Assembly (NCBI RefSeq): GCF_003258595.1
Contig: NZ_QHHQ01000007.1
Location: forward strand, 310,001 to 374,000
Direction of reading: 5' to 3'
Length of the DNA stretch: 64,000 nucleotides
Source: Acuticoccus sediminis
GTDB lineage: Bacteria > Pseudomonadota > Alphaproteobacteria > Rhizobiales > Amorphaceae
Under the pieces are notes generated by a model, which saw nothing but the letters and a program-made list of their open reading frames with translations, ran no database searches and had not been told where the DNA came from. Below, one piece after another: positions 1-64,000 of the stretch; positions within the stretch are counted from its first letter, which is position 1, and every line of letters starts with the position of its first letter. The position numbers and the translations under genes were made by a program.

Positions 1-10
1 GTCCGCGGGC

Positions 11-1387
11 GTGAGCCCACCTGCGAGCCTTGCCGCGACGCTCGGCGCCTTCGTCGCGTCGCTCGACGTTTCCGCGCTGCCGGAGGAGGTGAACGACAAG
101 GCGCACGCCTGCCTTCTCAACGGCTACGGCATCGGCCTCGGCTGCCACCCGACGCCCTACGCGCCGGTCGCGCGCGAGGCGGTGATGGCGGTCGACGGCG
201 GCGGCCCGGCGACGCTACTCGCGGACGGGCGAAAGGTCTCGCTGGCCGGCGCGATGCTCGCCAACGCCGCGCTCTTCCATGGCCGCGCGCAGGAGGACGC
301 GTGCGGCGCCGCCCACCTCGGCGCCATCGTCATCCCGATGCTGACGGCGATGCTGGAGAGCGGGCGCTACGACCAGGCGAACGTCATCCCGGCCCTCGTC
401 GCCGGCTACGAGGCGGGCGGCCTGTTCGAGGAGACGTACGCCGTCGACACGACGCCGGTCGGCTTCCGCGCGTCGACGCTCTACGGTCCGATCGCCGCGG
501 CCGCGGCGGCCGCCCGGCTGATGGGGCTCTCCGCCGACCGGTGTGCCGCGGCTCTCGCCAACGCGGCGTCCTTCGCGGGCGGGCTGCTCCAGTCCTTCGT
601 CGACGGCACGGACGAGTGGCGCTATCAGGTCGGCGTTTCCGGCCAGGTCGGCCTGACCGCGGCGACGCTCGCGGCGGCCGGCTCCGTATCCGCGCCCGGC
701 GCATTCGAGGGGCCGAAGGGCCTCGTCCGCGCGTACGCGCGGCGCGACTGCGACACCGCCGCGCTCGCCGCGAAGCTCGGCCGGGACTGGCAGACCATGC
801 GGGTCGCGTTCAAGCCCTTCCCGGTCTGCGCCTTCAACCAGACGCCGGTGACCGCCGCGCTGGAACTGCGCCAGAAGATCGGCATCCCGGAGACCGTGCG
901 CGTCTACATGAACCCCTACGAGTGCGGCTATGCGGGGATGGACGCGAAGGGACCGTTCAACTCGATCTCCGGCACATTGATGAGCATTCCGTTCTGCATC
1001 GCCCTCGCGCTGGTGCGCGGCACGCCCACGATGGCGCTGATGACACGCTACGACGACCCCGAGGTGAACGCCCTGGAGTCGCGGATCGAGCTGGTCGCCG
1101 ACACCTCCGTCCCGGTGCTGAGCTGCCGCCTCGAGGCGACGGTCGACGGCAACATGGTGACGCACGAGAAGCCGATGACGGCGGCGGACTACTCCTATTC
1201 GTGGGACGAGGTCTCCCGGATGGTCCGGCGCATCGGCGCCGAGGAGGGCGTGCCGGCGGCCGCCTACGACGGCATCGAGAGGTTCTGCGCTGCGCCGGGC
1301 CGCGAGCCGGTCTCTCTGGTGGTCGAGGCCTTCCAGTCGATCCCTGCCGTGGCGCACCGGGGTGCCGCGCTCTCGGTCGAGGCGTGA
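11..1387 (+). CDS. MmgE/PrpD family protein
   Basis: The 458-residue product has the length and all-alpha N-terminal character of the MmgE/PrpD family (2-methylcitrate dehydratase PrpD, cis-aconitate decarboxylase and many uncharacterised members). The region around residues 89-104 (FHGRAQEDACGAAHLG) lies where family members carry their conserved His/Asp-rich active-site stretch, and GYEAGG near 130 is also family-like. The substrate cannot be read from sequence. It begins with GTG only 11 bases into the window and the frame is open to the edge, so the true start may lie upstream. Its stop overlaps the possible GTG start of the downstream SDR, so the two are probably one operon. No prpB or prpC is nearby, which argues against a methylcitrate role. 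Confidence 0.85.
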   Translation: MSPPASLAATLGAFVASLDVSALPEEVNDKAHACLLNGYGIGLGCHPTPYAPVAREAVMAVDGGGPATLLADGRKVSLAGAMLANAALFHGRAQEDACGAAHLGAIVIPMLTAMLESGRYDQANVIPALVAGYEAGGLFEETYAVDTTPVGFRASTLYGPIAAAAAAARLMGLSADRCAAALANAASFAGGLLQSFVDGTDEWRYQVGVSGQVGLTAATLAAAGSVSAPGAFEGPKGLVRAYARRDCDTAALAAKLGRDWQTMRVAFKPFPVCAFNQTPVTAALELRQKIGIPETVRVYMNPYECGYAGMDAKGPFNSISGTLMSIPFCIALALVRGTPTMALMTRYDDPEVNALESRIELVADTSVPVLSCRLEATVDGNMVTHEKPMTAADYSYSWDEVSRMVRRIGAEEGVPAAAYDGIERFCAAPGREPVSLVVEAFQSIPAVAHRGAALSVEA

Positions 1388-1389
1388 GC

Positions 1390-2169
1390 ATGGCCGACGC
1401 GACCGACGGCGAGGCGCCGCTCGTCATCGTCACCGGCGGTCTGAGCGGGATCGGTTCCGCCACTGCCGCGGTGCTTGCCGGGCGCGGCTTCCGCCCCGTC
1501 GTCTTCGACATCGCCGGCGGCGCGCCGGACGGGACCGCGTGGACCGTCTGGCCCGATCCGGTGGACGTGTCCGACGAGGATGCCGTCGAGGCCGCGGTGG
1601 CCGCGGTCGAGGAGCGTCACGGGCCGGTCGCCGGCCTCGTCAACGCGGCCGGCATCCTGGGGCGGATGCACCCGCCCGAGCGTCTCAAGATGAAGGACTG
1701 GGACAGGGAGATGGCCGTCGACCTTCGCGGCACGTTCGTGATGTGCCGCGCGGTCGGGCCGCGGATGGCCGCCCGGGGCGGCGGTTCGATCGTCAACATC
1801 GCTTCGGTGGTGGGGTCGTCGTCGGCGCCCGTGCACGGCTACGCGCCGGCCAAGGCGGCGGTGATCAGCCTGACGGCGACGCTCGCCGCCGAGTGGGGCC
1901 CGAAGGGCGTGCGCGTTAACGCCGTCTCCCCGGGCTTCACCCGCACGCCGGCGCTGGAGGCGGGCCTGCAGCATGGCGTCCTCGTCGCGGACGATCTGAT
2001 CCGGGGCGCCGCCCTGCAGCGGCTGGTGGAGCCGGGCGAGATCGGCCGGGTCGTCGCCTGGCTGCTGGGACCGGATTCGTCCGCCGTCACCGGTGTGAAC
2101 ATTCCGGTCGACGCGGGGTTCCTGGCGGGCATCACATGGCAGGCCTATGGCGGCCTGCGCACCGGTTGA
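1390..2169 (+). CDS. Short-chain dehydrogenase/reductase (SDR)
   Basis: This is a 259-residue classical SDR, expected to be a cytoplasmic NAD(P)-dependent oxidoreductase. The cofactor loop TGGLSGIG is at residues 15-22, NAAG at 85-88, the catalytic Ser at 139, and the YxxxK pair is Y151/K155. It ends with the usual C-terminal gap-then-GG-type tail (VDAGFLAG). ATG 1390 is chosen; an in-frame GTG at 1384 overlaps the stop of the PrpD-like gene and would add two residues. Either start makes the genes translationally coupled. The substrate is unknown; the PrpD-like partner suggests oxidation of a hydroxy-acid or alcohol in a small catabolic operon. Confidence 0.9.
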   Translation: MADATDGEAPLVIVTGGLSGIGSATAAVLAGRGFRPVVFDIAGGAPDGTAWTVWPDPVDVSDEDAVEAAVAAVEERHGPVAGLVNAAGILGRMHPPERLKMKDWDREMAVDLRGTFVMCRAVGPRMAARGGGSIVNIASVVGSSSAPVHGYAPAKAAVISLTATLAAEWGPKGVRVNAVSPGFTRTPALEAGLQHGVLVADDLIRGAALQRLVEPGEIGRVVAWLLGPDSSAVTGVNIPVDAGFLAGITWQAYGGLRTG

Positions 2170-2305
2170 GCCGCGCGGCGCGCGCCGGACCGGGCGAGGC
2201 GTCATGCCTTGCAGGCGCCGCCGGGAAGAGCCGTCGGGAGACTGCCGCAGTGAGCCGGCCGCCGCAACCCGGCCCGTCGCCCGGCCGCCGCGGGGCGAGG
2301 CGGGC

Positions 2306-2707
2306 ATGCTGAAACAGACCGTTGCCACGACGGCCGGCCGCCCTGTGATCCTCATGGATTCGATCACCAAGGTGGAGGACGGGGACGCCGGAGCCATCGT
2401 CGTATCCGGGTCGCACGGGGGCACCAGCTCGGGAGAGATCGCGCTCCGGGTGCCGCTGACGTGCGTCGTCTTCAACGACGCCGGAGTCGGCAAGGACCGG
2501 GCGGGCGTCGCAGCCCTCGCCATGCTGGAGGAGAGGGGCGTCGCCGGAGCGACGGTCGCGCATACCACAGGGCGCATCGGCGATGCCGCGGACATGTGGG
2601 AGAATGGCATCGTCTCGTTCGTCAACCCGGCCGCGGTCGGGCTGGGCCTGCGGACCGGCGACCGGCTGAAGGACGCCGTGGCGCGGATCGGCACGGTGGA
2701 GGCCTGA
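2306..2707 (+). CDS. Small protein of unknown function, third gene of the PrpD/SDR cluster
   Basis: This 133-residue protein is not one I can name. The ATG at 2306 gives a coherent protein beginning MLKQTVATTAG. The frame is open further upstream, but those codons would overlap the SDR and translate as Arg/Pro-rich noise. The body is Gly/Ala-rich with short hydrophobic strands (AIVVSGSHGG near residue 31, CVVFNDAGVGKD near 54, VSFVNPAAVGLGLRTGDRL near 105), which resembles a compact alpha/beta fold. There is no signal peptide or membrane segment. It is co-oriented with the two preceding genes after a 136-bp gap, followed by a strong hairpin, so it may close that operon. Confidence 0.65.
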   Translation: MLKQTVATTAGRPVILMDSITKVEDGDAGAIVVSGSHGGTSSGEIALRVPLTCVVFNDAGVGKDRAGVAALAMLEERGVAGATVAHTTGRIGDAADMWENGIVSFVNPAAVGLGLRTGDRLKDAVARIGTVEA

Positions 2708-2775
2708 CCACGAGCCGCCGCGCTGGAACCCGGCCCGCCGCACTATCGGACGCGCGCGGGCCGGCACGAACGCGT

Positions 2776-2805
2776 GAAGCTGCGCCGGAGGACCGGCGCA
2801 GCTTC
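2776..2805. terminator. Perfect 13-bp hairpin between convergent genes
   Basis: GAAGCTGCGCCGG at 2776-2788 is exactly complementary to 2793-2805 across an AGGA tetraloop. It sits between the stop of the 133-residue protein and the stop of the large RTX gene, so it probably terminates transcription from both sides. There is no clear T-run, so this may be a Rho-assisted or bidirectional terminator. Confidence 0.7.
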
Positions 2806-2825
2806 GTCGTGTCGGGACGCAGGCT

Positions 2826-5800
2826 TCAGATCAGGAAGTCGGCATCGCTGAGGTTGGTGAGGAGCTGGTTCTCCAGCGTCAGCGTGTTGCCGTCGCCGAA
2901 GTCGATCACCACGTCGTCGCCATCCTGGAGGAACACCGCGTCGCCGATGCCCTCGGCCTGGACCACGTCGATCCCGGCCTGGAAGTCCTGGATCACGTCG
3001 GCGCCTTCCTCGTAGACGAAGGTGTCCGCGCCGTCGTTGCCGAACATGGTGTCGTCGCCCGCACCGCCGGAGATCAGGTCGTCGCCGTTGCCGCCGAAGA
3101 TCTGGTCGTTGCCCTCGCCGCCGAAGGCCCGGAAGGCGATGTCGTCGGGACCGAGGTCGCGGGCGTCGATCCTGTCGTCGCCGCCGAGGCCGTTCACTTC
3201 CAGCGTCTCGGTGTTGTCGATGTCGATCGTGAACTCGCCGAAGTTGGTCCGCGCGAAGGTGATCTCCCCGCCGACCGACACGACCGAGAACTCGTCGCCG
3301 GCGGTGTCGGAGCCGTTGACCTGTGCGGTGTCGTTGCCGTCGCCGCCGTCCATGAGGTCGGAGCCGTCGCCGTTGTTCCAGACCATCAGGTCGTCGCCGT
3401 CGCCGCCGTTCATGGTGTCGTCGCCGCGGAAGCCGACGAGCGTGTCGTTGCCGGCGTCACCGGCGAGGACGTCGTCGCCCTGGCTGCCGACGAGGAGGTC
3501 GTTGCCGTCGCCGCCGTTCTCGGTCAGGGCGATCTGGCCCGCCTCGAGCTCGCGGGCGTCCATCGAGTCGTCGCCCGCGCCGCCGTTCAGCTCCAGGATC
3601 TCGGAGTTGCGGATGTCGAGGGAGAAGTTGCCGAAGTTGACGCGCTCGAAGAAGACGTTCTCGCCGTTGGTGCTGACGACGAACTCGTCGCCGGCGGTGT
3701 CGGAGCCGTTGACCTGTGCGGTGTCGATGCCGTCGCCGCCGTCCATCAGGTCGGAGCCGTCGCCATTGTTCCAGACCATCAGGTCGTCGCCGTCGCCGCC
3801 GAGCATCGTATCGTTGCCGCGGAAGCCGACCAGCGTGTCGTTGCCGGCATCACCGGCGAGGGTGTCGTTGCTCTCGCTGCCGATGAGGAGGTCGTTGCCG
3901 GCGCCGCCGGACGCGTCCACCGCGACGTCCTCGTTGGCCAGCGCGCTGGCGTCGATGGTGTCGTCGCCCCCAAGACCGTTGAGGTCGAGGATTTCCGTGT
4001 TGCGGATGTCGAGCGAGAAGTTGCCGAAGTTGGTGCGCTCGAAAATGACGTTCGCACCGTCGGAGCGGACCTCGAAGACGTCGCCGGCGTCGTTCGAGCC
4101 GTTGACCTCGGCGGTGTCGATGCCGTCGCCGCCGTTCATGACGTCGGAACCGTCGCCGTTGTTCCAGACCATGGTGTCGTCGCCGTCGCCGCCGCGCATG
4201 GTGTCGTCGCCGCGGTCGCCGACGAGGGTGTCGTCGCCGTCGCTTCCGATCAGGTAGTCGTTGCCGTCGCCACCGGAGGCCTTCAGCGCGATCAGTCCGG
4301 CGCCGAGGTCGCTGGCGTTGATGGTGTCGTCGCCGCCGAGCCCGTTCACCTCGAGGACTTCGGTGTTGCGGATGTCGATCGAGAAGTTGCCGAAGTTGAC
4401 GCGCTCGAACAGGACGTTGCCGCCCGCGGAGCTGACCTTGAAGAGATCGCCGGCGTCGTTCGAGCCGTTCACCTCGGCGGTGTCGTCGCCCCAGCCGCCG
4501 TTCATGGTGTCCGAGCCGTCGCCGTTGTTCCACACCATGCGGTCGTTGCCGTCGCCGCCGCGCATGACGTCGTCGCCGCGGTCGCCGACGAGGAGGTCGT
4601 CGCCCTGACTGCCGATGAGGAGGTCGTTGCCGTCGCCGCCGCGCGCCTCGACCGCGATGAGGCCGGCCTGCAGCTCGCTGGCGTCCAGCGTGTCGTTGCC
4701 GCCGAGGCCGTTCACGCTGAGCTTGTCGGTGTTGACGATGGTCAGAGTGAAATTGCCGAAGTTGGTGCGCTCGAAGAAGACCGTGTCGCCGGCCGAGGTC
4801 ACCTTGAAGGCGTCGCCGGCCTCTTCGGAGCCGTTGACGACCGCGATGTCGAAGCCGCGGCCGCCGTTCATGCGGTCGGACCCGTCGCCGTCGTTCCAGA
4901 TCATGAGGTCGTTGCCGAGGCCGGACCGCATGACGTCGTTGCCTTCGTCGCCGACGAGGCGGTCGGCGCCGTCGCTGCCGATGAGGAGGTCGTTACCCTC
5001 GCCGCCGGACATGCGAAGGCGAATGTCGCCCGCCTCCAGGCCGCTGGCGTCGATGGTGTCGTTGCCGCCCAGGCCGCTCACCTCGAGCGTCTCGGTGTTG
5101 ACGATGTCGATGGAGAAGGGGACGAGGTTGGTGCGCTCGAAGAGGACGCCGTCCGGCACCGAGTTGATCTCGAACGCGTCGCCCTGCTGCTCGGAGCCCT
5201 CGACGACGGCGGTATCCTTGCCGGCGCCGCCGTCCATCAGGTCGGAGCCGTCGCCGTCGTCCCACTTCATGATGTCGTTGCCGGCGCCACCTTCCATGGT
5301 GTCGTCGCCGACCTCGCCTTCCAGGATGTCGTTGCCCTGGCTGCCGATGAGGAGGTCGTTGCCCTCGCCGCCGTCGAGCTCCAGCCGGATGAGACCCGCG
5401 GGGAGGGCGCTGGCGTCGATGGTGTCGTCGCCGCCCAGCCCGTTCACCTCGAGGAACTCCGTCTCCTGGATGAGGATGTTGAACGGGCCGAGGTTGGTGC
5501 GCTCGAAGAAGACGCCGCGCGGGATCGCGCTGATCTCGAACGCGTCTCCTTCGGTCTCCGAGCCGTTGACCTCGGCGGTGTCGCGTCCGCGGCCGCCGAT
5601 CATCAGGTCGTTGCCGTCGCCGTTGTTCCACTCCATCTCGTCGGCGCCGGCGCCGCCCTGCATGGTGTCGTCGCCCTTGTCGCCGATCAGCGAGTCGTTG
5701 CCGTCGCCGCCGCGCAGGTCGTCGTCGCCGTCGCGGGCCTCGATCGTGTCGTCGCCGCCCAGACCCTTGATCAGGTCGTCGGTCGCTTCGCCGATGATCG

Positions 5801-5840
5801 TCTCGCTGTTGTTGGAACCGATGATCGTATTCTCGGCCAT
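2826..5840 (-). CDS. Large RTX (hemolysin-type) calcium-binding repeat protein
   Basis: This 1004-residue acidic protein consists almost entirely of Gly/Asp-rich nonapeptides (GGxGxDxLx) interleaved with seven copies of a beta-rich module containing [FA]-[AE]-R-[TV]-N-[FL] (FERTNFG-type) followed by an NTE.LEVNGLGGDD strand. It has no Sec signal. The last 70 residues (NDGADTFVYEEGADVIQDFQAG through to SDADFLI) look like an RTX C-terminal secretion segment, so export by type I secretion is expected, although no T1SS gene is in this window. Calcium-dependent folding outside the cell is family knowledge. The role could be surface layer, adhesin or matrix; no protease or lipase domain is visible. 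The start at 5840 is preceded by AGGAG. The regulator at 6300 diverges from it. Confidence 0.9.
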   Translation of the reverse strand: MAENTIIGSNNSETIIGEATDDLIKGLGGDDTIEARDGDDDLRGGDGNDSLIGDKGDDTMQGGAGADEMEWNNGDGNDLMIGGRGRDTAEVNGSETEGDAFEISAIPRGVFFERTNLGPFNILIQETEFLEVNGLGGDDTIDASALPAGLIRLELDGGEGNDLLIGSQGNDILEGEVGDDTMEGGAGNDIMKWDDGDGSDLMDGGAGKDTAVVEGSEQQGDAFEINSVPDGVLFERTNLVPFSIDIVNTETLEVSGLGGNDTIDASGLEAGDIRLRMSGGEGNDLLIGSDGADRLVGDEGNDVMRSGLGNDLMIWNDGDGSDRMNGGRGFDIAVVNGSEEAGDAFKVTSAGDTVFFERTNFGNFTLTIVNTDKLSVNGLGGNDTLDASELQAGLIAVEARGGDGNDLLIGSQGDDLLVGDRGDDVMRGGDGNDRMVWNNGDGSDTMNGGWGDDTAEVNGSNDAGDLFKVSSAGGNVLFERVNFGNFSIDIRNTEVLEVNGLGGDDTINASDLGAGLIALKASGGDGNDYLIGSDGDDTLVGDRGDDTMRGGDGDDTMVWNNGDGSDVMNGGDGIDTAEVNGSNDAGDVFEVRSDGANVIFERTNFGNFSLDIRNTEILDLNGLGGDDTIDASALANEDVAVDASGGAGNDLLIGSESNDTLAGDAGNDTLVGFRGNDTMLGGDGDDLMVWNNGDGSDLMDGGDGIDTAQVNGSDTAGDEFVVSTNGENVFFERVNFGNFSLDIRNSEILELNGGAGDDSMDARELEAGQIALTENGGDGNDLLVGSQGDDVLAGDAGNDTLVGFRGDDTMNGGDGDDLMVWNNGDGSDLMDGGDGNDTAQVNGSDTAGDEFSVVSVGGEITFARTNFGEFTIDIDNTETLEVNGLGGDDRIDARDLGPDDIAFRAFGGEGNDQIFGGNGDDLISGGAGDDTMFGNDGADTFVYEEGADVIQDFQAGIDVVQAEGIGDAVFLQDGDDVVIDFGDGNTLTLENQLLTNLSDADFLI
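3249..5507 (-). repeat. Seven-copy tandem module array inside the RTX gene
   Basis: The codons for the F-[AE]-R tripeptide recur at 3249, 3642, 4035, 4401, 4767, 5133 and 5499. The spacing is exactly 366 bp (122 codons) for four intervals and 393 bp (131 codons) for the two nearest the C-terminus. The 27-bp difference equals one RTX nonapeptide. Within units, WNNGDGSDxMxGG, D-T-A-x-VNGS and FERTNFGNF are nearly invariant. Confidence 0.9.
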
Positions 5841-6299
5841 GGCCTCTTCTCCTGTCGCTGTGTCGGGGCGCCAGTGCGGCGCTGCTCCGACTGCGAGCTA
5901 AGAGGCGGCGGCGGGGGCCGCTGTGCTGGCGAGCATAGTCGCCGGACGCCGGTCCCTTGAATTGCCTGACGATATTTGCCGGCGAACGACAATGGTACGA
6001 CGTAGAGTTGCCAATGACGGGTGGGGTCGCGTGACGTGTCCCCGCGGTTCGCTACCCATCGTCGCCGATCGCGCAGCAATCCTGGCGTGTGCGCCTCGCG
6101 TTCGGGAGCCGGCGGCGGGCAGCCGGAGACGTGAATTGCCCGGTGTGATGCTGAGCACAACCGGTGGCGACGCTATCGCGGCGGGGGATTGGCTGGTATC
6201 TCTGGATGAGGCCGCGATGATCGGAACCCTGGATTTCGGCGCGGCCGATCGGGCGGGCGCGGGATCCTGCGTTCACGAGACGTCGCAGGGGATGAACGT
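5841..6299. other. Divergent intergenic region, RTX gene / regulator
   Basis: This region of about 460 bp holds the divergent promoters of the large RTX gene and the winged-helix regulator. Open frames cross it, but none has a convincing start, Shine-Dalgarno or protein-like composition. No clear operator or RNA gene was found by eye. Confidence 0.5.
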
Positions 6300-7247
6300 A
6301 TGGCCTCGGCCCTGGTGGAATTCGACGAGGGCACCGCGGCAGCCGCCGGTCCGATGCTGGTCGCCCCCGGGCTGGAGGGCGAAATCGACGCGATCCGGTC
6401 CCACCCCGCGCTGACCCGGGCGATCCACGAGCTGTTCGTCACCCTGACCCAGCAGCAGGCCGGCGAAGGGCTGCGGCGCTTCGTGCTCGGCGACAAGGCG
6501 CGCCGCCTCGCGTTCTGGACGGCGATGTCCCTCGATGCGGAGCGCAAGGTGGACTGCGGGCCGGGGCTCACCGTCAACCGCTTCTGCGAACACCTCACCG
6601 CCCACGGCGAGATGAGCCGGGGCCGCGCACGGGCGATCTTCGAGTTCATGCGCCACACCGGGTTCCTCACGCGCGTGGGCGAGGCGGTGCGGGGCAAGGC
6701 CGTCGTCTACGAACCGTCCGAGCGCATGAACCGGCTGTGCGCCGAGCGGCTGGCGTTCGGCATGACCGCGCTGGCGAAGGTCTCGCCGTCCGGGACGGCT
6801 GCTCTGGCGCGCATCCAGAACCCGGCGTTCCTGACCGGGTTCGCCCGCCTGGCGCGAAAGCACATCATCAGCGGCTTTCGGCCGCTCGACAGCGCGCCCG
6901 CCCTCGCGATCTTCATCGGCCGCGATGGTGGGGAGTACATCGCGATGCACCTCTACCTCGCCCATCTCGACCTGCCGCCTGAGGAGCGCGCCGCGGGTTT
7001 TACCTTCAACATCACGAAGATCGCCGGGCTGACGCACGTGTCGCGCAGCCATGTGTCGACGCTGGTGCGGGACGCGGCGGAGGCCGGCCTCATCGAACGC
7101 GGCCCGCAGCGCATCAGCGTGACCGCGAAGTTCGAGGATGCGGTCGCCCAATCGCTCGCGACCACGTTCGCCACCATGGCGGACATGGCGCGCACCGCGA
7201 TCGCGGACATGGCGCGCGCCGCGATGGCGGAGATGCCAGGGCGCTGA
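6300..7247 (+). CDS. Winged-helix transcriptional regulator (uncharacterised)
   Basis: This 315-residue protein has two segments that read as winged helix-turn-helix domains. One is at about residues 90-143 (NRFCEHLTAHGEMSRGRARAIFEFM, with a wing ending VVYEP). The other is at 235-275 (NITKIAGLTHVSRSHVSTLVRDAAEAGLIER, with a wing ending ISV). The second is MarR/Crp-like in helix pattern. The C-terminal 30 residues are an alanine/methionine-rich amphipathic repeat (MADMARTAIADMARAAM) that may dimerise. It lies between two RTX genes and diverges from the first, so control of the RTX region is a reasonable inference. The ligand is unknown. The start is chosen at ATG 6300; the AGGGG ahead of it is distant. 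Confidence 0.7.
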   Translation: MASALVEFDEGTAAAAGPMLVAPGLEGEIDAIRSHPALTRAIHELFVTLTQQQAGEGLRRFVLGDKARRLAFWTAMSLDAERKVDCGPGLTVNRFCEHLTAHGEMSRGRARAIFEFMRHTGFLTRVGEAVRGKAVVYEPSERMNRLCAERLAFGMTALAKVSPSGTAALARIQNPAFLTGFARLARKHIISGFRPLDSAPALAIFIGRDGGEYIAMHLYLAHLDLPPEERAAGFTFNITKIAGLTHVSRSHVSTLVRDAAEAGLIERGPQRISVTAKFEDAVAQSLATTFATMADMARTAIADMARAAMAEMPGR

Positions 7248-7361
7248 TGCGCGCGGCGCCGCCCGCCGGGTGGTCCAGAATGTGACGTTGTCGGGGCGGG
7301 ACGATGCTGGCACCCGGGAACCTCCCCCGGTGCCTCACCGTAACTCCTCGAAGGTCCATCC

Positions 7362-7715
7362 ATGCAGTTTCCGATGAGCGCGCGGCTTCGGGTCGCCAAG
7401 GCCGCCTTGTCCCTCGTGCTGCTGGCCGGCGCCGGCGCTGCGTTTGGCGTCGTTGTGGCGCCCAGGCCGGCTGCGGCCGTGGTCTACTGCACGGGTCCCG
7501 GCGTTCCGGTCGGCTGCGTCGTCCGCCGCCCGGCCCCGGCCGTCGCCTATTGCACGGCGCCGGGTGTCCCGGTCGGCTGTGTCGCGCGCCCCGGTGTCGG
7601 CGCTCCGGGAATCGGTGTCGCGCCGGGCGTCGGCGCGGGTGCGCCCGGTGTCGGCATCAGGCCGGGCGTCGGTCTCAACGCCGGCGGTCCCGTCAACCGT
7701 CGCGGCGTCCGGTAG
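7362..7715 (+). CDS. Small exported Gly/Val/Pro-rich protein with duplicated YC..PGVPVGCV motif
   Basis: This 117-residue protein has an N-terminal signal (basic SARLRVAK, then SLVLLAGAGAAFGVVVA and a cleavable Ala-rich end near residue 38). The mature part carries two copies of YCT-[GA]-PGVPVGCV-[VA]-R-[RP] about 25 residues apart, each with two cysteines, followed by a low-complexity PGVGAGAPGVGI tail. Small exported proteins with this double motif occur in Rhizobiales, but I know of no assigned function. The paired cysteines suggest disulfides in the periplasm. The gene is convergent with the RTX gene downstream, with a short palindromic hairpin between them. Confidence 0.75.
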   Translation: MQFPMSARLRVAKAALSLVLLAGAGAAFGVVVAPRPAAAVVYCTGPGVPVGCVVRRPAPAVAYCTAPGVPVGCVARPGVGAPGIGVAPGVGAGAPGVGIRPGVGLNAGGPVNRRGVR

Positions 7716-7732
7716 GGCCGCCACGGGGCAGG

Positions 7733-7750
7733 GCCGATCCCCGGATCGGC
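7733..7750. terminator. Palindromic hairpin between convergent genes
   Basis: GCCGATCC at 7733-7740 and GGATCGGC at 7743-7750 are complementary. It sits midway between the stops of the small exported protein and the RTX gene at 7768. There is no T-run. Confidence 0.45.
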
Positions 7751-7767
7751 ACCGCGCCGACGGAGGG

Positions 7768-10161
7768 CTACAGCAGGACGATGTGGTCGAGCGGATCGGT
7801 GAAGTGGAGAAGGCGGACCATGAAGTCCGCCGAGCCGTCGCCGTCGGTGTCGCCGCGCAGGATCGTCAGGTCGTCCTGAACGCTTGCGGTGAGCTCGCCG
7901 GCCGAGTGGCTGAAGTGGTCCACGAAGACGAAGTGCTGGTCGCCCGCCTCGGTCGTATCCGCATCGATCCGCTGCAGGTTGATCCGGTCGCGGCTCGAAA
8001 GATCGGTGATGACGTCGGCCGCTCCGGGCGCCGAATCGTCCGCCTTCGAGAAGCCGAAGATGTCGCCCGCCCGGCCGCCGGTGAGGCGGTCCCGGCCCGC
8101 GCCGCCGACGAGGTGGTCGCTACCCTCGCCGCCGAGGAGGACGTCGTCGCCGTCGTTGCCGACCAGCGTGTCGTCTCCCCCGCCGCCGTCGAGTGTGTCG
8201 GTGCCCTTGCCACCGTCGAGCGAGTCCATGCCGTCCTCGCCGGAGAGGCGGTCGGCGTCCTGGTTGCCCCGCAGCGTGTCGTCGCCCCGTCCGCCATGGA
8301 GCGCGTCGTCCTGGCGACCGCCGGAAAGGCTGTCGTCGCCAGCGTCGCCGATCAGCGAGTCGTTCCCGTTGCCGCCGCTCATGTCGTCGCCGGAAAGGTC
8401 CGAGGCGCCCCGGGGCGCCGAGCTGCGCAACAGGTCATCGCCCCGGCCGCCGATCAGCGTGTCGAAGTCGAAGCCCCCGGTCAGCGTGTCGTTGCCGACG
8501 TCGCCCATCAGGAGGTCCGGCGCGTCGCCGCCGCCGATCCGGTCGTTGCCGCGCCCGCCGTCGATGGTGTCACGGCCCTCGTCGCCGGTGAGCGTGTCGT
8601 CGCCGCCGTCGCCGAAGATCAGGTCGGCGCCCGCACCGCCCTGCGCGTGGTCGTTCCCGGAGCCGCCGTGGATGGTGTCCTTGCCGCCCTCGCCGACGAG
8701 GCGATCGTCGCCGCGGCCACCGTCGAGCTCGTCGTTGCCAAGTCCGCCCGCCAGCCGGTCGTCGTCGAGGCCGCCGGACAGGCTGTCGGCACCGTCGCCG
8801 CCCATGAGGTTGTCGTCGCCCGGTCCGCCCTGGATCGTGTCGTCGCCTGCCGCACCGTCGATCCAGTTGGCGGCATCGTCGCTGAGGATCAGGTCGGCGC
8901 CGGGGAGGGCGCGGATGGTGGGTGTGTCCGCGCCGACCTCGATGCGCGACATCGTCTGCTCGGTGAGGTCGACGACGGTCCCGTCGGCAAGCCTGATCTC
9001 GATGAGGTCCGCCGCGATCGCGCCGAGATCGGTGTCGTATGCGCCGGCGAGGGTGAGCGACGAGCCCCCTGCGACCTCGATGACGATATCGCGACCCGAG
9101 ACATGGAAGGCGAGATCCTCGGCACGGATCCCCGCGCCGAACTCGACGGTCGACATGCCCTGGGCAGCGTCGCCGGGGTCGCGTCCGGCCCCGGATCCGG
9201 CGAGGGTGTCGTGGCCGAACGCCCCGTCGAAGACGTAGGTGTCGTGCCCGGTGATGCCGTCGAGGATCTCGTCGGCCGGCCGGCTGACGATCCTGTCGTC
9301 GAGATGGGTTCCGGCGAGCGTGTCGACGCCCTCGCCGGTGAGGATGACGGGCATCGACAGGAGATCGATGACGGTTCCGTCGTCGAATTCGACGAGCAGC
9401 GTCTGCTCGGGGTGGTAGTCGAGCCGGTCCAGGTCGACGACCGTGACCTCGAGGCCCGACCCGAAGATGAGGCCAAGGTCCTTCCGGTCGGGATCGTCTC
9501 CATATTCGACGCCGGCAAACGCATCGAGCTGGCCGTATTGCAGCCTCATCTCGTCGGGTGACACGCCGGAGACGGCGATCCGCGCACTGCTGACGCGGAA
9601 GTCGCCCTGCCACTCGTCGACGACGGCATAATGGCGTGTCGATCCGTCCGGCGGTGCGGCGAACTCGTATCGGTCCTCGCCCTCCCATCCGCCGGCCAGG
9701 ATGGCGTCGTTGTCGCCGCCGACGAGAGTGTCACTCCCGTCGAACCCGAGTGCCCAGTCGACCCCCAGTGGTCCCGCACCCGAGACGACGCGGTCGCTCC
9801 AGAGGGTGCCGATGGTGAAGTCCTGGACATCGTAGAGATCGAGCGACGTGCCGTCGGCGAACGTTGCGATGTGATCGACCTGCCACTCGCTACTCGTGTA
9901 GCTCCTGATCAGGATGGTCCCGCCGGGAACGGTCGCCTGAAAGGCGAAATGGTACGCCGTGAGGCCGGTGACGCCGTCGGTCGCGAGGATATGCTCGAAC
10001 TCGGACGGCTCGATGCGCAGGACCGGTTCGAGGGTGAGGTCTGCGGCTGTCGTGTCGTCGAGGAAGTTGAGGGAAAGGCCGGAAAACCCTCCGCCGCCCC
10101 CGGCCGGGTAGCCATAGACCTCGATATGGCCGAAGGGGCCGTCGAACGTAAACTCTGACAT
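7768..10161 (-). CDS. RTX calcium-binding protein with serralysin-type C-terminal domain
   Basis: The first half of this 797-residue protein is a unique beta-rich region (FDGPFGHIEVYG..., several FDDGTVIDL strands). The second half is about twenty GGxGxDxLxGG nonapeptides. The C-terminal segment (QHFVFVDHFSHSAGELT, then GDTDGDGSADFMVRL and a hydrophobic IVLL end) matches the peptidase-M10 C-terminal domain that follows RTX repeats and carries the type I secretion signal. No HExxH protease motif is present, so this is not a serralysin. ATG 10161 is preferred because GGGAG lies 6 nt upstream; ATG 10167 abuts that GGGAG. A near-perfect 24-bp palindrome lies about 160 bp upstream. Confidence 0.88.
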   Translation of the reverse strand: MSEFTFDGPFGHIEVYGYPAGGGGGFSGLSLNFLDDTTAADLTLEPVLRIEPSEFEHILATDGVTGLTAYHFAFQATVPGGTILIRSYTSSEWQVDHIATFADGTSLDLYDVQDFTIGTLWSDRVVSGAGPLGVDWALGFDGSDTLVGGDNDAILAGGWEGEDRYEFAAPPDGSTRHYAVVDEWQGDFRVSSARIAVSGVSPDEMRLQYGQLDAFAGVEYGDDPDRKDLGLIFGSGLEVTVVDLDRLDYHPEQTLLVEFDDGTVIDLLSMPVILTGEGVDTLAGTHLDDRIVSRPADEILDGITGHDTYVFDGAFGHDTLAGSGAGRDPGDAAQGMSTVEFGAGIRAEDLAFHVSGRDIVIEVAGGSSLTLAGAYDTDLGAIAADLIEIRLADGTVVDLTEQTMSRIEVGADTPTIRALPGADLILSDDAANWIDGAAGDDTIQGGPGDDNLMGGDGADSLSGGLDDDRLAGGLGNDELDGGRGDDRLVGEGGKDTIHGGSGNDHAQGGAGADLIFGDGGDDTLTGDEGRDTIDGGRGNDRIGGGDAPDLLMGDVGNDTLTGGFDFDTLIGGRGDDLLRSSAPRGASDLSGDDMSGGNGNDSLIGDAGDDSLSGGRQDDALHGGRGDDTLRGNQDADRLSGEDGMDSLDGGKGTDTLDGGGGDDTLVGNDGDDVLLGGEGSDHLVGGAGRDRLTGGRAGDIFGFSKADDSAPGAADVITDLSSRDRINLQRIDADTTEAGDQHFVFVDHFSHSAGELTASVQDDLTILRGDTDGDGSADFMVRLLHFTDPLDHIVLL

Positions 10162-10794
10162 CGCCATCTCCCGTCGCACCGTCCCGCGGAGGCATCCCGG
10201 CACGCCGACTATTGGCGGCCGCCCCGTCGATCCCGATCGCAAGGATGCAATCCGCTCCGCGGCCAGCCGCTTGATCCACCCGATCCTTCGCCGTGTGCGG
10301 GGCGGACTTCACCATTAGAATACCGTTTGTGCACAAAGGGTATCCGACGCTTGCCCTTATGAGGGCGATATTTCAGGCATCCCAGTTTTTCTCGCCCGGC
10401 ATAGTCCGAGCCTGGGCTGGTCGAGTCTAGGGAGAAATCGCCGGGCGACGCTCAATCGTCCCGCATCGCGTCGCGCTCGCGGCCCTGATGTGCACAGAAA
10501 TCGCCAGTTTCCACGCCCCATCAGCGAGATTCCGGGAGCGCCATCTCGTGTTGTAGGGGCGAGATCCGGCGAATTCTGCTGTGAGAATATGTGTCCCACC
10601 GAAGGATGGGCGAGCAGCCGGAAGAGGAAATGCCACGTGGCAGCCGTCGGGCGCCAGATTGACAGATTCAGGTCCAGAATTGTCGAGAGGATAACAAAAC
10701 CGTGACTTGATGCATAATGCGGTGAGTGGAACTGTGTTCGAGCATTTTTGCATAAGCTATTTCATGGCGCATCCGCCACGCGGAGGATCCCTCC
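10162..10794. other. Divergent intergenic region between two RTX genes
   Basis: About 630 bp, visibly poorer in GC than its surroundings, with promoters firing in both directions. The outstanding element is the palindrome at 10320-10343. The stretch near 10690-10760 (CTTGATGCATAATGCG, TTTTTGCATAAGC) is AT-rich and likely holds the promoter of the plus-strand RTX gene. No credible gene was found here. Confidence 0.5.
10320..10343. promoter_or_regulatory. 24-bp near-perfect palindrome, probable operator
   Basis: The left half ATACCGTTTGTG and right half CACAAAGGGTAT are complementary at 11 of 12 positions; the only mismatch is at 10325/10338. The core TTTGTGCACAAA is perfect. It lies about 160 bp upstream of the minus-strand RTX start at 10161 and about 450 bp upstream of the plus-strand RTX gene. 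A dimeric regulator site is the likeliest role. Confidence 0.55.
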
Positions 10795-12729
10795 TTGGCT
10801 TTGAACTACGCCCTCGCGTTCGCCACGACAGATGCCCAAAGTATCTGGGGGGCGGGAGGGCCAACGGAGATCCGGGGCGGCGATACGATCGTCCATACGT
10901 ATTCTGCCGCCTACAGTCCGGTCGACTATTCGGATTTCCTCGGAAACTACGCGTCGATGAGGTTGAGCGCCGGCGTCACTCCCGGCTTCGCCTACAGTTA
11001 CGAGGTCGATCCCGGCACCTATACCTCGAACCTGCGCTACAGTGCGTCGATCGACGTGCCCTCCAGCGCGCCTGACATCGGCGGCGACTTCGCCCTGTCG
11101 GGCGTCAGCGACCTCGTCGGGGGGCTGTTCGAGACGACCTCGCCGACCATCAAGGCCGCGGTCGACCTGATGCTGGGTGTCGATCTAGACCTTGCCCTGA
11201 AGGTCGGGAACAATAGCATTTTTGGCGATATCCGGCTCATCAACTCGACCTTCAACATCGTCGACGAGCCGGCGGTCCCGAGCAACCTCATCACCATCGA
11301 CGGCCTCGAGGTGACCCTGTTCAAGGACTTCCTCGACGCCTTCTCCGGCCTGTCCGATGCGTCCGGCAACGCCGCCCTCGCGGTCACCGATTTCCTCTAC
11401 GACCAGCTCTATACGTTCGACCTCGGCGAGGTGAACGTCGCGCTCAATGCCGTCGCGCCCACCGGCGCCGGCGTGACCGTCACCTACGACAACCTGACCG
11501 CCTCCTTCGGCCGCAACGGCGTGTCGACGGAAGTGGCCGACCTCGGCGTGAACATCCCCGTCGTCGACACCAGCACGGGCCCGGACGGCGATGCGTTCGA
11601 CAGCCGCGGCGAGGACGACTTCTTCGATGTCGACGCCGACCTCGACGCGCTGATTCCGGTCCTGCCCGTCGGCGACGTCAGCCTCGGGACCAACGTCGCC
11701 GAGCTCACACTGACCGGCTACGACGTCGACTTCGGGCCGGACATCAACCTCTACCAGGAGTTCGAGTTTCTGCCCGAGCTCTACGTCGGGTTCGAGACCG
11801 ACAAGGCGGTCAGCGTCGACGGCGAGCTCGTCCGGTCCTTCAAGGTCGCGCTCGACGATCTCGCCTCGCTCACCCTGTCGCTCGACGACGCGACGACCTT
11901 CACACCGACCTTTTCGGTCGGCGGCACGCTCCGCTCCGAAACCGGCTTCGCCTTCGACGTCGACTTCACCATCGAGGGGCTGAGCGCGGCGGTGCGGCTG
12001 GGGTTTGCGACGTTGTCCACGCCGTCCCTGTTCTCCGGCAGCCTGCCGTTCGACATCGCCGACCTCTCGCTCTTCGACGAGATCTTCTCCGTCGCCGGGT
12101 TCAATGCTGTCGAGGACAGCGCCTTCACGATCGTCCCGCAGATCCCGGTCACCGACGGGGACGACGACCAGCTCGGCACGACCGCCGGCGACGAGGTCGA
12201 TGCGCTGCGGGGCAACGACACGATCCGGGGCCTGCTGGGCGACGACACCATCGAGGGCTCGGGCGGCGACGACCGCCTCGTCGGCGACAAGGGCTTCGAC
12301 TGGCTGGACGGCGGCAGCGGGTTCGACAACCTGATCGGCGGGAACCAGGCCGACACCCTCGTCGGCGGCAACGGGCAGGATACGCTTCTCGGCGGCGAGG
12401 GGCGCGATGAACTCTTCGGCGGCATCGGGCGCGACCGGCTGAACGGCGGCGAGGCGGCCGACATCATCGATGGCGGCGAGTTCGACGACATACTCATCGG
12501 CGGCGGCGGCAAGGACCGGTTCGTCCTCCACGTCGACGGCGGGCGCGACCGCGTCATGGACTTCGAGCTCAACGAGCGCCTCGACGTGTCCGACTTCGAC
12601 CTGACGTTCCGTGAGCTCGACGTGTTCGACCGGCGCGGCAACACCGTCGTCCTCGGCGACGGCGGCCTCGAGGTGGTGCTCGTCGGCTTCGACGTCGACG
12701 ATCTCTCCGGCAAGCACTTCGTCTTCTGA
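10795..12729 (+). CDS. RTX calcium-binding protein with long unique N-terminal region
   Basis: Residues 1 to about 450 of this 644-residue acidic protein form a unique beta-strand-rich region without a Sec signal. Residues of about 455-560 carry roughly ten Gly/Asp nonapeptides (GGDDRLVGDKG, GGNGQDTLLGG and similar). The end (FVLHVDGGRDRVMDFELNE, then VVLVGFDVDDLSGKHFVF) fits an RTX type I secretion C-terminus. TTG 10795 is chosen because GGAGG sits 8 nt upstream; the TTG at 10801 is an alternative. It diverges from the RTX gene at 7768-10161 and is convergent with the next SDR. The role is unknown; the N-terminal region does not resemble an enzyme I recognise. Confidence 0.85.
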   Translation: MALNYALAFATTDAQSIWGAGGPTEIRGGDTIVHTYSAAYSPVDYSDFLGNYASMRLSAGVTPGFAYSYEVDPGTYTSNLRYSASIDVPSSAPDIGGDFALSGVSDLVGGLFETTSPTIKAAVDLMLGVDLDLALKVGNNSIFGDIRLINSTFNIVDEPAVPSNLITIDGLEVTLFKDFLDAFSGLSDASGNAALAVTDFLYDQLYTFDLGEVNVALNAVAPTGAGVTVTYDNLTASFGRNGVSTEVADLGVNIPVVDTSTGPDGDAFDSRGEDDFFDVDADLDALIPVLPVGDVSLGTNVAELTLTGYDVDFGPDINLYQEFEFLPELYVGFETDKAVSVDGELVRSFKVALDDLASLTLSLDDATTFTPTFSVGGTLRSETGFAFDVDFTIEGLSAAVRLGFATLSTPSLFSGSLPFDIADLSLFDEIFSVAGFNAVEDSAFTIVPQIPVTDGDDDQLGTTAGDEVDALRGNDTIRGLLGDDTIEGSGGDDRLVGDKGFDWLDGGSGFDNLIGGNQADTLVGGNGQDTLLGGEGRDELFGGIGRDRLNGGEAADIIDGGEFDDILIGGGGKDRFVLHVDGGRDRVMDFELNERLDVSDFDLTFRELDVFDRRGNTVVLGDGGLEVVLVGFDVDDLSGKHFVF

Positions 12730-12737
12730 TGTGGCAC

Positions 12738-12757
12738 CGCCCGGGACGATCCGGGCG
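12738..12757. terminator. Hairpin between convergent RTX and SDR genes
   Basis: CGCCCGG (12738-12744) pairs with CCGGGCG (12751-12757) over a 6-nt loop, in the 62-bp gap between two gene ends. Confidence 0.5.
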
Positions 12758-12791
12758 CCGGGATGTCACGGCGGATGCGGACCGGCGGGCT

Positions 12792-13574
12792 TCAGAAGCG
12801 GCCGCAGTCGACCTTCATCTTGTCGCCGGTGATCGCGGAGGAGAGGTCGGAGGCGTAGTAGAGCGCCGCGCGGGCGACCTCCTCCGGCTCGACCCATCGC
12901 TTCAGCGCGGCCACGTCGGTGTAGGCGGCGCGCTCGATCTCCTCCGCCGGGCGCCCCTCCGCGGCAGCGCGGCGGGCGAGGATCGCGGCCATGTTCTCGC
13001 CCCGGACCGCGCCGGGCAGCAGCGCGTTGACGCGCACGCCGGAGGGCCCCAGCTCGCGGGCGAGCGTCTCGGTGATGCCGACGAGGGCGAACTTCGTCGC
13101 CACGTAGGCCGAGCGCATCGGGTAACCCTCGATCCCCATCAGCGAGGACATGTTGATGATCGACCCGGAACGTTGGGCCGTCATCATCCGCGCGGCGTGC
13201 TGCAGGCAGTGCATCGCGCCGAAGAGGTTGATCTGCGCGCAACGCACCCACTCGCCCATGTCGACCTCGGCGACCGGGGCGATCGGCCCCGGCCCGCCGG
13301 CGTTGTTGACGAGGACGTCGAGCCGGCCGAACCGCGCCTCGATCTTGCCGAAGAGCGCCGCAACGTCGGCCGCGTCCGAGACGTCGGCCGAATGGGCGAC
13401 GCCGCCGATCTCCGCCGCGATCGCCTCGATGGGCGCGCTGCGGCGGCCGGCGACGACCACCGTCGCGCCGACCTGCGCGAAGAGGCGCGCGACGGCGGCG
13501 CCGATGCCGGTGCCGCCCCCTGTGACGAGGGCGACCTTGCCGTCGAGGCGGGCGAGAGAGGATGGGGTGGTCAT
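12792..13574 (-). CDS. SDR family oxidoreductase
   Basis: This is a 260-residue classical SDR with the cofactor loop TGGGTGIG (residues 18-25), NNAGG near 91, an SSLMGIEG serine segment and YVATK as the catalytic YxxxK. It ends GDKMKVDCGRF. It is the last gene of a minus-strand operon: its ATG overlaps the TGA of the flavoprotein oxidase by 4 bp, so it is translationally coupled. In that setting it probably oxidises a hydroxyl intermediate of the pathway run by the dehydrogenase and DapA-like enzyme. The substrate is not visible from sequence. Confidence 0.9.
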   Translation of the reverse strand: MTTPSSLARLDGKVALVTGGGTGIGAAVARLFAQVGATVVVAGRRSAPIEAIAAEIGGVAHSADVSDAADVAALFGKIEARFGRLDVLVNNAGGPGPIAPVAEVDMGEWVRCAQINLFGAMHCLQHAARMMTAQRSGSIINMSSLMGIEGYPMRSAYVATKFALVGITETLARELGPSGVRVNALLPGAVRGENMAAILARRAAAEGRPAEEIERAAYTDVAALKRWVEPEEVARAALYYASDLSSAITGDKMKVDCGRF

Positions 13575-14668
13575 GACGGCTCCGGAAAGGGGCGGCCGGG
13601 ATCGAACAGTGGCAGCTCGGGTTCCCGGCCCAGGATGAAGTCGCCCATCAGCCGCCCGATGTAGGGGCCGATCGTATAGCCCCCCCTGACGCAGCCGAGG
13701 ACGAACGCGTTCGGGACGCACGGCAGCGCCCCGGCGAGGGGGTAGAAGTCGGGAACATGGGCCTCGAACCCGGTCCAGCTCCGCACGATGCGCACCGCGC
13801 CGAGGGCGGGAAGCACGAAGGAGGCGAGGGCGAGGTTGCCGGCGACGCTCTCCGCCAGCGCCTCGCCGCGTCCCTCCTGCGGCGTGCCCCGCCCCTGCCA
13901 GCCGCCGCCGACGAGAATCGAGCCGTTGGCCTTCTGCTTCATGGTGAGGAGGCCCGTCGCGTGGCCGATCACACTGCCGATCAGCGGGGCGGAGCGCTCC
14001 GTCACGGTGACCGTGTTGACCCGTGCGTGCACCGGTAGATCGACGTCCAGCATGGCGGCGAGCGGCTTCAGCCACGCACCGGCGGCGAGGAGCAGGCGGG
14101 GCGCCGCAAAGGTGGCGCCGGACGTCTCGACCGCAAAGCCGTCACCTGTCCGCCGCAGGGCCCGGACCGGAGCGCTCTCGTGAACGGGGATGCCGGCCTC
14201 GCGCAGGCGGCCGCGGAAAAAGCGGCCGGTGAGCGAGGAATTCGCGTCGCCGTCGAGCGGGCAAAAGCTCGCGGCGACGACCCGGTCCGACAGCCCCGGC
14301 TCCGCCGCGGCAAGTGTTGCGGGGGCGACGAACTCGATGGGCGCGCCCGCCTCCCTTTTCAATCTCTGACGGGCGTGGAGCAGGTCGGCCTCGCTGTCGG
14401 TGAAGGCCAGCGTGTAGCCGCCCGTCCGGCGGAAGCCGACCGCGGGGCCGTAGGACTCCCATTCGCGATGGCCGCGCAGGGCGTAGTCCATGAGGCCGAC
14501 CCGCTTGATCTGCAGCGACAGCGTGCCGGCGTTGACGCCCGAGGCACCCTGACCGACGTCGCCCGCCTCGATGAGAAGCGGTTTCATCCCGCCCTCGGCG
14601 AGACGCAGCGCGGCGGCGCAGCCGAGGATGCCCCCGCCGACGACGACGATGTCCGCGTCGCCCGTCAT
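13571..14668 (-). CDS. FAD-dependent D-amino-acid-oxidase-type subunit (DadA/LhpB/HcnC-like)
   Basis: This 365-residue flavoprotein has a dinucleotide fold at the N-terminus (IVVVGGGILGCAAALRLAEGG, residues 7-27, with the acidic ribose ligand in LLIEAG). It also has the DAO-family C-terminal substrate/FAD region (SWTGFEAHVPDFYPLAGALP, then GGYTIGP). It overlaps both neighbours by 4 bp, between the BFD-domain subunit and the SDR. Together with the next two genes it forms the subunit set of membrane-linked heteromeric dehydrogenases such as opine oxidase, hydrogen cyanide synthase HcnABC and D-hydroxyproline dehydrogenase. The DapA-family neighbour favours an amino-acid or imino-acid substrate. 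The start MTGDADIVVV replaces a longer Arg-rich extension. Confidence 0.88.
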   Translation of the reverse strand: MTGDADIVVVGGGILGCAAALRLAEGGMKPLLIEAGDVGQGASGVNAGTLSLQIKRVGLMDYALRGHREWESYGPAVGFRRTGGYTLAFTDSEADLLHARQRLKREAGAPIEFVAPATLAAAEPGLSDRVVAASFCPLDGDANSSLTGRFFRGRLREAGIPVHESAPVRALRRTGDGFAVETSGATFAAPRLLLAAGAWLKPLAAMLDVDLPVHARVNTVTVTERSAPLIGSVIGHATGLLTMKQKANGSILVGGGWQGRGTPQEGRGEALAESVAGNLALASFVLPALGAVRIVRSWTGFEAHVPDFYPLAGALPCVPNAFVLGCVRGGYTIGPYIGRLMGDFILGREPELPLFDPGRPFPEPS

Positions 14669-16083
14669 AGCGGCGCGGGCTGCCGGATCGGCAGGTCCTC
14701 GTACCGGAAGCCGGAGGCGAGCGCGGAGACCGGCACCGGCGTCAGCGGCGGCCGCACCGAGGGAGGGCGGACCGTCTCCACGGGCACGTCGCGCACTGCG
14801 GCGATGATGGACATGATCGCCGTGCTGCAAACCCTGCCGCCGCACGGCCCCATCCCTGCGCGGGTGCCGGACTTCACGGCGCCGCAGGTCCCGGCGCCCG
14901 AGGCGATCTCGTCCTCGATGGCACCGCGCGTCACGCCTTCGCAGCGGCAGACGATCGTCTCGGCCGTTGCCAGCGCGGCGAGGCCCGGCCGTGGGCGCGA
15001 CAGGGACGCCATCGCGGCCCCGAAGCGGGCCGCCCGGCGGTGGCGCCGGATGAGTGCGTCAGAAGGGCCGTCGCCATGGCCCGATGCCGCCGCCGCGGCC
15101 CGGCCGGCGATCTCGCCGGAGAGCGGCGCGGCGAGCGCGCCGCGAACCGCTGCGCCGTCGCCGCAGACGAAGAGGCCGTCGACCATGGTGGAGCCGTCCG
15201 CTCCGGCCTCGAGGCACCACGACCCCGCGACCGCGTCGCGCTGCACGCCGATCCCGGCGAGCCGGCCGGGCTCGACATTCGGGAGGAGGCCATGGCCGAT
15301 AACGCACGTGTCGGCGCTGAAATGCCGGGCGGTGCCGACGGCCCGGTGGTCGGCGTCGACGCGGCGGACGACGACACCGTCGACCCGGTCACGGCCGGTG
15401 GCTGCGGTCACCGTGTGGCGCCAGAGGACGGGGACCCCGGCGAGGGCGAGATCGGCGAGCCAGCGCGCCCCCCGGACGGCGAGTCGCGGCTGCCGGGCCA
15501 TGGCGGGGAGGGCGGCCAGCCAGTCCGACCGGCTGTTGGCCGTGACGACGGCCGCGACCTCGCCGCCGAGCCGGCGGACCTCGCTCGCCACGAAGAAGAC
15601 GAGCGGCCCGGTCCCGCAGACGACGACACGCCGTCCCGGCGCGACCTGATCGCGCTTCATCGTCGCCGTCGCACCGGCGAGACCGACGACGCCGGGCGTC
15701 GTCCAGCCCGGGAAGGGCTGCACGAACTCGCGCGCGCCGGCCGCGAGGATCAGCTTGCGGGCGCGCAGGGTGGCGACGGCACCGTCCGCCAGCAGGTGGA
15801 GCGTCCAGAGCCCGTCGTGCCGTTCGATGGACCAGACCCGCGTCGACGGCATCCGTTCCACGGGGGAGGCGGCGACGGCTCCACGCAGCGCGTCGCCCGC
15901 GAGGCTTTCCGGTGTCGCGGGAGCGGAGAGGATCGCGGCCGACTTCGCGCGCCAGACCTGCCCGCCGGGCGCGGGCTGATCGTCGATGAGCGTGACCGCC
16001 GCACCGGCATTCGCGGCCGCCAGCGCCGCATGAGCGCCGGCCGGACCCGCGCCGAGGACCGCGATGTCCACCGCCCCGCTCAT
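14665..16083 (-). CDS. NAD(P)/FAD oxidoreductase subunit with C-terminal BFD-type [2Fe-2S] domain (OoxA/HcnB/LhpE-like)
   Basis: This 472-residue protein has an N-terminal FAD loop GAGPAG near residue 10 and a second nucleotide-binding region (VVVCGTGPLVFFVASEVRRLGG) mid-protein. Its C-terminal cysteine cluster (CRCEG, followed about 30 residues later by GMGPCGGRVC) is typical of BFD-like [2Fe-2S] domains. The expected role is electron transfer between the flavin oxidase subunit and the small ferredoxin subunit encoded next door. ATGA overlaps at both ends indicate strict stoichiometric co-translation. ATG 16083 is chosen because it overlaps the TGA of the small subunit. The partner set is diagnostic of a three-component dehydrogenase. 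Confidence 0.88.
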   Translation of the reverse strand: MSGAVDIAVLGAGPAGAHAALAAANAGAAVTLIDDQPAPGGQVWRAKSAAILSAPATPESLAGDALRGAVAASPVERMPSTRVWSIERHDGLWTLHLLADGAVATLRARKLILAAGAREFVQPFPGWTTPGVVGLAGATATMKRDQVAPGRRVVVCGTGPLVFFVASEVRRLGGEVAAVVTANSRSDWLAALPAMARQPRLAVRGARWLADLALAGVPVLWRHTVTAATGRDRVDGVVVRRVDADHRAVGTARHFSADTCVIGHGLLPNVEPGRLAGIGVQRDAVAGSWCLEAGADGSTMVDGLFVCGDGAAVRGALAAPLSGEIAGRAAAAASGHGDGPSDALIRRHRRAARFGAAMASLSRPRPGLAALATAETIVCRCEGVTRGAIEDEIASGAGTCGAVKSGTRAGMGPCGGRVCSTAIMSIIAAVRDVPVETVRPPSVRPPLTPVPVSALASGFRYEDLPIRQPAPL

Positions 16084-16373
16084 CGCCCTGACGGGACCCG
16101 CTCGAGCACCATGCCGGGCCGGACGGAGAGGCGGCAGCTCTCCATCCGCGCGCCGTCCAGCAGGACGACGCACTCCTGGCAGACGCCGATGGCGCAGAAG
16201 ACGCCGCGCGGTCCGCCGTCGCCGGGGCCCTCGCGCAGCGCGAGCCGGCCGGCGCGCGAAAGGGCGGCGGCGACCGTCTCCCCGTCGTGACCCGCCACGG
16301 CGGCGCCGTCGAAGGTGAACTCCACTTCGGCGCTCCGGCGGATCTGCCCGGACTGGTCGGCGATCAGCCTCAC
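16080..16373 (-). CDS. Small (2Fe-2S) ferredoxin-like subunit (HcnA/LhpF-like)
   Basis: This 97-residue protein belongs to the Fer2_4 type. The cluster ligands are visible as C-x4-C-x2-C (CAIGVCQEC) with a fourth cysteine twelve residues later (MESC). It begins at GTG 16373, which overlaps the TGA of the DapA-family gene (GTGA), and its own stop overlaps the next ATG. It is the third subunit of the flavin/iron-sulfur dehydrogenase. Without an ATG start the gene is easily missed or called too long; the upstream codons of the same frame are out-of-frame DapA sequence. Confidence 0.85.
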   Translation of the reverse strand: MRLIADQSGQIRRSAEVEFTFDGAAVAGHDGETVAAALSRAGRLALREGPGDGGPRGVFCAIGVCQECVVLLDGARMESCRLSVRPGMVLERVPSGR

Positions 16374-17269
16374 CGGGCTCTCGCGATCCCGAGGCGGTCG
16401 AACGTCGCGCGCAGCCGGTCGACGTCGGCGCCGGTCGCCGCCATCACCGGGTCGCGCGGCAGTCCGGCCGGAAGGCCGATCAGGTTGAGCGCGGCCTTGA
16501 AGGAGGCCGGCCACGTCGCGATCCCCATGAGCGCCTCGTAGACGCCCGTCAGTTGCCGGTGCGTCCGGCGGTAGGTCTCGTTCGGGGACGCGGCGAGGGC
16601 GGCGTAGGTGCTCGGCGCCTCCGTGGTGAACTCTGGCCCCGTCGCGATGAAGCCGCGCGCGCCCAGCGGCACGCTCGGCAGGATGAAGTGGCACGGACCC
16701 GTCATCACCGAGATCCGGTCCGCGAGGCGGTCGAGGAGGTGGCTGTGGTGGAAGAAGTCGCGGTGCGATTCCTTGATGCCGATGACGTTGCAGCCCTCGC
16801 TCAGCCGCTCGATGACGTCGATGCTCATCGAGAAGCCGGCGCGGCGCGGCGAGTTGTAGAGGACGATCGGCAGGCCGCCCTCGGCGCCGATGGCCTCGAA
16901 TCGGCGCAGGATCTCCTCGTCCGTCGCCTTCAGGACGTAGGTCTGCGGCATCGACAGGAGCGCGTCCGCCCCGTTCTCGCGCGCCGCCCGCACGTAGTTC
17001 AGCGACGCATCGAGCGTCGGGGCCGAGACCCCGAGGATGATCTTCGCGCGTCCGGCCGCGCGGTCGGCGGCGATGCGCACCAGGCGGCCGCGCTCGGCGG
17101 CGGACAGGCTCCAGCTTTCACCGTTGTCGCCGGCAATGCACACAGCGCTCGCGCCGCGCGAGAGGAGATGCTCGAAGATCTCCAGGAAGGCGTCCTCCAT
17201 GATGTCGCCCGACGCGGTGAAGGGAGTGACGATCGCCGGGACGAAGCCGTGAAGGTCCGCGCAATTCAT
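16370..17269 (-). CDS. DapA-family aldolase/deaminase
   Basis: This 299-residue TIM-barrel protein belongs to the dihydrodipicolinate synthase/N-acetylneuraminate lyase superfamily. The Schiff-base lysine lies in VIGIKES and the conserved tyrosine in IVLYNSPRRAG. The usual GTTGE loop is GDNGES, a substrate-specific variant, so a lysine-biosynthesis role is unlikely. Directly upstream of a three-subunit amino-acid-type dehydrogenase, it resembles the arrangement of hydroxyproline catabolism, where a DapA homologue deaminates 1-pyrroline-4-hydroxy-2-carboxylate. However, no hydroxyproline epimerase or 2-oxoglutarate-semialdehyde dehydrogenase is present here, so the substrate stays open. Confidence 0.88.
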   Translation of the reverse strand: MNCADLHGFVPAIVTPFTASGDIMEDAFLEIFEHLLSRGASAVCIAGDNGESWSLSAAERGRLVRIAADRAAGRAKIILGVSAPTLDASLNYVRAARENGADALLSMPQTYVLKATDEEILRRFEAIGAEGGLPIVLYNSPRRAGFSMSIDVIERLSEGCNVIGIKESHRDFFHHSHLLDRLADRISVMTGPCHFILPSVPLGARGFIATGPEFTTEAPSTYAALAASPNETYRRTHRQLTGVYEALMGIATWPASFKAALNLIGLPAGLPRDPVMAATGADVDRLRATFDRLGIARAR

Positions 17270-17286
17270 GTCTTAGCTTTCATTCA

Positions 17287-18165
17287 TCAGAGGTCCGCCA
17301 CGAAGACCGCGCCGAACTCGGCGTCGACCACGTAGAGGCGCTTCGGGGCGGTGGGGTCGAAGGCGACGGAGGTCGTCCAGAGCCCCGAGGGGAGGCGGAC
17401 CTCGGCGACGGGATCGCCGAGGGCGTCGACGACGTAGGCGCGGCCGGCCTGGGCCTGCGCCACCGCGAGCCAGCCGAGCGCGTTGGTCGCGAGCCCGTCG
17501 GGCCCGAGGCCGCCGGAGAGGTGGAGGAACGTGCCGAGCATCGGAGCGTCCGACGCGGGGAGGGCGGCAGCGAACCGCAGGACCGCGTTTGAGCGCGTTG
17601 CCGCGACGTAGACGAAGCGGCCGTCCGGCGACACGGCGATCCCGTTCGGGTAGGCGATCCCGCCCAGCACCTGCCGCAGCGTCCCGTCCGCGGAACGCGC
17701 ATAGACGCGGCCGACCGGGTCGCTGAGGCTGCTGCGGCCGGAGTCGGTGAACCAGAGCGTCCCGTCGGGCCCGTACGTCATGTCCGAGAGGCCGAGGAAG
17801 GGTCCGTCCCCGGCCGTCGCGGCGAGGGGCACGGGGCCGTCCGGCCCCAGGGTGATGAGGCCGCGCCGGTAGTCGGCGATGACGGGCCGTCCATCCGGAG
17901 CGAAGCGCATGGAATGCGGCTCGCCGGCATACTGCTGGCCGAGGGTCCAGCCGCCACCGGGGCCGATCCGGAAGATCCGCCCGTAGGCGACGTCGCAGAG
18001 CCAGAGCGCGCCGTCACCGTCGAAGAAGGCTCCTTCGAGGAACGAGTGGATCGCCTGTCCCGGCCGCGTCATCCGCGCCCAGTCGGAGGGCGGGCCGCGG
18101 TGATGCAGGTCCTCCGGCATCCTCGTGAAGAGGCGCGCGGTGAGGAGCGGGGCGGAGCGCATCAT
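17287..18165 (-). CDS. SMP-30/gluconolactonase/LRE family protein
   Basis: This 292-residue six-bladed beta-propeller is recognised by repeated blade motifs: LEGAFFDGDGALWLCDV, LSDMTYGPDGTLWFTDSG, YPNGIAVSPDGRFVYVAAT and a final KRLYVVDAEFG. The acidic and Asn metal ligands expected in SMP-30 enzymes (E near 40, N in YPNGIA, D in SPDG) are present. It is likely a lactone or ester hydrolase with a bound divalent cation. It is the promoter-proximal gene of the minus-strand operon, 17 bp before the DapA-like gene. The start is MMRSAPL at 18165 (or 18162); no strong Shine-Dalgarno is seen, and the upstream extension is Arg-rich noise. Confidence 0.85.
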   Translation of the reverse strand: MMRSAPLLTARLFTRMPEDLHHRGPPSDWARMTRPGQAIHSFLEGAFFDGDGALWLCDVAYGRIFRIGPGGGWTLGQQYAGEPHSMRFAPDGRPVIADYRRGLITLGPDGPVPLAATAGDGPFLGLSDMTYGPDGTLWFTDSGRSSLSDPVGRVYARSADGTLRQVLGGIAYPNGIAVSPDGRFVYVAATRSNAVLRFAAALPASDAPMLGTFLHLSGGLGPDGLATNALGWLAVAQAQAGRAYVVDALGDPVAEVRLPSGLWTTSVAFDPTAPKRLYVVDAEFGAVFVADL

Positions 18166-18325
18166 GCCAGCGCATCCGCCGACGCGGGCGACCGCGCAGC
18201 CATCGGTGTCCCGCGGCCGGTCCCGGCCGGGGTCTCCATCTCGTGCGGCGCGTCGGTCACCACGAACAATCCCGTCTCCTCGTCGCCGGCTCGGTTGCCA
18301 AGCGCGGTCTGTTTGTCCAATATAC

Positions 18326-18338
18326 AAAACATCGTTTT
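18326..18338. promoter_or_regulatory. AAAAC-ATC-GTTTT dyad in the divergent promoter region
   Basis: AAAAC (18326-18330) and GTTTT (18334-18338) form a perfect inverted repeat with a 3-nt spacer. It lies about 30 bp before the aminotransferase start and about 160 bp from the divergent SMP-30 start. Related dyads lie in front of the IclR gene and of the TAXI gene, so this is a candidate operator of the IclR regulator encoded in the cluster. Confidence 0.5.
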
Positions 18339-18368
18339 CCCCACAAGACAAAAAGTCACGAAACTCCC

Positions 18369-19709
18369 ATGTCGGACATTCTCCATCGCGTGCTGTCGGG
18401 TGAGCGGTCGACGGCCGTCGCCGGTGACGGCAACATGCTCATCATGGCCGACGGCCGGCGGCTGCTCGACGCCTGCGGCGGCGCAGCGGTCTCCTGCCTT
18501 GGCCATTCCGCGGACGCGGTGCGGCAGGCGATCCGCGACCAGGTCGACCACCTCGCCTTCGCGCACACCGGCGCCTTCACGAGCGATCCGGCCGAGGCGC
18601 TCGCCACCCGGCTCGTCAGCCGCGCGCCGGAGGGCACCGGGGCCGGCAAGGCAATGTTCGTCGGCAGCGGGTCGGAGGCGATGGAGGCGGCGCTGAAGCT
18701 CGCGCGCCAGTACCACGTGGAGCGCGGCGAGCCGGACCGCGCCCGCTTCATCTCCCGCCGAGGCAGCTATCACGGCAACACGCTCGGCGCGCTCGCGGTG
18801 GGCGGGCACGCCGGCCGACGCGCGCCCTACGCGCCGATGCTGATGGACGTCGGGCAGATCGACCCCTGCTATGCCTACCGCTTGCGCGAGCCGGGGGAGA
18901 GCGAGGCGGAGTTCGCGCTGCGGATGGCCGACCAGCTCGACACGGCGATCGTCGCGATGGGGGCCGGCACGGTGGCCGCCTTCATCGCCGAGCCGGTGGT
19001 GGGCGCGACCCTCGGCACCGTCGCCGCCGCCGAGGGCTACTTCCGGCGTATCCGCGAGATCTGCGACCGCCACGGCGTGCTCTTCATCGCCGACGAGGTG
19101 ATGTGCGGGATGGGCCGCACCGGCACGCTCTTCGCGCTGGAGCAGGAGGGCGTCCACGCGGACATCGTCACGATCGCCAAGGGGCTCGGCGCCGGCTACA
19201 TGCCGATCGCCGGCGTGATCGCCTCGGAGGATGTCGTCGGCGCGATCGCGAAGGGCAGCGGGCGGTTGTGGAACGGCCACACCTACATGGGCCACGCGCT
19301 CGCGACCGCGGCGGCCCTCGCCGTCCTCGACACGATCGAGAAGGACGAGCTCCTTTCCAACGTCGGCCGGATGGGGGAGCGGCTGCGCACGCGCCTCGTC
19401 GAGCGGTTCGACAATCACCCCCACGTCGGCGACATCCGCGGGCGGGGGCTCTTCTGGTCCATCGAGCTCGTCGCGGACCGGGACGGCGCGGTGACGTTCG
19501 ACCCCGGCCTCGCGGTCGCCCCGCGGACTGCCGCCGAGGCGATGGCGCGCGGGGTGATGTTCTATCCGGGGCAAGGCTCCGCCGACGGCGTCAACGGGGA
19601 CCACGTCCTGATCGCGCCGAGTTATACGTCGACAGAAGAAGAGATCGACCGAATCGCCTTCACGCTGGGGGAGGCGGTGGACGTCGCAATTGGAGGAGCC
19701 CATGGCTGA
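18369..19709 (+). CDS. Class III pyridoxal-phosphate aminotransferase
   Basis: This is a 446-residue fold-type I aminotransferase. The PLP lysine is K271 in TIAKGLGAGY, the pyridine-nitrogen aspartate is D242 in FIADEVMCGMGRTG, and the phosphate-cup segment is SGSEAMEAALK at 100-110. Class III enzymes act on omega-, beta- or diamino acids, or amines. Its last 8 bp overlap the next gene, a beta-keto acid cleavage enzyme, so conversion of a beta-amino acid to a beta-keto acid followed by cleavage is a coherent inference. ATG 18369 gives MSDILHRV; longer in-frame codons upstream lie in the promoter and operator region. Confidence 0.9.
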   Translation: MSDILHRVLSGERSTAVAGDGNMLIMADGRRLLDACGGAAVSCLGHSADAVRQAIRDQVDHLAFAHTGAFTSDPAEALATRLVSRAPEGTGAGKAMFVGSGSEAMEAALKLARQYHVERGEPDRARFISRRGSYHGNTLGALAVGGHAGRRAPYAPMLMDVGQIDPCYAYRLREPGESEAEFALRMADQLDTAIVAMGAGTVAAFIAEPVVGATLGTVAAAEGYFRRIREICDRHGVLFIADEVMCGMGRTGTLFALEQEGVHADIVTIAKGLGAGYMPIAGVIASEDVVGAIAKGSGRLWNGHTYMGHALATAAALAVLDTIEKDELLSNVGRMGERLRTRLVERFDNHPHVGDIRGRGLFWSIELVADRDGAVTFDPGLAVAPRTAAEAMARGVMFYPGQGSADGVNGDHVLIAPSYTSTEEEIDRIAFTLGEAVDVAIGGAHG

Positions 19710-20592
19710 ACGCACCATCCTGACCGCCGCCGTCACCGGTAACCTGACGCGACCGGAACAGCATCCGCAGCTGCCGATCACCCCGGCAGAGATCGCGCAG
19801 GCGGCACTCGACGCGGCGGAGGCGGGCGCGGCGATCGTCCACCTCCACGTGCGCGACCCGGAGACCGCCAGGGGCTCGATGCGGCTGGACCTCTACCGCG
19901 AGCTCGTGGAGCGCATCCGCGAGAAGAACGAGCGGGTGATCCTCAACCTGACCACCGGGGAGGGCGGGCGGTTCGTTCCGTCCGACGACGACCCGCGCGT
20001 CGCCGCGGCGGGCTCGACCCTGTGCGCGCCCGAGCGTCGCGTCGCCCATGTGGAGGACCTGAGGCCGGAGATCTGCACGCTCGACTTCAACACGATGTGG
20101 TCGGGACAGGCGAGCGTCATCAACAGTCCGCGCAACCTCGGCATCATGGCCGAGCGGATCGCCGCCGCGGGCGTCCGCCCGGAGATCGAGATCTTCGATT
20201 CCGGCGACCTGCAGATGGCCAAGCACTTCCTCAAGGAGGGGCGGCTCACCGGGCCGCTGCTGGTGCAGCTCGTCCTCGGCGTCCGCTTCGGCGCGGTGGC
20301 GACGCCGGCGACCATGGCCTACCTCGTCGGCGAGTTGCCGCCGGGAACCGTCTGGGCGGCGTTCGGCATCGGGCGGATGGCCTTCCCGATGCTGGCGCAG
20401 GCCTTCCTCCTCGGCGGGCACGTGCGCATCGGCATGGAGGACACGGTGCGGACCGTCGACGGCGAGCTATGCCGCGGCAACGGACAGCTCGTGGAGAAGG
20501 CGGTCTCGATCGTGGAGAGCCTCGGCGGGACGATGGCGACCCCGGAGGAGGCCCGCGAGATGCTGGGCCTGGCGCCGGCGGTCAGGCGCTGA
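19702..20592 (+). CDS. Beta-keto acid cleavage enzyme (BKACE/Kce family)
   Basis: This 296-residue TIM-barrel protein matches the 3-keto-5-aminohexanoate cleavage enzyme (DUF849) family. The metal-binding HLHVRD motif is at residues 47-52 (H47, H49), LNLTTGEGG lies mid-barrel, and the late GGHVRIGMEDT segment supplies further ligands. Family members condense a beta-keto acid with acetyl-CoA to give acetoacetate and a new acyl-CoA. ATG 19702 is preceded by GGAGGAG and overlaps the aminotransferase stop, so the two are coupled. Its 3' end overlaps the convergent iclR gene by 11 bp. Confidence 0.9.
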   Translation: MAERTILTAAVTGNLTRPEQHPQLPITPAEIAQAALDAAEAGAAIVHLHVRDPETARGSMRLDLYRELVERIREKNERVILNLTTGEGGRFVPSDDDPRVAAAGSTLCAPERRVAHVEDLRPEICTLDFNTMWSGQASVINSPRNLGIMAERIAAAGVRPEIEIFDSGDLQMAKHFLKEGRLTGPLLVQLVLGVRFGAVATPATMAYLVGELPPGTVWAAFGIGRMAFPMLAQAFLLGGHVRIGMEDTVRTVDGELCRGNGQLVEKAVSIVESLGGTMATPEEAREMLGLAPAVRR

Positions 20593-21379
20593 AGCCCAGC
20601 TCCTCGGAGATCCGGAGCGCGGTGCGCTGCACCGCGGGCCGGTAGAAGCTGTCGACGCGGTCGAAGTCGAAGGCGCCGTCGGGGCCGGAGATGTTCACGC
20701 AGGCGACGATCCTGCCGAGGTTGTTGCGCACGGGCACCGCGAGGCTCGAGCCGCCCGTGCGCCCGAGGCCGTGCGAGAAGACATATCCGTCGGCCCGGGC
20801 CTGGCCGACGCGGGCGGCGAGCTCGGCGCAGTTGCGCGGGGTGTGCTCGGTCTCCGGCGTCCAGTCGACCCCCTTGCAGAAGGCCTCCATCTCCTCGGCT
20901 GACAGGTCGCCGAGGAGGACCCAGCCGATCGTCGAGGCATGCGCGCGCCGCCGCGTCCCCGTGGTGAGGTTGCTGACGTAGCCCGTGCGCGCCTGATGGC
21001 TGCTGAGATAGAGGACGTCGTGGCCTTCCAGCACGCTGAGGTGGGTGCTGATGCCGACCTCGTCGCGCAGGGCCGAGAGGTGCGGGCGCGCGATCGTCGT
21101 GATGCTCTGCTGGTTGAGGTAGGCGAAGCCGAGGTTCAGGACGCGTGCGCCGAGGGTGAACGTGTTCTTCTGCTCGCCGTCCTTGAGGCAGTTCATCTGC
21201 CGCAGCGTGTAGACGAGGCGGAACGCCGAGGAGCGGCTCACCTCGAGCTCGCGGGCGATCTCCGACAGCGTCATCGGCGCGCCGTTCTCCGCAAGAATTT
21301 CGAGCACCCGCAGCCCGCGCAGCAGGCCGGGCACGAGATAGGCCGAATGGTTGTCCGGCAGGGCGTCGTCGCTGTCCAT
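20582..21379 (-). CDS. IclR family transcriptional regulator
   Basis: This 265-residue protein has the IclR layout. An N-terminal winged helix (RGLRVLEILAENGAPMTLSEIARELEVSRSSAFRLVYTLRQM) covers about residues 19-60. A C-terminal effector-binding domain follows (YLSSHQARTGYVSNLTTGTRRRAHASTIGW, then VNISGPDGAFD). It lies between the BKACE gene and the TRAP genes, and so presumably senses the pathway substrate. A palindromic CGAAACGCGTTTTCG at 21396-21410, 17 bp before its start, suggests autoregulation. The orientation and gene order favour control of both the enzyme arm and the transporter arm. Confidence 0.92.
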   Translation of the reverse strand: MDSDDALPDNHSAYLVPGLLRGLRVLEILAENGAPMTLSEIARELEVSRSSAFRLVYTLRQMNCLKDGEQKNTFTLGARVLNLGFAYLNQQSITTIARPHLSALRDEVGISTHLSVLEGHDVLYLSSHQARTGYVSNLTTGTRRRAHASTIGWVLLGDLSAEEMEAFCKGVDWTPETEHTPRNCAELAARVGQARADGYVFSHGLGRTGGSSLAVPVRNNLGRIVACVNISGPDGAFDFDRVDSFYRPAVQRTALRISEELGFSA

Positions 21380-21395
21380 CCCGGCGTTTTACATA

Positions 21396-21410
21396 CGAAA
21401 CGCGTTTTCG
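21396..21410. promoter_or_regulatory. Candidate IclR autoregulatory operator
   Basis: CGAAACGCGTTTTCG is an inverted repeat with one offset base. Its reverse complement contains AAAACGCGTTT, which resembles the AAAACGATGTTTT reverse complement of the aminotransferase-promoter dyad. It lies 17-31 bp upstream of the regulator start codon. Confidence 0.5.
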
Positions 21411-21455
21411 ACAACCGCACACTTTCGAGGTGTCGATACCTATTGTTTTTTCTAT

Positions 21456-21468
21456 AAAACCGATGTTA
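21456..21468. promoter_or_regulatory. Third AAAAC..GATGTT site, upstream of the TAXI gene
   Basis: AAAACCGATGTTA-like sequence at about 21456-21468 matches the reverse-strand form of the site at 18326-18338 with one inserted C. It lies in an AT-rich stretch (GTTTTTTCTATAAAACC) about 75 bp before the TAXI start and about 80 bp before the divergent iclR start. The assignment rests on similarity among three sites only. Confidence 0.4.
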
Positions 21469-21540
21469 GCATATCAAACATGAGCCGGCGAACTGGTGGT
21501 CGCGTGCGCCGACGGTAACTCTGAACCCCGGAGCAACTTC

Positions 21541-22530
21541 ATGAGACTGTCGAAGATCCTTGGCACCGCGCTCGCTGCGGCCGCGTTCGCCGGGGCGTCA
21601 CCCGTCCTGGCGCAGGACAAGACGCACGACGTCGCGACGTTCGTGTCGGGCGGGCCGAGCGGCACCTGGTTTCCGACGGCGACGGCCATCTCCCAGCTCG
21701 TCAACGAAGCATACGAGGGGCAGCCGGTGAGCACGATCCCGGGCAAGGGCGCCATCGGCAACGCGCTCGCGGTCGGCTCCGGAAAGGCCGAGTTCGGCCT
21801 CTCCTACGGCCCGTTCCTCCTCGCGATCTACAAGGGCGGCAACGAGATCCTGGACAAGAAGGGCCTCGACAACCTCCGCGTGGTCGCCAACGTCGTGCCC
21901 AACACGGTGCAGATCACGATGGCCGGCGACGTGAGCGACGACATCTTCGCCGACGTGAAGGACGGCGCGAAGATGCGGATCGGCGTCGGCGCCAAGGGGT
22001 CCTCGAACATCTTCGGCATCGAGAAGCTGCTGATGGAGTACGGCTCGGACTTCGCGAAGGTCGAATCCAACGGCGGCTTCGTCATGGAGGGGCAGCAGGA
22101 GGGACTGCTGGACGCCTTCCTGAACCGGCAGATCGACGTCTACACCAACACCGTCGGCATCGGCGCGAGCGACTTCCAGCAGGCGCTGGCCGCGCGCGAC
22201 GCCCGCATGTTCGCCATTCCGGAGGACATCCGCGACCGGATGGTCGAGGACTGGGGCTACGTGAAGTTCGACATCCCGGCCGGTACCTACGAGGGCCAGA
22301 CCGAGGCGGTCCCCTCGCTCGACCTTTCGACGCTGATCATCACCAATGCGGACGTCGACGACGAGATCGTCTACGAGATGGTCAAGCGGATGGCCGAAAA
22401 CAAAAAGCGTCTGGTCTCCGCCTACAGCGGCTTCTCCGGCTGGCAGCCCGAGGATATGGCGAAGGGCAATCCGATTCCGCTCCACCCCGGCGCCTTGAAG
22501 TATTTTAAGGAGATGGGCTGGGTCGACTAG
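21541..22530 (+). CDS. TAXI-family TRAP transporter solute-binding protein
   Basis: This 329-residue periplasmic receptor has a Sec signal (MRLSKILGTALAAAAFAGAS, cleavage after VLAQ near residue 24). The mature protein opens with TFVSGGPSGTWFPTATAISQLVNE, the hallmark N-terminal motif of the TAXI (TRAP-associated extracytoplasmic immunogenic) family, followed by IPGKGAIGNALAVGSGKAEFGL. It is followed after 187 bp by a fused TRAP permease. The likely cargo is the amino-acid-like substrate degraded by the adjacent enzymes; TAXI systems are known for glutamate, 2-oxoglutarate and other carboxylates. The start is ATG 21541. Confidence 0.93.
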   Translation: MRLSKILGTALAAAAFAGASPVLAQDKTHDVATFVSGGPSGTWFPTATAISQLVNEAYEGQPVSTIPGKGAIGNALAVGSGKAEFGLSYGPFLLAIYKGGNEILDKKGLDNLRVVANVVPNTVQITMAGDVSDDIFADVKDGAKMRIGVGAKGSSNIFGIEKLLMEYGSDFAKVESNGGFVMEGQQEGLLDAFLNRQIDVYTNTVGIGASDFQQALAARDARMFAIPEDIRDRMVEDWGYVKFDIPAGTYEGQTEAVPSLDLSTLIITNADVDDEIVYEMVKRMAENKKRLVSAYSGFSGWQPEDMAKGNPIPLHPGALKYFKEMGWVD

Positions 22531-22717
22531 CATCACCCGCTCGGAGCGACCCATCCGAGCGGCGGACCCATTCCCCTGATTGCAGGGGCGAGCGCGACGT
22601 CCTCCGCCCGATCCGGTCCGGAACGGGCGGGCCGCGCTCCAGGGCGCACGCCGCCCCGCGTGCCGGCCGCCCGCCGGGTGGCCGCGCCATCTTGTCAAAG
22701 ATCTCCCAGGAGCGGAC

Positions 22718-24697
22718 ATGGCCGAGGCTCTAAGCGACCTCGCGGATCAGAAAGTCGACGTCGCGACGGTCCCGCAGGACGAGTTCGAGGCGCAACTCTT
22801 CCCGCCCGAACAGCGACGGTTCACCGGCCCGCTGAAGCATGCGGTGACCCTCGCCGCCGTGACGCTGACGCTGATCACGCTCTACTTCGCGTTCACCGCG
22901 ACGATCGGCGAAATCGCGACGCGCTCGCTCTACCTGGCGTTCGCCGTGCCGCTCAGCTTCGTCCTCTATCCCGCGTTGGCGCGCAGCCGCCGGGACAGGC
23001 CGAGCTGGCTCGACTGGGCGCTGGCGGCGGCCGCGGTGGTCGTCTTCGGCTGGGCGTTCCTGTCCCAGGGGCGCTGGCTCGACCGCTATGTCGGCTTCGA
23101 CGACATCCCGCCGTACGACATCGTCCTCGGCGTGATCGCGCTGGTCGTCACCTTCGAGGCGACGCGGCGCACCGTCGGCGGCATCATCGTCGGTCTCAAC
23201 CTCGTCTTCATCGTCTACGCGGTGACGGGGCCGTACTGGCCGGGCCTCTTCCAGCATCGCGGCGTGCCGCTCGATGAGCTGATCGAGGCGCTGTACATGG
23301 ACACGACCGGCCTCTTCAATTTCATCACCGGCATCATGGCGACGTTCCTGTTCGCCTTCCTGCTCTTCGGCGTGCTGCTGCGGGCGACGGGCGGGGACGT
23401 GATCTTCACCAACCTCGCGCTGTCGATCGCAGGGCACCGGCGCGGCGGGCCGGCGAAGGTGGCGGTGATCTCCTCGGCGCTGATGGGGATGCTGTCCGGC
23501 TCCTCGATCTCCAACGTGGCGACGACCGGGACGATGACGATCCCGCTGATGAAGCGGACCGGCTACAAGCCGACGGAGGCCGCGGCGATCGAGGTGGTGG
23601 CCTCGGTCGGCGGCGCGCTGACGCCGCCGCTGATGGGGGCCGGCGCCTTCATCATGTCGAACCTCACCGGACTGCCGCTGCTGACGATCCTCCTCTATTC
23701 GATCGGGCCGGCGCTGCTCTACTACCTCTCGGTATACGTCTACACAGACGCGACGGCGGCCAAGCGGAACCTCAAGGGCCTGCCGCGGGAGGAGCTGCCA
23801 CGGCTCGTCGACGTCGTCTTCGACGGGTGGCACATCCTCGCGTCGATCTCGATCCTCGTCGTCCTGATGCTGCTCGACTACACGCCGTTCTTCGCCGCCG
23901 GGGCGTGCGTGCTCGGCACCTTCGCGATGGCCATGGTGCGCCGCTCGACGCGCATCGGCCCGGCGAAGATCGTCGCGACGCTCGAAGCGGGCACGCGCGT
24001 GGCGCTCAGCATCTCGGCGCTGCTCGCGAGCGCGGCGATCATCTACGGCGTCGTGGTGCAGACGGGGCTGCTGACGAAGATCACCTCGATCCTGCTATCC
24101 TTCTCGGGCGGTTCGTCCTTCATCGCGATCGCCCTCATCGGCCTCATCAGCTACGTGGTCGGGATGGGGCTGCCGGTGACGGCCTCATACGTGATCATCG
24201 CCGCACTCGGCGCGCCGTTCCTGCAGGACCTCGGCGTGTCGCTCCTCGCCGCGCACCTCATCATCTTCTGGTTCGCGCAGGATTCGACGATGACGCCGCC
24301 GATCTGCATGACCGCGATGGTCGGCGCGCGGATCGCCGGCGCGGACCCGATGAAGACCGGGTGGCTGTGCGTGAAGGTGGCGAAGGCGCTCTACATCCTC
24401 CCGTTCGTCTTCGCCTACGGCAATCTCCTCGACCCTTCGCCGTACGTCGTCGTCTACGGCACGCTGGCGATGGCGCTGTCGATCGCGGCGCTGCAGCTCG
24501 CGCTGACCGGGTATTGGTGGCGCCCGCTCGGCGTCGCGGAGCGGGCGGGCCTCACGGCGGCGAGCGCCTGCGGGATCGGGGCGACGCTGGGAACGGTGGT
24601 GGAAGGCCTGCCGTGGCTTGCCGCCGCCGCCGTGCTGACCGCCATCGTCGCGGTCCGAGCGCGCGGCCGCGCGGTGCCGTCGGTCGCCGGCGCCTGA
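22718..24697 (+). CDS. TRAP transporter permease, fused 4TM/12TM type
   Basis: This 659-residue polytopic membrane protein is of the DctQM-fused type that accompanies TAXI receptors. About four N-terminal helices (from VTLAAVTLTLITLYFAFTA) come before the large domain with conserved segments such as FLFAFLLFGVLLRATGG, LMGMLSGSSISNVATTGTMTIP and GALTPPLMGAGAFIM. The C-terminal half repeats ISYVVGMGLPVTASYVI and HLIIFWFAQDSTMTPP. ATG 22718 is preceded by AGGAG, and a roughly 70-residue cytoplasmic N-terminus precedes the first helix. It works with the TAXI protein as a cation-driven importer. Confidence 0.93.
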   Translation: MAEALSDLADQKVDVATVPQDEFEAQLFPPEQRRFTGPLKHAVTLAAVTLTLITLYFAFTATIGEIATRSLYLAFAVPLSFVLYPALARSRRDRPSWLDWALAAAAVVVFGWAFLSQGRWLDRYVGFDDIPPYDIVLGVIALVVTFEATRRTVGGIIVGLNLVFIVYAVTGPYWPGLFQHRGVPLDELIEALYMDTTGLFNFITGIMATFLFAFLLFGVLLRATGGDVIFTNLALSIAGHRRGGPAKVAVISSALMGMLSGSSISNVATTGTMTIPLMKRTGYKPTEAAAIEVVASVGGALTPPLMGAGAFIMSNLTGLPLLTILLYSIGPALLYYLSVYVYTDATAAKRNLKGLPREELPRLVDVVFDGWHILASISILVVLMLLDYTPFFAAGACVLGTFAMAMVRRSTRIGPAKIVATLEAGTRVALSISALLASAAIIYGVVVQTGLLTKITSILLSFSGGSSFIAIALIGLISYVVGMGLPVTASYVIIAALGAPFLQDLGVSLLAAHLIIFWFAQDSTMTPPICMTAMVGARIAGADPMKTGWLCVKVAKALYILPFVFAYGNLLDPSPYVVVYGTLAMALSIAALQLALTGYWWRPLGVAERAGLTAASACGIGATLGTVVEGLPWLAAAAVLTAIVAVRARGRAVPSVAGA

Positions 24698-24727
24698 CCG
24701 GGGTCTCTCAGGGGGGAGTGCGGGTGG

Positions 24728-25045
24728 TTACTCGAGCCAGTTGCGGCGTTTGCAGCAGCCGATGTACTCGCCCCACACCCAGCCGTTCTTGCCGGCTGAG
24801 CGTCCTTCCAGGACGTGGATGTGGACCCAGCGGTGGCCGCGGTTCTCGAACGCGCTGTCGACGTCGTCCATCACGACGACCGCAGTGCCGCGGGGAAGCC
24901 CGGTGATCCGCTTGTGGGATGTGGAGGGTCCGGAGCGCAGCCAAGCGTCGGATGCAATCGCTGGTAGCTCGAGCTGATCAGCGACTGCAGTCCCAGCGGT
25001 CAGGAGCGCGACCGCAAGCAGGATTGTTCGCAGAACAATTTCCAT
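24728..25045 (-). CDS. Small exported SH3-domain protein
   Basis: This 105-residue protein has an N-terminal signal (LRTILLAVALLTAGTAVA, about residues 5-22). The mature part reads as a bacterial SH3 (SH3_3) domain: AWLRSGPSTSHKRITGLPRGTAVVVMDD, HRWVHIHVLEGRSAGKNGWVWGEYI. A CC pair follows near the end. Bacterial SH3 domains bind peptidoglycan or protein ligands in the periplasm. It is monocistronic, convergent with the TRAP permease gene. Base composition is somewhat lower in GC than its neighbours. Confidence 0.8.
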   Translation of the reverse strand: MEIVLRTILLAVALLTAGTAVADQLELPAIASDAWLRSGPSTSHKRITGLPRGTAVVVMDDVDSAFENRGHRWVHIHVLEGRSAGKNGWVWGEYIGCCKRRNWLE

Positions 25046-25402
25046 ACTTTCTAATAACAGAAGTTATGCACAATACCAAGCTTTCCGGCACAGAAGTGCC
25101 GGTACTGCGCGCGCCAGTGTCACCCAAGCTGACGGATTGATGCTGACTAGGGTAATTTCAGCAACGATTCCGGGGTGTTCGTTCCGTTCCGCGGCGAGTG
25201 CTGCGACGGTTCGCGCAGGGTCCTCTGCACGTCCACACATTTGCTGTCCGTACCCCGTTCCGCAACGCTCGGCCGGCCCATCCCAGGTGCTCACCGAAGG
25301 GGTGGCAGCGCGGTGGAGGTGGGTGCCGTGAGGCCGGGGAGGCGCCTGCCGCAGGCTTCGATGCATATTGGATCGGGGCATGCCGCGTGGTAGCAGCAGC
25401 CC
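25046..25402. other. Intergenic region with a perfect 7-bp hairpin
   Basis: About 357 bp between divergent SH3 and LysE genes. CCGGCAC (25085-25091) pairs with GTGCCGG (25096-25102) over an AGAA loop, about 40 bp upstream of the SH3 start. Several short frames cross the region; none has a Shine-Dalgarno or a protein-like composition. Confidence 0.4.
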
Positions 25403-26032
25403 ATGGTTGATCTCCCGCTCCTCCTCGCCTTCCTCGCTGCCGCTTCGGTTCTGACGATCACGCCCGGTGTCGACACCGCGATGGTGCTGCGGGCGGCGAC
25501 CTTCCACGGCCGGCGGGCGGCCGTTCTGGCGTCGATCGGAATCGGACTCGGCTGCCTGTTCTGGGGCGCTGGCGTCTCGCTCGGGCTCGGTGCGGTGCTG
25601 CGAGCGTCCGAGCTGGCGTACATGATCGTCAAATTCGCGGGTGCGGCCTACCTCCTGTGGCTCGGCGTGAAGCTTCTGCGCAACCCGCGCTCGCTGGCGA
25701 AGGGGGAACCCGGGTCGACGGCCACGAGCGGCGGGTGGGACGCGTTCTGGCGCGGTTTCCTGACGAACCTGCTGAACCCGAAGATCGGCGTCTTCTACAT
25801 CACCTTCCTGCCCCAGTTCGTCCCCGCCGGCGCGGGCGTCGCCGGCTATTCGTTCGGTCTTACCTGCCTGCACGTCGTCCTGTCGCTGGCGTGGTTCGCG
25901 GCGCTGATCGCCGCAACGGTGCCCCTGGGCCGGGTCCTGCGGGGGCCGAAGGCCGTCAGGACGCTGGACCGGCTGACCGGGGTGGTGTTCGTCGCCTTCG
26001 GCCTCAAGCTCGCGACGTCGTCCGCGCACTGA
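25403..26032 (+). CDS. LysE/RhtB family amino-acid exporter
   Basis: This 209-residue inner-membrane protein with about six helices begins FLAAASVLTITPGVDTAMVLRAA, the family signature near residues 9-31. The conserved FWRGFLTNLLNPKIGVFYITFLPQFV segment is near 112-137. LysE/RhtB proteins export amino acids or related metabolites. The gene stands alone; two strong hairpins follow its stop. Confidence 0.92.
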   Translation: MVDLPLLLAFLAAASVLTITPGVDTAMVLRAATFHGRRAAVLASIGIGLGCLFWGAGVSLGLGAVLRASELAYMIVKFAGAAYLLWLGVKLLRNPRSLAKGEPGSTATSGGWDAFWRGFLTNLLNPKIGVFYITFLPQFVPAGAGVAGYSFGLTCLHVVLSLAWFAALIAATVPLGRVLRGPKAVRTLDRLTGVVFVAFGLKLATSSAH

Positions 26033-26062
26033 CGGGCGCGTCGGGGGATTCGACACGCGACA

Positions 26063-26083
26063 GGGGCGATGTACCATCGCCCC
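26063..26083 (+). terminator. Hairpin after the LysE-type gene
   Basis: GGGGCGATG (26063-26071) pairs perfectly with CATCGCCCC (26075-26083) over a 3-nt loop, 30 bp after the stop. There is no T-run. Confidence 0.5.
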
Positions 26084-26104
26084 GGCCGCCCGCTCGTCCC
26101 GCCG

Positions 26105-26124
26105 GGGCCGGTTCGCACCGGCCC
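26105..26124 (+). terminator. Second hairpin upstream of the sulfotransferase gene
   Basis: GGGCCGGT (26105-26112) pairs with ACCGGCCC (26117-26124) over TCGC. It is placed between the LysE-type gene and the sulfotransferase; it could be a terminator or a leader stem-loop. Confidence 0.4.
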
Positions 26125-26192
26125 GGGCTACGACGATGGCGTGCGCCGCCGTATCGAGATCGGGACACTCGGGTGTCCGCCTGAGGTTGCTG

Positions 26193-27086
26193 ATGGACAC
26201 CACGCGCGACGGGCGGCTTCGCCGCTATGGCGAGCTTGACGGCAAGACCTTCCTGATCGGCGTCGGGGCCGCGAAGTGCGCGACGAGCTGGCTCTGGGCG
26301 TACCTCGCCACGCTCGACGGCGTGGTCGTCTCGCCCCTGAAGGAGCTGCACTTCTTCAACGCGAAGGTTCGCCGGCACGCGATCGAGGACATGGACACGA
26401 CGGCGATCAGGCGCCTCGCGTTCCATATCGTGCAGGAGGGGGACGCTTGCGCGCGGCTGCGGACCGAACCGCTCTTCCAGGCCAGCGTGGACCGGGTCGC
26501 GATGATGTACGACGACAACGCGTACTTCGGCCACTTCGCCCGGCTCTGCACCGGTGCGCCGGACGCCCGTGTCGTCTGCGACATCACCCCGTCCTACTCC
26601 CTCATGGGCCGCGAGGGGTTCGGGGCGATGCGCGCGTTCTGCGCCTCTCAGGACGTCGCGGTGAAGCTCGTCTACGTCATGCGCGATCCGGTCGACCGGC
26701 TCTGGTCGCACGTGCGCTACTACAACCACCTCGACTCGCGCCGGAATGCGGAGACGTCATGGCGTGACCTCCTCGACGACCCCCGCTTCATGGGACGCTC
26801 GGACTACGCCGACGCGGTGGAGGCGCTCGACGCGACCTTCGCGCCGGGGTGCGTCCACTACGTCTTCTACGAGGATCTCTTCACGGATGCCGCGCTGGCG
26901 GACCTCTGCGCGTTCCTGGATGTTGAGGCCAGACCCACGGACATGTCCGCCCGGCGCAACGAGACCGAGATCCGGACGCCGATCCCGGACGAGGCCCGCG
27001 CCCTGATCGCCGAGCGGCTGGCCCCGCAGTACGACTTCTGCCGGCGCCGCTTCGCCGGCCGCGTGCCCGAACGGTGGGCGCTGTAA
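26193..27086 (+). CDS. PAPS-dependent sulfotransferase
   Basis: This 297-residue cytosolic sulfotransferase has a 5'-phosphosulfate loop LIGVGAAKCATSWLWAYL (about 21-38) followed by SPLKELHFFN. The 3'-phosphate motif VMRDPVDRLWSHVRYY is at 162-177. These motifs bind the sulfate donor PAPS. The SPLKELHFF and RDPVDRLWSH signatures are commonest in carbohydrate (heparan/Nod-factor-like) sulfotransferases, so a glycan or lipid acceptor is one possibility. The other is the 60-residue acidic peptide encoded next, with its single Asp-Tyr. ATG 26193 is chosen (TGAGG 6 nt upstream); a longer in-frame start at 26136 would add 19 residues. Confidence 0.88.
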   Translation: MDTTRDGRLRRYGELDGKTFLIGVGAAKCATSWLWAYLATLDGVVVSPLKELHFFNAKVRRHAIEDMDTTAIRRLAFHIVQEGDACARLRTEPLFQASVDRVAMMYDDNAYFGHFARLCTGAPDARVVCDITPSYSLMGREGFGAMRAFCASQDVAVKLVYVMRDPVDRLWSHVRYYNHLDSRRNAETSWRDLLDDPRFMGRSDYADAVEALDATFAPGCVHYVFYEDLFTDAALADLCAFLDVEARPTDMSARRNETEIRTPIPDEARALIAERLAPQYDFCRRRFAGRVPERWAL

Positions 27087-27114
27087 GGGCGAGAGCGGTC
27101 CTGTCGCCCGATTT

Positions 27115-27161
27115 CGTGACTGCCGTCACGCTCCACGCGCTTCGCGTGTGATCGCGATCAC
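27115..27161. promoter_or_regulatory. Cluster of three inverted repeats upstream of the small peptide gene
   Basis: CGTGAC/GTCACG (27115-27120 and 27125-27130, 4-nt spacer), CACGCG/CGCGTG (27134-27139 and 27143-27148) and the perfect 14-bp palindrome GTGATCGCGATCAC (27148-27161) lie side by side. The last is TGTGA-N6-TCACG, close to a CRP-type site. It lies 29-75 bp after the sulfotransferase stop and 120-170 bp before the peptide start. It could be operators for the peptide gene, or the middle stem could act as a terminator. Confidence 0.5.
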
Positions 27162-27283
27162 GCCCACCGGTTTCCGATCTGGATGGCGCCGCGCCCGATC
27201 CCCATTCATGGTCAAGCGGCGGAACAACGCGTTCGAAGTCGCTAGGAAACGTCTACTTTTGAACAGATAAAGGAACAATACTC

Positions 27284-27466
27284 ATGGCTTGTGAAGAAAC
27301 CATCCCGAACTTCTTTTCCGGTATCAAGTCGTCCGAGGGGCGTGACGAGCAGCGTGACCGTCTCGACAGCGCCATCTCGAACCTGCGCGACTCGGATTAC
27401 GTGAGCGGCCACGACTCTTCCGACTTCGGTCACACCTCCGACGCCGGTGATTTCGGAATATTCTAG
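27284..27466 (+). CDS. 60-residue acidic peptide with a single Asp-Tyr; candidate sulfotransferase substrate
   Basis: ATG 27284 follows AAAGGA by about 10 nt, and the frame ends at TAG 27466. It has its own upstream dyads and a strong downstream terminator, so a real transcript is likely. The peptide has no signal sequence. The N-terminal third is mixed (one Cys at position 3), the middle is charged (GRDEQRDRLDSAISNLRD), and the last 24 residues are an Asp/Ser/Gly/His-rich tail (RDSDYVSGHDSSDFGHTSD) with recurring D-[YF]-x steps. Y39 is its only tyrosine and is preceded by Asp, the context favoured by tyrosyl-protein sulfotransferases. The length equals that of the sulfated Xanthomonas peptide RaxX as I recall it. 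No protease or ABC exporter gene is adjacent. The function is unproven. Confidence 0.65.
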   Translation: MACEETIPNFFSGIKSSEGRDEQRDRLDSAISNLRDSDYVSGHDSSDFGHTSDAGDFGIF

Positions 27467-27554
27467 AGCCCCGGCTTTCCCGGGCGCGAATGCCCATCCG
27501 GCTTGCTCCACGATCGGGGCGAGCCGGCCCTGTCCCGGGTCCCCCGGACGATGA

Positions 27555-27580
27555 GGCCGCCACCTTGTGGGCGGCCTTTT
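27555..27580 (+). terminator. Rho-independent terminator after the peptide gene
   Basis: GGCCGCC (27555-27561) pairs with GGCGGCC (27570-27576), followed by TTTT (27577-27580). It lies 90 bp after the peptide stop, and it separates that transcript from the flavoenzyme gene. Confidence 0.75.
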
Positions 27581-27715
27581 CGCATGTCCGGGCCGGGGAG
27601 AGTTGCGGGTCCCGCAGTCGCCGTCACGCGCGGGTTCGGCGTTCCGGCCTGGGTTCGGCGCGCGGACGCGCTATGGTTCCGGTCGGGCCCGAAACGCTGC
27701 ACGAGGACGGACACG

Positions 27716-29410
27716 ATGGATCGGAGACGCTTTCTCGCCCTCGGCGCGGTCGCACTGGCGGCGCCGCGTTCCGCGGTGGCCGCCCCGGATGCCGTCCCGT
27801 GGGAGCGGCTCGCCCGGGAGGTCGGCTCCCGGCTGCAACCCGTCGAGTGGCCGCTGGGGGCGTGCGCCGGCGGGGACACGGCCGCTTGCGACGCCCTGTT
27901 CGAGAACGCGCGGAACCCGTTCTTCCTCGGCGACCACCCCGGTCTGGCGCAGAGCTTCGGCTGGACCGACGGCTGGGCGCTCCAGCCTAGCGCGCGTGTC
28001 GTCGTCGCCGAGACGGCGGGGGACGTCTCGGCGGCCGTGCGCTTCGCCGCGGACACCGGCGTGCGCCTCGTCGTGAAGGGCGGCGGACACAGCTACCACG
28101 GCGACTCCAACGCCGCCGGCTCGCTCCTCGTGTGGACCCGCCGCATGGACGCTGTCGTGCTCCACGACGGCTTCGTCCCGTCGGGCTCGGCTGCCGCGCC
28201 GCAACCGGCGGTCTCCGTCGGCGCGGGCGCGATGTGGGGCGAGGTGTACCGGCGCGTGTCGGTCGAGGGCGGGCGCTACGTGCAGGGCGGCGGCTGCCTC
28301 ACGGTCGGCGTCGCCGGACTGGTGCTGAGCGGCGGCTTCGGCAGCTTCTCGCCACGCTTCGGTCTCGCCGCGGCGAACCTCCTCGAGGCGGAGGTGGTCA
28401 CGGCCGATGGCGCCGTCCGCACGGTCAGCGCCGCGCAGGAGCCCGATCTCTTCTTCGCGCTGAAGGGGGGTGGAGGCGGCTTCGCCGTCGTCACGCGCGT
28501 CACCCTGCGCACGCACCCGCTGCCGCGCGCCTTCGGGCTGGTCGCCATGGAGGTGGAGGCGGCGTCGGAGGGCGACTATCGCACGCTCGTCCGCGATTTC
28601 CTCGTCCACTACCGCATGAACCTGAGCAATCCGGCGTGGGGGGAGCAGGCGATCTTCCGCCCCGACAACCGGCTCCGGATCTCGATGCTGTTTTCGGACA
28701 TCGACGAGGACGAGGCGCGTGCGGTGTGGGAGCCCTTCTTCGCGAGGGTGCGCCGCGACGGCGGGCTCCACCTCGGCTCCGAGCCCGTGGTGGTCGCACT
28801 GCCGGGGCGGTCGTTCTGGGACCCCGAAGTGCTGTCGGCGATGCCGGGGGTCGTGCTGCGCGACACGCAGCCGGGCGCGCCTCCGGACCGGATCTATTGG
28901 GCCGGGAACGCGGTCGAAGCCGGCAAGGTCACCCATGGCTTCGGGTCCGTCTGGCTTCGGTCGGACCTGCTGGCGGACCCCGATGCGCTCGCCGGCGCGC
29001 TGGTCGCGGCGAGCCGGCACTGGCCGGTCTCGCTGCACTTCAACAAGGGCCTCGCCTTCAGCGGCGACCCGGTGCGCACGGCTGCCCTCGATACCGCGAT
29101 GAACCCCGAGGTGACGCGTGCGTTCGCCCTGGCGATCTCGGGGGCGGAGGGGCCGCCGGCCTATCCCGGCGTCGCGGGGCACGCGCCCGATGCGGCCCGC
29201 GGCCGGTCCGAGGGCCGGCGCGTCGCGGCCGCGATCGGCGCGCTCAGGGCCGCGACCGGCGCCACCGGCAGCTACAGCGCGGAAAGCGACTACGTCCTCG
29301 CCGACTGGGCCTCCGCCTACTGGGGCGAGAACGCCGGCCGGCTTCGTGCGATCAAGCGGGCCCGCGATCCCCGCGGGCTCTTCGTGCAGCATCACGGGCC
29401 GGTCGGGTGA
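27716..29410 (+). CDS. Tat-exported FAD-linked oxidase, berberine-bridge (BBE) type, bicovalent flavin
   Basis: The N-terminus of this 564-residue protein is a Tat signal (MDRRRFLALGAVALAA). The PCMH-type FAD domain contains VVKGGGHSYHG (H125) and GGGCLTVGVAG (C194), matching the His and Cys that attach FAD bicovalently in BBE and glucooligosaccharide oxidases. The C-terminal BBE motif is YVLADWASAYWGENAGRLRAIKRARDP. Such enzymes oxidise sugars, alcohols or alkaloid-like substrates with O2 or other acceptors in the periplasm. The start at 27716 follows CGAGGACGGACACG. A terminator separates it from the upstream peptide gene, so joint function is not implied. Confidence 0.88.
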   Translation: MDRRRFLALGAVALAAPRSAVAAPDAVPWERLAREVGSRLQPVEWPLGACAGGDTAACDALFENARNPFFLGDHPGLAQSFGWTDGWALQPSARVVVAETAGDVSAAVRFAADTGVRLVVKGGGHSYHGDSNAAGSLLVWTRRMDAVVLHDGFVPSGSAAAPQPAVSVGAGAMWGEVYRRVSVEGGRYVQGGGCLTVGVAGLVLSGGFGSFSPRFGLAAANLLEAEVVTADGAVRTVSAAQEPDLFFALKGGGGGFAVVTRVTLRTHPLPRAFGLVAMEVEAASEGDYRTLVRDFLVHYRMNLSNPAWGEQAIFRPDNRLRISMLFSDIDEDEARAVWEPFFARVRRDGGLHLGSEPVVVALPGRSFWDPEVLSAMPGVVLRDTQPGAPPDRIYWAGNAVEAGKVTHGFGSVWLRSDLLADPDALAGALVAASRHWPVSLHFNKGLAFSGDPVRTAALDTAMNPEVTRAFALAISGAEGPPAYPGVAGHAPDAARGRSEGRRVAAAIGALRAATGATGSYSAESDYVLADWASAYWGENAGRLRAIKRARDPRGLFVQHHGPVG

Positions 29411-29457
29411 CGGGGGGCGCCGCCCGGAGGGCCTTGTCGGCCCGATCGGGCCGGGCA

Positions 29458-29486
29458 GGTGCGGGCGGATGAACGCCGCCCGCACC
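29458..29486. terminator. 11-bp perfect hairpin between convergent genes
   Basis: GGTGCGGGCGG (29458-29468) pairs with CCGCCCGCACC (29476-29486) over a 7-nt loop, between the stops of the flavoenzyme gene and the small RTX gene. It is probably a bidirectional terminator. Confidence 0.65.
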
Positions 29487-29497
29487 CGTTCGCATCG

Positions 29498-30292
29498 TCA
29501 GAAGGCGAACCAGGACGCGTCGACTTCGTCGACGGTCACGCCGGCGACGAACATCCGTGCATTGTCGTCGGCGATCGCGACGCCGTTGGCGCGCTGGTAG
29601 AGGTCGAAGTCGTCGAAGCTGGTGGCGCCGGTCTCGACCAGGATGGTGTCGACGCCGGTCTCCCAGTCGAGGATGCGGTCGACCCCCTGGTCGCGGAACA
29701 CGAAGGTGTCGGACCCTTCGTCACCGAAGAGCCGGTCGTTGCCGCGGCCGCCGTCCAGGACATCGTCGCCGAGACCGCCGACGAGCACGTCGTCGCCGAT
29801 GTCGCCGAAGAGGTCGTCGTCGCCCTTCATGCCGAACAGGCGGTCGTTGCCGAAGTCGCCCTTCAGTTCGTCGGCGTCGCCCGTCCCGGCGATGTTGAAG
29901 CCGAGACGCACCGACACGCTGTCACCCGGTGCGTATTCGATGCCGGAGAGGTCGAGGAACAGCGAGGACTTCGTGACGTACGCGTCGCTTTCGCTCACGT
30001 CGAGCGTGGTGCGGCCGGTGATGATCGAGACGTCGTTGAGCGTCAGGCCCTTCGGGCTCTCGAATTCGGGAATATTCAGGATCCCGCCGTTGAAAGGCCC
30101 GTCGTCGAAGTTGCCGGATTCGTCTTCGATCACCGTATACGTGGCCGTCGAGTCGGCGATGTCCAGTGAACCGACCGCCCCGACATTGGGAAACTCGACG
30201 CCGCTGGTGACGGTCGAGGGGAAAGGACCCGCGACGACGTTGTCCGGATCGTCCTTGAACAGTTCGACCGTGATATCCAGGCCCAGTAGCAT
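29498..30292 (-). CDS. Small RTX calcium-binding protein
   Basis: Residues 1 to about 140 of this 264-residue acidic protein are beta-rich without repeats (LDITVELFKDDPDN...). About seven nonapeptides follow (GDFGNDRLFGMKGDDDLFGD, GGLGDDVLDGG). The C-terminal segment (SDTFVFRDQGVDRILDWETGVD, ending ASWFAF) looks like a type I secretion signal. ATG 30292 is preferred, with GGGAG 6 nt upstream; ATG 30322 would add ten residues. It is the fourth RTX gene of the window, about 17 kb from the others, behind an AT-rich promoter region. Confidence 0.82.
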   Translation of the reverse strand: MLLGLDITVELFKDDPDNVVAGPFPSTVTSGVEFPNVGAVGSLDIADSTATYTVIEDESGNFDDGPFNGGILNIPEFESPKGLTLNDVSIITGRTTLDVSESDAYVTKSSLFLDLSGIEYAPGDSVSVRLGFNIAGTGDADELKGDFGNDRLFGMKGDDDLFGDIGDDVLVGGLGDDVLDGGRGNDRLFGDEGSDTFVFRDQGVDRILDWETGVDTILVETGATSFDDFDLYQRANGVAIADDNARMFVAGVTVDEVDASWFAF

Positions 30293-30625
30293 TGCGAACT
30301 CCCGTGGAAAGTAGCCCGACATTCATGTCGGTTAGGTAGGATGATAATTAACCTATATTAAAATCATATGATTTAAAGCTGAACTTTGCATGACGGTCGC
30401 AACGGGCCGTCCGCAGGTCCTCGATCGCCCCCGCAAACTGCGGCGTCAACGATGTTGGGCGATGCCGGAGGAGCGGGGTTGGCGAGGCGCTCCGGCGGCG
30501 TCTTCGGCGCCGCCGCCGAGACCGCGGATCGCTCTCGCGAAGCCCGGACGCCCACCTCTCACATGCTCCGCATGGGGACCGGCGGGCGGGGCGCTTTCGG
30601 ACTGCGCCCGTGGTAGTCCCAAGTC
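30293..30625. other. AT-rich promoter region between divergent RTX and hydrolase genes
   Basis: About 333 bp. The stretch of about 30330-30380 is strikingly AT-rich for this genome (GATAATTAACCTATATTAAAATC) and includes the perfect 14-bp palindrome AAATCATATGATTT at 30361-30374. It probably holds the promoter and operator of the small RTX gene. No gene is seen. Confidence 0.5.
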
Positions 30626-31522
30626 ATGACATCGACGCAGCGCATCCACTCCTGCCGGATCACCCGCACGGGGATCCGGTCCGAGACCTGCGACCCCACA
30701 CTGGTCTTCCCGTACTGGAGCTTCACGAAGTCGGTCATCGCGATCTGCGGCCTGACGCTCGCCGAAGCGGGGCGGATCGACCTGGATGCACGGCTTGCGA
30801 GCGAAGCCTTCACGTTGCGCCAGCTTCTGCAGCACACCGCCGGCCTGCCGGACTATTCCACGCTGAAGGCGTACCGGGACGCCGTGGCGAACGACGAGGA
30901 ACCCTGGTCGCGCGACGAGCTGCTCGAGGCCGCGTTGGCGCAGGGGAGGCTGTTTGCGCCGGGCGCGGGCTGGTCCTACTCCAACGTCGGCTACATGCTG
31001 GCCCGCGAGTGCATCGAGGATGCCGCGGAGCGGCCGTTCGGATCCCTGTTCAGCGCGCTGATCGGTGAGAGGCTCGGACTGGAGAGCGTCGAGCTGGCGA
31101 CCACCCGCGATGAGTTCGCCAGGGTGTGCTGGGAGGGGGCCCGGACCTACCACCCTGGGTGGGTGTACCACGGGTGCCTGATCGGCACGGCGGAGGATGC
31201 CGCGCGGCTGCTCCATGGTCTCTTCACCGGCAGGCTGCTCGGCGAGGTGACACTGGAACGGATGCTCGACCCGTATCCCCTTGGCGGTGTCATCGAGGGG
31301 CGGCCCTGGACGCAGTGCGGCTACGGCCTCGGACTGATGAATGGGCGCTTCGGCGCGGCGGGACGGGCGATCGGCCATTCCGGCGGCGGCCCGTTCTGCG
31401 TCAACGCCGTCTACCACTTCCCGGACCGCGACGACCCGATGACCGTCGCGAGCTTCACCGACGGGCGGAACGAAGGCATCGCCGAGTTCGCAGCCGCCGG
31501 ATACGCAGCCCGCGACACCTGA
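30626..31522 (+). CDS. Serine hydrolase, beta-lactamase/class C type
   Basis: This 298-residue protein of the class C beta-lactamase/esterase family has the nucleophile motif SFTK (S32, K35), the YSN motif (Y118-S119-N120) and the third motif HSGG (H251). No signal peptide is visible, so it probably acts in the cytoplasm as an esterase, amidase or peptidase rather than as a secreted beta-lactamase. The N-terminus is short before the SxxK motif, typical of compact esterase members. It is monocistronic. Confidence 0.85.
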   Translation: MTSTQRIHSCRITRTGIRSETCDPTLVFPYWSFTKSVIAICGLTLAEAGRIDLDARLASEAFTLRQLLQHTAGLPDYSTLKAYRDAVANDEEPWSRDELLEAALAQGRLFAPGAGWSYSNVGYMLARECIEDAAERPFGSLFSALIGERLGLESVELATTRDEFARVCWEGARTYHPGWVYHGCLIGTAEDAARLLHGLFTGRLLGEVTLERMLDPYPLGGVIEGRPWTQCGYGLGLMNGRFGAAGRAIGHSGGGPFCVNAVYHFPDRDDPMTVASFTDGRNEGIAEFAAAGYAARDT

Positions 31523-31580
31523 TCGGTCATGGACGGCCTCGCGGGCGCCGCCTCCGTTCGCGAAGGCGGCGCGATCGGGA

Positions 31581-32201
31581 TCAATACGGCGCGGGGATGC
31601 CGAGATCGGGCGCCGCCGCCGCCCAGATCGCCACCGCTTCGATCAGGAGGTTGGCGCCCATCGGCAGGAACAGGAAGGCGAGCGCCTCGGCCAGCGCTCC
31701 CGCCTCGCCGCCGGCGGCGAAGTAGGTCGACAGGTGGTGGCGCATCGGCGCATCGGCGGCGCGCGCTGCGTGGCACAGGAGGAGGGCCAGCTCGGCGACG
31801 CGCGGCTCGATCGGCCCGCGCGCCGCCTCGACCAGCGCGCGGTAGGCGCCGAGCATCTTCTCGGGCGGGGTGAACTCGGCCCAGTGCTCCGCCGCGAAGG
31901 CCGTCGCCGCCCAGGATTCGGACGCCGCCGACAGCGCGACCGACGCCCGGATCTCCGCCAGCGACAGCCCCGCCGCGACCCCGCGCTCGAGGTGCAGCTT
32001 GCCGACACCTTCGCGCGCGGCGGCCAGCAGCGCGATCCAGACGATCTCCTTCTCGCGCGGCGGCAGCGTCTTCTCGACCAGCGTCAGGCGCGTGTAGAAG
32101 GCGTCGTAGAGGGTGAGCAGCTCCGGGTCGTGCGCTGCCAGCATCCGGTGATAGGGCAGCAGGTAGCCGCGCTTCTGTTCCACTTGGTCGATGTCGCTCA
32201 T
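31581..32201 (-). CDS. Carboxymuconolactone decarboxylase-like (AhpD-fold) protein
   Basis: This 206-residue all-helical protein has CMD/AhpD-type segments (LPPREKEIVWIALLAAAREGVGKLHLERGVAAGLSLAEIRASVAL). The usual catalytic CxxC of AhpD is absent from this segment (A-R-E-G), so peroxidase activity is unlikely. Its ATG overlaps the stop of the upstream homologue by 4 bp. The two related proteins start alike (RGYLLPYHRMLA versus RGYLLPHHGLMA), so they are paralogues and possibly form a heteromer. The substrate is unknown; the setting is a small catabolic cluster with an ABC importer. Confidence 0.78.
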   Translation of the reverse strand: MSDIDQVEQKRGYLLPYHRMLAAHDPELLTLYDAFYTRLTLVEKTLPPREKEIVWIALLAAAREGVGKLHLERGVAAGLSLAEIRASVALSAASESWAATAFAAEHWAEFTPPEKMLGAYRALVEAARGPIEPRVAELALLLCHAARAADAPMRHHLSTYFAAGGEAGALAEALAFLFLPMGANLLIEAVAIWAAAAPDLGIPAPY

Positions 32202-32914
32202 GATGCCGCCTCGTCGTAGCCGCCCTGTCCCGAAAGTGCCGCCCAGGCGCGCGTCCGGGGCGAGGCCGCCACCTTCCCCTCGCGGATGAGCGTCAGCCAT
32301 ACGCCCGCCGCGCGGACGAAACGCGGCACGCTGCCCGGGAACATCGTCAGCGAGAGCGCCTCGGCGATCTTCGCCTCCTCGACGCCGGCGGCGGAGAGGT
32401 CGACGAGGGCCCGGCCGAGGCCGTCCCAGTCGTCGAGGCACACGCGCATCGCGGCGTCGGCGAGGAGCACGAGGCCGGGCGCGACGCCGAATTCGGCCGC
32501 CACGGCGATGCCGGCGGCGCGCTCGGCGGCGGCTCCGTCCCAGGTGTTCAGGTGGCGCTGCCAGGCGTCCGTCACGAACCGGTAGGCGGCCGCGCCGCGC
32601 ACTAGGGCCGTGAGCCGGACCACCGCCTCGACCTCGCGGTCGGTGCCGCCGGCGGCGTAGAACTTGGCGACATGGTGCGTCGCCTCGGCCTCGTCCGTGG
32701 CGATCAGGATGGTCAGCCAGACGAATTCCTTCTCGTGGGGGGAGAGGACGCGGTCGGTCAGCGTCATCGCCCGATAGGCCGCGCCGTAGGCCTCCAGGAG
32801 ATCGGGGGCGAAGGTCGCCATCAGTCCGTGATGCGGCAGCAGATAGCCGCGTTCCGCCTTCAGCGCGGCAAGGCGCGCCTCCAGCTCCTCGAGTTCGTCC
32901 ACCGTCACCTCCAT
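32198..32914 (-). CDS. Carboxymuconolactone decarboxylase-like protein, paralogue
   Basis: This 238-residue helical protein has a short N-terminal coiled segment (VDELEELEARLAALKAERG) followed by the CMD-like body (LSPHEKEFVWLTILIATDEAEATHHVAKFYAAGGTDREVEAVV). ATG 32914 is chosen. It precedes its paralogue with a TGATG-type overlap, so the pair is co-translated. The two proteins share the N-terminal RGYLLP.H motif, which marks a CMD subfamily I cannot assign to a reaction. It diverges from the SDR gene. Confidence 0.75.
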   Translation of the reverse strand: MEVTVDELEELEARLAALKAERGYLLPHHGLMATFAPDLLEAYGAAYRAMTLTDRVLSPHEKEFVWLTILIATDEAEATHHVAKFYAAGGTDREVEAVVRLTALVRGAAAYRFVTDAWQRHLNTWDGAAAERAAGIAVAAEFGVAPGLVLLADAAMRVCLDDWDGLGRALVDLSAAGVEEAKIAEALSLTMFPGSVPRFVRAAGVWLTLIREGKVAASPRTRAWAALSGQGGYDEAAS

Positions 32915-33081
32915 GACCGCCCCTTGATCGGCGGCGGCTCGCGTCTCACAGTATCGGCCGAGCGCGCGCCGGCCGTTGAATGTCCTGCCGAAAATGCCGG
33001 CGCAGCATCCGCCTCGCACCAGCCCCCGTCACCCTTCCAGGCGGCCGTCGCGGCCGCCGCCCGAGCGATGAGATTCCCGCC

Positions 33082-33840
33082 GTGCCTTCGACCTCCACAC
33101 CGCTTCCACCCGTGCCGCTCGTCGATATCGAGGGGCTGCGGCTTCTGGTGTTCGGGGCGGGGTCGGGAATCGGCGCCGCCACCGTCTCCCTCGGCAGGGC
33201 TGCCGGGGCGCGGGTGGCCGCCGGCGTCCACGGCGCAGCCGGCGAGCCGACCGGACCGGCGGCATTCGACTGCGACGTCACCGATCCCGCCGCCGTCGCC
33301 CGCACCGTCGCGGCCGCCGGCGAGGCGCTCGGCGGGCTCGACGCCGTCGTCGTGTCGAGCGGCGTCTTCCATCTCGGCGACGTGAGCCACACGGGGGACG
33401 AGGACTGGGCGCGGGTGATGAGCGTCAACCTCACCGGCCCGTTCCACGTCGCGCGGGCGGTGGCGCCGGTGTTCGAGGCCGCGGGGGGCGGCAGTCTCGT
33501 GCTGGTGTCCAGCCAGATCGGCTTCATCGGCCATCGCCGCGCCACGTCCTATGCCGCGTCCAAGGCCGGGGTGAACGGCCTCACGCGGACGCTGGCGATC
33601 GAGTTTTCCAGCTTCGGCGCCCGCTGCAACGCGGTCGCGCCGGGGCCGATCGAAACGCCCATGACGGAGGTCGCGCGCAGCGATCCGGACCGTCTGGCGG
33701 CGATGACAGCCGGGGTGCCGCTCGGCCGCCTCGGCCGCCCGGAGGAGGCGGCGCGCGCCGCGCTCTTCCTGGCGGCGCCCGCCTCGTCCTTCGTCACCGG
33801 CCACGTTCTGGTCGTCGACGGCGGCATCCTCGCCGGTTGA
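33082..33840 (+). CDS. SDR family oxidoreductase
   Basis: This SDR has about 252 residues, with glycine loop FGAGSGIG (24-31), the NAG-equivalent VSSG (91-94), serine segment VSSQIGF (142-148) and the catalytic pair Y157/K161 (YAASK). It ends with FVTGHVLVVDGG. GTG 33082 is the most plausible start; later GTG codons at 33112 and 33121 are alternatives, and the ribosome binding site is weak. It diverges from the CMD-like pair and is convergent with an ABC transporter operon, so a shared catabolic role is a reasonable guess. Confidence 0.85.
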   Translation: MPSTSTPLPPVPLVDIEGLRLLVFGAGSGIGAATVSLGRAAGARVAAGVHGAAGEPTGPAAFDCDVTDPAAVARTVAAAGEALGGLDAVVVSSGVFHLGDVSHTGDEDWARVMSVNLTGPFHVARAVAPVFEAAGGGSLVLVSSQIGFIGHRRATSYAASKAGVNGLTRTLAIEFSSFGARCNAVAPGPIETPMTEVARSDPDRLAAMTAGVPLGRLGRPEEAARAALFLAAPASSFVTGHVLVVDGGILAG

Positions 33841-33845
33841 CGCGC

Positions 33846-34697
33846 TCAGGCGCGCCAGCGCAGCAGGTAGCGTTCGGCCCACTTCAGCCCGGCATTGATG
33901 AGCGATCCGACGATCGCCAGCACGATCAGCCCGGTGAACACCGAGGTGGTGTCGAACAGCGCCGACGACTGGGCGATGACGAAGCCGATGCCGCGGTTCG
34001 CGGACATGAACTCGCCGATCACCGTGCCGACCAGGGCGTAGGGCACCGAGACCTTGAGGCCGGTGATCACCCAGGACGTCGCCGACGGGATGATGACGGT
34101 GCGCATCACGGCCCAGGAGTTGGCGCCCATGATCTGCGTGGAGTGGACGTAGATCGGGTTCACCTCGCGCACCCCGGAGAAGGTGTTGAGGAAGACCAGG
34201 AAGAACACCACGGCGGCCGACACCGCGACCTTCGAGGCGAGGCCGATGCCGAACCACATGATGAAGAGCGGCGCCAGGGCGATCTTCGGCAGGCTGTAGA
34301 TCGCGGTGATGTAGGGCTCGAACACGTCCGCCACGAAGCGGTAGCGGCCGAAGAGGATGCCCAGCACGAAGCCGAGCCCGGCGCCGACGGCAAAGCCCAT
34401 CCCGGTCGCCAGCAGCGTGATCGACAGGTTGTACCAGAGGTAGCCGGAGATCGTCCAATCCCAGAGCTTGGCGAAGACCGCCGTGGGCGAGGAGACGAAG
34501 AAGGGCTGGATGAGGCGGCCCGAGGCGAATTGCCAGAAGGCGAGGAAGGCGAGGCCGAAGGCGAGCTGGCAGCCCAGCACCAGCCACTTGCGGCGCCGCT
34601 CGCGGGCGCGGAAGCGGGCGAGCTCGGGCGAAACGGCCTCGGCGGGGAGGCCCGTCGACGGGGCCGCCGCGGCGGCCGTGGGGGAGGCGGTGGTCAT
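33846..34697 (-). CDS. ABC transporter permease, NitT/TauT (SsuC-like) type
   Basis: This 283-residue inner-membrane protein has about six helices and the BPD-transport EAA loop (MGANSWAVMRTVIIPSATSWVITGLKVS). Segments such as YSLPKIALAPLFIMWFGIG are typical of nitrate/taurine/sulfonate-type permeases. ATG 34697 has TGAGGA upstream; ATG 34724 would overlap the ATPase gene. It is the last gene of a binding protein-ATPase-permease operon. Confidence 0.9.
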   Translation of the reverse strand: MTTASPTAAAAAPSTGLPAEAVSPELARFRARERRRKWLVLGCQLAFGLAFLAFWQFASGRLIQPFFVSSPTAVFAKLWDWTISGYLWYNLSITLLATGMGFAVGAGLGFVLGILFGRYRFVADVFEPYITAIYSLPKIALAPLFIMWFGIGLASKVAVSAAVVFFLVFLNTFSGVREVNPIYVHSTQIMGANSWAVMRTVIIPSATSWVITGLKVSVPYALVGTVIGEFMSANRGIGFVIAQSSALFDTTSVFTGLIVLAIVGSLINAGLKWAERYLLRWRA

Positions 34698-34707
34698 CGC
34701 GGCGTCC

Positions 34708-35490
34708 TCACATCTCTTCGCCATGCTCGATCTCGGGCGCCAGCTCCCGCCAGAGGCGGTCGTAGGCTTGCTCGAACTCGGGCAGGAAGCGCGCCTTGAA
34801 GACGTCGCGCGGGTAGGGGATCGGCACGTTCTCGATGTGCTTGATGCGGCCCGGCCGGCCGGAGAAGACGACGACGCGCGAGGCGAGCGCGATCGCCTCG
34901 TGCAGGTCGTGCGTCACGAACACGATCGTCTTGTGCTGCTCCTGCCAGATCTTCAGGAGCTCGGCCTGCATTACGAGCTTCAGCTGCGCGTCGAGCGCGC
35001 CGAAGGGCTCGTCCATGAGGAGCGTCTTCGGCTCGTAGACCAGCATCTGCGCCAGCGCGACGCGCTTGCGCATGCCGCCCGACAGCTCCTTCGGGAAGGC
35101 GTGGGCGAAGCCCGTGAGGTTGACCATCTCCAGCATCGCCGACACGCGCCGGGCGCGCTCGGCCCGCGGCACGCCGCGGTATTCGAGCGGCAGGGCGACG
35201 TTGTCGGCGACGGTGCGCCAGGGCAGGACGCTGTCGGCCTGGGTCATGTAGCCGACGCGGCGATTGATGCCGCGCACCGCCTCGCCATCCTGCGTGATGG
35301 TGCCGAGCGAGATGTCGATGATCCCGGAGATCATGTTGAGGAGGGTGGACTTGCCGCACCCCGAGGGGCCGACGAAGGCGACGAACTCGCCCTCCTCGAT
35401 GGCAAGGTCCACGGCGTCAAGGGCGATCGTCTCGCCCTTGCGCCCGACATAGCGTTTCTCGGCGCCGCGGATGTCGATTGCGACGCCCAT
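34708..35490 (-). CDS. ABC transporter ATP-binding protein, NitT/TauT (SsuB/TauB-like) type
   Basis: This 260-residue ATPase has Walker A GPSGCGKST (41-49), signature LSGGM (136-140), Walker B LLMDEPFGALD (157-167) and H-loop histidine 194 (VTHDLHEA). It powers import with the adjacent permease and periplasmic receptor. Its ATG overlaps the receptor stop (TGATG). The long same-frame extension through the receptor gene is not coding. Confidence 0.93.
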   Translation of the reverse strand: MGVAIDIRGAEKRYVGRKGETIALDAVDLAIEEGEFVAFVGPSGCGKSTLLNMISGIIDISLGTITQDGEAVRGINRRVGYMTQADSVLPWRTVADNVALPLEYRGVPRAERARRVSAMLEMVNLTGFAHAFPKELSGGMRKRVALAQMLVYEPKTLLMDEPFGALDAQLKLVMQAELLKIWQEQHKTIVFVTHDLHEAIALASRVVVFSGRPGRIKHIENVPIPYPRDVFKARFLPEFEQAYDRLWRELAPEIEHGEEM

Positions 35491-36566
35491 CAGCCGGAAA
35501 CCGCTTCCTCGGCGATGGTCGGGTCGACGAAGGCCTCGAAGGTCAGGCTGTCCGGCAGCGCGGGCGCCCCCATCGATTCGTTGACCTTGGAGATGAACTC
35601 CACGTTCTTGGCGAAGAGTTCGGCCGTCGGGACGGGGGTCTCGGCGTAGATCTTGCTGTTGTTGGCGAAGGCCGCCTCGAAGATGGCGGGGTCCATGCCG
35701 GCGAACCATTCGACCGCCCAGGTCTTGAAGGTGTCCGGCTCGGCGTTGATCGTCTTCAGCGCGGCGGCGATACCGGCGGCGTAGGCGACGAGCTGGTCGC
35801 GCTTCTTGGCGATCGTCGCCTCGGCGGTGGTGGCGCCGATATACTGGTAGACGTCGAGGAACGGGGGCGGATTGGTCGCCATGTTGAAGAGGTAGGCGGC
35901 GCCCTGGCTGTCGACCGCCATGTCCGACGTCGGCGAGGACAGGCAGAAGCCGTCGATGGCGCCCTGGCCGAGCGCCGCGATCATGCCCTGGCCGCCGCCG
36001 GTGATCGGCACGAGCTGGAAGTCGCGCTCCGGGTTGAGGCCGTTGGTGACGGCGATGAAGCGCAGCAGCGCGTCCGGCGCGGCGCCGGGGCCGGTGGTCC
36101 CCATGCGGAGGCCCTTCATGGCGGCCGCCTTCTCGGCGACCGGGGAGGCGTCGGTCACGCCGGCCGCGTCGAGCGTCTCCTTCTTGACGACGATGTGGCT
36201 CGCGTAGCGGTTCACCGAGGCGATGAAGGACTTGATCTCGATGCCGCGGGTGCGCGCGCGCATCGCTTCGCCGGGACTGCCGAGGACGATGTCCACGTCG
36301 CCGCCCATGAGGGCCGCGATGTTGGTGCCGCGGTTGGAGGCGATCGAGTTCACCGTGACGCCGGCGTCCTTGAAGTAGCCCATCGCGTTGGCGAAATCCT
36401 CCGCCGCCCAGAGCCACGACTTGGACGTCGAGCGCATGGTGGTGAGTTCGGGCAGGTCCTGGGCGATGGCGGCGACGGGGTGCAGGCCGGAGACCGTCGC
36501 GGTGGCGGCGACGGCGGCACTCGCCTTGAGCAGCGTACGCCGCGAGAGGGTGTGGGCTTTGTCCAT
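35490..36566 (-). CDS. ABC transporter substrate-binding protein, NMT1/THI5-like (NitT/TauT family)
   Basis: This 358-residue periplasmic receptor has a Tat-like signal (SRRTLLKASAAVAATATVSG; twin Arg at 9-10, cleavage near 34). The NMT1-type body includes ALMGGDVDIVLGSPGEAMRA and the KGLRMGTTGPGAAPDALLRF phosphate/loop segment. It is the first gene of the transporter operon. Ligands of this family include nitrate, taurine, aliphatic sulfonates, pyrimidine precursors and aromatic acids; the neighbouring CMD-like and SDR genes hint at an organic acid, but this is inference. Confidence 0.9.
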   Translation of the reverse strand: MDKAHTLSRRTLLKASAAVAATATVSGLHPVAAIAQDLPELTTMRSTSKSWLWAAEDFANAMGYFKDAGVTVNSIASNRGTNIAALMGGDVDIVLGSPGEAMRARTRGIEIKSFIASVNRYASHIVVKKETLDAAGVTDASPVAEKAAAMKGLRMGTTGPGAAPDALLRFIAVTNGLNPERDFQLVPITGGGQGMIAALGQGAIDGFCLSSPTSDMAVDSQGAAYLFNMATNPPPFLDVYQYIGATTAEATIAKKRDQLVAYAAGIAAALKTINAEPDTFKTWAVEWFAGMDPAIFEAAFANNSKIYAETPVPTAELFAKNVEFISKVNESMGAPALPDSLTFEAFVDPTIAEEAVSG

Positions 36567-36926
36567 GGGGCAATCATCCGGGGTTCGGCGGTGACGGGTG
36601 CCATCCGTGCCACCGCCGGAACGAGGCGGGCCCTATGCCACGGATGCGGCATGCCCGGACGACGGCGAAGCCGCCCGACGAGTGCACAGAAATCAGGCTC
36701 ACCCAATTTTTATACACTTGTATTGTTGATATGCCAATAAGCCTATTCGCCTGACCGGAGGGCCAGTGCGGGACCCTATACCCTACCGCGTTTGGCGCGC
36801 TTTGCCGCCCCCCGGACCCGTTCAGTTGCCGTGCGGGCCGATGCGCCGAGGTTGTGTGGGGCGCTCCATGGGGCACGGGCAGCGTCGTAAGCCACGGAAG
36901 GGCCTGCCGGTCTCCGATGAACGAGA
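36567..36926. other. Upstream region of the ABC transporter operon
   Basis: About 360 bp. It carries the AT-rich sequence around 36705-36730 with the ATACA-CT-TGTAT dyad. Open frames across it are compositionally random; no further gene is seen up to the tiny reading frame at 36927. Confidence 0.45.
36712..36723. promoter_or_regulatory. ATACA-CT-TGTAT dyad, probable operator
   Basis: Perfect 5-bp arms with a 2-nt spacer in an otherwise GC-rich region, about 150 bp upstream of the binding-protein start. The pattern resembles GntR-type sites (TNGTNNNACNA class read on the other phase) but the cognate regulator is not identifiable here. Confidence 0.4.
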
Positions 36927-37025
36927 TCAGCGAATGACGATAAGCAGGCCGCACAAGCCGGCGCTCAGGGCGAGGGTGGCGGCAGTCCAAAATGATGCGC
37001 GCGCTGTCCAGTCCATCGAAAGCAT
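36927..37025 (-). CDS. Very small membrane protein (32 residues)
   Basis: ATG 37025 is preceded by a near-perfect Shine-Dalgarno (GGAGGGA, spacing 5). The product is 32 residues: a short polar start (MLSMDWTARASFW) followed by one hydrophobic helix (AATLALSAGLCGLLIVIR) ending in Arg. This is the composition of a genuine single-pass small protein rather than random GC-rich DNA. No family can be named. It diverges from the TyrA-like gene. Confidence 0.45.
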   Translation of the reverse strand: MLSMDWTARASFWTAATLALSAGLCGLLIVIR

Positions 37026-37241
37026 CTCGGTCCCTCCGAACGCTGCGGCGGCGTCGGGGTCACCGGCAGGTCCTCGATACGGCCGGTTCCGCCATTGACT
37101 GTCTCGCGGGATGTGGCTAACGGAGCAGGATGAAGACTTCGGTGACCCTCTTTGCCGTTTCCTATTACCCGCTGCCCTAGGTAGCGGAGCACCCCTCGTG
37201 TTTGCCGCTGCCTTGTGCCAGCGGTCGAGCATGATGAGCGC

Positions 37242-38042
37242 ATGACCCCTGGCCCCTTCTTCTGGATCAGGTTCATGCTCTACAGACCGCCCTCGATCAC
37301 CATCATCGGCTTTGGCGCCTTCGGAAGGCTCGTTGCGGCCGTCCTCGCATCGCATGCCCGCGTCTCGGTTTACGATCAGTCACCGGATGCCTGGAGCGCG
37401 GCATCCGCGCTGGGGTTCGAGGTCATCGCGAGCACGAAGGAGATCTCGACGGATATCGTCGTCCTGGCGGTGCCCGTTCAAAGTCTTTCCGAAGTTCTCC
37501 TGGACATCGCGCCGTTGTTGCGTCCGGGCCAGGTGGTCGTGGACGTGTGCTCCATCAAGGAGGAGCCGGCGCGCATGATGCGTCAACTTCTGCCTCCGCA
37601 CGTCGAGGTGCTCGCGAGCCATCCGATGTTCGGCCCGGGAAGCGTGAAGAACGGCGTCGCCGGCGCGCAGATCGTGCTCTGTCCGGTCAGGGGAACGCGA
37701 TGGAGGGCCTTCGCGGTCTTTCTGCGCAGGACCCTCGGGCTCGAGGTCATCGTCACCACCCCGGAGGAGCATGACCGTCAGGCGGCGATGACGCAGGGCC
37801 TCACCCACCTGCTCGCGCGCGCCTTCCAGGCGTTGGGAGAGCGGCCCAGGATCCGCACCCGCAGCTTCGACCTGATCTTGGAGGCGCTGGCGATGGTGAC
37901 CAACGATGCGCCGGAAATCTACGAGGCGGTGACCCGTGGCAATCGGCACGTCGATCCGCTGCGGCAGGACCTGCTTCGCGCCCTTGCGTCGCTCGGAAAG
38001 GCCCCGGAAAGCGCTGCCGCGGCGGACGCAGCAGGTCAGTAA
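37242..38042 (+). CDS. Prephenate/arogenate dehydrogenase-like protein (TyrA family)
   Basis: This dehydrogenase has about 266 residues, with an N-terminal NAD(P) fold (ITIIGFGAFGRLVAAVLASHA; glycine loop GFGAFG) and the TyrA-type segments DIVVLAVPVQSLSEVL, VVDVCSIKEEP and ASHPMFGPGS. These include the Ser and His seen in prephenate dehydrogenases. It would oxidise prephenate or arogenate, or a related cyclohexadienyl acid, toward tyrosine. ATG 37242 is used; ATG 37275 (MLYRPPSI) is equally possible and gives a shorter N-terminus. It sits isolated beside an insertion sequence, so it may be an accessory copy. Confidence 0.8.
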   Translation: MTPGPFFWIRFMLYRPPSITIIGFGAFGRLVAAVLASHARVSVYDQSPDAWSAASALGFEVIASTKEISTDIVVLAVPVQSLSEVLLDIAPLLRPGQVVVDVCSIKEEPARMMRQLLPPHVEVLASHPMFGPGSVKNGVAGAQIVLCPVRGTRWRAFAVFLRRTLGLEVIVTTPEEHDRQAAMTQGLTHLLARAFQALGERPRIRTRSFDLILEALAMVTNDAPEIYEAVTRGNRHVDPLRQDLLRALASLGKAPESAAAADAAGQ

Positions 38043-38372
38043 TCTGTCCGAGGGGAGCTTGTGCGCGCCTTGAAGCTGACGGAGGCATGGCGGCGCGGCT
38101 GACACATTCCGGCCATTGCATCGAATGTATGGTCCGCGCTGCCTGTGCAACGTTCTTCGGCGGTGGCGTCAGGGATTGCGTCAATGTATCCGGCCTCTCG
38201 CGAGTGGGCCGGTTTTCCGGCCAGGCCATGATGAGATCAGCGCGTTCGGTTTCCAACTAACTGGTTCGGGCACGAAGCCCGCTTTCGAACCGGACTTACC
38301 GAACGCCGATCGACCCTTTCGTCATCACCTACGAACCTCGCACTCCTTTCCGGCGCTGCCGGATCTCATAAC
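38043..38372. other. Non-coding flank downstream of the transposase, strongly structured
   Basis: 330 bp between the TyrA-like gene and the transposase stop. It contains the nested stem-loop at 38242-38306. Part of this region should belong to the insertion element's right end, but the exact junction cannot be seen. Confidence 0.5.
38242..38306 (-). ncRNA. Candidate bridge-RNA fold of the IS1111-group element
   Basis: GCGTTCGGT (38242-38250) is exactly complementary to ACCGAACGC (38298-38306). Between them GGTTC(G) at 38263-38268 pairs with (C)GAACC at 38286-38291, and GGGC with GCCC inside that. IS110-family recombinases use a structured non-coding bridge RNA, and in the IS1111 group it is encoded on the 3' side of the transposase, where this fold lies. 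Transcript limits and binding loops are not determined. The extent given is only the stem. Confidence 0.4.
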
Positions 38373-39428
38373 TCAGACGATCGCGGCCTTAGGCGGTCGC
38401 CGCTCATATGTCGCGCCCGGGGTGCTCAGGATCACCCAGACGATGCGCGCGATCTTCGCCGCCAACGCGACGACGACCTTGTTGGCGTGCATCCGACCGC
38501 GCAGCTGGTCAGCCCAGACCCCGAGACGATCCTTCGACCGATCGAGATGCATGAAGACCGAACGCGCGCCATGCACGATAAGGGTTCGCAAGTAGTTGCT
38601 CCCTCTCTTGGCGATCCCAAGGAGCTTTTGTTTGCCTCCGGTCGAATGCTGCTGCGGCACGAGGCCGAGCCAAGCGGGGATGTCGCGTGCCTTCTTGAAC
38701 CGCCGCGGGTCGCCGACGGCTGCGAGGATGGCCGTCGCTCCGAGAGCCCCGATGCCCGGGATCGTCATCAACCGACGCGCCGTCTCGTCGGCATCGGCTA
38801 TGTTCTTGATCTCGGTCGAGACGGTCCGAATCCGGCTCTCGAGTTCAATGAGCTCGGCGTGGAGCTCGCGAAGCACCAGGCGTGCGCGATCGGTCAAATC
38901 GTTGTCCTCGTCATCGAGTACGCGAAGGATGTCGATCTTGAACACGCCAGCACCCGGCCTCATCGCCACGCCATGCTCGAGGCAGTAGGCGCGCATCTGG
39001 CAAATGAGCTTCGTCCGGCTGGCGACCAGCCGGCCACGAACCCGGTGCAACATCTGCAGGTCGACCTGATGCGCTTCCTTCACGCCGACAAAGCGCATCG
39101 TCGGCCGGGTCGCAGCCTCCGCGATCGCCTCGGCGTCGATCACATCGTTCTTGTGCGACTTCACGTAGGGCTTCACGAATTGTGCCGGGATGATCCGTAC
39201 CTCGTGGCCGAGCAGACCGATCTTGCGCGCGAGCCACTGCGAGCCGGGACAGGCCTCCATCGCCACCAGCGCCGGCCTTGCCCTCTCGAAGAACTGCAGC
39301 AGCGTGTCGCGGCGAAACTTCGCCTTCTGCAGCACCGCGCCGGCCGCATCGAGCCCGACGACGTGGAACACGGTCTTGCCGATATCGACGCCGAAGACGG
39401 CGCAGTCCCGGGGGTGGTTACGCATCAT
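38373..39428 (-). CDS. IS110 family transposase, IS1111 group
   Basis: This 351-residue recombinase is complete. The N-terminal RuvC-like DEDD domain shows D in VFGVDIGKTVFHV, E in LVAMEACPGSQW, and the D pair in VKSHKNDVIDAEAIAEA. QFVKPYVKSHKND and RPTMRFVGVK are IS1111-group hallmarks. The C-terminal domain has the helix-hairpin TIPGIGALGATAILAAVGD and the catalytic-serine region QHSTGGKQKLLGIAKRGSNYLRTLIVHGAR. ATG 39428 has AGGAGG about 8 nt upstream, so the gene is probably translated and the element may be active. Confidence 0.93.
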   Translation of the reverse strand: MMRNHPRDCAVFGVDIGKTVFHVVGLDAAGAVLQKAKFRRDTLLQFFERARPALVAMEACPGSQWLARKIGLLGHEVRIIPAQFVKPYVKSHKNDVIDAEAIAEAATRPTMRFVGVKEAHQVDLQMLHRVRGRLVASRTKLICQMRAYCLEHGVAMRPGAGVFKIDILRVLDDEDNDLTDRARLVLRELHAELIELESRIRTVSTEIKNIADADETARRLMTIPGIGALGATAILAAVGDPRRFKKARDIPAWLGLVPQQHSTGGKQKLLGIAKRGSNYLRTLIVHGARSVFMHLDRSKDRLGVWADQLRGRMHANKVVVALAAKIARIVWVILSTPGATYERRPPKAAIV

Positions 39429-39452
39429 AGTCAGATCCTCCTTCCATGCAGT

Positions 39453-39469
39453 CGCCCGATGATCGGGCG
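39453..39469. repeat. 17-bp inverted repeat upstream of the transposase
   Basis: CGCCCGAT (39453-39460) and ATCGGGCG (39462-39469) are exactly complementary around one base. It is 25 bp upstream of the transposase start; it may be part of the left-end or promoter structure of the element. Confidence 0.5.
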
Positions 39470-39640
39470 GGAAGGCAGCGCGGACCATCCCACTATGTAT
39501 GTGAACCCGCGCACAGACGATTGGCGGTATCGGATCGACCGCCAGCGTTCGGGCGCGTGGAGCAGGACCGTTCCGGGATTGCCGTCTGGCGAGATGGCGT
39601 CGGGCGGAAATGGTGATCCTTCAACTGTCCGATCCCGGCG

Positions 39641-40126
39641 TCATCCGGCAGTCCCGTCCTCGCTGTTGGATCTCGACAGCAGGTTCAATTCGGAGCGCAG
39701 GCGATCCGGGTTGGACAGCACCGTCTCGATCGCCGCGTGAAGATCCCGCCAGATCGGCACCGCCTCGGCCAGTACGGCCCGGCCGGCAGGCGTCAACCGC
39801 AGCCGCCTGACCCGCCTGTCCGTCGGATCGGCGACCGGCTCGACGAGACCGCGGCGCTCCAGCGGCTTGAGATTGGCCGTCAAGGTCGTCCTGTCCATCG
39901 CCAGCAGCGCCGCGACACTGCCGACGCTCGGTGGCTCCGGCCGGTTGAGCGACATGAGGAGGGAGAACTGCCCGCTGGTGATTCCGACGGGCTTCAGCGC
40001 GACGTCGAACCGCCGCGCGAGCGCCCGCGCCGCCCTCTGCGTATGCAGGCACAGACAGGCATCCCGCACCAAAAGGGTGGTCTCGAAGGACAGATCGGAA
40101 GCAGCGTGCATCCGTACCATTGACAT
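39641..40126 (-). CDS. MarR family transcriptional regulator
   Basis: This 161-residue protein has the MarR fold. The recognition helices lie around PPSVGSVAALLAMDRTTLTANLKPLERRGLVEPV (about 64-97), followed by the wing PTDRRVRRLRLTPAG, the family hallmark. A CLCLH segment near residues 24-28 includes cysteines that might sense oxidants or electrophiles. ATG 40126 is used; ATG 40120 and 40111 are alternatives. A perfect 12-bp palindrome 16 bp upstream is the obvious autoregulatory operator. Confidence 0.9.
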   Translation of the reverse strand: MSMVRMHAASDLSFETTLLVRDACLCLHTQRAARALARRFDVALKPVGITSGQFSLLMSLNRPEPPSVGSVAALLAMDRTTLTANLKPLERRGLVEPVADPTDRRVRRLRLTPAGRAVLAEAVPIWRDLHAAIETVLSNPDRLRSELNLLSRSNSEDGTAG

Positions 40127-40455
40127 CCGTGGGGTTTATACGTTGATATCAACCTAAATGGGGGCGGGTCAATCAATGGCCGACTTTTCCAGGGGATTCG
40201 GCGTGGACAAAAGCCGGCCCATGTCCGTGACGCGGCCGTTCCTCCGGTCCCGGGATGGCCATGCGCAAGGGGCGACGAACGTCTGCGCCTCGCGGTTCGA
40301 CGGCGGCGCAGTTCCCGGCGTAGCGCGCTGGCGGTACGCCGGGCAGGGCGGCGTCAGGCTTCCCCGCCTTGCCCGGATTGCGGACCGCTCCGGCGTCTCC
40401 TCGCGGCCCGATCTCCCCTGATGAGCGTCCAATCACCAATCAAAAGGAGGCGATC
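40127..40455. other. Divergent region between marR and the VOC gene
   Basis: About 329 bp. It contains the perfect palindrome at 40142-40153 near the marR start and no convincing gene, although short frames run through it. Confidence 0.45.
40142..40153. promoter_or_regulatory. GTTGATATCAAC palindrome, probable MarR operator
   Basis: This is a perfect 12-bp palindrome in an AT-rich island (TTTATACGTTGATATCAACCTAAATG) directly upstream of the marR start. MarR dimers bind such sites, so autorepression and control of the divergent VOC/YCII genes is the natural reading. Confidence 0.6.
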
Positions 40456-40902
40456 ATGAAGATCGTGACCAGTCTGAGCTTCCGCGGTCAGTGCCGCGAG
40501 GCATTCGAGTTCTACGCCAAGGTCCTGGGTGGGAAGATCGCCGCCGCCATTCCTTACGGGGACGCGCCCCCGGGCATGCCGATCACCGATGAGGCCTACA
40601 AGACATGGCTGATGCACTGTTGGCTCGACGTCGGGGACCAGGCGCTGATGGGCGCCGACATGGACACCGCGTGGGCGCCCAACGTCGACAAACCCAAGAA
40701 CGGCTTCGACGTGACGCTGCACACGCAGGACAAGGCGGAAGCCCGCCGCTGGTTCGATGAACTGTCCGAGGGCGGCAAGGCCGTCATGCCCTTCGGCGAG
40801 ACCTTCTGGTCGCCCGGCTTCGGCTCCCTCGTCGACCGTTTCGGTGTCCCGTGGATGGTCAACGTCATTCCATCGGCGGACTGGAAGCCGGTGCAGGGCT
40901 GA
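40456..40902 (+). CDS. VOC (glyoxalase/PhnB-like) family protein
   Basis: This 148-residue protein of the PhnB-like vicinal-oxygen-chelate family contains SLSFRGQCREAFEFYAKVLGG at the start and PFGETFWSPGFGSLVDRFGVPWMVN near the end. Metal-binding residues are not complete, as is usual for PhnB-like members of unknown reaction. It has an excellent Shine-Dalgarno (AAAGGAGG). It is followed after 4 bp by a YCII-like gene, so these form a two-gene operon next to the divergent marR. Confidence 0.85.
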   Translation: MKIVTSLSFRGQCREAFEFYAKVLGGKIAAAIPYGDAPPGMPITDEAYKTWLMHCWLDVGDQALMGADMDTAWAPNVDKPKNGFDVTLHTQDKAEARRWFDELSEGGKAVMPFGETFWSPGFGSLVDRFGVPWMVNVIPSADWKPVQG

Positions 40903-40906
40903 TCCC

Positions 40907-41257
40907 ATGCCGCGTTTTCTTGCCGTTTACACCATGAAGCCGGAAGACCTCGCCGGCTTTCGCGCCCGTCCCAAGGCCGAGCAGGACGCGCTCGACGACG
41001 CCGGACTGAAGCAATGGGTGGACTGGAGCACGGCGAACGCCGCCGCCATCGTCGATCCCGGCCTGATGGTCGGCAAGACGATGCGCGTCACGAGGGACGG
41101 CGTCGCCGAAGCGGCCAACCCCTTCTGCGGCTACGTCGTCGTCGAAGCGGAGACCATTGAAGACGCTGCCCGCCTCTTCACGAAGCATCCCCACTTCACG
41201 GTCTTTCCCGGTGACGGCGTCGACATCATGCCCGTCGTCACCGGCCCCGAGACCTGA
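40907..41257 (+). CDS. YCII-related domain protein
   Basis: This 116-residue alpha/beta ferredoxin-like protein begins RFLAVYTMKPED and ends with EDAARLFTKHPHFTVFPGDGVDIMPV, the pattern of YCII/DGPF-type proteins often encoded beside PhnB-like VOC proteins and sigma factors. The function is not established for the family. It starts 4 bp after the VOC stop and is translationally linked. No sigma factor is adjacent. Confidence 0.7.
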   Translation: MPRFLAVYTMKPEDLAGFRARPKAEQDALDDAGLKQWVDWSTANAAAIVDPGLMVGKTMRVTRDGVAEAANPFCGYVVVEAETIEDAARLFTKHPHFTVFPGDGVDIMPVVTGPET

Positions 41258-41473
41258 CGCCGCTCCTCCCCGGTTCCGGGCGGTGGGCCCGCTCCCCGGC
41301 ATGTCCCCGGCCTTGCCGATACCTGGGTCGGTCATCGGTCGGGGGCGGAGCCGGCGCAACCCTCGGGTGAGGGGCCACACCACGTCGGCCGGAGATGCGG
41401 AGGGGGGATCGGGAGGCGCCTCGCGACGGAAAGGTCCGCTTCTGCCGGCACTATATATGGTCGCGCAAGCGTC

Positions 41474-41504
41474 TTGACTTAGAGCGCGCTCGAACCCCTA
41501 GGGT
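41474..41504 (+). promoter_or_regulatory. MerR-type promoter with 19-bp spacer and central palindrome
   Basis: -35 TTGACT (41474-41479) and -10 TAGGGT (41499-41504) are separated by 19 bp, the overlong spacing that MerR regulators correct by DNA distortion. The spacer carries the palindrome GAGCGCGCTC (41482-41491) flanked by TTA and GAA. The merR gene starts 30 bp downstream, so the gene is probably autoactivated. Confidence 0.7.
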
Positions 41505-41534
41505 CGGCTGCGTCTTGATGAGAAGACGGGTGCC

Positions 41535-41960
41535 ATGAAAATCGGTCAGCTTGCGAAACGCTCGGGTCTGTCCGCCCACACGATCCGCTACTACGAGCGG
41601 ATCGGGCTTTTGCCTCTTGCGGATCGCGACGCGGGCGGGCGGCGTGACTATGACGAATCGATCCTCGTCTGGATCGAGTTCCTCGACCGTCTGAAAACCA
41701 CAGGAATGCCGCTCCGCGAGATGCTCAGATATGCCGAGCTTCGCGCGGAGGGCGATCACACGAGCCCGGAGCGGCGCGCTCTTCTCGAGGCGCATCGCGG
41801 CCGGGTGCGCGCGCATCTTGCCGACCTGCAGGCCTGTCTTCTCGTCCTTGACACAAAGATCGACACCTACGTCGAAACCGAGAAAAGGACGCATTTCCAT
41901 GACCATGCACGCAAACCCGTCAGCGGAGACCCGGCTGGAACGCGGACGGCGCGCCCTTGA
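41535..41960 (+). CDS. MerR family transcriptional regulator
   Basis: This 141-residue protein has the MerR winged helix at residues 1-70 (MKIGQLAKRSGLSAHTIRYYERIGLLPL, wing RRDYDES). A coiled-coil follows (RGRVRAHLADLQACLLVLDTKIDTYVETEK). One cysteine lies in the coil (ACLLVLD); the CxxC metal-loop cysteines are missing, so an organic or redox signal is more likely than a metal. Its 3' end overlaps the CMD gene by 62 bp, a long overlap that ties the two tightly. Confidence 0.9.
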   Translation: MKIGQLAKRSGLSAHTIRYYERIGLLPLADRDAGGRRDYDESILVWIEFLDRLKTTGMPLREMLRYAELRAEGDHTSPERRALLEAHRGRVRAHLADLQACLLVLDTKIDTYVETEKRTHFHDHARKPVSGDPAGTRTARP

Positions 41961-42318
41961 TGCAATAGACGGTCAGGCGGGGCGAAACGTCATCGACGCG
42001 CTGGCCGAGATCGCGCCCGACTTCGCCGACTATATTTTCGAGTTCTCGTTCGGTGACATTTATTCCCGTCCGGGACTGTCGCTCCGTGATCGCGAAATCG
42101 CGACGATCGCGGCGCTTGCCGCCATGGGCACGGCGCAACCGCAGCTCAAGGTGCATATCGAAGCGGGGCTGAATGTCGGGCTCTCACGGGAGGAGATTAC
42201 GGAAATCCTGATCCAGATGGCCGTTTATGCCGGATTTCCCGCAGCGCTGAACGCGCTCTTCGCGGCGAAGGAAGTGTTCGCCGTCCGCCCGCTCGACTCT
42301 GCCGCCGACAGGGCGTGA
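41899..42318 (+). CDS. Carboxymuconolactone decarboxylase family protein (PcaC-like)
   Basis: This 139-residue protein has the 4-carboxymuconolactone decarboxylase signature: LSLRDREIATIAALAAMGTAQPQLKVHIEAGLNVGLSREEITEILIQMAVYAGFPAALNAL (about 55-115). The GTAQPQLKVHI segment carries the histidine of the PcaC subfamily, without CxxC. The real PcaC acts on gamma-carboxymuconolactone, but no other pca gene is here. ATG 41899 follows AAGGA. It is presumably the target of the upstream MerR regulator. Confidence 0.88.
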   Translation: MTMHANPSAETRLERGRRALDAIDGQAGRNVIDALAEIAPDFADYIFEFSFGDIYSRPGLSLRDREIATIAALAAMGTAQPQLKVHIEAGLNVGLSREEITEILIQMAVYAGFPAALNALFAAKEVFAVRPLDSAADRA

Positions 42319-42818
42319 CTCCGGTGGTCCGACGAGCGGCGCAAGCCGACCTGCGTACGCCGTCGAGGCGAGACTGGCGTTGCTATCCGGTCAGGCCTGA
42401 GTGGCTGCAGCCTGACTCGCCCACGGACGGAACGCCGTAAGACCGATGAGGAACGCGCCGATTGCGGACGCCCCGAAGGTGTCCACGACCATCGGCGTCC
42501 CTCTGATCGTGTCCCCCCCTGGACGCGTCACCTCGAGAGGGCATCTCGCGAGAGCATCGACTATGCCGATTGCCGACGGGGTCGCGTGGGGGTGCCTGTC
42601 CACGGCCCCACGGCGAACAGGAACGCGCAGCGTATGCGCTCGCGCCTTGTCGACGACGTCGCTCGGGATGCGTTTGCGAGATTTGAAAACACGAGGGCGG
42701 CGCGCCCCTCGTCGGAGTCGGCATGCGGGAACCATGTGGTGCACCTGTGTGTCGCAGGTGGGTCCACGAAGTTCCGCAGGGACTCCAATCCAGTGATTTC
42801 AACAACATCCACACAAGG
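42319..42818. other. Gene-free stretch before the tRNA-Leu gene
   Basis: 500 bp adjoining the 3' end of tRNA-Leu. Open frames on both strands have composition unlike real proteins and no ribosome binding sites. No integrase or attachment duplication was recognised, although a tRNA 3' flank is a typical place for such scars. Confidence 0.4.
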
Positions 42819-42903
42819 TGGTGCCCAGGAGAGGACTCGAACCTCCACGGGTTGCCCCACACGGACCTGAACCGTGCGCGTCTACCAGTTCCGCCACCTG
42901 GGC
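42819..42903 (-). tRNA. tRNA-Leu (anticodon CAG)
   Basis: Read on the minus strand, the acceptor stem GCCCAGG pairs exactly with CCTGGGC, followed by discriminator A and an encoded CCA. The anticodon stem CACGG/CCGTG encloses the loop TTCAGGT, giving anticodon CAG for CUG codons. A class II variable arm (GGGGCAACCC region) and the T-arm GGTTCGAGTCC are present, as expected of tRNA-Leu. Length with CCA is 85 nt. Confidence 0.95.
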
Positions 42904-43081
42904 TTGGTGTGCTGGAGCCACGCGAGGTATAGGCTCCTTCAGGACAAGTCAACTCCGTCTTTGCCGTTATGACACATTCAGTGCAATCAACCGGCCAAAG
43001 CGCCACAGTCGCGGTTCCCCCGTTGCCCTCAAAAGCGCAACGCCCTAACCCTGTCGGCGCACTAGAGCGGCGCGTGAGGGC

Positions 43082-44062
43082 ATGATGGAGCGCAATCCGA
43101 GCAAGTTGGTCACGATCTTCGGCGGGTCCGGATTCATCGGCCGGTACGTGGTCAGGGCCCTCGCCAAGGACGGCTGGCGCGTCAGGATCGCGGTCCGCCG
43201 GCCGGACCTCGTCGGCTATCTGCAGCCGATGGGCGGCGTCGGCCAGATCGCGCCCATCAAGGTCAACGTGACGGACAAGCAGGCCGTCGCCCACGCGGTC
43301 GCCAACAGCGACGTGGTCGTCAACCTCGTCGGCATCCTCGCCGAGGGCGGCAAGCAGACCTTCGAGGCGATCCAGAAGGAAGGCGCCCGCAACGTCGCGG
43401 AAGCCGCCAGAGCGGCGGGCGTCCCGCGGTTCGTGCACATCTCCGCGCTCGGCGCCGACGCGGAGAGCACGTCCGAATATGCCCGCACCAAGGCGGCGGG
43501 CGAGGCGGCCGTGCGGGAGATCTACCCGGACGCCGTCATCGTGCGCCCGTCCGTGGTGTTCGGCCCCGAAGACGACTTCTTCAACCGCTTCGCCGGCCTG
43601 TCGAAGATCTCCCCCGTGCTGCCGCTGATCGGCGGCGGGGAGACGCGCTTCCAGCCGGTCTATGTCGGCGATGTCGGCCAGTTCGTCGCGGCGGCGGTGA
43701 ACGGGAAGGTCGCGGGCGGCAAGGTGTACGAGCTCGGCGGGCCGGACGTGAAGTCGTTCCGGGGGCTGATGGAGCTGATGACGTCCATCACGCACCGCAA
43801 GCGGCGCTACGCGACGCTGTCGTTCGGCCTCGCCAGGATGAAGGCCAGCATCCTGCAGCACCTGCCCAACCCGCCGCTGACGCCGGACCAGGTGGAGCTC
43901 CTGAAGAGCGACAACGTGGTCTCCGAGGCGGCGCTCGCCGAAGGGCGGACCCTGTCGGCGGCGGGGATCCATCCGCGCAGCATGGCGGCGATCCTGCCGA
44001 CCTACCTCTGGACCTACCGCAAGGGCGGGCAGTTCGCCGAGCCGGGCAGCGCCGCCGGGTAG
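43082..44062 (+). CDS. Complex I NDUFA9-like NAD(P)-binding protein
   Basis: This 326-residue extended-SDR protein has cofactor motif VTIFGGSGFIGRYVV (residues 9-23) and the sequence pattern of the NDUFA9/39-kDa complex I accessory family. Segments include VVNLVGILAEGGKQTFEAI, HISALGADAESTSEYARTKAAGEAAVRE, RPSVVFGPEDDFFNRFA and PVYVGDVGQFVAAAV. Alphaproteobacterial homologues are thought to assist or associate with complex I; direct roles in bacteria are little studied. It is convergent with uppP, 100 bp apart. Confidence 0.9.
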   Translation: MMERNPSKLVTIFGGSGFIGRYVVRALAKDGWRVRIAVRRPDLVGYLQPMGGVGQIAPIKVNVTDKQAVAHAVANSDVVVNLVGILAEGGKQTFEAIQKEGARNVAEAARAAGVPRFVHISALGADAESTSEYARTKAAGEAAVREIYPDAVIVRPSVVFGPEDDFFNRFAGLSKISPVLPLIGGGETRFQPVYVGDVGQFVAAAVNGKVAGGKVYELGGPDVKSFRGLMELMTSITHRKRRYATLSFGLARMKASILQHLPNPPLTPDQVELLKSDNVVSEAALAEGRTLSAAGIHPRSMAAILPTYLWTYRKGGQFAEPGSAAG

Positions 44063-44076
44063 ACCGCACGCGCGAT

Positions 44077-44091
44077 GGGCCGGTCCGGCCC
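44077..44091. terminator. Short GC hairpin between convergent genes
   Basis: GGGCCGG (44077-44083) and CCGGCCC (44085-44091) are complementary around one base. It lies between the NDUFA9-like and uppP stops; the loop must open for a real hairpin. Confidence 0.3.
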
Positions 44092-44164
44092 GTCCGCATC
44101 GCTGTCCCGCAGGGGACGGGGCCGCGCGGGCCACCCGGTCGGGAGCGGCGCGCGGCCCGGGACG

Positions 44165-44971
44165 TCACCTCGCGAAGGTGAGGATCGCAAGGCCCAGCAC
44201 GCCGACCACGATGCGCCACCACGCGAACGGCGTGAAGCCGTGGCGCGACACGAAGTCGAGCAGCGAGCGCACCACGATCACCGCGGCGATGAAGGCCGCG
44301 ACGAAGCCGACCGCGATGATCACCGCGTCGTTCATCGAGAGGGCGTTGCGGTTGGCGTAGAGGTCGTAGACGAAGGCGCCGGTCATCGTCGGCAGGGCGA
44401 GGAAGAACGAGAATTCCGCTGCCGCGCGCTTGTCGGCACGCATGAGCAGCGCGCCGCCGATGGTCGAGCCGGAACGCGACACGCCCGGCACCAGCGCCAG
44501 CACCTGACAGCAGCCGATCGCGAAGGCGAGCCAGAGCGGGAAGTGCGTCGCGTCGTGGTAGCGGGGCGCCGGCGCGCGGCGGTCGATGTAGAGCAGCGCG
44601 ATGCCGCCGAGGATGAGCGTCGTGCAGATGAGCTCCGGCGTCTCGAACAGCACCGTCTTGATGAAGTCGTGGAGCAGCACGCCCATGACGGCGGCCGGCA
44701 GGAACGCGATCACGATGCCGGCGCAGAAGTTGCGGGCCGCCGGGTCGTACGGGGTCGCCAGCACGAGCTTGGTGAGCTTGACGGTGTAGACCGCGAGGAG
44801 CGCGCAGATCGCGCCGAGCTGGATCAGCACCTCGAAGGTCTTGCCGGTCGAATCGAAGCCCAGGAGTTCACCCAGGAGGAGGATATGGCCCGTGGAAGAG
44901 ACGGGGATGAACTCGGTGAGCCCTTCGACGATGCCCAGTATGATCGCCGAAGCGATAGTGTCGGCTTCCAT
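44165..44971 (-). CDS. uppP: Undecaprenyl-diphosphatase
   Basis: This 268-residue polytopic inner-membrane phosphatase (BacA/UppP) recycles undecaprenyl pyrophosphate for cell-wall synthesis. The catalytic motifs are plain: [20 protein letters not shown] (residues 13-32) and [18 protein letters not shown] in the second repeat. These include the paired E/S/H and R-S-G-S residues of the family. Length matches E. coli UppP (273). Loss or overexpression affects bacitracin sensitivity in known cases. Confidence 0.97.
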
Positions 44972-45082
44972 TCGTTCGCCCTATGTGATGTGCGTGTGAG
45001 TCGCTATACCGCGTTGCACCGGAATGCGCCGGAATGCGAGTGGCGTCCCAACACCTTTGTTAAGCGCTAGGCGCTGGAGTCG

Positions 45083-45772
45083 ATGATCCTTCACCACCAT
45101 CCCTTTCTCCCTGCTTGCCGTTTTGCCCGTCTGGCGCTCGCCGAACACGCCATCGACGTCGAGTTGAAGCTGGAGCCCTTCTGGGAGGCACGGCCGGAGT
45201 TCGTCGCCATCAATCCGGGCCTCACGCTGCCGATGGCCTACGACAACGGGCGCGGCCCGCTGATCGGCGCGCGGGTCCTGATGGAGTACATCGACGAGCG
45301 CTACGGCGACATGCGCGCCGCGCACCGGCTGATGCCCGCCGACCCGTTCCAGCGCGGCGAGGTCCGCCGGCTGGTCGACTGGTTCCTGATAAAGTTCGAG
45401 GACGAGGTGTCCGGCCCGCTGGTGACCGAGCGCATCCTGAAGCTCGAGATTCCGGCCAAGCGCGGCGGCGGTGCGCCCGACTCGGGGGCGATGCGGGCGG
45501 CACGTCAGAACATCGTCGGGCACATGCATTATCTCGGCGCGCTGACCGCCTCGCGGCACTGGCTGGCCGGGGACAGCCTGAGCTTCGCCGACCTCGCGGC
45601 GGCGGCGGCGCTGTCCACCGTCGACTATCTCGGCGAGGCGCCGTGGGATGCCGACCCCGCGGTGAAGCAGTGGTACCAGCGGGTGAAGTCCCGTCCGGCC
45701 TTCCGCCCGCTCCTGACGGACAAGGCGCGGCTCGTGGCGCCGGCCCCGCATTATGCAGACCTCGACTTCTAG
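45083..45772 (+). CDS. Glutathione S-transferase family protein
   Basis: This 229-residue cytosolic protein has an N-terminal thioredoxin-fold domain (ILHHHPFLPACRFARLALAEHAIDVELKLE; TLPMAYD corresponds to the cis-Pro region) and a C-terminal helical domain including HWLAGDSLSFADLAAAAALSTVDYLG with the N-capping box SFADL. The catalytic Ser/Cys would lie near PAC in LPACRFA. It overlaps queG by 20 bp. This GST-queG adjacency is frequent in alphaproteobacteria as far as I recall. Confidence 0.93.
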   Translation: MILHHHPFLPACRFARLALAEHAIDVELKLEPFWEARPEFVAINPGLTLPMAYDNGRGPLIGARVLMEYIDERYGDMRAAHRLMPADPFQRGEVRRLVDWFLIKFEDEVSGPLVTERILKLEIPAKRGGGAPDSGAMRAARQNIVGHMHYLGALTASRHWLAGDSLSFADLAAAAALSTVDYLGEAPWDADPAVKQWYQRVKSRPAFRPLLTDKARLVAPAPHYADLDF

Positions 45773-46895
45773 GGAGGCGGCGAAGCGTTTCCTGCAGGCC
45801 GATGCGGTGTCGGCCGGGTTCGCGGAGGCCCGCGTCGCCGACCCGGCGGCCTTCGCCGCGCTCCACGGCGAGCGACTCGAGGCGGCCGTCCGCGAGGGCC
45901 GCCACGGCGACATGGACTGGCTGCCCGCAACGGCCGGGCGGCGGCGCCACCCGGCGGCGCTGTGGCCCGAGGTCCGCTCGGTGGTGATGCTGGGCATGAA
46001 CTACGGCCCGCGGCGCGACCCGCTCGCCGACCTTCAGCGGCGCGACCGGGGCGTGGTCTCCGCCTACGCCCGCGGCCGGGACTACCACGACGTGATGAAG
46101 GGGCGGCTGAAGGGCCTCGCGCAGCGCCTGGTGGCGCGCTTCGGCGGCGACGTGAAGGTCTTCGTCGACACCGCGCCGGTCATGGAGAAGCCGCTGGCGG
46201 CCGCCGCCGGGATCGGCTGGCAGGGCAAGCACACGAACCTCGTGTCGCGCCGGGCCGGCTCCTGGCTCTTCCTCGGCGCGATCTTCACGACGCTCCGGCT
46301 GGAGCCGGACGCGGCCGAGGGCGACCACTGCGGATCGTGTCGCCGCTGCCTTGATGTCTGCCCCACCGATGCCTTCCCCGCACCGTACAAATTGGACGCA
46401 CGGCGCTGCCTGGCCTATTTGACGGTAGAGGCCAAGGATATGATCCCGCGGGCGTTTCGCCGTCCGATGGGCAATCGCATCTTCGGCTGCGACGATTGTT
46501 TGGCCGTGTGTCCGTGGAACCGGTTTGCGCGCGAGGCGACCGAAATGAAGCTCGTCGGTGACGACGACCCGGCTCCGCTCGCCGACCTGGCGGCGCTCGA
46601 CGACGCGGGCTTTCGCGCCCGCTATGCCGGCACGCCGGTGAAACGGCTGGGACGGGAGCGCTTCGTGCGCAACGTGATGGTGGCCGTCGGCAACGCCCGG
46701 CTGGAGGCGCTGGCGCCGCTGGTCGAGGCGCGGACGGCGGACGAGGCGCCGCAGGTGCGCGCCGCGGCCGCCTGGGCGGCGCGGGAGACCTTGCCGGCGG
46801 ATGACTTCGACGCCTTGCGCGCGGCACGATGCTCGCGGGAACATCATCCGCTAGTCCGAAACGAATGGCACGGGGAAGAGCCATGCACGCGATGA
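45753..46895 (+). CDS. queG: Epoxyqueuosine reductase
   Basis: This 380-residue cobalamin-dependent enzyme performs the last step of queuosine synthesis in tRNA. The catalytic Asp is D139 in VFVDTAPVMEKPLAAAAGIGWQGK. Two [4Fe-4S] cluster motifs follow: CGSCRRCLDVCP (193-204) and CDDCLAVCP (246-254). A HEAT-like C-terminal tail is present. It starts inside the GST gene (20-bp overlap). The 3' end overlaps the start of the next SDR gene by 13 bp. Confidence 0.97.
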   Translation: MQTSTSREAAKRFLQADAVSAGFAEARVADPAAFAALHGERLEAAVREGRHGDMDWLPATAGRRRHPAALWPEVRSVVMLGMNYGPRRDPLADLQRRDRGVVSAYARGRDYHDVMKGRLKGLAQRLVARFGGDVKVFVDTAPVMEKPLAAAAGIGWQGKHTNLVSRRAGSWLFLGAIFTTLRLEPDAAEGDHCGSCRRCLDVCPTDAFPAPYKLDARRCLAYLTVEAKDMIPRAFRRPMGNRIFGCDDCLAVCPWNRFAREATEMKLVGDDDPAPLADLAALDDAGFRARYAGTPVKRLGRERFVRNVMVAVGNARLEALAPLVEARTADEAPQVRAAAAWAARETLPADDFDALRAARCSREHHPLVRNEWHGEEPCTR

Positions 46896-47788
46896 CCGGG
46901 GAGACGAGCCAAGGCGAGATGCGCCTTGTGGCGCTGGGCTTCGGCTATTCGGCGCGCGCGTTCGTGCGGCAGGCGCGGCCGGCGAGCGTGGTGGGCACCA
47001 CGCGCAGCATGGAGAAGGCGGACGAGCTGCACCGCGTGGGGGTGCGCTCGGTGCTCTACCACGGGGAGGAGAGCCTGACGCTCTCCGAGGCCGTCCGTCA
47101 TGCCACGCACCTTCTCGTCTCCGCCGGACCGGACCGGGAGGGGGATCCGTTCCTGCGCGTGCTGGAGAGGGACCTCGCGCACGCCAGGGAGCTGAAGTGG
47201 ATCGGCTACCTCTCGACGGTGGGAGTGTACGGCGACCACGGGGGGGCGTGGGTAGACGAGCGCGCCTCGTGCCAGCCGACCGCCGACCGGGGCGTGTGGC
47301 GCCTCGAGGCGGAGGGGGCGTGGATGGCTCTCGGACGGCGGATCGCGGTCCCGACGGCGGTGTTCCGCCTGGCGGGGATCTACGGGCCGGGGCGCAACCA
47401 GCTGGTGTCGCTGGCGGAGGGCCGGGCGAAGCGGATCGTCCGGGACGGGCAGGTGTTCAACCGGATCCACTGCGAGGACATCGCGCTGACGCTGGCGGCC
47501 TCGGTGGAGCGGCCCGCCTCGCGGGTCTACAACGTCGCCGACGACGAGCCGGCGCCGCCGCAGGACGTCGTGGCGTACGCGGCGGGGCTGATGGGGGTGG
47601 AGCTGCCGCCCGAGGTGCCGTTCGAGCAGGCGGAGCTCTCGCCGATGGCACGGTCTTTTTACGGAGATTTGAAGCGAGTCTCGAATTTGCGCATTCGTCA
47701 AGAGTTGGGAGTGCGGCTACGGTATCCCACATACCGCGAAGGGTTGAACGCGTTGTGGGAGAGTGGCCGTTGGCGAGACTCTTATTGA
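46883..47788 (+). CDS. Extended SDR / NAD-dependent epimerase (YeeZ-like)
   Basis: This 301-residue protein has a Rossmann start (MRLVALGFGYSARAFVRQA), an unusual GFGYSA glycine loop, and the epimerase-like segments WIGYLSTVGVYGDHGGAWVDE, RLAGIYGPGRNQLVSL, RIHCEDIALTLAAS and VYNVADDEPAPPQDVVAYAA. This is the YeeZ/SDR_a type of unknown substrate. ATG 46883 (GGGGAAGAG upstream) is preferred; the homologous core would also allow 46919. It is part of the GST-queG-SDR operon. Confidence 0.88.
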   Translation: MHAMTGETSQGEMRLVALGFGYSARAFVRQARPASVVGTTRSMEKADELHRVGVRSVLYHGEESLTLSEAVRHATHLLVSAGPDREGDPFLRVLERDLAHARELKWIGYLSTVGVYGDHGGAWVDERASCQPTADRGVWRLEAEGAWMALGRRIAVPTAVFRLAGIYGPGRNQLVSLAEGRAKRIVRDGQVFNRIHCEDIALTLAASVERPASRVYNVADDEPAPPQDVVAYAAGLMGVELPPEVPFEQAELSPMARSFYGDLKRVSNLRIRQELGVRLRYPTYREGLNALWESGRWRDSY

Positions 47789-48033
47789 TGTTGGCGTGCG
47801 TGGTGTCCGGGGGGACGGCGCTCGCCCAGTACGACTCGTTGCAGAACCGGCAGATATTGCAGAACCAGCAGCGCGAGGCGTCGCAGATTCAGCAGCAGCA
47901 GACCAACGAGCGGGCGCTGCAGTCGTACGATCTGCGCAACCGCGCGATCCGGACCAACGAGCGGCAGGCGGGGACGCTGGACCTCGTGCGGCCACCGACG
48001 ACCACCGGCATCAACTCCAACCGGATCCGCTGA
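47770..48033 (+). CDS. Small exported Gln/Asn-rich protein
   Basis: This protein is 87 residues if it starts at TTG 47770, which has GGGAGAG 7 nt upstream and yields a proper signal peptide (LARLLLMLACVVSGGTALA, cleavage before QYDS). The mature part is rich in Gln, Asn and Arg (NRQILQNQQREASQIQQQQTNER) and ends with a Thr/Asn-rich tail. It overlaps the end of the SDR gene, so it is the last cistron of that operon. No family is recognised. A strong terminator follows. Confidence 0.65.
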   Translation: MARLLLMLACVVSGGTALAQYDSLQNRQILQNQQREASQIQQQQTNERALQSYDLRNRAIRTNERQAGTLDLVRPPTTTGINSNRIR

Positions 48034-48082
48034 CGCTTACCGGGCCGTTGGAGTGTAGTCCGTCCGGCAGGGGCGGGGACAA

Positions 48083-48104
48083 GGGCGCTTCGGCGCCCTT
48101 TTTT
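48083..48104 (+). terminator. Rho-independent terminator
   Basis: GGGCGC (48083-48088), TTCG tetraloop, GCGCCC (48093-48098) and TTTTTT (48099-48104). It lies 50 bp after the small exported protein and closes the GST-queG operon. The T-run overlaps the end of the tiny minus-strand gene. Confidence 0.9.
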
Positions 48105-48235
48105 CATGCGTTGGGGCGGCTCTTGTGCGCCGGCGCCCCGGCGATGGGGGCGGCCTCGAACGGGGCGTAGTGGGCCGCGATGGCGATCACCGAGAGGGTG
48201 ATGGCGGCGATCAGCGCTCTGGCGACGGCGAGCAT
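48104..48235 (-). CDS. Tiny exported protein, copy 1 (43 residues)
   Basis: ATG 48235 to TGA 48104 encodes 43 residues: a signal-like hydrophobic start (MLAVARALIAAITLSVIAIAA) and a short Ala/Pro-rich polar tail ending HKSRPNA. It matches copy 2 upstream residue for residue in the pattern AR-x2-IAAI-x-L-x-V-x-AIAA, so the pair is a tandem duplication. The ribosome binding site is weak (ACAGGCACAGCCC), and it looks like a decayed form of the strong site of copy 2. The function is unknown. Confidence 0.5.
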   Translation of the reverse strand: MLAVARALIAAITLSVIAIAAHYAPFEAAPIAGAPAHKSRPNA

Positions 48236-48350
48236 GGGCTGTGCCTGTCTTTCGGGGTCTGTGGTCGGGGCCTGTGGTCGGGGTCTGGCAGGCCCGGGGC
48301 GCGGGCGGCCTCCGGGGCCCTCGCCGGGCCCGGGGCGGGGGCGCTCCGGG

Positions 48351-48500
48351 TCAGAGGACCGGCTTGGGGGTCGGGACCGGCACGGTGGCGTGAGTGGCGG
48401 CCTTGACCGGCTCGGCGGAGGCGGGGGCGGTGACGTTCGCGGCGATGGCGGTGACGGTCAGCGCGATGGCGGCGATGGCGGTGCGGGCGATGGCGTTCAT
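48351..48500 (-). CDS. Tiny exported protein, copy 2 (49 residues)
   Basis: ATG 48500 to TGA 48351, with an ideal ribosome binding site (CAGGAGGACACCCC before the ATG). The product begins MNAIARTAIAAIALTVTAIAA, a signal peptide, followed by a roughly 28-residue Ala/Pro/Val/Thr tail (PVPTPKPVL end). The paralogy with copy 1 and the good translation signal support a real gene. No family is recognised; a mature peptide of about 20-25 residues in the periplasm is the inference. Confidence 0.6.
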   Translation of the reverse strand: MNAIARTAIAAIALTVTAIAANVTAPASAEPVKAATHATVPVPTPKPVL

Positions 48501-49480
48501 GGGGTGTCCTCCTGTCTGGTGAATGTCAGATGGAGGCGGGCGGCGGGGATCGCTGTGACCGGCGTCACCGATCCGGCGCGGGCGATCCCGGGTGGGCGCG
48601 GAGGGTGCGCGGACCGCTGCTGCGCGGGCGGGCGGACGCGGGTGCGTCGTGCGGGGCCGTCGGCGGGGCGGGCCGGGCGGGGCCGGCGTTGCGGCGACGG
48701 CGCGGGCGTGCGGGCGGATCGGGGCGCCGGACGTGCGGGCGCGGCCTCGCGCCGTGGGGCGGCGAGGGGAGACGGGGAGAGGCGGGACGCGTGAGGGCGG
48801 CCGCTATTGAGATTTGTGAGGCCGTCCTCACGCGTCCCGTTGTCGGCTTTTCATCTGCCCGGTTGGTATTGCGAGCGACGGCCGCTCGCCACACCGATCC
48901 ATGGGGCCTGTCCCCGGAGAGGGGGCAGTCGCGGCTATCGGGACCTCCCGTCGTACCACCGCGCATCGTCATCGGCCCGGACAGCTCCACCTGCCGCGTC
49001 CGCGCTCGTTACGCGCATCGACGGCAGGCAACCGGTGCCCCCCACCCCAGTGCCGGTCGGTCCGGTTCCGCCTCCCTTGGGTGAAGGACGGGGGGAGTGT
49101 ATGGCGGGACCGGGAGGGCGGGGATAAATCCAGCAGCTCGAAGCGCCCAGACGTGCAACGGACGTTGGCGATCGGGGACCGTCGGGGTTGGCCCGTCCTC
49201 GGTCAGGCGACCAGGCGCATGGGATCGAGGAGGCTGCCGCGCTCTGATAGCGCCGGGCTCATGACCATCCCTTCATCGACGGAAGCAGGTGCGTGGCCTT
49301 CGACGCGAGGATGAGGTCCCGCCGATCAACGGCGAGCGGATCACCGCCGAAGCGCTCCGGACCCATACGTTCAGAACGAAGTGATACGCGACACCGTTCG
49401 GTTCGACGATGTCGCGACTTGGCCGGATGGGGCCACCGCGCGGCGACTTTGAGCCTTGCCGCCGCGCGGTGAGCCCAGGA
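48501..49480. other. About 1 kb without a supportable gene
   Basis: This stretch between the tiny exported gene and leuA is very GC-rich with a simple, Gly/Arg-biased coding character on every frame. The only structure seen is the hairpin at 48783-48839. The leuA transcript must end within it. Possibly a decayed locus. Confidence 0.5.
48783..48839. repeat. 20-bp stem, 17-nt loop inverted repeat
   Basis: CGGGACGCGTGAGG (48783-48796) is perfectly complementary to 48826-48839. The stem continues through one G-T pair and CGGCC/GGCCG, for 20 paired positions around the AT-rich loop 48803-48819. No T-run follows. Confidence 0.75.
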
Positions 49481-51037
<1,557 letters not shown>

Positions 51038-51124
51038 GTCGGGTCGTTCTCCTCGGCGGCGGGCGGAGCCTTCCGGGCATGGTGCCTCGGCCGCATGATC
51101 GGGTCGGTGGTGCGGTTCGATCAT

Positions 51125-51169
51125 CCCCTGAACGTGCGCCCGTCACGGCGGGCCGCCGACGCTCAGGGG
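51125..51169 (-). promoter_or_regulatory. Attenuator-like stem region between leader peptide and leuA
   Basis: On the leuA transcript, CCCCTGA (51163-51169), overlapping the leader stop, pairs with TCAGGGG (51125-51131). Between them CGGCGG/CCGCCG and GCCCG/CGGGC make alternative shorter stems. Mutually exclusive structures are as expected of ribosome-controlled attenuation, but no terminal T-run is visible. Confidence 0.45.
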
Positions 51170-51258
51170 CTTGTAAGGAGGAGGAGAAGGCGCACGGCCG
51201 ACCGCGCGGCCAGCCCGGAGGGCGGCGACAGGCGCGGGAGGGACGTGGTTGCGATCAT
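51163..51258 (-). CDS. leuL: Leucine leader peptide of leuA
   Basis: ATG 51258 to TGA 51163 encodes 31 residues ending RLLLLLTSP, with five consecutive leucine codons (CTT CTC CTC CTC CTT) just before the stop. It lies 125 bp upstream of leuA. Ribosome stalling at the Leu run when charged tRNA-Leu is scarce would alter the downstream stems and let leuA be transcribed. A -35 TTGTCG / -10 TACATA pair with 17-bp spacing ends only about 6 nt before the ATG, so the leader mRNA should be leaderless, as known for trpL in Sinorhizobium. It is too short to be called by ordinary gene finding. Confidence 0.75.
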   Translation of the reverse strand: MIATTSLPRLSPPSGLAARSAVRLLLLLTSP

Positions 51259-51264
51259 GCCTGC

Positions 51265-51293
51265 TATGTACCGGCGGTATGGGCCGGCGACAA
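51265..51293 (-). promoter_or_regulatory. leuL-leuA promoter
   Basis: -35 TTGTCG (51288-51293), 17-bp spacer, -10 TACATA (51265-51270), on the minus strand. The -10 box is 6 nt from the leader ATG, placing transcription start at or next to the A of that ATG. Confidence 0.6.
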
Positions 51294-51373
51294 GGGGGTA
51301 TTTCGCGCTGCCTCGGCGTTGCGCAAGATTCGCCCGAAAATCGGCCTTCGCGCTTGCCGTTTAGGCATGCGGG

Positions 51374-51970
51374 TCAGGCGGACGGCGTGACGGCGGGGCG
51401 GCGCATGTCGACGTGGGGAATGCCGTCGATGGTGTGGTCGGGACCGATGCGGGCGAAGCCGAGCCGCTGGTAGAAGCGCTCGAGGTGCGCCTGGGCGCTG
51501 ACCTCGACGGCGGCGGCGCCGTGCCGCTCGGCGATGCGCTCCAGCGCGGCCCGCATGACGGCGGCGCCGAGGCCGGTGCCGCGGGCGGCGGGCGCGACGG
51601 CGACGCGGCCGATGCGCGCCGGCGCCCCGCCCGACGGCGGGAAGACGCGCAGGGTCGCGAGGAGCGGTCCGGCGGGACCGGTATGGCCCGGGGAGGGGGC
51701 GGCGGTTGCCGGCTGGCCGGCGGACGGGGCTGTGGCGAGGAGGTGCTCGGCGTCGGGGTCGGCGCCGTCGATCTCGGCGTAGGGGCAGGCCTGCTCGACC
51801 ACGAAGACGTCGACGCGCAGTTTCAGGATCGCGTGGAGCTCGTGGACGGTAAGCGCGTCGAAGGCGCGCCAGGCAAGCGCGATGCCGGCGGGCGCGATGC
51901 CGGTCGCCCGTCCGCTATCCGGCGCGGCGGTGCCGGGGTTGGCGGCCGGCTCGGGGGGAGACTGGGACAT
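51374..51970 (-). CDS. GNAT family N-acetyltransferase (ElaA-like)
   Basis: This 198-residue protein has a GNAT fold of the ElaA subtype: WRAFDALTVHELHAILKLRVDVFVVEQACPYAEIDGADPDAEHLLA, acetyl-CoA loop VAVAPAARGTGLGAAVM, and the conserved AQAHLERFYQRLGF near the C-terminus. The acceptor is unknown. ATG 51970 is chosen. The first roughly 30 residues are Pro/Ala-rich and may be partly non-essential, and a Ser/Gly/Pro-rich insertion (SAGQPATAAPSPGHTGPAG) splits the core. It is co-oriented between lptA and leuA. Confidence 0.9.
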   Translation of the reverse strand: MSQSPPEPAANPGTAAPDSGRATGIAPAGIALAWRAFDALTVHELHAILKLRVDVFVVEQACPYAEIDGADPDAEHLLATAPSAGQPATAAPSPGHTGPAGPLLATLRVFPPSGGAPARIGRVAVAPAARGTGLGAAVMRAALERIAERHGAAAVEVSAQAHLERFYQRLGFARIGPDHTIDGIPHVDMRRPAVTPSA

Positions 51971-52127
51971 CGGCCCTGACGGAGCTGGGGACGGGACGGG
52001 CCGCCGCCGCGATGGCGCCGGCCAAGTGGAGCGCCGCCGTACCGGTGCGCCAGGCACGTCAGGCGCCCGGCAGGCGGGCCGGGCGGGCGCCGGTGCCGCA
52101 GGGGGCAACGGCGCCGCCGGCGGGCCA

Positions 52128-52700
52128 TCAGTTGGGGCGGTTGCCGCCGGGCGACAGCAGGACGCGCACGCGGCCCGTCGACTGCACGCGGGCGATGCCG
52201 GTGTTGAGGTCGACCGTCAACTTGTCGCCGGTGACGACGTTGTCGCCCTGCGTCAGGGTGACGTTGCCGTTGAGGGCGAGCGTGTTGGTGTCGAAGTCGA
52301 TCACGCCGTCGTTGCCGGTCGCGGTCTGGCCGTCGGACTCCAGCAGCACCTCGCCGGTCGCCTCGAGGCGCGAGATGCGCTGGTCGCCCGGCGTCGACGG
52401 CGCCTTGCCGGAGGTGGTGGCGGCGGTCGCCTTGTCCGGCGAGGGCAGGGCGGACTGCGAGTAGACCACCGTGAGGCGCGAGGTCTGCAGCGCGGCGTTG
52501 CCCTGCCGCACCGTGACGTTGCCGGTGAACACGGCGGTGTTCTTCTTGTCCTGCACCTCGAGGGCGTCGGCTTCGATCTCGATCGGCGTCGACTGGTCCT
52601 GGCCGAAGTCGGCGAAACCGGTCTGCAGCTGCTGAGCGGCGGCGGGAAGGGGCGCGACCAGAAGGGCGATGATGAGGGCGCGGGCGAAGAGGGGGACCAT
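52128..52700 (-). CDS. lptA: LPS transport periplasmic protein LptA (OstA-like)
   Basis: This 190-residue protein has a signal peptide (RALIIALLVAPLPAAAQ) and the OstA beta-jellyroll: IEIEADALEVQDKKNTAVFTGNVTVRQGNAALQTSRLTVVY and VIDFDTNTLALNGNVTLTQGDNVVTGDKLTVDLNTG. LptA bridges LptC to the outer-membrane LptDE complex in lipopolysaccharide export. It lies 13 bp after lptC, as in other alphaproteobacteria. Unusually, no lptB follows; the next co-oriented gene is the GNAT protein. Confidence 0.93.
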   Translation of the reverse strand: MVPLFARALIIALLVAPLPAAAQQLQTGFADFGQDQSTPIEIEADALEVQDKKNTAVFTGNVTVRQGNAALQTSRLTVVYSQSALPSPDKATAATTSGKAPSTPGDQRISRLEATGEVLLESDGQTATGNDGVIDFDTNTLALNGNVTLTQGDNVVTGDKLTVDLNTGIARVQSTGRVRVLLSPGGNRPN

Positions 52701-52713
52701 ATCGGCTCCGAAT

Positions 52714-53376
52714 CTAGGTCGCTGGGTTGATCGTGATGGCGACGCCATCGGAGAAGCGGATGAGATCGCCGCCTTCGAGTACGTCGATGCGTCCGGCGCG
52801 GATGTTGCCGCGCGGCGAGTTGATGGAGATGCCAGCTTCGCTCTCCATCCGTCCGTCCTGGAAGAAGACCGTGGCGCTCTCGAGCGAGGCCTTGCTGCCG
52901 TCGGTCGAGTTGATGCGCACGCCGTCGGCGAGGTTGAGGACCTCGGTATTGGTGTCGTAGGTGGCGCCGGCCGAGTGCATCGCGACGCTCTCCCCGTCAC
53001 CCATGTCGAGGTTGGCCTGCAGCCCCTCGAGCGCCAGGTGCGACGGCGTCAGCAGGCTCTGCACCGCACGCGAGGCGACGACCTCGTAGCGCCGGCCGCC
53101 GCCGAGATGGCCGGCGAGGCGCGGCTCGTTCATCACGAGGCCGTCCGCCGTCAGCGACAGGCCGGCGAGCGCGGCGATCGGGAACAGCTTCGGCAGCACG
53201 GCGCCGACCGTCAGCACCGCCGCGATCAGGAAGCCGAGCGTCGGCACGACGATCCGCAGCCGCTTCACGCGCCGCGTGTTGGCGAGCGCGCGCTTCTCCT
53301 CTCGCCGGCGCGCCGGTACGGCAAAAGCGTGCTGCTGGCCGGAAGCCGGCCCGGATATGACGGCGGCGTCGGTCAT
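52714..53376 (-). CDS. lptC: LPS export protein LptC
   Basis: This 220-residue protein has one N-terminal membrane helix (LRIVVPTLGFLIAAVLTVGAVLP) and a periplasmic OstA-like domain (NEPRLAGHLGGGRRYEVVASRA, AGISINSPRGNIRAGRIDVLEGGDLIRFSDGVAITI). It receives LPS from the LptBFG pump and passes it to LptA. Its ATG overlaps the stop of the RNase D gene (ATGA). Confidence 0.92.
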   Translation of the reverse strand: MTDAAVISGPASGQQHAFAVPARRREEKRALANTRRVKRLRIVVPTLGFLIAAVLTVGAVLPKLFPIAALAGLSLTADGLVMNEPRLAGHLGGGRRYEVVASRAVQSLLTPSHLALEGLQANLDMGDGESVAMHSAGATYDTNTEVLNLADGVRINSTDGSKASLESATVFFQDGRMESEAGISINSPRGNIRAGRIDVLEGGDLIRFSDGVAITINPAT

Positions 53377-53987
53377 GAGTGGGCGAAGATGTCGATGTCG
53401 GGCCAACCGGCAAGGTCGAGCTCGACACGGGTGGGAAGGAACGCGAACAGGCGCGCGGCGAGATCGGCACGCCCCTCGCGCTCCAGCATGGCGTCGAGAC
53501 CCTTGCGGATCTTGTGCAGGTGCAGGACGTCGGACGCGGCATAGGCCTTCTGGGCGTCGGTCAGTTCCGCCGCGCCCCAGTCGGAGGACTGCTGCTGCTT
53601 GGAGATGTCCTCCCCGGCGATCTCGCGCGCCAGGTCGCGCAGGCCGTGCCGGTCGGTGTAGGTGCGCACCAGACGGGAGGCGATCTTGGTGCAGTAGACA
53701 GGCGCCGGCATCACCCCGAAGGTGGCGGCGAGGATCCCCATGTCGAACCGGCCGTAGTGGAAGAGCTTCTCGATGGCCGGATCGGCGAGCATTGCGGTAA
53801 GGTTCGGGGCGGAGGTCTGGCCCTTGGCGATCTTCACCAGGTCGACATGACCGTCGCCGCGCGACATCTGGACGAGGCAGAGCCGGTCGCGGGGCTGTTG
53901 CAGACCCATCGCCTCGGTGTCGATCGCGATGGACGTCACATTCCCGAGAGGCTCTGGAAGGTCGCCGTGGTGAAGCGTGATAGTCAA
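53373..53987 (-). CDS. Ribonuclease D-type 3'-5' exonuclease
   Basis: This 204-residue DEDDy exonuclease domain shows the first motif IAIDTEAMGL (D, E), the second with FHYGRFDMGIL, and the third with YAASDVLHLHKI. It lacks the HRDC domains of full-length RNase D, so it corresponds to the short single-domain RNase D of alphaproteobacteria. The expected role is tRNA 3' processing. It heads the rnd-lptC-lptA operon. Confidence 0.93.
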   Translation of the reverse strand: MTITLHHGDLPEPLGNVTSIAIDTEAMGLQQPRDRLCLVQMSRGDGHVDLVKIAKGQTSAPNLTAMLADPAIEKLFHYGRFDMGILAATFGVMPAPVYCTKIASRLVRTYTDRHGLRDLAREIAGEDISKQQQSSDWGAAELTDAQKAYAASDVLHLHKIRKGLDAMLEREGRADLAARLFAFLPTRVELDLAGWPDIDIFAHS

Positions 53988-54157
53988 GGTCTCGTCCGTC
54001 TAGCTCGTGTCCGCCATTTGATGGGGGTCAAGGGAATGCTTGACAATGCCTTCGTGATGATTGCGTGCCTCAGTTGGTAAATAATAGAGGCCTTTTGTGG
54101 CTTAAGATCCATGGTTGTGGTCGCAAGGCCCGGGGGCGTGCATTTCGGACACGGCTC

Positions 54158-55789
54158 ATGAAAGCGACCCCGCTCGGCCTCGGGTTGGCGATTGTTTGCG
54201 CACACATAGGCATTGCGCCAGCGTTGGCCAACGAATGGCCGTCATGCACGTCCAAAACACAGTGCGTCCCTGCAAGTTCGGCGCCGCTTTCGGCCGCGAC
54301 GGCGGCCGGCGGCGGCCTCCGCGTCGCGACGGCCGGGAGCGGGGACCCCGCGGGCCCGCCCGCCGGGGCCTTCGTCGGGGACGCCGGGGACCTTCCGGCC
54401 GGCGGCGACGGAGCCCCGGCGAACGGGGCCGGCTGGGCGCCGGCGAAAGCGGCCGGGGAACCCGCCGGAGCCTCGCCGGAGGGGCCCGTGGCGCCCGACG
54501 GGGCGGTGCCCGAGGCGACCGTGGCGCCCACCGGCGCGGCGGACGGCGACCGGCCCGCCGCGGCGGAGACGACCGGCGAGGCGCCCGGCCCGGCTGCCGT
54601 CGACGTGGGGGCCGGCGGCGAGGATGCATCCGGGACCATGGTCGAAGACCCCGCTGCCGACGGCGCACCGGACGGCGATACGGAGGGCGATGCGGACGGG
54701 GATGCGGTCGCGGGAGACGCGGACGGCGCCCCGGGTGGCGACGGCACCGACGCCGTGAACGCCGACACCGGCGGCGAGGATGGCGCGGCCGGCAGCGGCG
54801 AGGACGAGGCGGCGGAAGAGGCCCGCAAGGCCGCCGAGGAAGCCGCCGAAGTGGCCGGCCTCTGCCGCGACATGACCGAGGCGGCGGATCGTCACGGCGT
54901 CCCGCATGAGTTCTTCATCCGCCTCATCTGGAAGGAGAGCCGCTTCAACCCCAACGCCGTCAGCCCTGTCGGCGCCCAGGGCATCGCCCAGTTCATGCCG
55001 GGTACGGCCCGCATCCGCGGCCTGAAGAACCCCTTCGACCGCGAGGAGGCGCTCTTCGCCTCGGCCCACTTCCTCGCCGACCTCAAGGCCCGCTTCGGAT
55101 CGTGGGGCCTCGCCGCTGCCGGCTACAACGGCGGCCCCAACCGCGTCATGCCGTTCGTCAAGGGCCTCGGCGGCCTGCCCTACGAGACGGTCGACTACGT
55201 CTACTCGATCACCGGCCGCACCGCCCGCCACTGGGCGCTCCAGGTCGCCGAGCGGCGGATGATCACCTCCCGCCCGGCCCCCGCCGTCCTCGCCGGTTCC
55301 GGCCAGCTCCGCGACGAGACGCCGGCGGCCGCGGAAACGGCCCCGGTGGACCTCGGGCTGGAGCTGCTCACCGCCGGCGGCGATCTCCCCGACGACGAGG
55401 CCGTCCCCATCCTCCCGCCGACTCCGCTGCCGCGTCCCGAGATCGAGCGCGGGCCCGTCGACTGCCCGCAGCTTGTCGCCGCGCTCGGCCGGTCGCTCTC
55501 CGTCTCGCCCCCCGCCGGGGGCTCATCGGAATGGACCCCGTGGGGCGCACAGGTCGCCGGCCACCCGCAGCGCAACGTCGCCATGCGCCAGTACGCGCGG
55601 GTGGAGGGGCGCCTGCCGGGCGACCTCGTCGCCGAGGGGCCGCGCGTCGTGATCCGCCGCTTCGCCGCCCGCGGCCGGCGGCCGATCCACGCGGTCCAGT
55701 TCGCCGCCGCCAGCCGCGGCGAGGCCGAGGCCACCTGCAAGCGCGTCGCCAGGGCGCTCGTGCCCTGCGTGGTCGTGCGGAACCGATAG
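54158..55789 (+). CDS. Lytic transglycosylase (SLT family) with long disordered linker
   Basis: This 543-residue protein starts with a signal peptide (MKATPLGLGLAIVCAHIGIAPALA). Residues of about 40-220 are a low-complexity Ala/Gly/Asp/Pro-rich, strongly acidic linker, then a charged helix (EEARKAAEEAAEVAG). The SLT domain follows at about 232-370: catalytic E260 in WKESRFNPNAVS, SPVGAQGIAQFMPGTA at 269-284, then AAAGYNGGPNRV. A C-terminal SPOR-like region may follow. It cleaves peptidoglycan in the periplasm. ATG 54158 is chosen. The 55201-55790 part is convergent with xseA. Confidence 0.9.
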   Translation: MKATPLGLGLAIVCAHIGIAPALANEWPSCTSKTQCVPASSAPLSAATAAGGGLRVATAGSGDPAGPPAGAFVGDAGDLPAGGDGAPANGAGWAPAKAAGEPAGASPEGPVAPDGAVPEATVAPTGAADGDRPAAAETTGEAPGPAAVDVGAGGEDASGTMVEDPAADGAPDGDTEGDADGDAVAGDADGAPGGDGTDAVNADTGGEDGAAGSGEDEAAEEARKAAEEAAEVAGLCRDMTEAADRHGVPHEFFIRLIWKESRFNPNAVSPVGAQGIAQFMPGTARIRGLKNPFDREEALFASAHFLADLKARFGSWGLAAAGYNGGPNRVMPFVKGLGGLPYETVDYVYSITGRTARHWALQVAERRMITSRPAPAVLAGSGQLRDETPAAAETAPVDLGLELLTAGGDLPDDEAVPILPPTPLPRPEIERGPVDCPQLVAALGRSLSVSPPAGGSSEWTPWGAQVAGHPQRNVAMRQYARVEGRLPGDLVAEGPRVVIRRFAARGRRPIHAVQFAAASRGEAEATCKRVARALVPCVVVRNR

Positions 55790-56153
55790 GCCCGCACCGG
55801 CCGCCACGCCGAGGGGGCTCGGGACTCACCAGGGAACAGGGGCGGGCCGCCTGCCCCCCGGAGCCTGCCGTCGCTGAATGAAGCCCTGTGCCGGACCGCA
55901 CGGCCGCGCAAGGCACGCTCCGCTCTTCGGCCTTGCGCGGCCGCGCGCTCCGTCACCTGACGGGCTTCAGCGACGGCAGGCTCCGGGGAACAGGCGACCG
56001 GGTCCGCCGTGCCGTTGCCGCGCGGCGGAGGCGCCGTGCCGCGAGGTCGGGAGACGCGGGCGTAGGCGGGAGTGTGGGAGGGCGTCGCCGGGCCGCGCCG
56101 GCGTGACGGCGCCGCGCGGGGGAGCGGGCGGTCGGCCCGGCTGGGCCTCGGGG
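55790..56153. other. Convergent intergenic region filled by a large palindrome
   Basis: 364 bp between the transglycosylase and xseA stops. The central part is the inverted repeat at 55858-55986. The remainder is GC-rich with no gene. Confidence 0.5.
55858..55986. repeat. Large imperfect palindrome, about 130 bp
   Basis: The outer left arm (55858-55885) matches the reverse complement of the right arm (55962-55986), which reads GGGCTTCAGCGACGGCAGG and on, apart from an extra TGAA on the left. The inner arms CGGCCGCGCAAGGC (55901-55914) and GCCTTGCGCGGCCG (55930-55943) are perfect, around the loop 55915-55929. This would be a very stable cruciform or double hairpin. Confidence 0.8.
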
Positions 56154-57404
56154 CTAGAGGAGGATGCCCTGGGCGTCGTCGACCTTTCGGGAGCGGCGGC
56201 GCGGGGGGCGGGCGGCGGAGCTCGCCTGCAGGCCGGCGTCGGCGGCGCGGGCGAGGCGCGCGCCCGCCACCGCCAGGCGGTCGCCCGCGCGCTCCACCGG
56301 GCGCCGGGCGATGGCCGGCGACAGGTGCTGCGTCGCGGCGTACCAGCGGCGGCGCGCGTCGGCGGTCGCCTTGAAGAGGGCGGCGAGCGCGCGGTCGGAT
56401 GCGATGTCGAGGCGCTGGCGCAGCGGCTCGACCAGCGCCGGCCCGGCCGGCAGGCCGCGGGAGAGGAAGCGCAGGTGCTCGGACCGGTGGCGCAGGTGCG
56501 TCGCCATCGCCGTGTCGAGGCGGCGCGCCCGGTCGCCCAGCGTCGCGAGGCACTCGGAGCGGACCGGGACCACCCGCTCTGCCGCGCCCGTCGGCGTCGG
56601 CGCGCGGTAGTCGGCGGCGTGGTCGACGAGCGTCCAGTCGGTCTCGTGGCCGACGGCCGAGACGACCGGGATCGGGGAGGCGGCGACCGCGCGCACCAGC
56701 GCCTCGTCGTTGTAGCCCCACAGGTCCTCGACCGAGCCGCCGCCGCGCGCGACGATGATGACGTCCGGCCGCGGGCCGCCGTAGTCGCCGGCGAAGCCCT
56801 TCACCGCCGCCGTCACCTCCGCGCCCGACGTCTCGCCCTGGACGCGGACGGGCCAGACCACGACGTGCGCGGGGAACCGGTCGGAGATGCGGTGCAGGAT
56901 GTCGCGGATGACGGCGCCGGTCGGCGAGGTGACGACGCCGATGACGCGGGGCATCAGCGGCAGCGGGCGCTTGCGCTGCTCGTCGAACAGGCCCTCTGCG
57001 GCGAGCTTCTGGCGCCGCTCCTCGAGGAGCTTCATCAGCGCGCCGAGGCCGGCGTGCTCCAGGTTGTCGACGACGATCTGGTAGCTCGACTTCTTCGGGA
57101 AGGTCGTCAGGCGGCCGGTGGCGATCACCTCGAGGCCTTCCTCGGGCTTCACCCCGAGCTTGGACCAGGAGCCGCGCCAGACCACCGCGTCGATCGTCGC
57201 GTCGGCGTCCTTCAGCGAGAAGTAGGCGTGGCCGGACGAGTGACGTCCGCGGAACCCGCCGATCTCTCCGCGCACCCTGACGTAGCCGAACCCGTCCTCC
57301 ACCGAGCGCTTCACCGCGCGCGACAGCTCCGACACCGTGAACTCGACCGCGTTCGACGCGGGACGTTCGTCATCGAAGAGGGTGAAGGGGTCAGACATCG
57401 GCAT
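56154..57404 (-). CDS. xseA: Exodeoxyribonuclease VII large subunit, shortened
   Basis: This 416-residue protein has the N-terminal OB domain ([46 protein letters not shown]) and the nuclease domain with [39 protein letters not shown] and [18 protein letters not shown] helical region follows. The conserved C-terminal [LF]xRG[YF]A[LI]V segment with its short beta domain, present in E. coli XseA (456 residues), is missing. The protein passes from [19 protein letters not shown] straight to a basic [15 protein letters not shown] tail that resembles the normal alphaproteobacterial C-terminus. An in-frame internal deletion is inferred. xseB is not in the window. Confidence 0.92.
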
Positions 57405-57441
57405 TATGATAGGGGTTTCGTGACGTCACCGGAACCTCCCC

Positions 57442-58155
57442 TTGCGCGACTTCAACGCTCCACGCCTCTTCGTCCACGCCGATTTGCCCGGTCTCATCAC
57501 CTTCGATCAGGGGCAGACGAACTATCTGCGCAACGTGCTGCGCCTGTCGCCCGGCGCCTCCATCCTCGTCTTCAACGGCCGCGACGGCGAGTGGCGGGCC
57601 GAGATCGACGAGCTCGGCAAGAAGGCGGGGCGCGCCGACGCCGTCGAGCGCACCGCCGCGCAGACCCCGAAGTCCCGCCTCGTCTACGCCTTCGCGCCGC
57701 TGAAGCAGGCGCGGCTCGACTACATGGTGGAGAAGGCGACCGAGATGGGCGCGGGCCGCCTCGTCCCCGTGCTGACCCAGCACGGGCAGGTCCGCAAGAT
57801 CAACCGCGAGCGCCTCTCCGCCAACATCGTCGAGGCGTGCGAACAGTGCGGCATCCTCTCCGTCCCCGTCATCGAGGAGCCGGTTTCCCTCGCCGACTTC
57901 CTCGGCGGGCTTGACCGGCCGCTCGTTGTGGCCGACGAGGCTCTCGCGGGCGACGCGATGGACCCGGTGGCGACGATCCGCGCCGCCGGAGCCCCGCTCG
58001 CCGTACTCGTCGGCCCGGAAGGCGGATTCTCTCCCGAAGAGCGGGAGCTTTTCGCCCCGCGGGCCGTTCGGGTGTCGTTGGGACCGCGGATTCTGCGGGC
58101 GGACACTGCCGCTGTTGCACTTTTGTCGCTGGTCGAGGCGGCATTCCCCAGTTAA
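57442..58155 (+). CDS. rsmE: 16S rRNA (uracil1498-N3)-methyltransferase
   Basis: This 237-residue SPOUT methyltransferase has an N-terminal PUA-like domain (ITFDQGQTNYLRNVLRLSPGASILVFNGRDGEW), DYMVEKATEMGAGRLVPVLTQ, and the C-terminal knot with LVGPEGGFSPEERELF and VSLGPRILRADTAAVALLSL. The last two are the SAM-binding deep-trefoil hallmarks. It starts at TTG 57442 after GGAACCTCC. It diverges from xseA and is followed after 90 bp by gshA, a common alphaproteobacterial neighbour. Confidence 0.96.
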   Translation: MRDFNAPRLFVHADLPGLITFDQGQTNYLRNVLRLSPGASILVFNGRDGEWRAEIDELGKKAGRADAVERTAAQTPKSRLVYAFAPLKQARLDYMVEKATEMGAGRLVPVLTQHGQVRKINRERLSANIVEACEQCGILSVPVIEEPVSLADFLGGLDRPLVVADEALAGDAMDPVATIRAAGAPLAVLVGPEGGFSPEERELFAPRAVRVSLGPRILRADTAAVALLSLVEAAFPS

Positions 58156-58245
58156 GGCCGCCTCGGCGACTTAAGTGGTATAGCACGCAGTTGCGCACCC
58201 GTTCCGGCGTCCTTATGGTCCGCCGGCCAAAAAGGCGAGGGGACG

Positions 58246-59616
58246 ATGGCGCGCGATACTTTGGATGATACCCCGGTCGAGGGTCGGGACGCTCTGGTCG
58301 CGTACATCGCCGAGGGCGAGAAGCCGGCCGAGCAGTTCCGCATCGGCACCGAGCACGAGAAGTTCGCGTTCAATCTCGGCGACCTCTCGCCCGTTCCCTA
58401 CGAGGGAGAGAGCGGCATCGGCGCCATCCTCACCGGGCTCGGCGAAGCCACCGGATGGGAGGCGATCACCGACTCCGGCCGCATCATCGGCCTCGCCGCG
58501 CCCGAGGGCGGCGGCGCCATCTCCATCGAGCCGGGCGGCCAGTTCGAGCTCTCCGGCGCGCCGCTCGACACGCTGCACGAGACCTGCCGCGAGGCCAACG
58601 GCCACCTGGTGCAGGTCCGCGAGATCGCCGAGCGGCTCGGCATCGGCTTCCTCGGCCTCGGTTTCGCGCCGACCTGGACCATCGACGAAGCCGAGAAGAT
58701 GCCGAAGCAGCGCTACGACATCATGCGCCGGCACATGGTGAAGGTCGGCACCCGCGGCCTCGACATGATGCACCGCACCTGCACCATCCAGGTGAACCTC
58801 GACTTCTCGTCCGAGGCGGACATGGTGAAGAAGATGCGCGTCGGCCTGGCGCTGCAGCCGGTCGCGACGGCGCTCTTCGCCAACTCGCCGTTCTACGAGG
58901 GCGCGCCCAACGGGCTGCGCTCCAACCGCGCCGAGGTCTGGCGCGATGTCGACGCGGCGCGTTGCGGGCCGATCCCCTTCGCCTTCGACGAGGGCTTCGG
59001 CTACGAGCGCTACGTCGACTGGGCGCTCGACGTGCCGATGTACTTCGTCAAGCGCGGCGACAAGTACATCGAGGCGACGAGCCACACCTTCCGCCAGTTC
59101 ATGGACGGCAAGTTCGACAAGCTGCCGGGCGAGCGGCCCACCATGGGCGACTGGATCAACCACCTGTCGACGCTGTTCCCGGACGTGCGTCTGAAGCGCT
59201 TCCTGGAGATGCGCGGCGCGGACGGCGGGCCGTGGGGGCGCATCTGCGCGCTGCCGGCCTTCTGGGTGGGCCTGCTCTACGACGACGGCATCCTCGACCA
59301 GGCGGTCGCCATGACCGAGGAGCTCACCGCTGCCGACCGGCAGGTCATGGTCAACCGCGTGCCGACCGACGGGCTGATGACGCACGTGCGCGGCCGCACC
59401 GTCGCGCAGATCGCCCGCGAGGCGCTGGCGCTCGCCTCCGAAGGGCTGCGCCGCCGGGCCCGCGCCACCGCGGACCTGCCGGACGAGCGCACCTTCCTCA
59501 CCCTGCTGGAAGACGCCGCCCACTCCAGCCGCTCGCCCGCCGACGAACTGATCGACGCCTACTACGGGGCCTGGAACAAGGACGTGCGCAAGGTCTTCGA
59601 GACCAACGCCTTCTGA
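58246..59616 (+). CDS. gshA: Glutamate-cysteine ligase, plant/alphaproteobacterial type
   Basis: This 456-residue enzyme makes gamma-glutamylcysteine, the first step of glutathione synthesis. It has the plant-type pattern: RIGTEHEKFAFNLGD (residues 29-43), SIEPGGQFELSGAPLDTLHETC, TCTIQVNLDFSSEADMVKKMRVGLALQPVATALFANSPF and RSNRAEVWRDVDAARCG. Two Cys pairs similar to the redox switch of plant enzymes are not clearly conserved. ATG 58246 follows GAGGGGACG. Probably co-transcribed with rsmE. Confidence 0.95.
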   Translation: MARDTLDDTPVEGRDALVAYIAEGEKPAEQFRIGTEHEKFAFNLGDLSPVPYEGESGIGAILTGLGEATGWEAITDSGRIIGLAAPEGGGAISIEPGGQFELSGAPLDTLHETCREANGHLVQVREIAERLGIGFLGLGFAPTWTIDEAEKMPKQRYDIMRRHMVKVGTRGLDMMHRTCTIQVNLDFSSEADMVKKMRVGLALQPVATALFANSPFYEGAPNGLRSNRAEVWRDVDAARCGPIPFAFDEGFGYERYVDWALDVPMYFVKRGDKYIEATSHTFRQFMDGKFDKLPGERPTMGDWINHLSTLFPDVRLKRFLEMRGADGGPWGRICALPAFWVGLLYDDGILDQAVAMTEELTAADRQVMVNRVPTDGLMTHVRGRTVAQIAREALALASEGLRRRARATADLPDERTFLTLLEDAAHSSRSPADELIDAYYGAWNKDVRKVFETNAF

Positions 59617-59794
59617 GGGACCGCGCGGCGCCACGGGAAAAATGCGGGTCTGCCGGATGCGGTCCGGCGCGCCGGGGCGCGATGAGCCGGCGAAGGGCGG
59701 ATGCTCTCGCATGGCTGTGGTCGGGCGGGGGCATCGGTGCTGGAACGCGGCTTGCCCGCCCGATAGAACGGCAAGCCACCGGAGCAGCAACACG

Positions 59795-62116
59795 ATGCCA
59801 TCAATCGACCCGTCGTCCGAGGGATCCATCCCGCGCCTGGAGGACGAGCGCTTCCTCCTCGGCCGCGGCCGCTACACGGCGGATCACCATCGGCCGGGCG
59901 AACTGCACGCCGTCGTCGTCCGCTCGCCGCACGCCCACGCCGACCTGAAGAGCGTCGACACCGGCGCGGCCCGCGAGATGCCGGGCGTCGTCGGCGTGTT
60001 CTCCGACGCCGACCTCGCCGCGGACGGGCTCGGTCCGCTCCCGTGCGAGATGACGCTCGACGCGGTGTCGCCGCTGGTGAAGCCGCCGCGGTGGATCCTC
60101 GCGCGCGAGCGCGTGCGCTACGTCGGCGAGCCCGTCGCCTTCGTGGTCGCCGAGACGCTCGCCCAGGCGATGGACGCGGCCGAGGCGGTGGACGTCGACT
60201 ACGACGCGCTGCCGGTGGTCGTCGACGAGGTCGAGGCGCTGGGCGAGGGGGCGCCGCAGCTCTGGGACGAGGCGCCGGGCAACCTCGCCTTCGTGTTCGA
60301 GCGGGGCGACCGGGAGGCGACCGAGCAGGCCTTCGCCGGGGCCGCGCACGTGGTGGAGCTGCCGCTCGTCAACAACCGCGTCAGCGCCTTCCCGATGGAA
60401 CCGCGCGCGGCCATCGCCGAGGCCGACGACAGCGGGCGGATGACGCTGGAGGTCACCGGCCAGGGCGTCCACGGGATCCGCTCCACGCTGGCGAAGTCGG
60501 TGCTGCACGTCGCCGAGGACGACCTCGCGGTGTTCGCCGAGGACGTCGGCGGCGGCTTCGGCATGAAGAACTTCCCGTTTCCCGAGCATGCGCTGCTGCT
60601 GTGGGCGGCGCGTCGGCTCGGGCGGCCGGTGCGCTGGGTGTCGACCAACGCGGACGACCTGATGGGCTCGGTCCATGCGCGGGCGCTGAAGTGCAGGGGG
60701 CGTCTGGCGCTCGACGCCGAGGGGCGCTTCCTCGCGCTCGACGTGGAGATCGTTGCCAACCTCGGCGCCTACGCCTCGACCCTGGGGCCGGGGAGCTCCA
60801 CCCTGGCGCCGGCGGCGGCGATGGGCGGGGTTTACGTCATCCCCGCGATCGCGATGCGCACGCGCGGGGCGTTCACCAACACGGCGCCGGTGGACGCGTA
60901 CCGCGGCGCCGGCAAGCCGGAAGCGAACTTCATCATCGAGCGGCTCATCGACGCCGCGGCGCGGCAGTGCGGGTTCGATCCCGTGGCGCTGCGGCGGATC
61001 AACGTCGTCGACGCCTTCCCCTACCGCAAGGCGCTCGGCGTCGTGGTGGACTGCGGCGGCTACCGCGAGGCGATCGACAAGGCGGTGGCGGCGGCCGACT
61101 ACGACGGCTTCGCCGCGCGGCGGGCCGAGGCGGAGGCGCGCGGCAGGCTGCGCGGGCTGGGCGTCGCCTGCTTCATCGAGACCGCGCGTGGCGCGCCCGT
61201 CGAGGAGGCGGGCGTGCGCTTCGCCGAGGACGGGGCGATCGAGATCGTCACCGGCACGGAATCGAACGGGCAGGGGCACGAGACGGCCTTTACCCAGGTC
61301 GCCGCGGCGCGCCTGGGGCTGCCGATGGAGCGCTTCCGCTACGTCCAGGCCGACACGCGGCGCACCCGCATGGGCAACGGGCACGGCGGCGCGCGGTCCA
61401 TGCACATGGGCGCCGGGACGCTGGCGCTCGCCATCGACAGGATGCTGGCGGCGGCCGGGCCGATCGCAGCCCAGCTGCTGCAGGCGGATCCTGGCGACGT
61501 CGAGTATGCCGGCGGCGTCTTCGCGGTGCGCGGCAGCGGGGGGCGGGCGGTGCCGCTGGCGGACGTCGCCCGCGCGGCAAGGGCGGCCGACGTCGGGCCG
61601 GCCGAGGGGCTCGACACGCTGGTTCGCCGCGAGGATGCGCCGATCACCTTCCCGGGCGGATGCCACCTCGCCGAGGTGGAGGTGGATCCGGCGACGGGCG
61701 AGGTGCGCCTGAAGCGCTACGTCGCGGTGGACGACTACGGGCGCATGGTGAACCCGCGCCTCGTCGAGGGGCAGGTGCACGGCGGCATCGCGCAAGGGAT
61801 CGGCCAGGCGCTCGGCGAGGATGTCGTCTACGACGAGGGCGGCCAGCTCCTGTCCGGCTCGCTGATGGACTACTGGCTGCCGCGCGCGGACGACCTGCCG
61901 GACTTCGAGATCACTTTCGGCGGCGTGCCGACCGGGGCCAATCCGCTGGGCGTGAAGGGCTCGGGGCAGGCGGGCTGCATCTCGGCGCCGCCGACCATCA
62001 TGAACGCCGTCGTCGACGCGCTGTCCCCGCTCGGCGTGCGGCACATCGAGATGCCGGCGACGGCGGAAAAGGTGTGGCGCGCCATCGAGGACGCCAGGGC
62101 CCGCGCCGCCGCCTGA
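59795..62116 (+). CDS. Molybdopterin-binding subunit of a xanthine dehydrogenase/CO dehydrogenase-like hydroxylase
   Basis: This 773-residue protein of the CoxL/XdhB family starts GSIPRLEDERFLLGRGRYTADHHRPGELHAVVVRSPHAHA, has VGGGFGMKN at 251-259, and the active-site loop AYRGAGKPEAN at 368-378. That loop is of the AYRGAGR (form II) type rather than the AYxCSFR loop of true CO dehydrogenase. Near the C-terminus, GVKGSGQAGCISAPP has Gln where most members carry the catalytic Glu (GxGEAG). No FAD or [2Fe-2S] subunit lies beside it in the window. A molybdenum hydroxylase for an aldehyde or heterocycle is likely. ATG 59795 follows GGAGCAG. Confidence 0.9.
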   Translation: MPSIDPSSEGSIPRLEDERFLLGRGRYTADHHRPGELHAVVVRSPHAHADLKSVDTGAAREMPGVVGVFSDADLAADGLGPLPCEMTLDAVSPLVKPPRWILARERVRYVGEPVAFVVAETLAQAMDAAEAVDVDYDALPVVVDEVEALGEGAPQLWDEAPGNLAFVFERGDREATEQAFAGAAHVVELPLVNNRVSAFPMEPRAAIAEADDSGRMTLEVTGQGVHGIRSTLAKSVLHVAEDDLAVFAEDVGGGFGMKNFPFPEHALLLWAARRLGRPVRWVSTNADDLMGSVHARALKCRGRLALDAEGRFLALDVEIVANLGAYASTLGPGSSTLAPAAAMGGVYVIPAIAMRTRGAFTNTAPVDAYRGAGKPEANFIIERLIDAAARQCGFDPVALRRINVVDAFPYRKALGVVVDCGGYREAIDKAVAAADYDGFAARRAEAEARGRLRGLGVACFIETARGAPVEEAGVRFAEDGAIEIVTGTESNGQGHETAFTQVAAARLGLPMERFRYVQADTRRTRMGNGHGGARSMHMGAGTLALAIDRMLAAAGPIAAQLLQADPGDVEYAGGVFAVRGSGGRAVPLADVARAARAADVGPAEGLDTLVRREDAPITFPGGCHLAEVEVDPATGEVRLKRYVAVDDYGRMVNPRLVEGQVHGGIAQGIGQALGEDVVYDEGGQLLSGSLMDYWLPRADDLPDFEITFGGVPTGANPLGVKGSGQAGCISAPPTIMNAVVDALSPLGVRHIEMPATAEKVWRAIEDARARAAA

Positions 62117-62125
62117 GTGGGCGGA

Positions 62126-62866
62126 TCAGACGTCGGCGATGTCGGCGCGGTTGGCGAGGCGACGGGCCGCGCGCTCGAAGTGCGTGCGCGTGGCGAGGCG
62201 CGCCCGCTCGGGGTCGCCGGCCTCCAGCGCCTGATAGACGGCGCGGTGCTCGTCGAGGATCTCGCTCCCCCACTCGGCGGCCATCGCGTTCTTGATCGCG
62301 ACGGAGCGCAGGTTCTCGGAGACGTTGCGCTCGATCATCCCCACGAACTCGACGTAGTACTCGTTGCCGGACGCCTCGGTGATGGCGCGGTAGAAGGCGC
62401 CCTCGGCGTCGAAACGCTGCGCGGCGCTGTCGGGACCCTCGTCGGTCGCCTCGGCCATGTCGGTGAGGTGGGTGGCGATGCGCCGCAGGTCCCGGTCGGA
62501 GCGCGCCGCGGCGGCGAGCGCCGATGCCTCCGCCTGGACGCCCGTGCGCAGCTCGAGGAGCTGGACGAGCTGGCGGCGCTTCTCGAAGCAGGCCGCGGAG
62601 ATGCGGAAGGCGGAGCGCGCGTTCGGCTCCGTCACGAAGGCGCCGACGCCGCGCTTGGGCGTGATCACCCCGTCATACTTCAGGAGCGACACCGCCTCGC
62701 GCACCACGGTGCGGGCGACGCCGAACTGCGCCGAGAGGGCCTGCTCCGTCGGCAGGCGGTCGCCGGGCTTGAGCTGGCCGCTCGAGATCGCCTCGGAGAT
62801 GGAACGCGCAATCTCGTCGGGCAACCGGCGGGGTCGGTCGATCCGTTCGAATAGCCCTGACGTCAT
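62126..62866 (-). CDS. GntR family regulator with FCD domain
   Basis: This 246-residue protein has the N-terminal GntR winged helix (PDEIARSISEAISSGQLKPGDRLPTEQALSAQFGVARTVVREAVSLLKYDGVITPKRGVGAFV, about 15-78). The C-terminal all-helical FCD effector domain has metal-type residues in FDAEGAFYRAITEASGNEYYVE and LDEHRAVYQALEAGDPERAR. ATG 62866 has GAGGGAGAC upstream. It diverges from the beta-hydroxyacid dehydrogenase, and two TTGTCAGAC sites lie between them, so it probably represses itself and that gene in response to an acid. Confidence 0.93.
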   Translation of the reverse strand: MTSGLFERIDRPRRLPDEIARSISEAISSGQLKPGDRLPTEQALSAQFGVARTVVREAVSLLKYDGVITPKRGVGAFVTEPNARSAFRISAACFEKRRQLVQLLELRTGVQAEASALAAAARSDRDLRRIATHLTDMAEATDEGPDSAAQRFDAEGAFYRAITEASGNEYYVEFVGMIERNVSENLRSVAIKNAMAAEWGSEILDEHRAVYQALEAGDPERARLATRTHFERAARRLANRADIADV

Positions 62867-62958
62867 GGGGTCTCCCTCGTCTTCGCCGCCGTGGAGAGGC
62901 GGGCGGCGGTGGCGCGCGGCTGCCCGTTCGCATCCGTGCGATAGCAAATTGTCGCCCG

Positions 62959-62969
62959 TTGTCAGACTT
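62959..62969. promoter_or_regulatory. GntR operator candidate 1 (TTGTCAGACTT)
   Basis: It matches the TNGTCNGACNA pattern of FCD-type GntR regulators with one outer mismatch. It lies about 90 bp upstream of the regulator start and 33 bp from the second site, about three helical turns. Confidence 0.6.
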
Positions 62970-62991
62970 TTCAACTCTTATCGCAAAACAG

Positions 62992-63002
62992 TTGTCAGAC
63001 AA
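62992..63002. promoter_or_regulatory. GntR operator candidate 2 (TTGTCAGACAA, perfect)
   Basis: This perfect palindrome TTGTC-A-GACAA fits the FadR/FCD consensus. It is in the AT-rich divergent promoter between the regulator and the dehydrogenase gene at 63133. Confidence 0.7.
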
Positions 63003-63132
63003 ATGACTTTGTGATCAGTTGACCTCGCAGGCCGGCGCAGACCGGCCACCGGAACAATGCGTCCCGGTCCGACGGCGGCGGCGGCGAGCCTGACGCGGCG
63101 GATGGGACCGGACGCGATCAGGAGGAGAGCGC

Positions 63133-64000
63133 CCATGAGCGGTCCAGCGGCCGGCCCGGCCATCGCGTTCGTCGGTCTCGGCGGAATGGGCCGGGGTCTC
63201 GTCAAGAACATGGCCCTCAAGGGCCTTGCCGTGACAGCGACCGACATGCGCCCAGAACGCGTCGACGAGGCGGTGTCCTTCGGCGCCGTCGCCGGCTCCG
63301 ACCCGGTAGCGATGGCGGCCGAGGCGGACATCTTCGGCATCTGCATCACCACCGCCGAGGCCGTGCAGGATCTTGCGATCCGCCACGGCGTGCTGGACGC
63401 GATGCGGCCCGGCGCCGTCTTCCTCGACCACACGACCGTCTCCCCTTCCCACGTCGACCTGATGCGGCAGGAGTGCGAGCGGCGGGGCCTTCGCTACTGC
63501 GAGGCGCCGATGACCCGGACGCCCGCCCACGCCGACCGGGGCGAGGTCAACGTCCTGTTCGGGGGCGACGCGGACCTCCTCGAGGAGCTGCGGCCGGTGT
63601 TCGCGACCTATGCCGAGAACATCTTCCATGTCGGACCCGCAGGGCATGCGATCCGCCTGAAGCTCATTCACAACTACATCGCCTTCGCCAACGTCGCCTC
63701 GTTCTGCGAGGGCTTCGCGCTCGCCGCGCGCGAGGGGCTCGATATGACGAAGGTGATCGGCATCATCTCCGCCGCGGGCGGCAAGTCCGGGATGATGGAC
63801 CTCTACGGCGAGCTGACGCTGAAGCGCGACTTCACCCCGCACATGTCGCTGGCGAACGCGCAGAAGGACGTGCGCTACTACGCCGAGTGGATGAACGAGG
63901 CGGGGCTGCCCGCCTTCATGTCCCGCTCGGTCGAACAGACCTACGCCCTGGCCTCGATCATGGGACATGCCGACGAAGGCTGCACCGCCGTGATCAAGGC
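63133..64000 (+). CDS. 3-hydroxyisobutyrate dehydrogenase-like NAD(P)-dependent beta-hydroxyacid dehydrogenase (partial)
   Basis: The gene is open to the end of the window; 289 codons are visible. The N-terminal cofactor loop AFVGLGGMGRGLVKNMALKG (about 11-30), the substrate motif region HTTVSP, APMTRTPAHADRG, and the catalytic lysine in RLKLIHNYIAFAN are all typical. So is the late GGKSGMMD. Family members oxidise 3-hydroxyisobutyrate, tartronate semialdehyde, L-threonate and similar beta-hydroxyacids. ATG 63133 has GGAGGAGAG upstream. Probably regulated by the divergent FCD-GntR protein. Confidence 0.93.

Follow-up and report, generated by a model that had tools for sequence, protein, structure and literature searches.

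A sulfotransferase clade and its small acidic partner proteins, with a putative type I secretion tail

Described systems and the locus in the window

The closest described system is RaxX-RaxST-RaxAB of Xanthomonas, where a sulfotransferase gene lies next to the gene for a small protein. According to the available excerpt of PMC6637879, the RaxX precursor is 60 residues long and its export by ABC-type secretion is predicted; the same excerpt describes raxX homologues as limited to Xanthomonas, and raxST homologues elsewhere as not associated with raxX. For substrates of type I secretion systems (T1SS), the accessible part of PMC2642768 gives an acidic residue with hydrophobic residues at the C-terminus as a rule for proteases and TliA, and reports that the necessity of this rule is disputed for one lipase. 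Among the literature matches listed (titles and beginnings of abstracts), no paper deals with the pair of sulfotransferase and small protein described below.

The window, which is the whole 64-kb stretch of DNA analysed here, contains a complete sulfotransferase ORF of 297 aa at positions 26193–27086 (+), with its ATG at 26193. Starting instead at an in-frame ATG at 26136 would extend the protein by 19 residues, an extension that is absent from the homologues. On the same strand, 197 nt 3' of the sulfotransferase gene, is an ORF at 27284–27466 encoding an acidic protein of 60 aa, the length of the RaxX precursor. The Shine-Dalgarno-like sequence AAGGA (27270–27274, +) is located 9 nt before its ATG. 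Three short dyads occupy the spacer at 27115–27161 (+) (27115–27130, 27134–27148, and 27148–27161), and a terminator-like 13-nt stem at 27549–27582 (+) runs into TTTT. The gene order, the dyads, the Shine-Dalgarno sequence, and the stem had all been described in the first-pass annotation, and the ORF list and a dyad search find them as described. A scan with consensus promoters and terminators did not call the stem at 27549–27582 a terminator and found no sigma-70 site for the peptide gene. The spacer dyad TGTGATCGCGATCACG at 27146–27161 is CRP/FNR-like by eye. The pair is flanked by a LysE-like gene on one side and a FAD-oxidase-like gene on the other (both named by eye). RTX/calcium-binding repeat proteins are also encoded in the window, at 2829–5897 (−), 7771–10308 (−), 10756–12726 (+), and 29498–30322 (−).

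The window is 70% GC and rich in chance frames, and 93 ORFs with a length of 50 aa or more overlap 14 kb of it. By size alone the 60-aa ORF is not beyond chance, and the case for it rests on conservation among relatives. Its GC content by codon position (54/44/74%) is gene-like, though weaker than that of the enzyme (67/47/93%).

The translated peptide contains exactly one tyrosine, Y39 (codon at 27398–27400, +), within R-D-S-D-Y-V. The pattern D-[YF]-x is repeated three times (D38, D47, and D56), and the peptide has 13 D/E and 5 K/R residues. The single tyrosine directly after Asp, its acidic setting, and the D-[YF]-x repeats, which had first drawn attention to this peptide, are thus correctly read. 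The peptide begins with MACEE (27284–27298, +) and ends with DFGIF (27449–27463, +). Its AF2 model has a pLDDT of 59 with one helix at residues 17–36, is mostly without confident structure, and is uninformative.

The enzyme and the small protein in other genomes

A scan for homologues of the enzyme over one genome per species (84,980 species) yielded 50 loci. Within the same order, the full-length homologue nearest to the enzyme is L023, a locus identical to L056. Behind it are three small acidic ORFs in tandem, which end in NFDFGGDDFGWM, NFDFGSDDFGWM, and DFDFGIDDFSWM. Behind nearly all close homologues there is a small ORF with the start M-[AP]-[ED]-D and an acidic, aromatic, and hydrophobic tail, for example DNVPPDLTDGFDFLL or FTEGFDFIL. 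The enzyme of Ruegeria pomeroyi DSS-3 is followed by a protein of 87 aa that is annotated as hypothetical, and this pair corresponds to SPO_RS22060 and SPO_RS22065. The old tag SPOA0433 in the available part of PMC4809877 denotes an esterase and not a member of the Ruegeria pair. The 49 peptides compared are 53–98 aa in length, and the gap between the enzyme and peptide genes is 96–250 nt, with a median of 134, at the 35 same-strand loci.

An intact small acidic ORF is adjacent to 43 of the 45 clade enzymes with readable flanks; at L157 it was found by reading all frames. At L063 (genome G820) the adjacent small ORF has a broken frame. At L047 none is adjacent, and its genome (G931) has the peptide on another contig. 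No small acidic ORF was seen beside 11 outgroup enzymes (for L083 within only about 200 nt of 3' flank) or beside the more distant enzyme L143. The enzyme and the small protein therefore form a conserved and nearly exclusive partnership. The first-pass annotation had proposed a search for peptide homologues beside sulfotransferases in relatives and had staked its reading on a conserved reading frame, and the loci above bear it out on both points. At eight outgroup loci (L082, L083, L084, L085, L087, L088, L089, and L090), the sulfotransferase, which is 28–35% identical, is near nuoC- and nuoD-like genes (named by eye), and at L085 and L089 its gene is between the nuoC-like and nuoD-like genes of complex I.

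Two enzyme trees were built, a quick tree with 45 partner-bearing rows and another with 42. In both, the partner-bearing enzymes are on one side of a branch, with an SH-aLRT of 89 in the quick tree and support of 99/99 in the other. The window enzyme groups with L069, L056, and L060 in the 42-row tree (97/83) and not in the quick tree. The small ORF of L024 is on the opposite strand and convergent to the enzyme. Since the convergent cases L024, L158, and L159 form a single subclade, this arrangement was inherited. An RTX-type frame (L158, 3–1403) is found directly upstream of one enzyme of this subclade.

The number of peptide copies varies, as is the case for the substrates of a modifying enzyme. 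There are three copies at L056 and two each at L053, L079, and L069, and two unlinked peptides (G913 C25 and G931 C1) are both in enzyme-bearing genomes. In a leave-one-out search with near-copies withheld, 41 of 48 peptides ranked first in their own locus, and for 38 of the 41 the E-value was 0.01 or lower. Among the peptides that failed are L052, L024, L069_2, L056_2, and L056_3, and L024, L052, and L069 are also weak by sequence. None of 38 peptides matched NCBIfam, and Pfam gave one weak match to MF_alpha_N (E 0.0078). In eight close pairs, dN/dS is 0.086–0.216 for the peptide and 0.108–0.206 for the enzymes, and in these pairs the small protein is under purifying selection.

The module is scattered. 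A search of 385 genomes from the class matched the enzyme in 6 (with weak matches in three of these), and it is present in 5 of 397 genomes from the order and in 16 of 394 from family f74, which is probably Rhodobacteraceae-like, judging from loci identical to named ones. Among the 394 f74 genomes, 16 have the enzyme, 14 have the peptide by HMM, and 13 have both (hypergeometric 1e-20); one of these 13 (G820) has the peptide in a broken frame. In the three enzyme-bearing genomes without an HMM match, the peptide is present on inspection. The occurrence of the peptide without the sulfotransferase, which the earlier reading had held to be damaging, is not what these genomes show. All 16 with the enzyme carry the peptide, and the remaining 378 genomes gave one weak peptide match (G1035, E 0.0063), which is taken as chance, being partial, inside a 389-aa frame, and in a genome without the enzyme. 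Of the 38 rows used to train the peptide model, many come from genomes that it later matched, so this co-occurrence count is not blind. Across 17 genomes of family f67 the model gave no match, though three of them carry the peptide by inspection. As it misses divergent members, these three and the window's own peptide included, little can be concluded where it gives no match.

The window's own peptide is divergent. A search with the peptide alone found no credible homologue among 100 relatives. It gave matches at E ≤ 1 in 19 of 101 genomes (its own included), with a best non-self E of 0.03, mostly inside far longer frames, and there was no match in viral contigs. The family was reached only via the enzyme, followed by reading of the flanks. 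With the window peptide withheld, the family model placed it fourth among 755 frames (E 7.8) and did not recover it; an 8-row model of more distant members, chosen afterwards, placed it first (E 0.44). Its start, MACEE, has C at the third place, unlike the family start M[APTS][DE][DE], which is seen in 45 of 49 peptides. No close relative of this peptide was found, and it is not among the dN/dS pairs. Its membership is based on its location after an enzyme that falls within the clade, the MACEE start, the acidic make-up, the size, and the DFGIF end, and not on sequence score.

Possible acceptors of the enzyme

Pfam confirms the window enzyme as a sulfotransferase, with PF00685 at 35.5 bits (cut-off 22) and PF13469 at 32.1 bits (cut-off 27). 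Among 38 enzymes scanned, PF13469 was matched in 37 and PF00685 in 33. The enzyme alignment contains 38 invariant columns. The motifs are GAAKCATSW, which we take to be the 5' PAPS loop, KELHFF, which contains E51 and presumably resembles that of glycan sulfotransferases, and RDPVDRLWSHVR, which we take to be the 3' PAPS motif. The AF2 model of the enzyme has a pLDDT of 91.4. The nearest solved folds by Foldseek are 3rnl and the sulfotransferase domains of olefin synthase and curacin, followed by the 3-O- and N-sulfotransferases (3-OST/NDST) and then by TPST. TM-scores are 0.51–0.62 to 3-OST/NDST and 0.40–0.46 to TPST, so TPST is not the nearest fold by this measure, whereas the best E-values of the two groups are similar (1.6e-5 and 1.9e-5). 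The caution of the first-pass annotation that the sulfotransferase is more of the carbohydrate type holds by TM-score, though these E-values do not separate the two groups. The proximity of the fold leaves the acceptor unfixed. S47, A97, D100, R101, Y106, H114, W190, and C283 are among the residues that are constant in the clade and not in the outgroup, and such residues may constitute a partner-binding surface.

Neighborhoods vary between loci. Gene clustering over the 50 loci revealed no other gene common to most of them; of the further clusters that represent real genes, an SDR-like one is the largest (18/50). A fabA-like gene is near 14 of the 50 loci, and the R. pomeroyi pair (L042, 4536–7857) is located between fabB and fabA; the fab locus thus seems to be a favored site.

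These observations bear on the idea that the enzyme sulfates a glycan or a lipid, while the small protein is an unmodified helper, exported or bound, such as an adaptor, a carrier, or a lectin-like partner. The TM-scores nearer to 3-OST/NDST than to TPST and the KELHFF motif, which resembles that of glycan sulfotransferases, are in line with it. The fabA-like neighbors hint at lipid metabolism, and the peptide alignment contains no sulfate-accepting residue conserved across the family. However, no neighbor other than the small protein is shared by most loci, and several peptide copies, tandem or unlinked, for a single enzyme suit substrates better than a subunit. Taken together, a glycan or lipid acceptor is a serious but rather unlikely explanation.

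If the peptide itself is the acceptor, tyrosine is the residue suggested by RaxX. The first-pass annotation considered the lone Asp-Tyr as a possible site of this kind, with the peptide, sulfated on Y39 in the window, being a bacterial tyrosine-sulfated signal. Y39 follows Asp in an acidic stretch, at least one Tyr is present in 28 of the 49 peptides, and the peptides of L024, L133, L134, and L139 have 3–5 each. Three Mameliella peptides and L157 have DYVPGDEF in common. The presence of Tyr is clustered on the enzyme tree, where it needs 11 changes compared with a mean of 17.8 after shuffling (a value as low in 1 of 500 shuffles), a clustering to which near-copies contribute. On the other hand, 21 of the 49 peptides contain no Tyr, and Tyr accounts for 1.4% of residues while Phe accounts for 8.9%. 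At least six of the changes fall on well-supported branches, and the related peptide L053_1 reads DLLPGDEF where its relatives read DYVPGDEF. The surroundings of Tyr are scarcely more acidic than those of Phe, with 1.5 and 1.3 D/E within three residues, respectively. The Asp-Tyr is therefore not a conserved site, and at the family level Tyr39 is not conserved in the way that the first-pass annotation expected. As Tyr is patchy across the family, a tyrosine-specific function of the entire family is unlikely, and a tyrosine-sulfated signal of the RaxX kind is an improbable account of the pair. Sulfation of Tyr may occur in the window's own lineage. Each of the 49 peptides contains at least three Ser/Thr.

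Export tail, proposed module, and comparison with known systems

The C-termini of the peptides were compared with two patterns. The strict tail, D/E followed by 3–4 hydrophobic residues at the C-terminus, is seen in 25 of 49 peptides. The same tail occurs with a mean of 0.7 and a maximum of 4 in 500 shuffles, and in none of 46 ordinary Ruegeria CDS. Of 20 RTX proteins with complete tails in the window's genome, 9 have it, for example SDFLI, SDFLV, and GDFIL. A looser tail is seen in 39 of 49 peptides (shuffled mean 5.1, maximum 11), in 2 of the 46 ordinary CDS, and in 13 of the 20 RTX tails. DFGIF of the window peptide, a T1SS-type tail interrupted by G, fits only the looser pattern. The RTX tails were taken from 30 loci of the window's genome, in which there are 183 HemolysinCabind matches genome-wide. 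This genome also encodes two PrtD-type T1SS ATPases above the curated cut-off. Since RTX proteins of this genome carry tails that match those of the peptides, the small protein is likely to be exported by type I secretion, as far as can be judged from sequence.

T1SS genes are beside the pair at only one locus of 45, L069 (nine loci having short flanks, and with the L069 proteins as queries). Here, genes for PrtD (610.8 bits, cut-off 510) and HlyD (356 bits, cut-off 209) are directly upstream of the enzyme. T1SS genes had appeared to be present at six loci; the loci other than L069 hold ABC transporters at 26–28% identity. The two L069 peptides lack the T1SS-type tail and have a different C-terminus. 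The corresponding ORFs (L069, 7094–7270 and 7621–7800) are arranged in tandem behind the Roseibium enzyme, and their C-terminal halves are nearly identical. These halves, which include a Tyr (GDSYEVATDND) and have a basic end, differ from those of the other family members.

The tail could also be explained without export. The small protein would then stay inside the cell and regulate the enzyme, its Asp-hydrophobic end being a degradation or PDZ-type tail. Joint inheritance of the enzyme and the peptide would be expected of such a regulator, an acidic peptide mostly without confident structure is compatible with it, and T1SS genes are not adjacent at 44 of the 45 loci. Against it, the strict tail recurs among RTX proteins encoded in the window's genome but in none of the 46 ordinary CDS, and extra tandem and unlinked copies are odd for a regulatory subunit. 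An internal regulator is highly improbable.

The reading to which we incline, somewhat more than we doubt it, is a two-gene module in which a dedicated sulfotransferase modifies a small protein exported by a T1SS, both sulfation and export being inferred from the data above. The sulfotransferase would be dedicated to the small acidic protein encoded next to it. In the cytoplasm, it would sulfate one or more hydroxyl side chains of this protein, on Ser/Thr or, in peptides that have it, on Tyr. A T1SS would then recognize the C-terminal Asp-Phe-hydrophobic tail and carry the product out of the cell. The conserved motif at the N-terminus, M-[AP]-E-D-...-G-F-x-F, could be the recognition element for the enzyme, the variable middle could contain the acceptor or acceptors, and the C-terminus could be the export signal. 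A sulfated surface or signal protein outside the cell would be the natural guess. The lack of a conserved acceptor, a fold nearer to glycan sulfotransferases by TM-score, and the adjacency of T1SS genes at 1 of 45 loci count against this module. Of the original proposal that the peptide could be the substrate of the enzyme, the conserved pair, purifying selection, and a nameable export route speak for the substrate, and the lone Asp-Tyr is not supported as the conserved site. A broader proposal, put forward tentatively as a possibility, is a widespread, undescribed class of sulfoproteins in Rhodobacterales and some Hyphomicrobiales. These would be small and acidic, would be sulfated on Ser/Thr or another presented hydroxyl by an enzyme dedicated to them, and would be released by T1SS although they lack RTX repeats.

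The pair would be a second pair of such an enzyme and a small protein, with 45 loci that include the cultured R. pomeroyi DSS-3. With it, one could examine whether the sulfation of exported small proteins is common among bacteria, which residue is modified, and what purpose this serves. Should the peptide prove not to be the substrate, it still represents a protein family that lacks a model in Pfam and NCBIfam and is tied to a single clade of sulfotransferases.

Among known systems, the heparan sulfate 3-O- and N-sulfotransferases and the bacterial PAPS sulfotransferases of solved structure (3rnl, 4gox, and 4gbm) resemble the window enzyme in fold and motifs. Their identity to it is 9–23%, and the window clade is distinct and carries a small-protein partner. 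T1SS substrates of the AprA/TliA type, as described in the excerpt of PMC2642768, share the acidic and then hydrophobic extreme C-terminus, whereas the window family consists of proteins of 53–98 aa that are paired with a sulfotransferase and have no RTX repeats in the translations seen. Similar to RaxX-RaxST-RaxAB, a sulfotransferase gene adjoins a small-protein gene (at 43 of 45 clade loci), a small cluster is inherited as a cassette, and export is probably by ABC-type secretion, as predicted for RaxX. In contrast to RaxX, a conserved Tyr acceptor is absent, and both conserved ends are different. The putative export signal is of the tail type and not an N-terminal double-glycine leader; GG between residues 13 and 46 is present in 6 of 49 peptides, and the window peptide is not among them. 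In contrast to RaxAB, there is no adjacent peptidase-containing exporter, and the adjacent genes at L069 alone are of the PrtD and HlyD types. Compared by these features and not by the RaxST sequence, the module is RaxX-like in plan and is not a member of the RaxX family.
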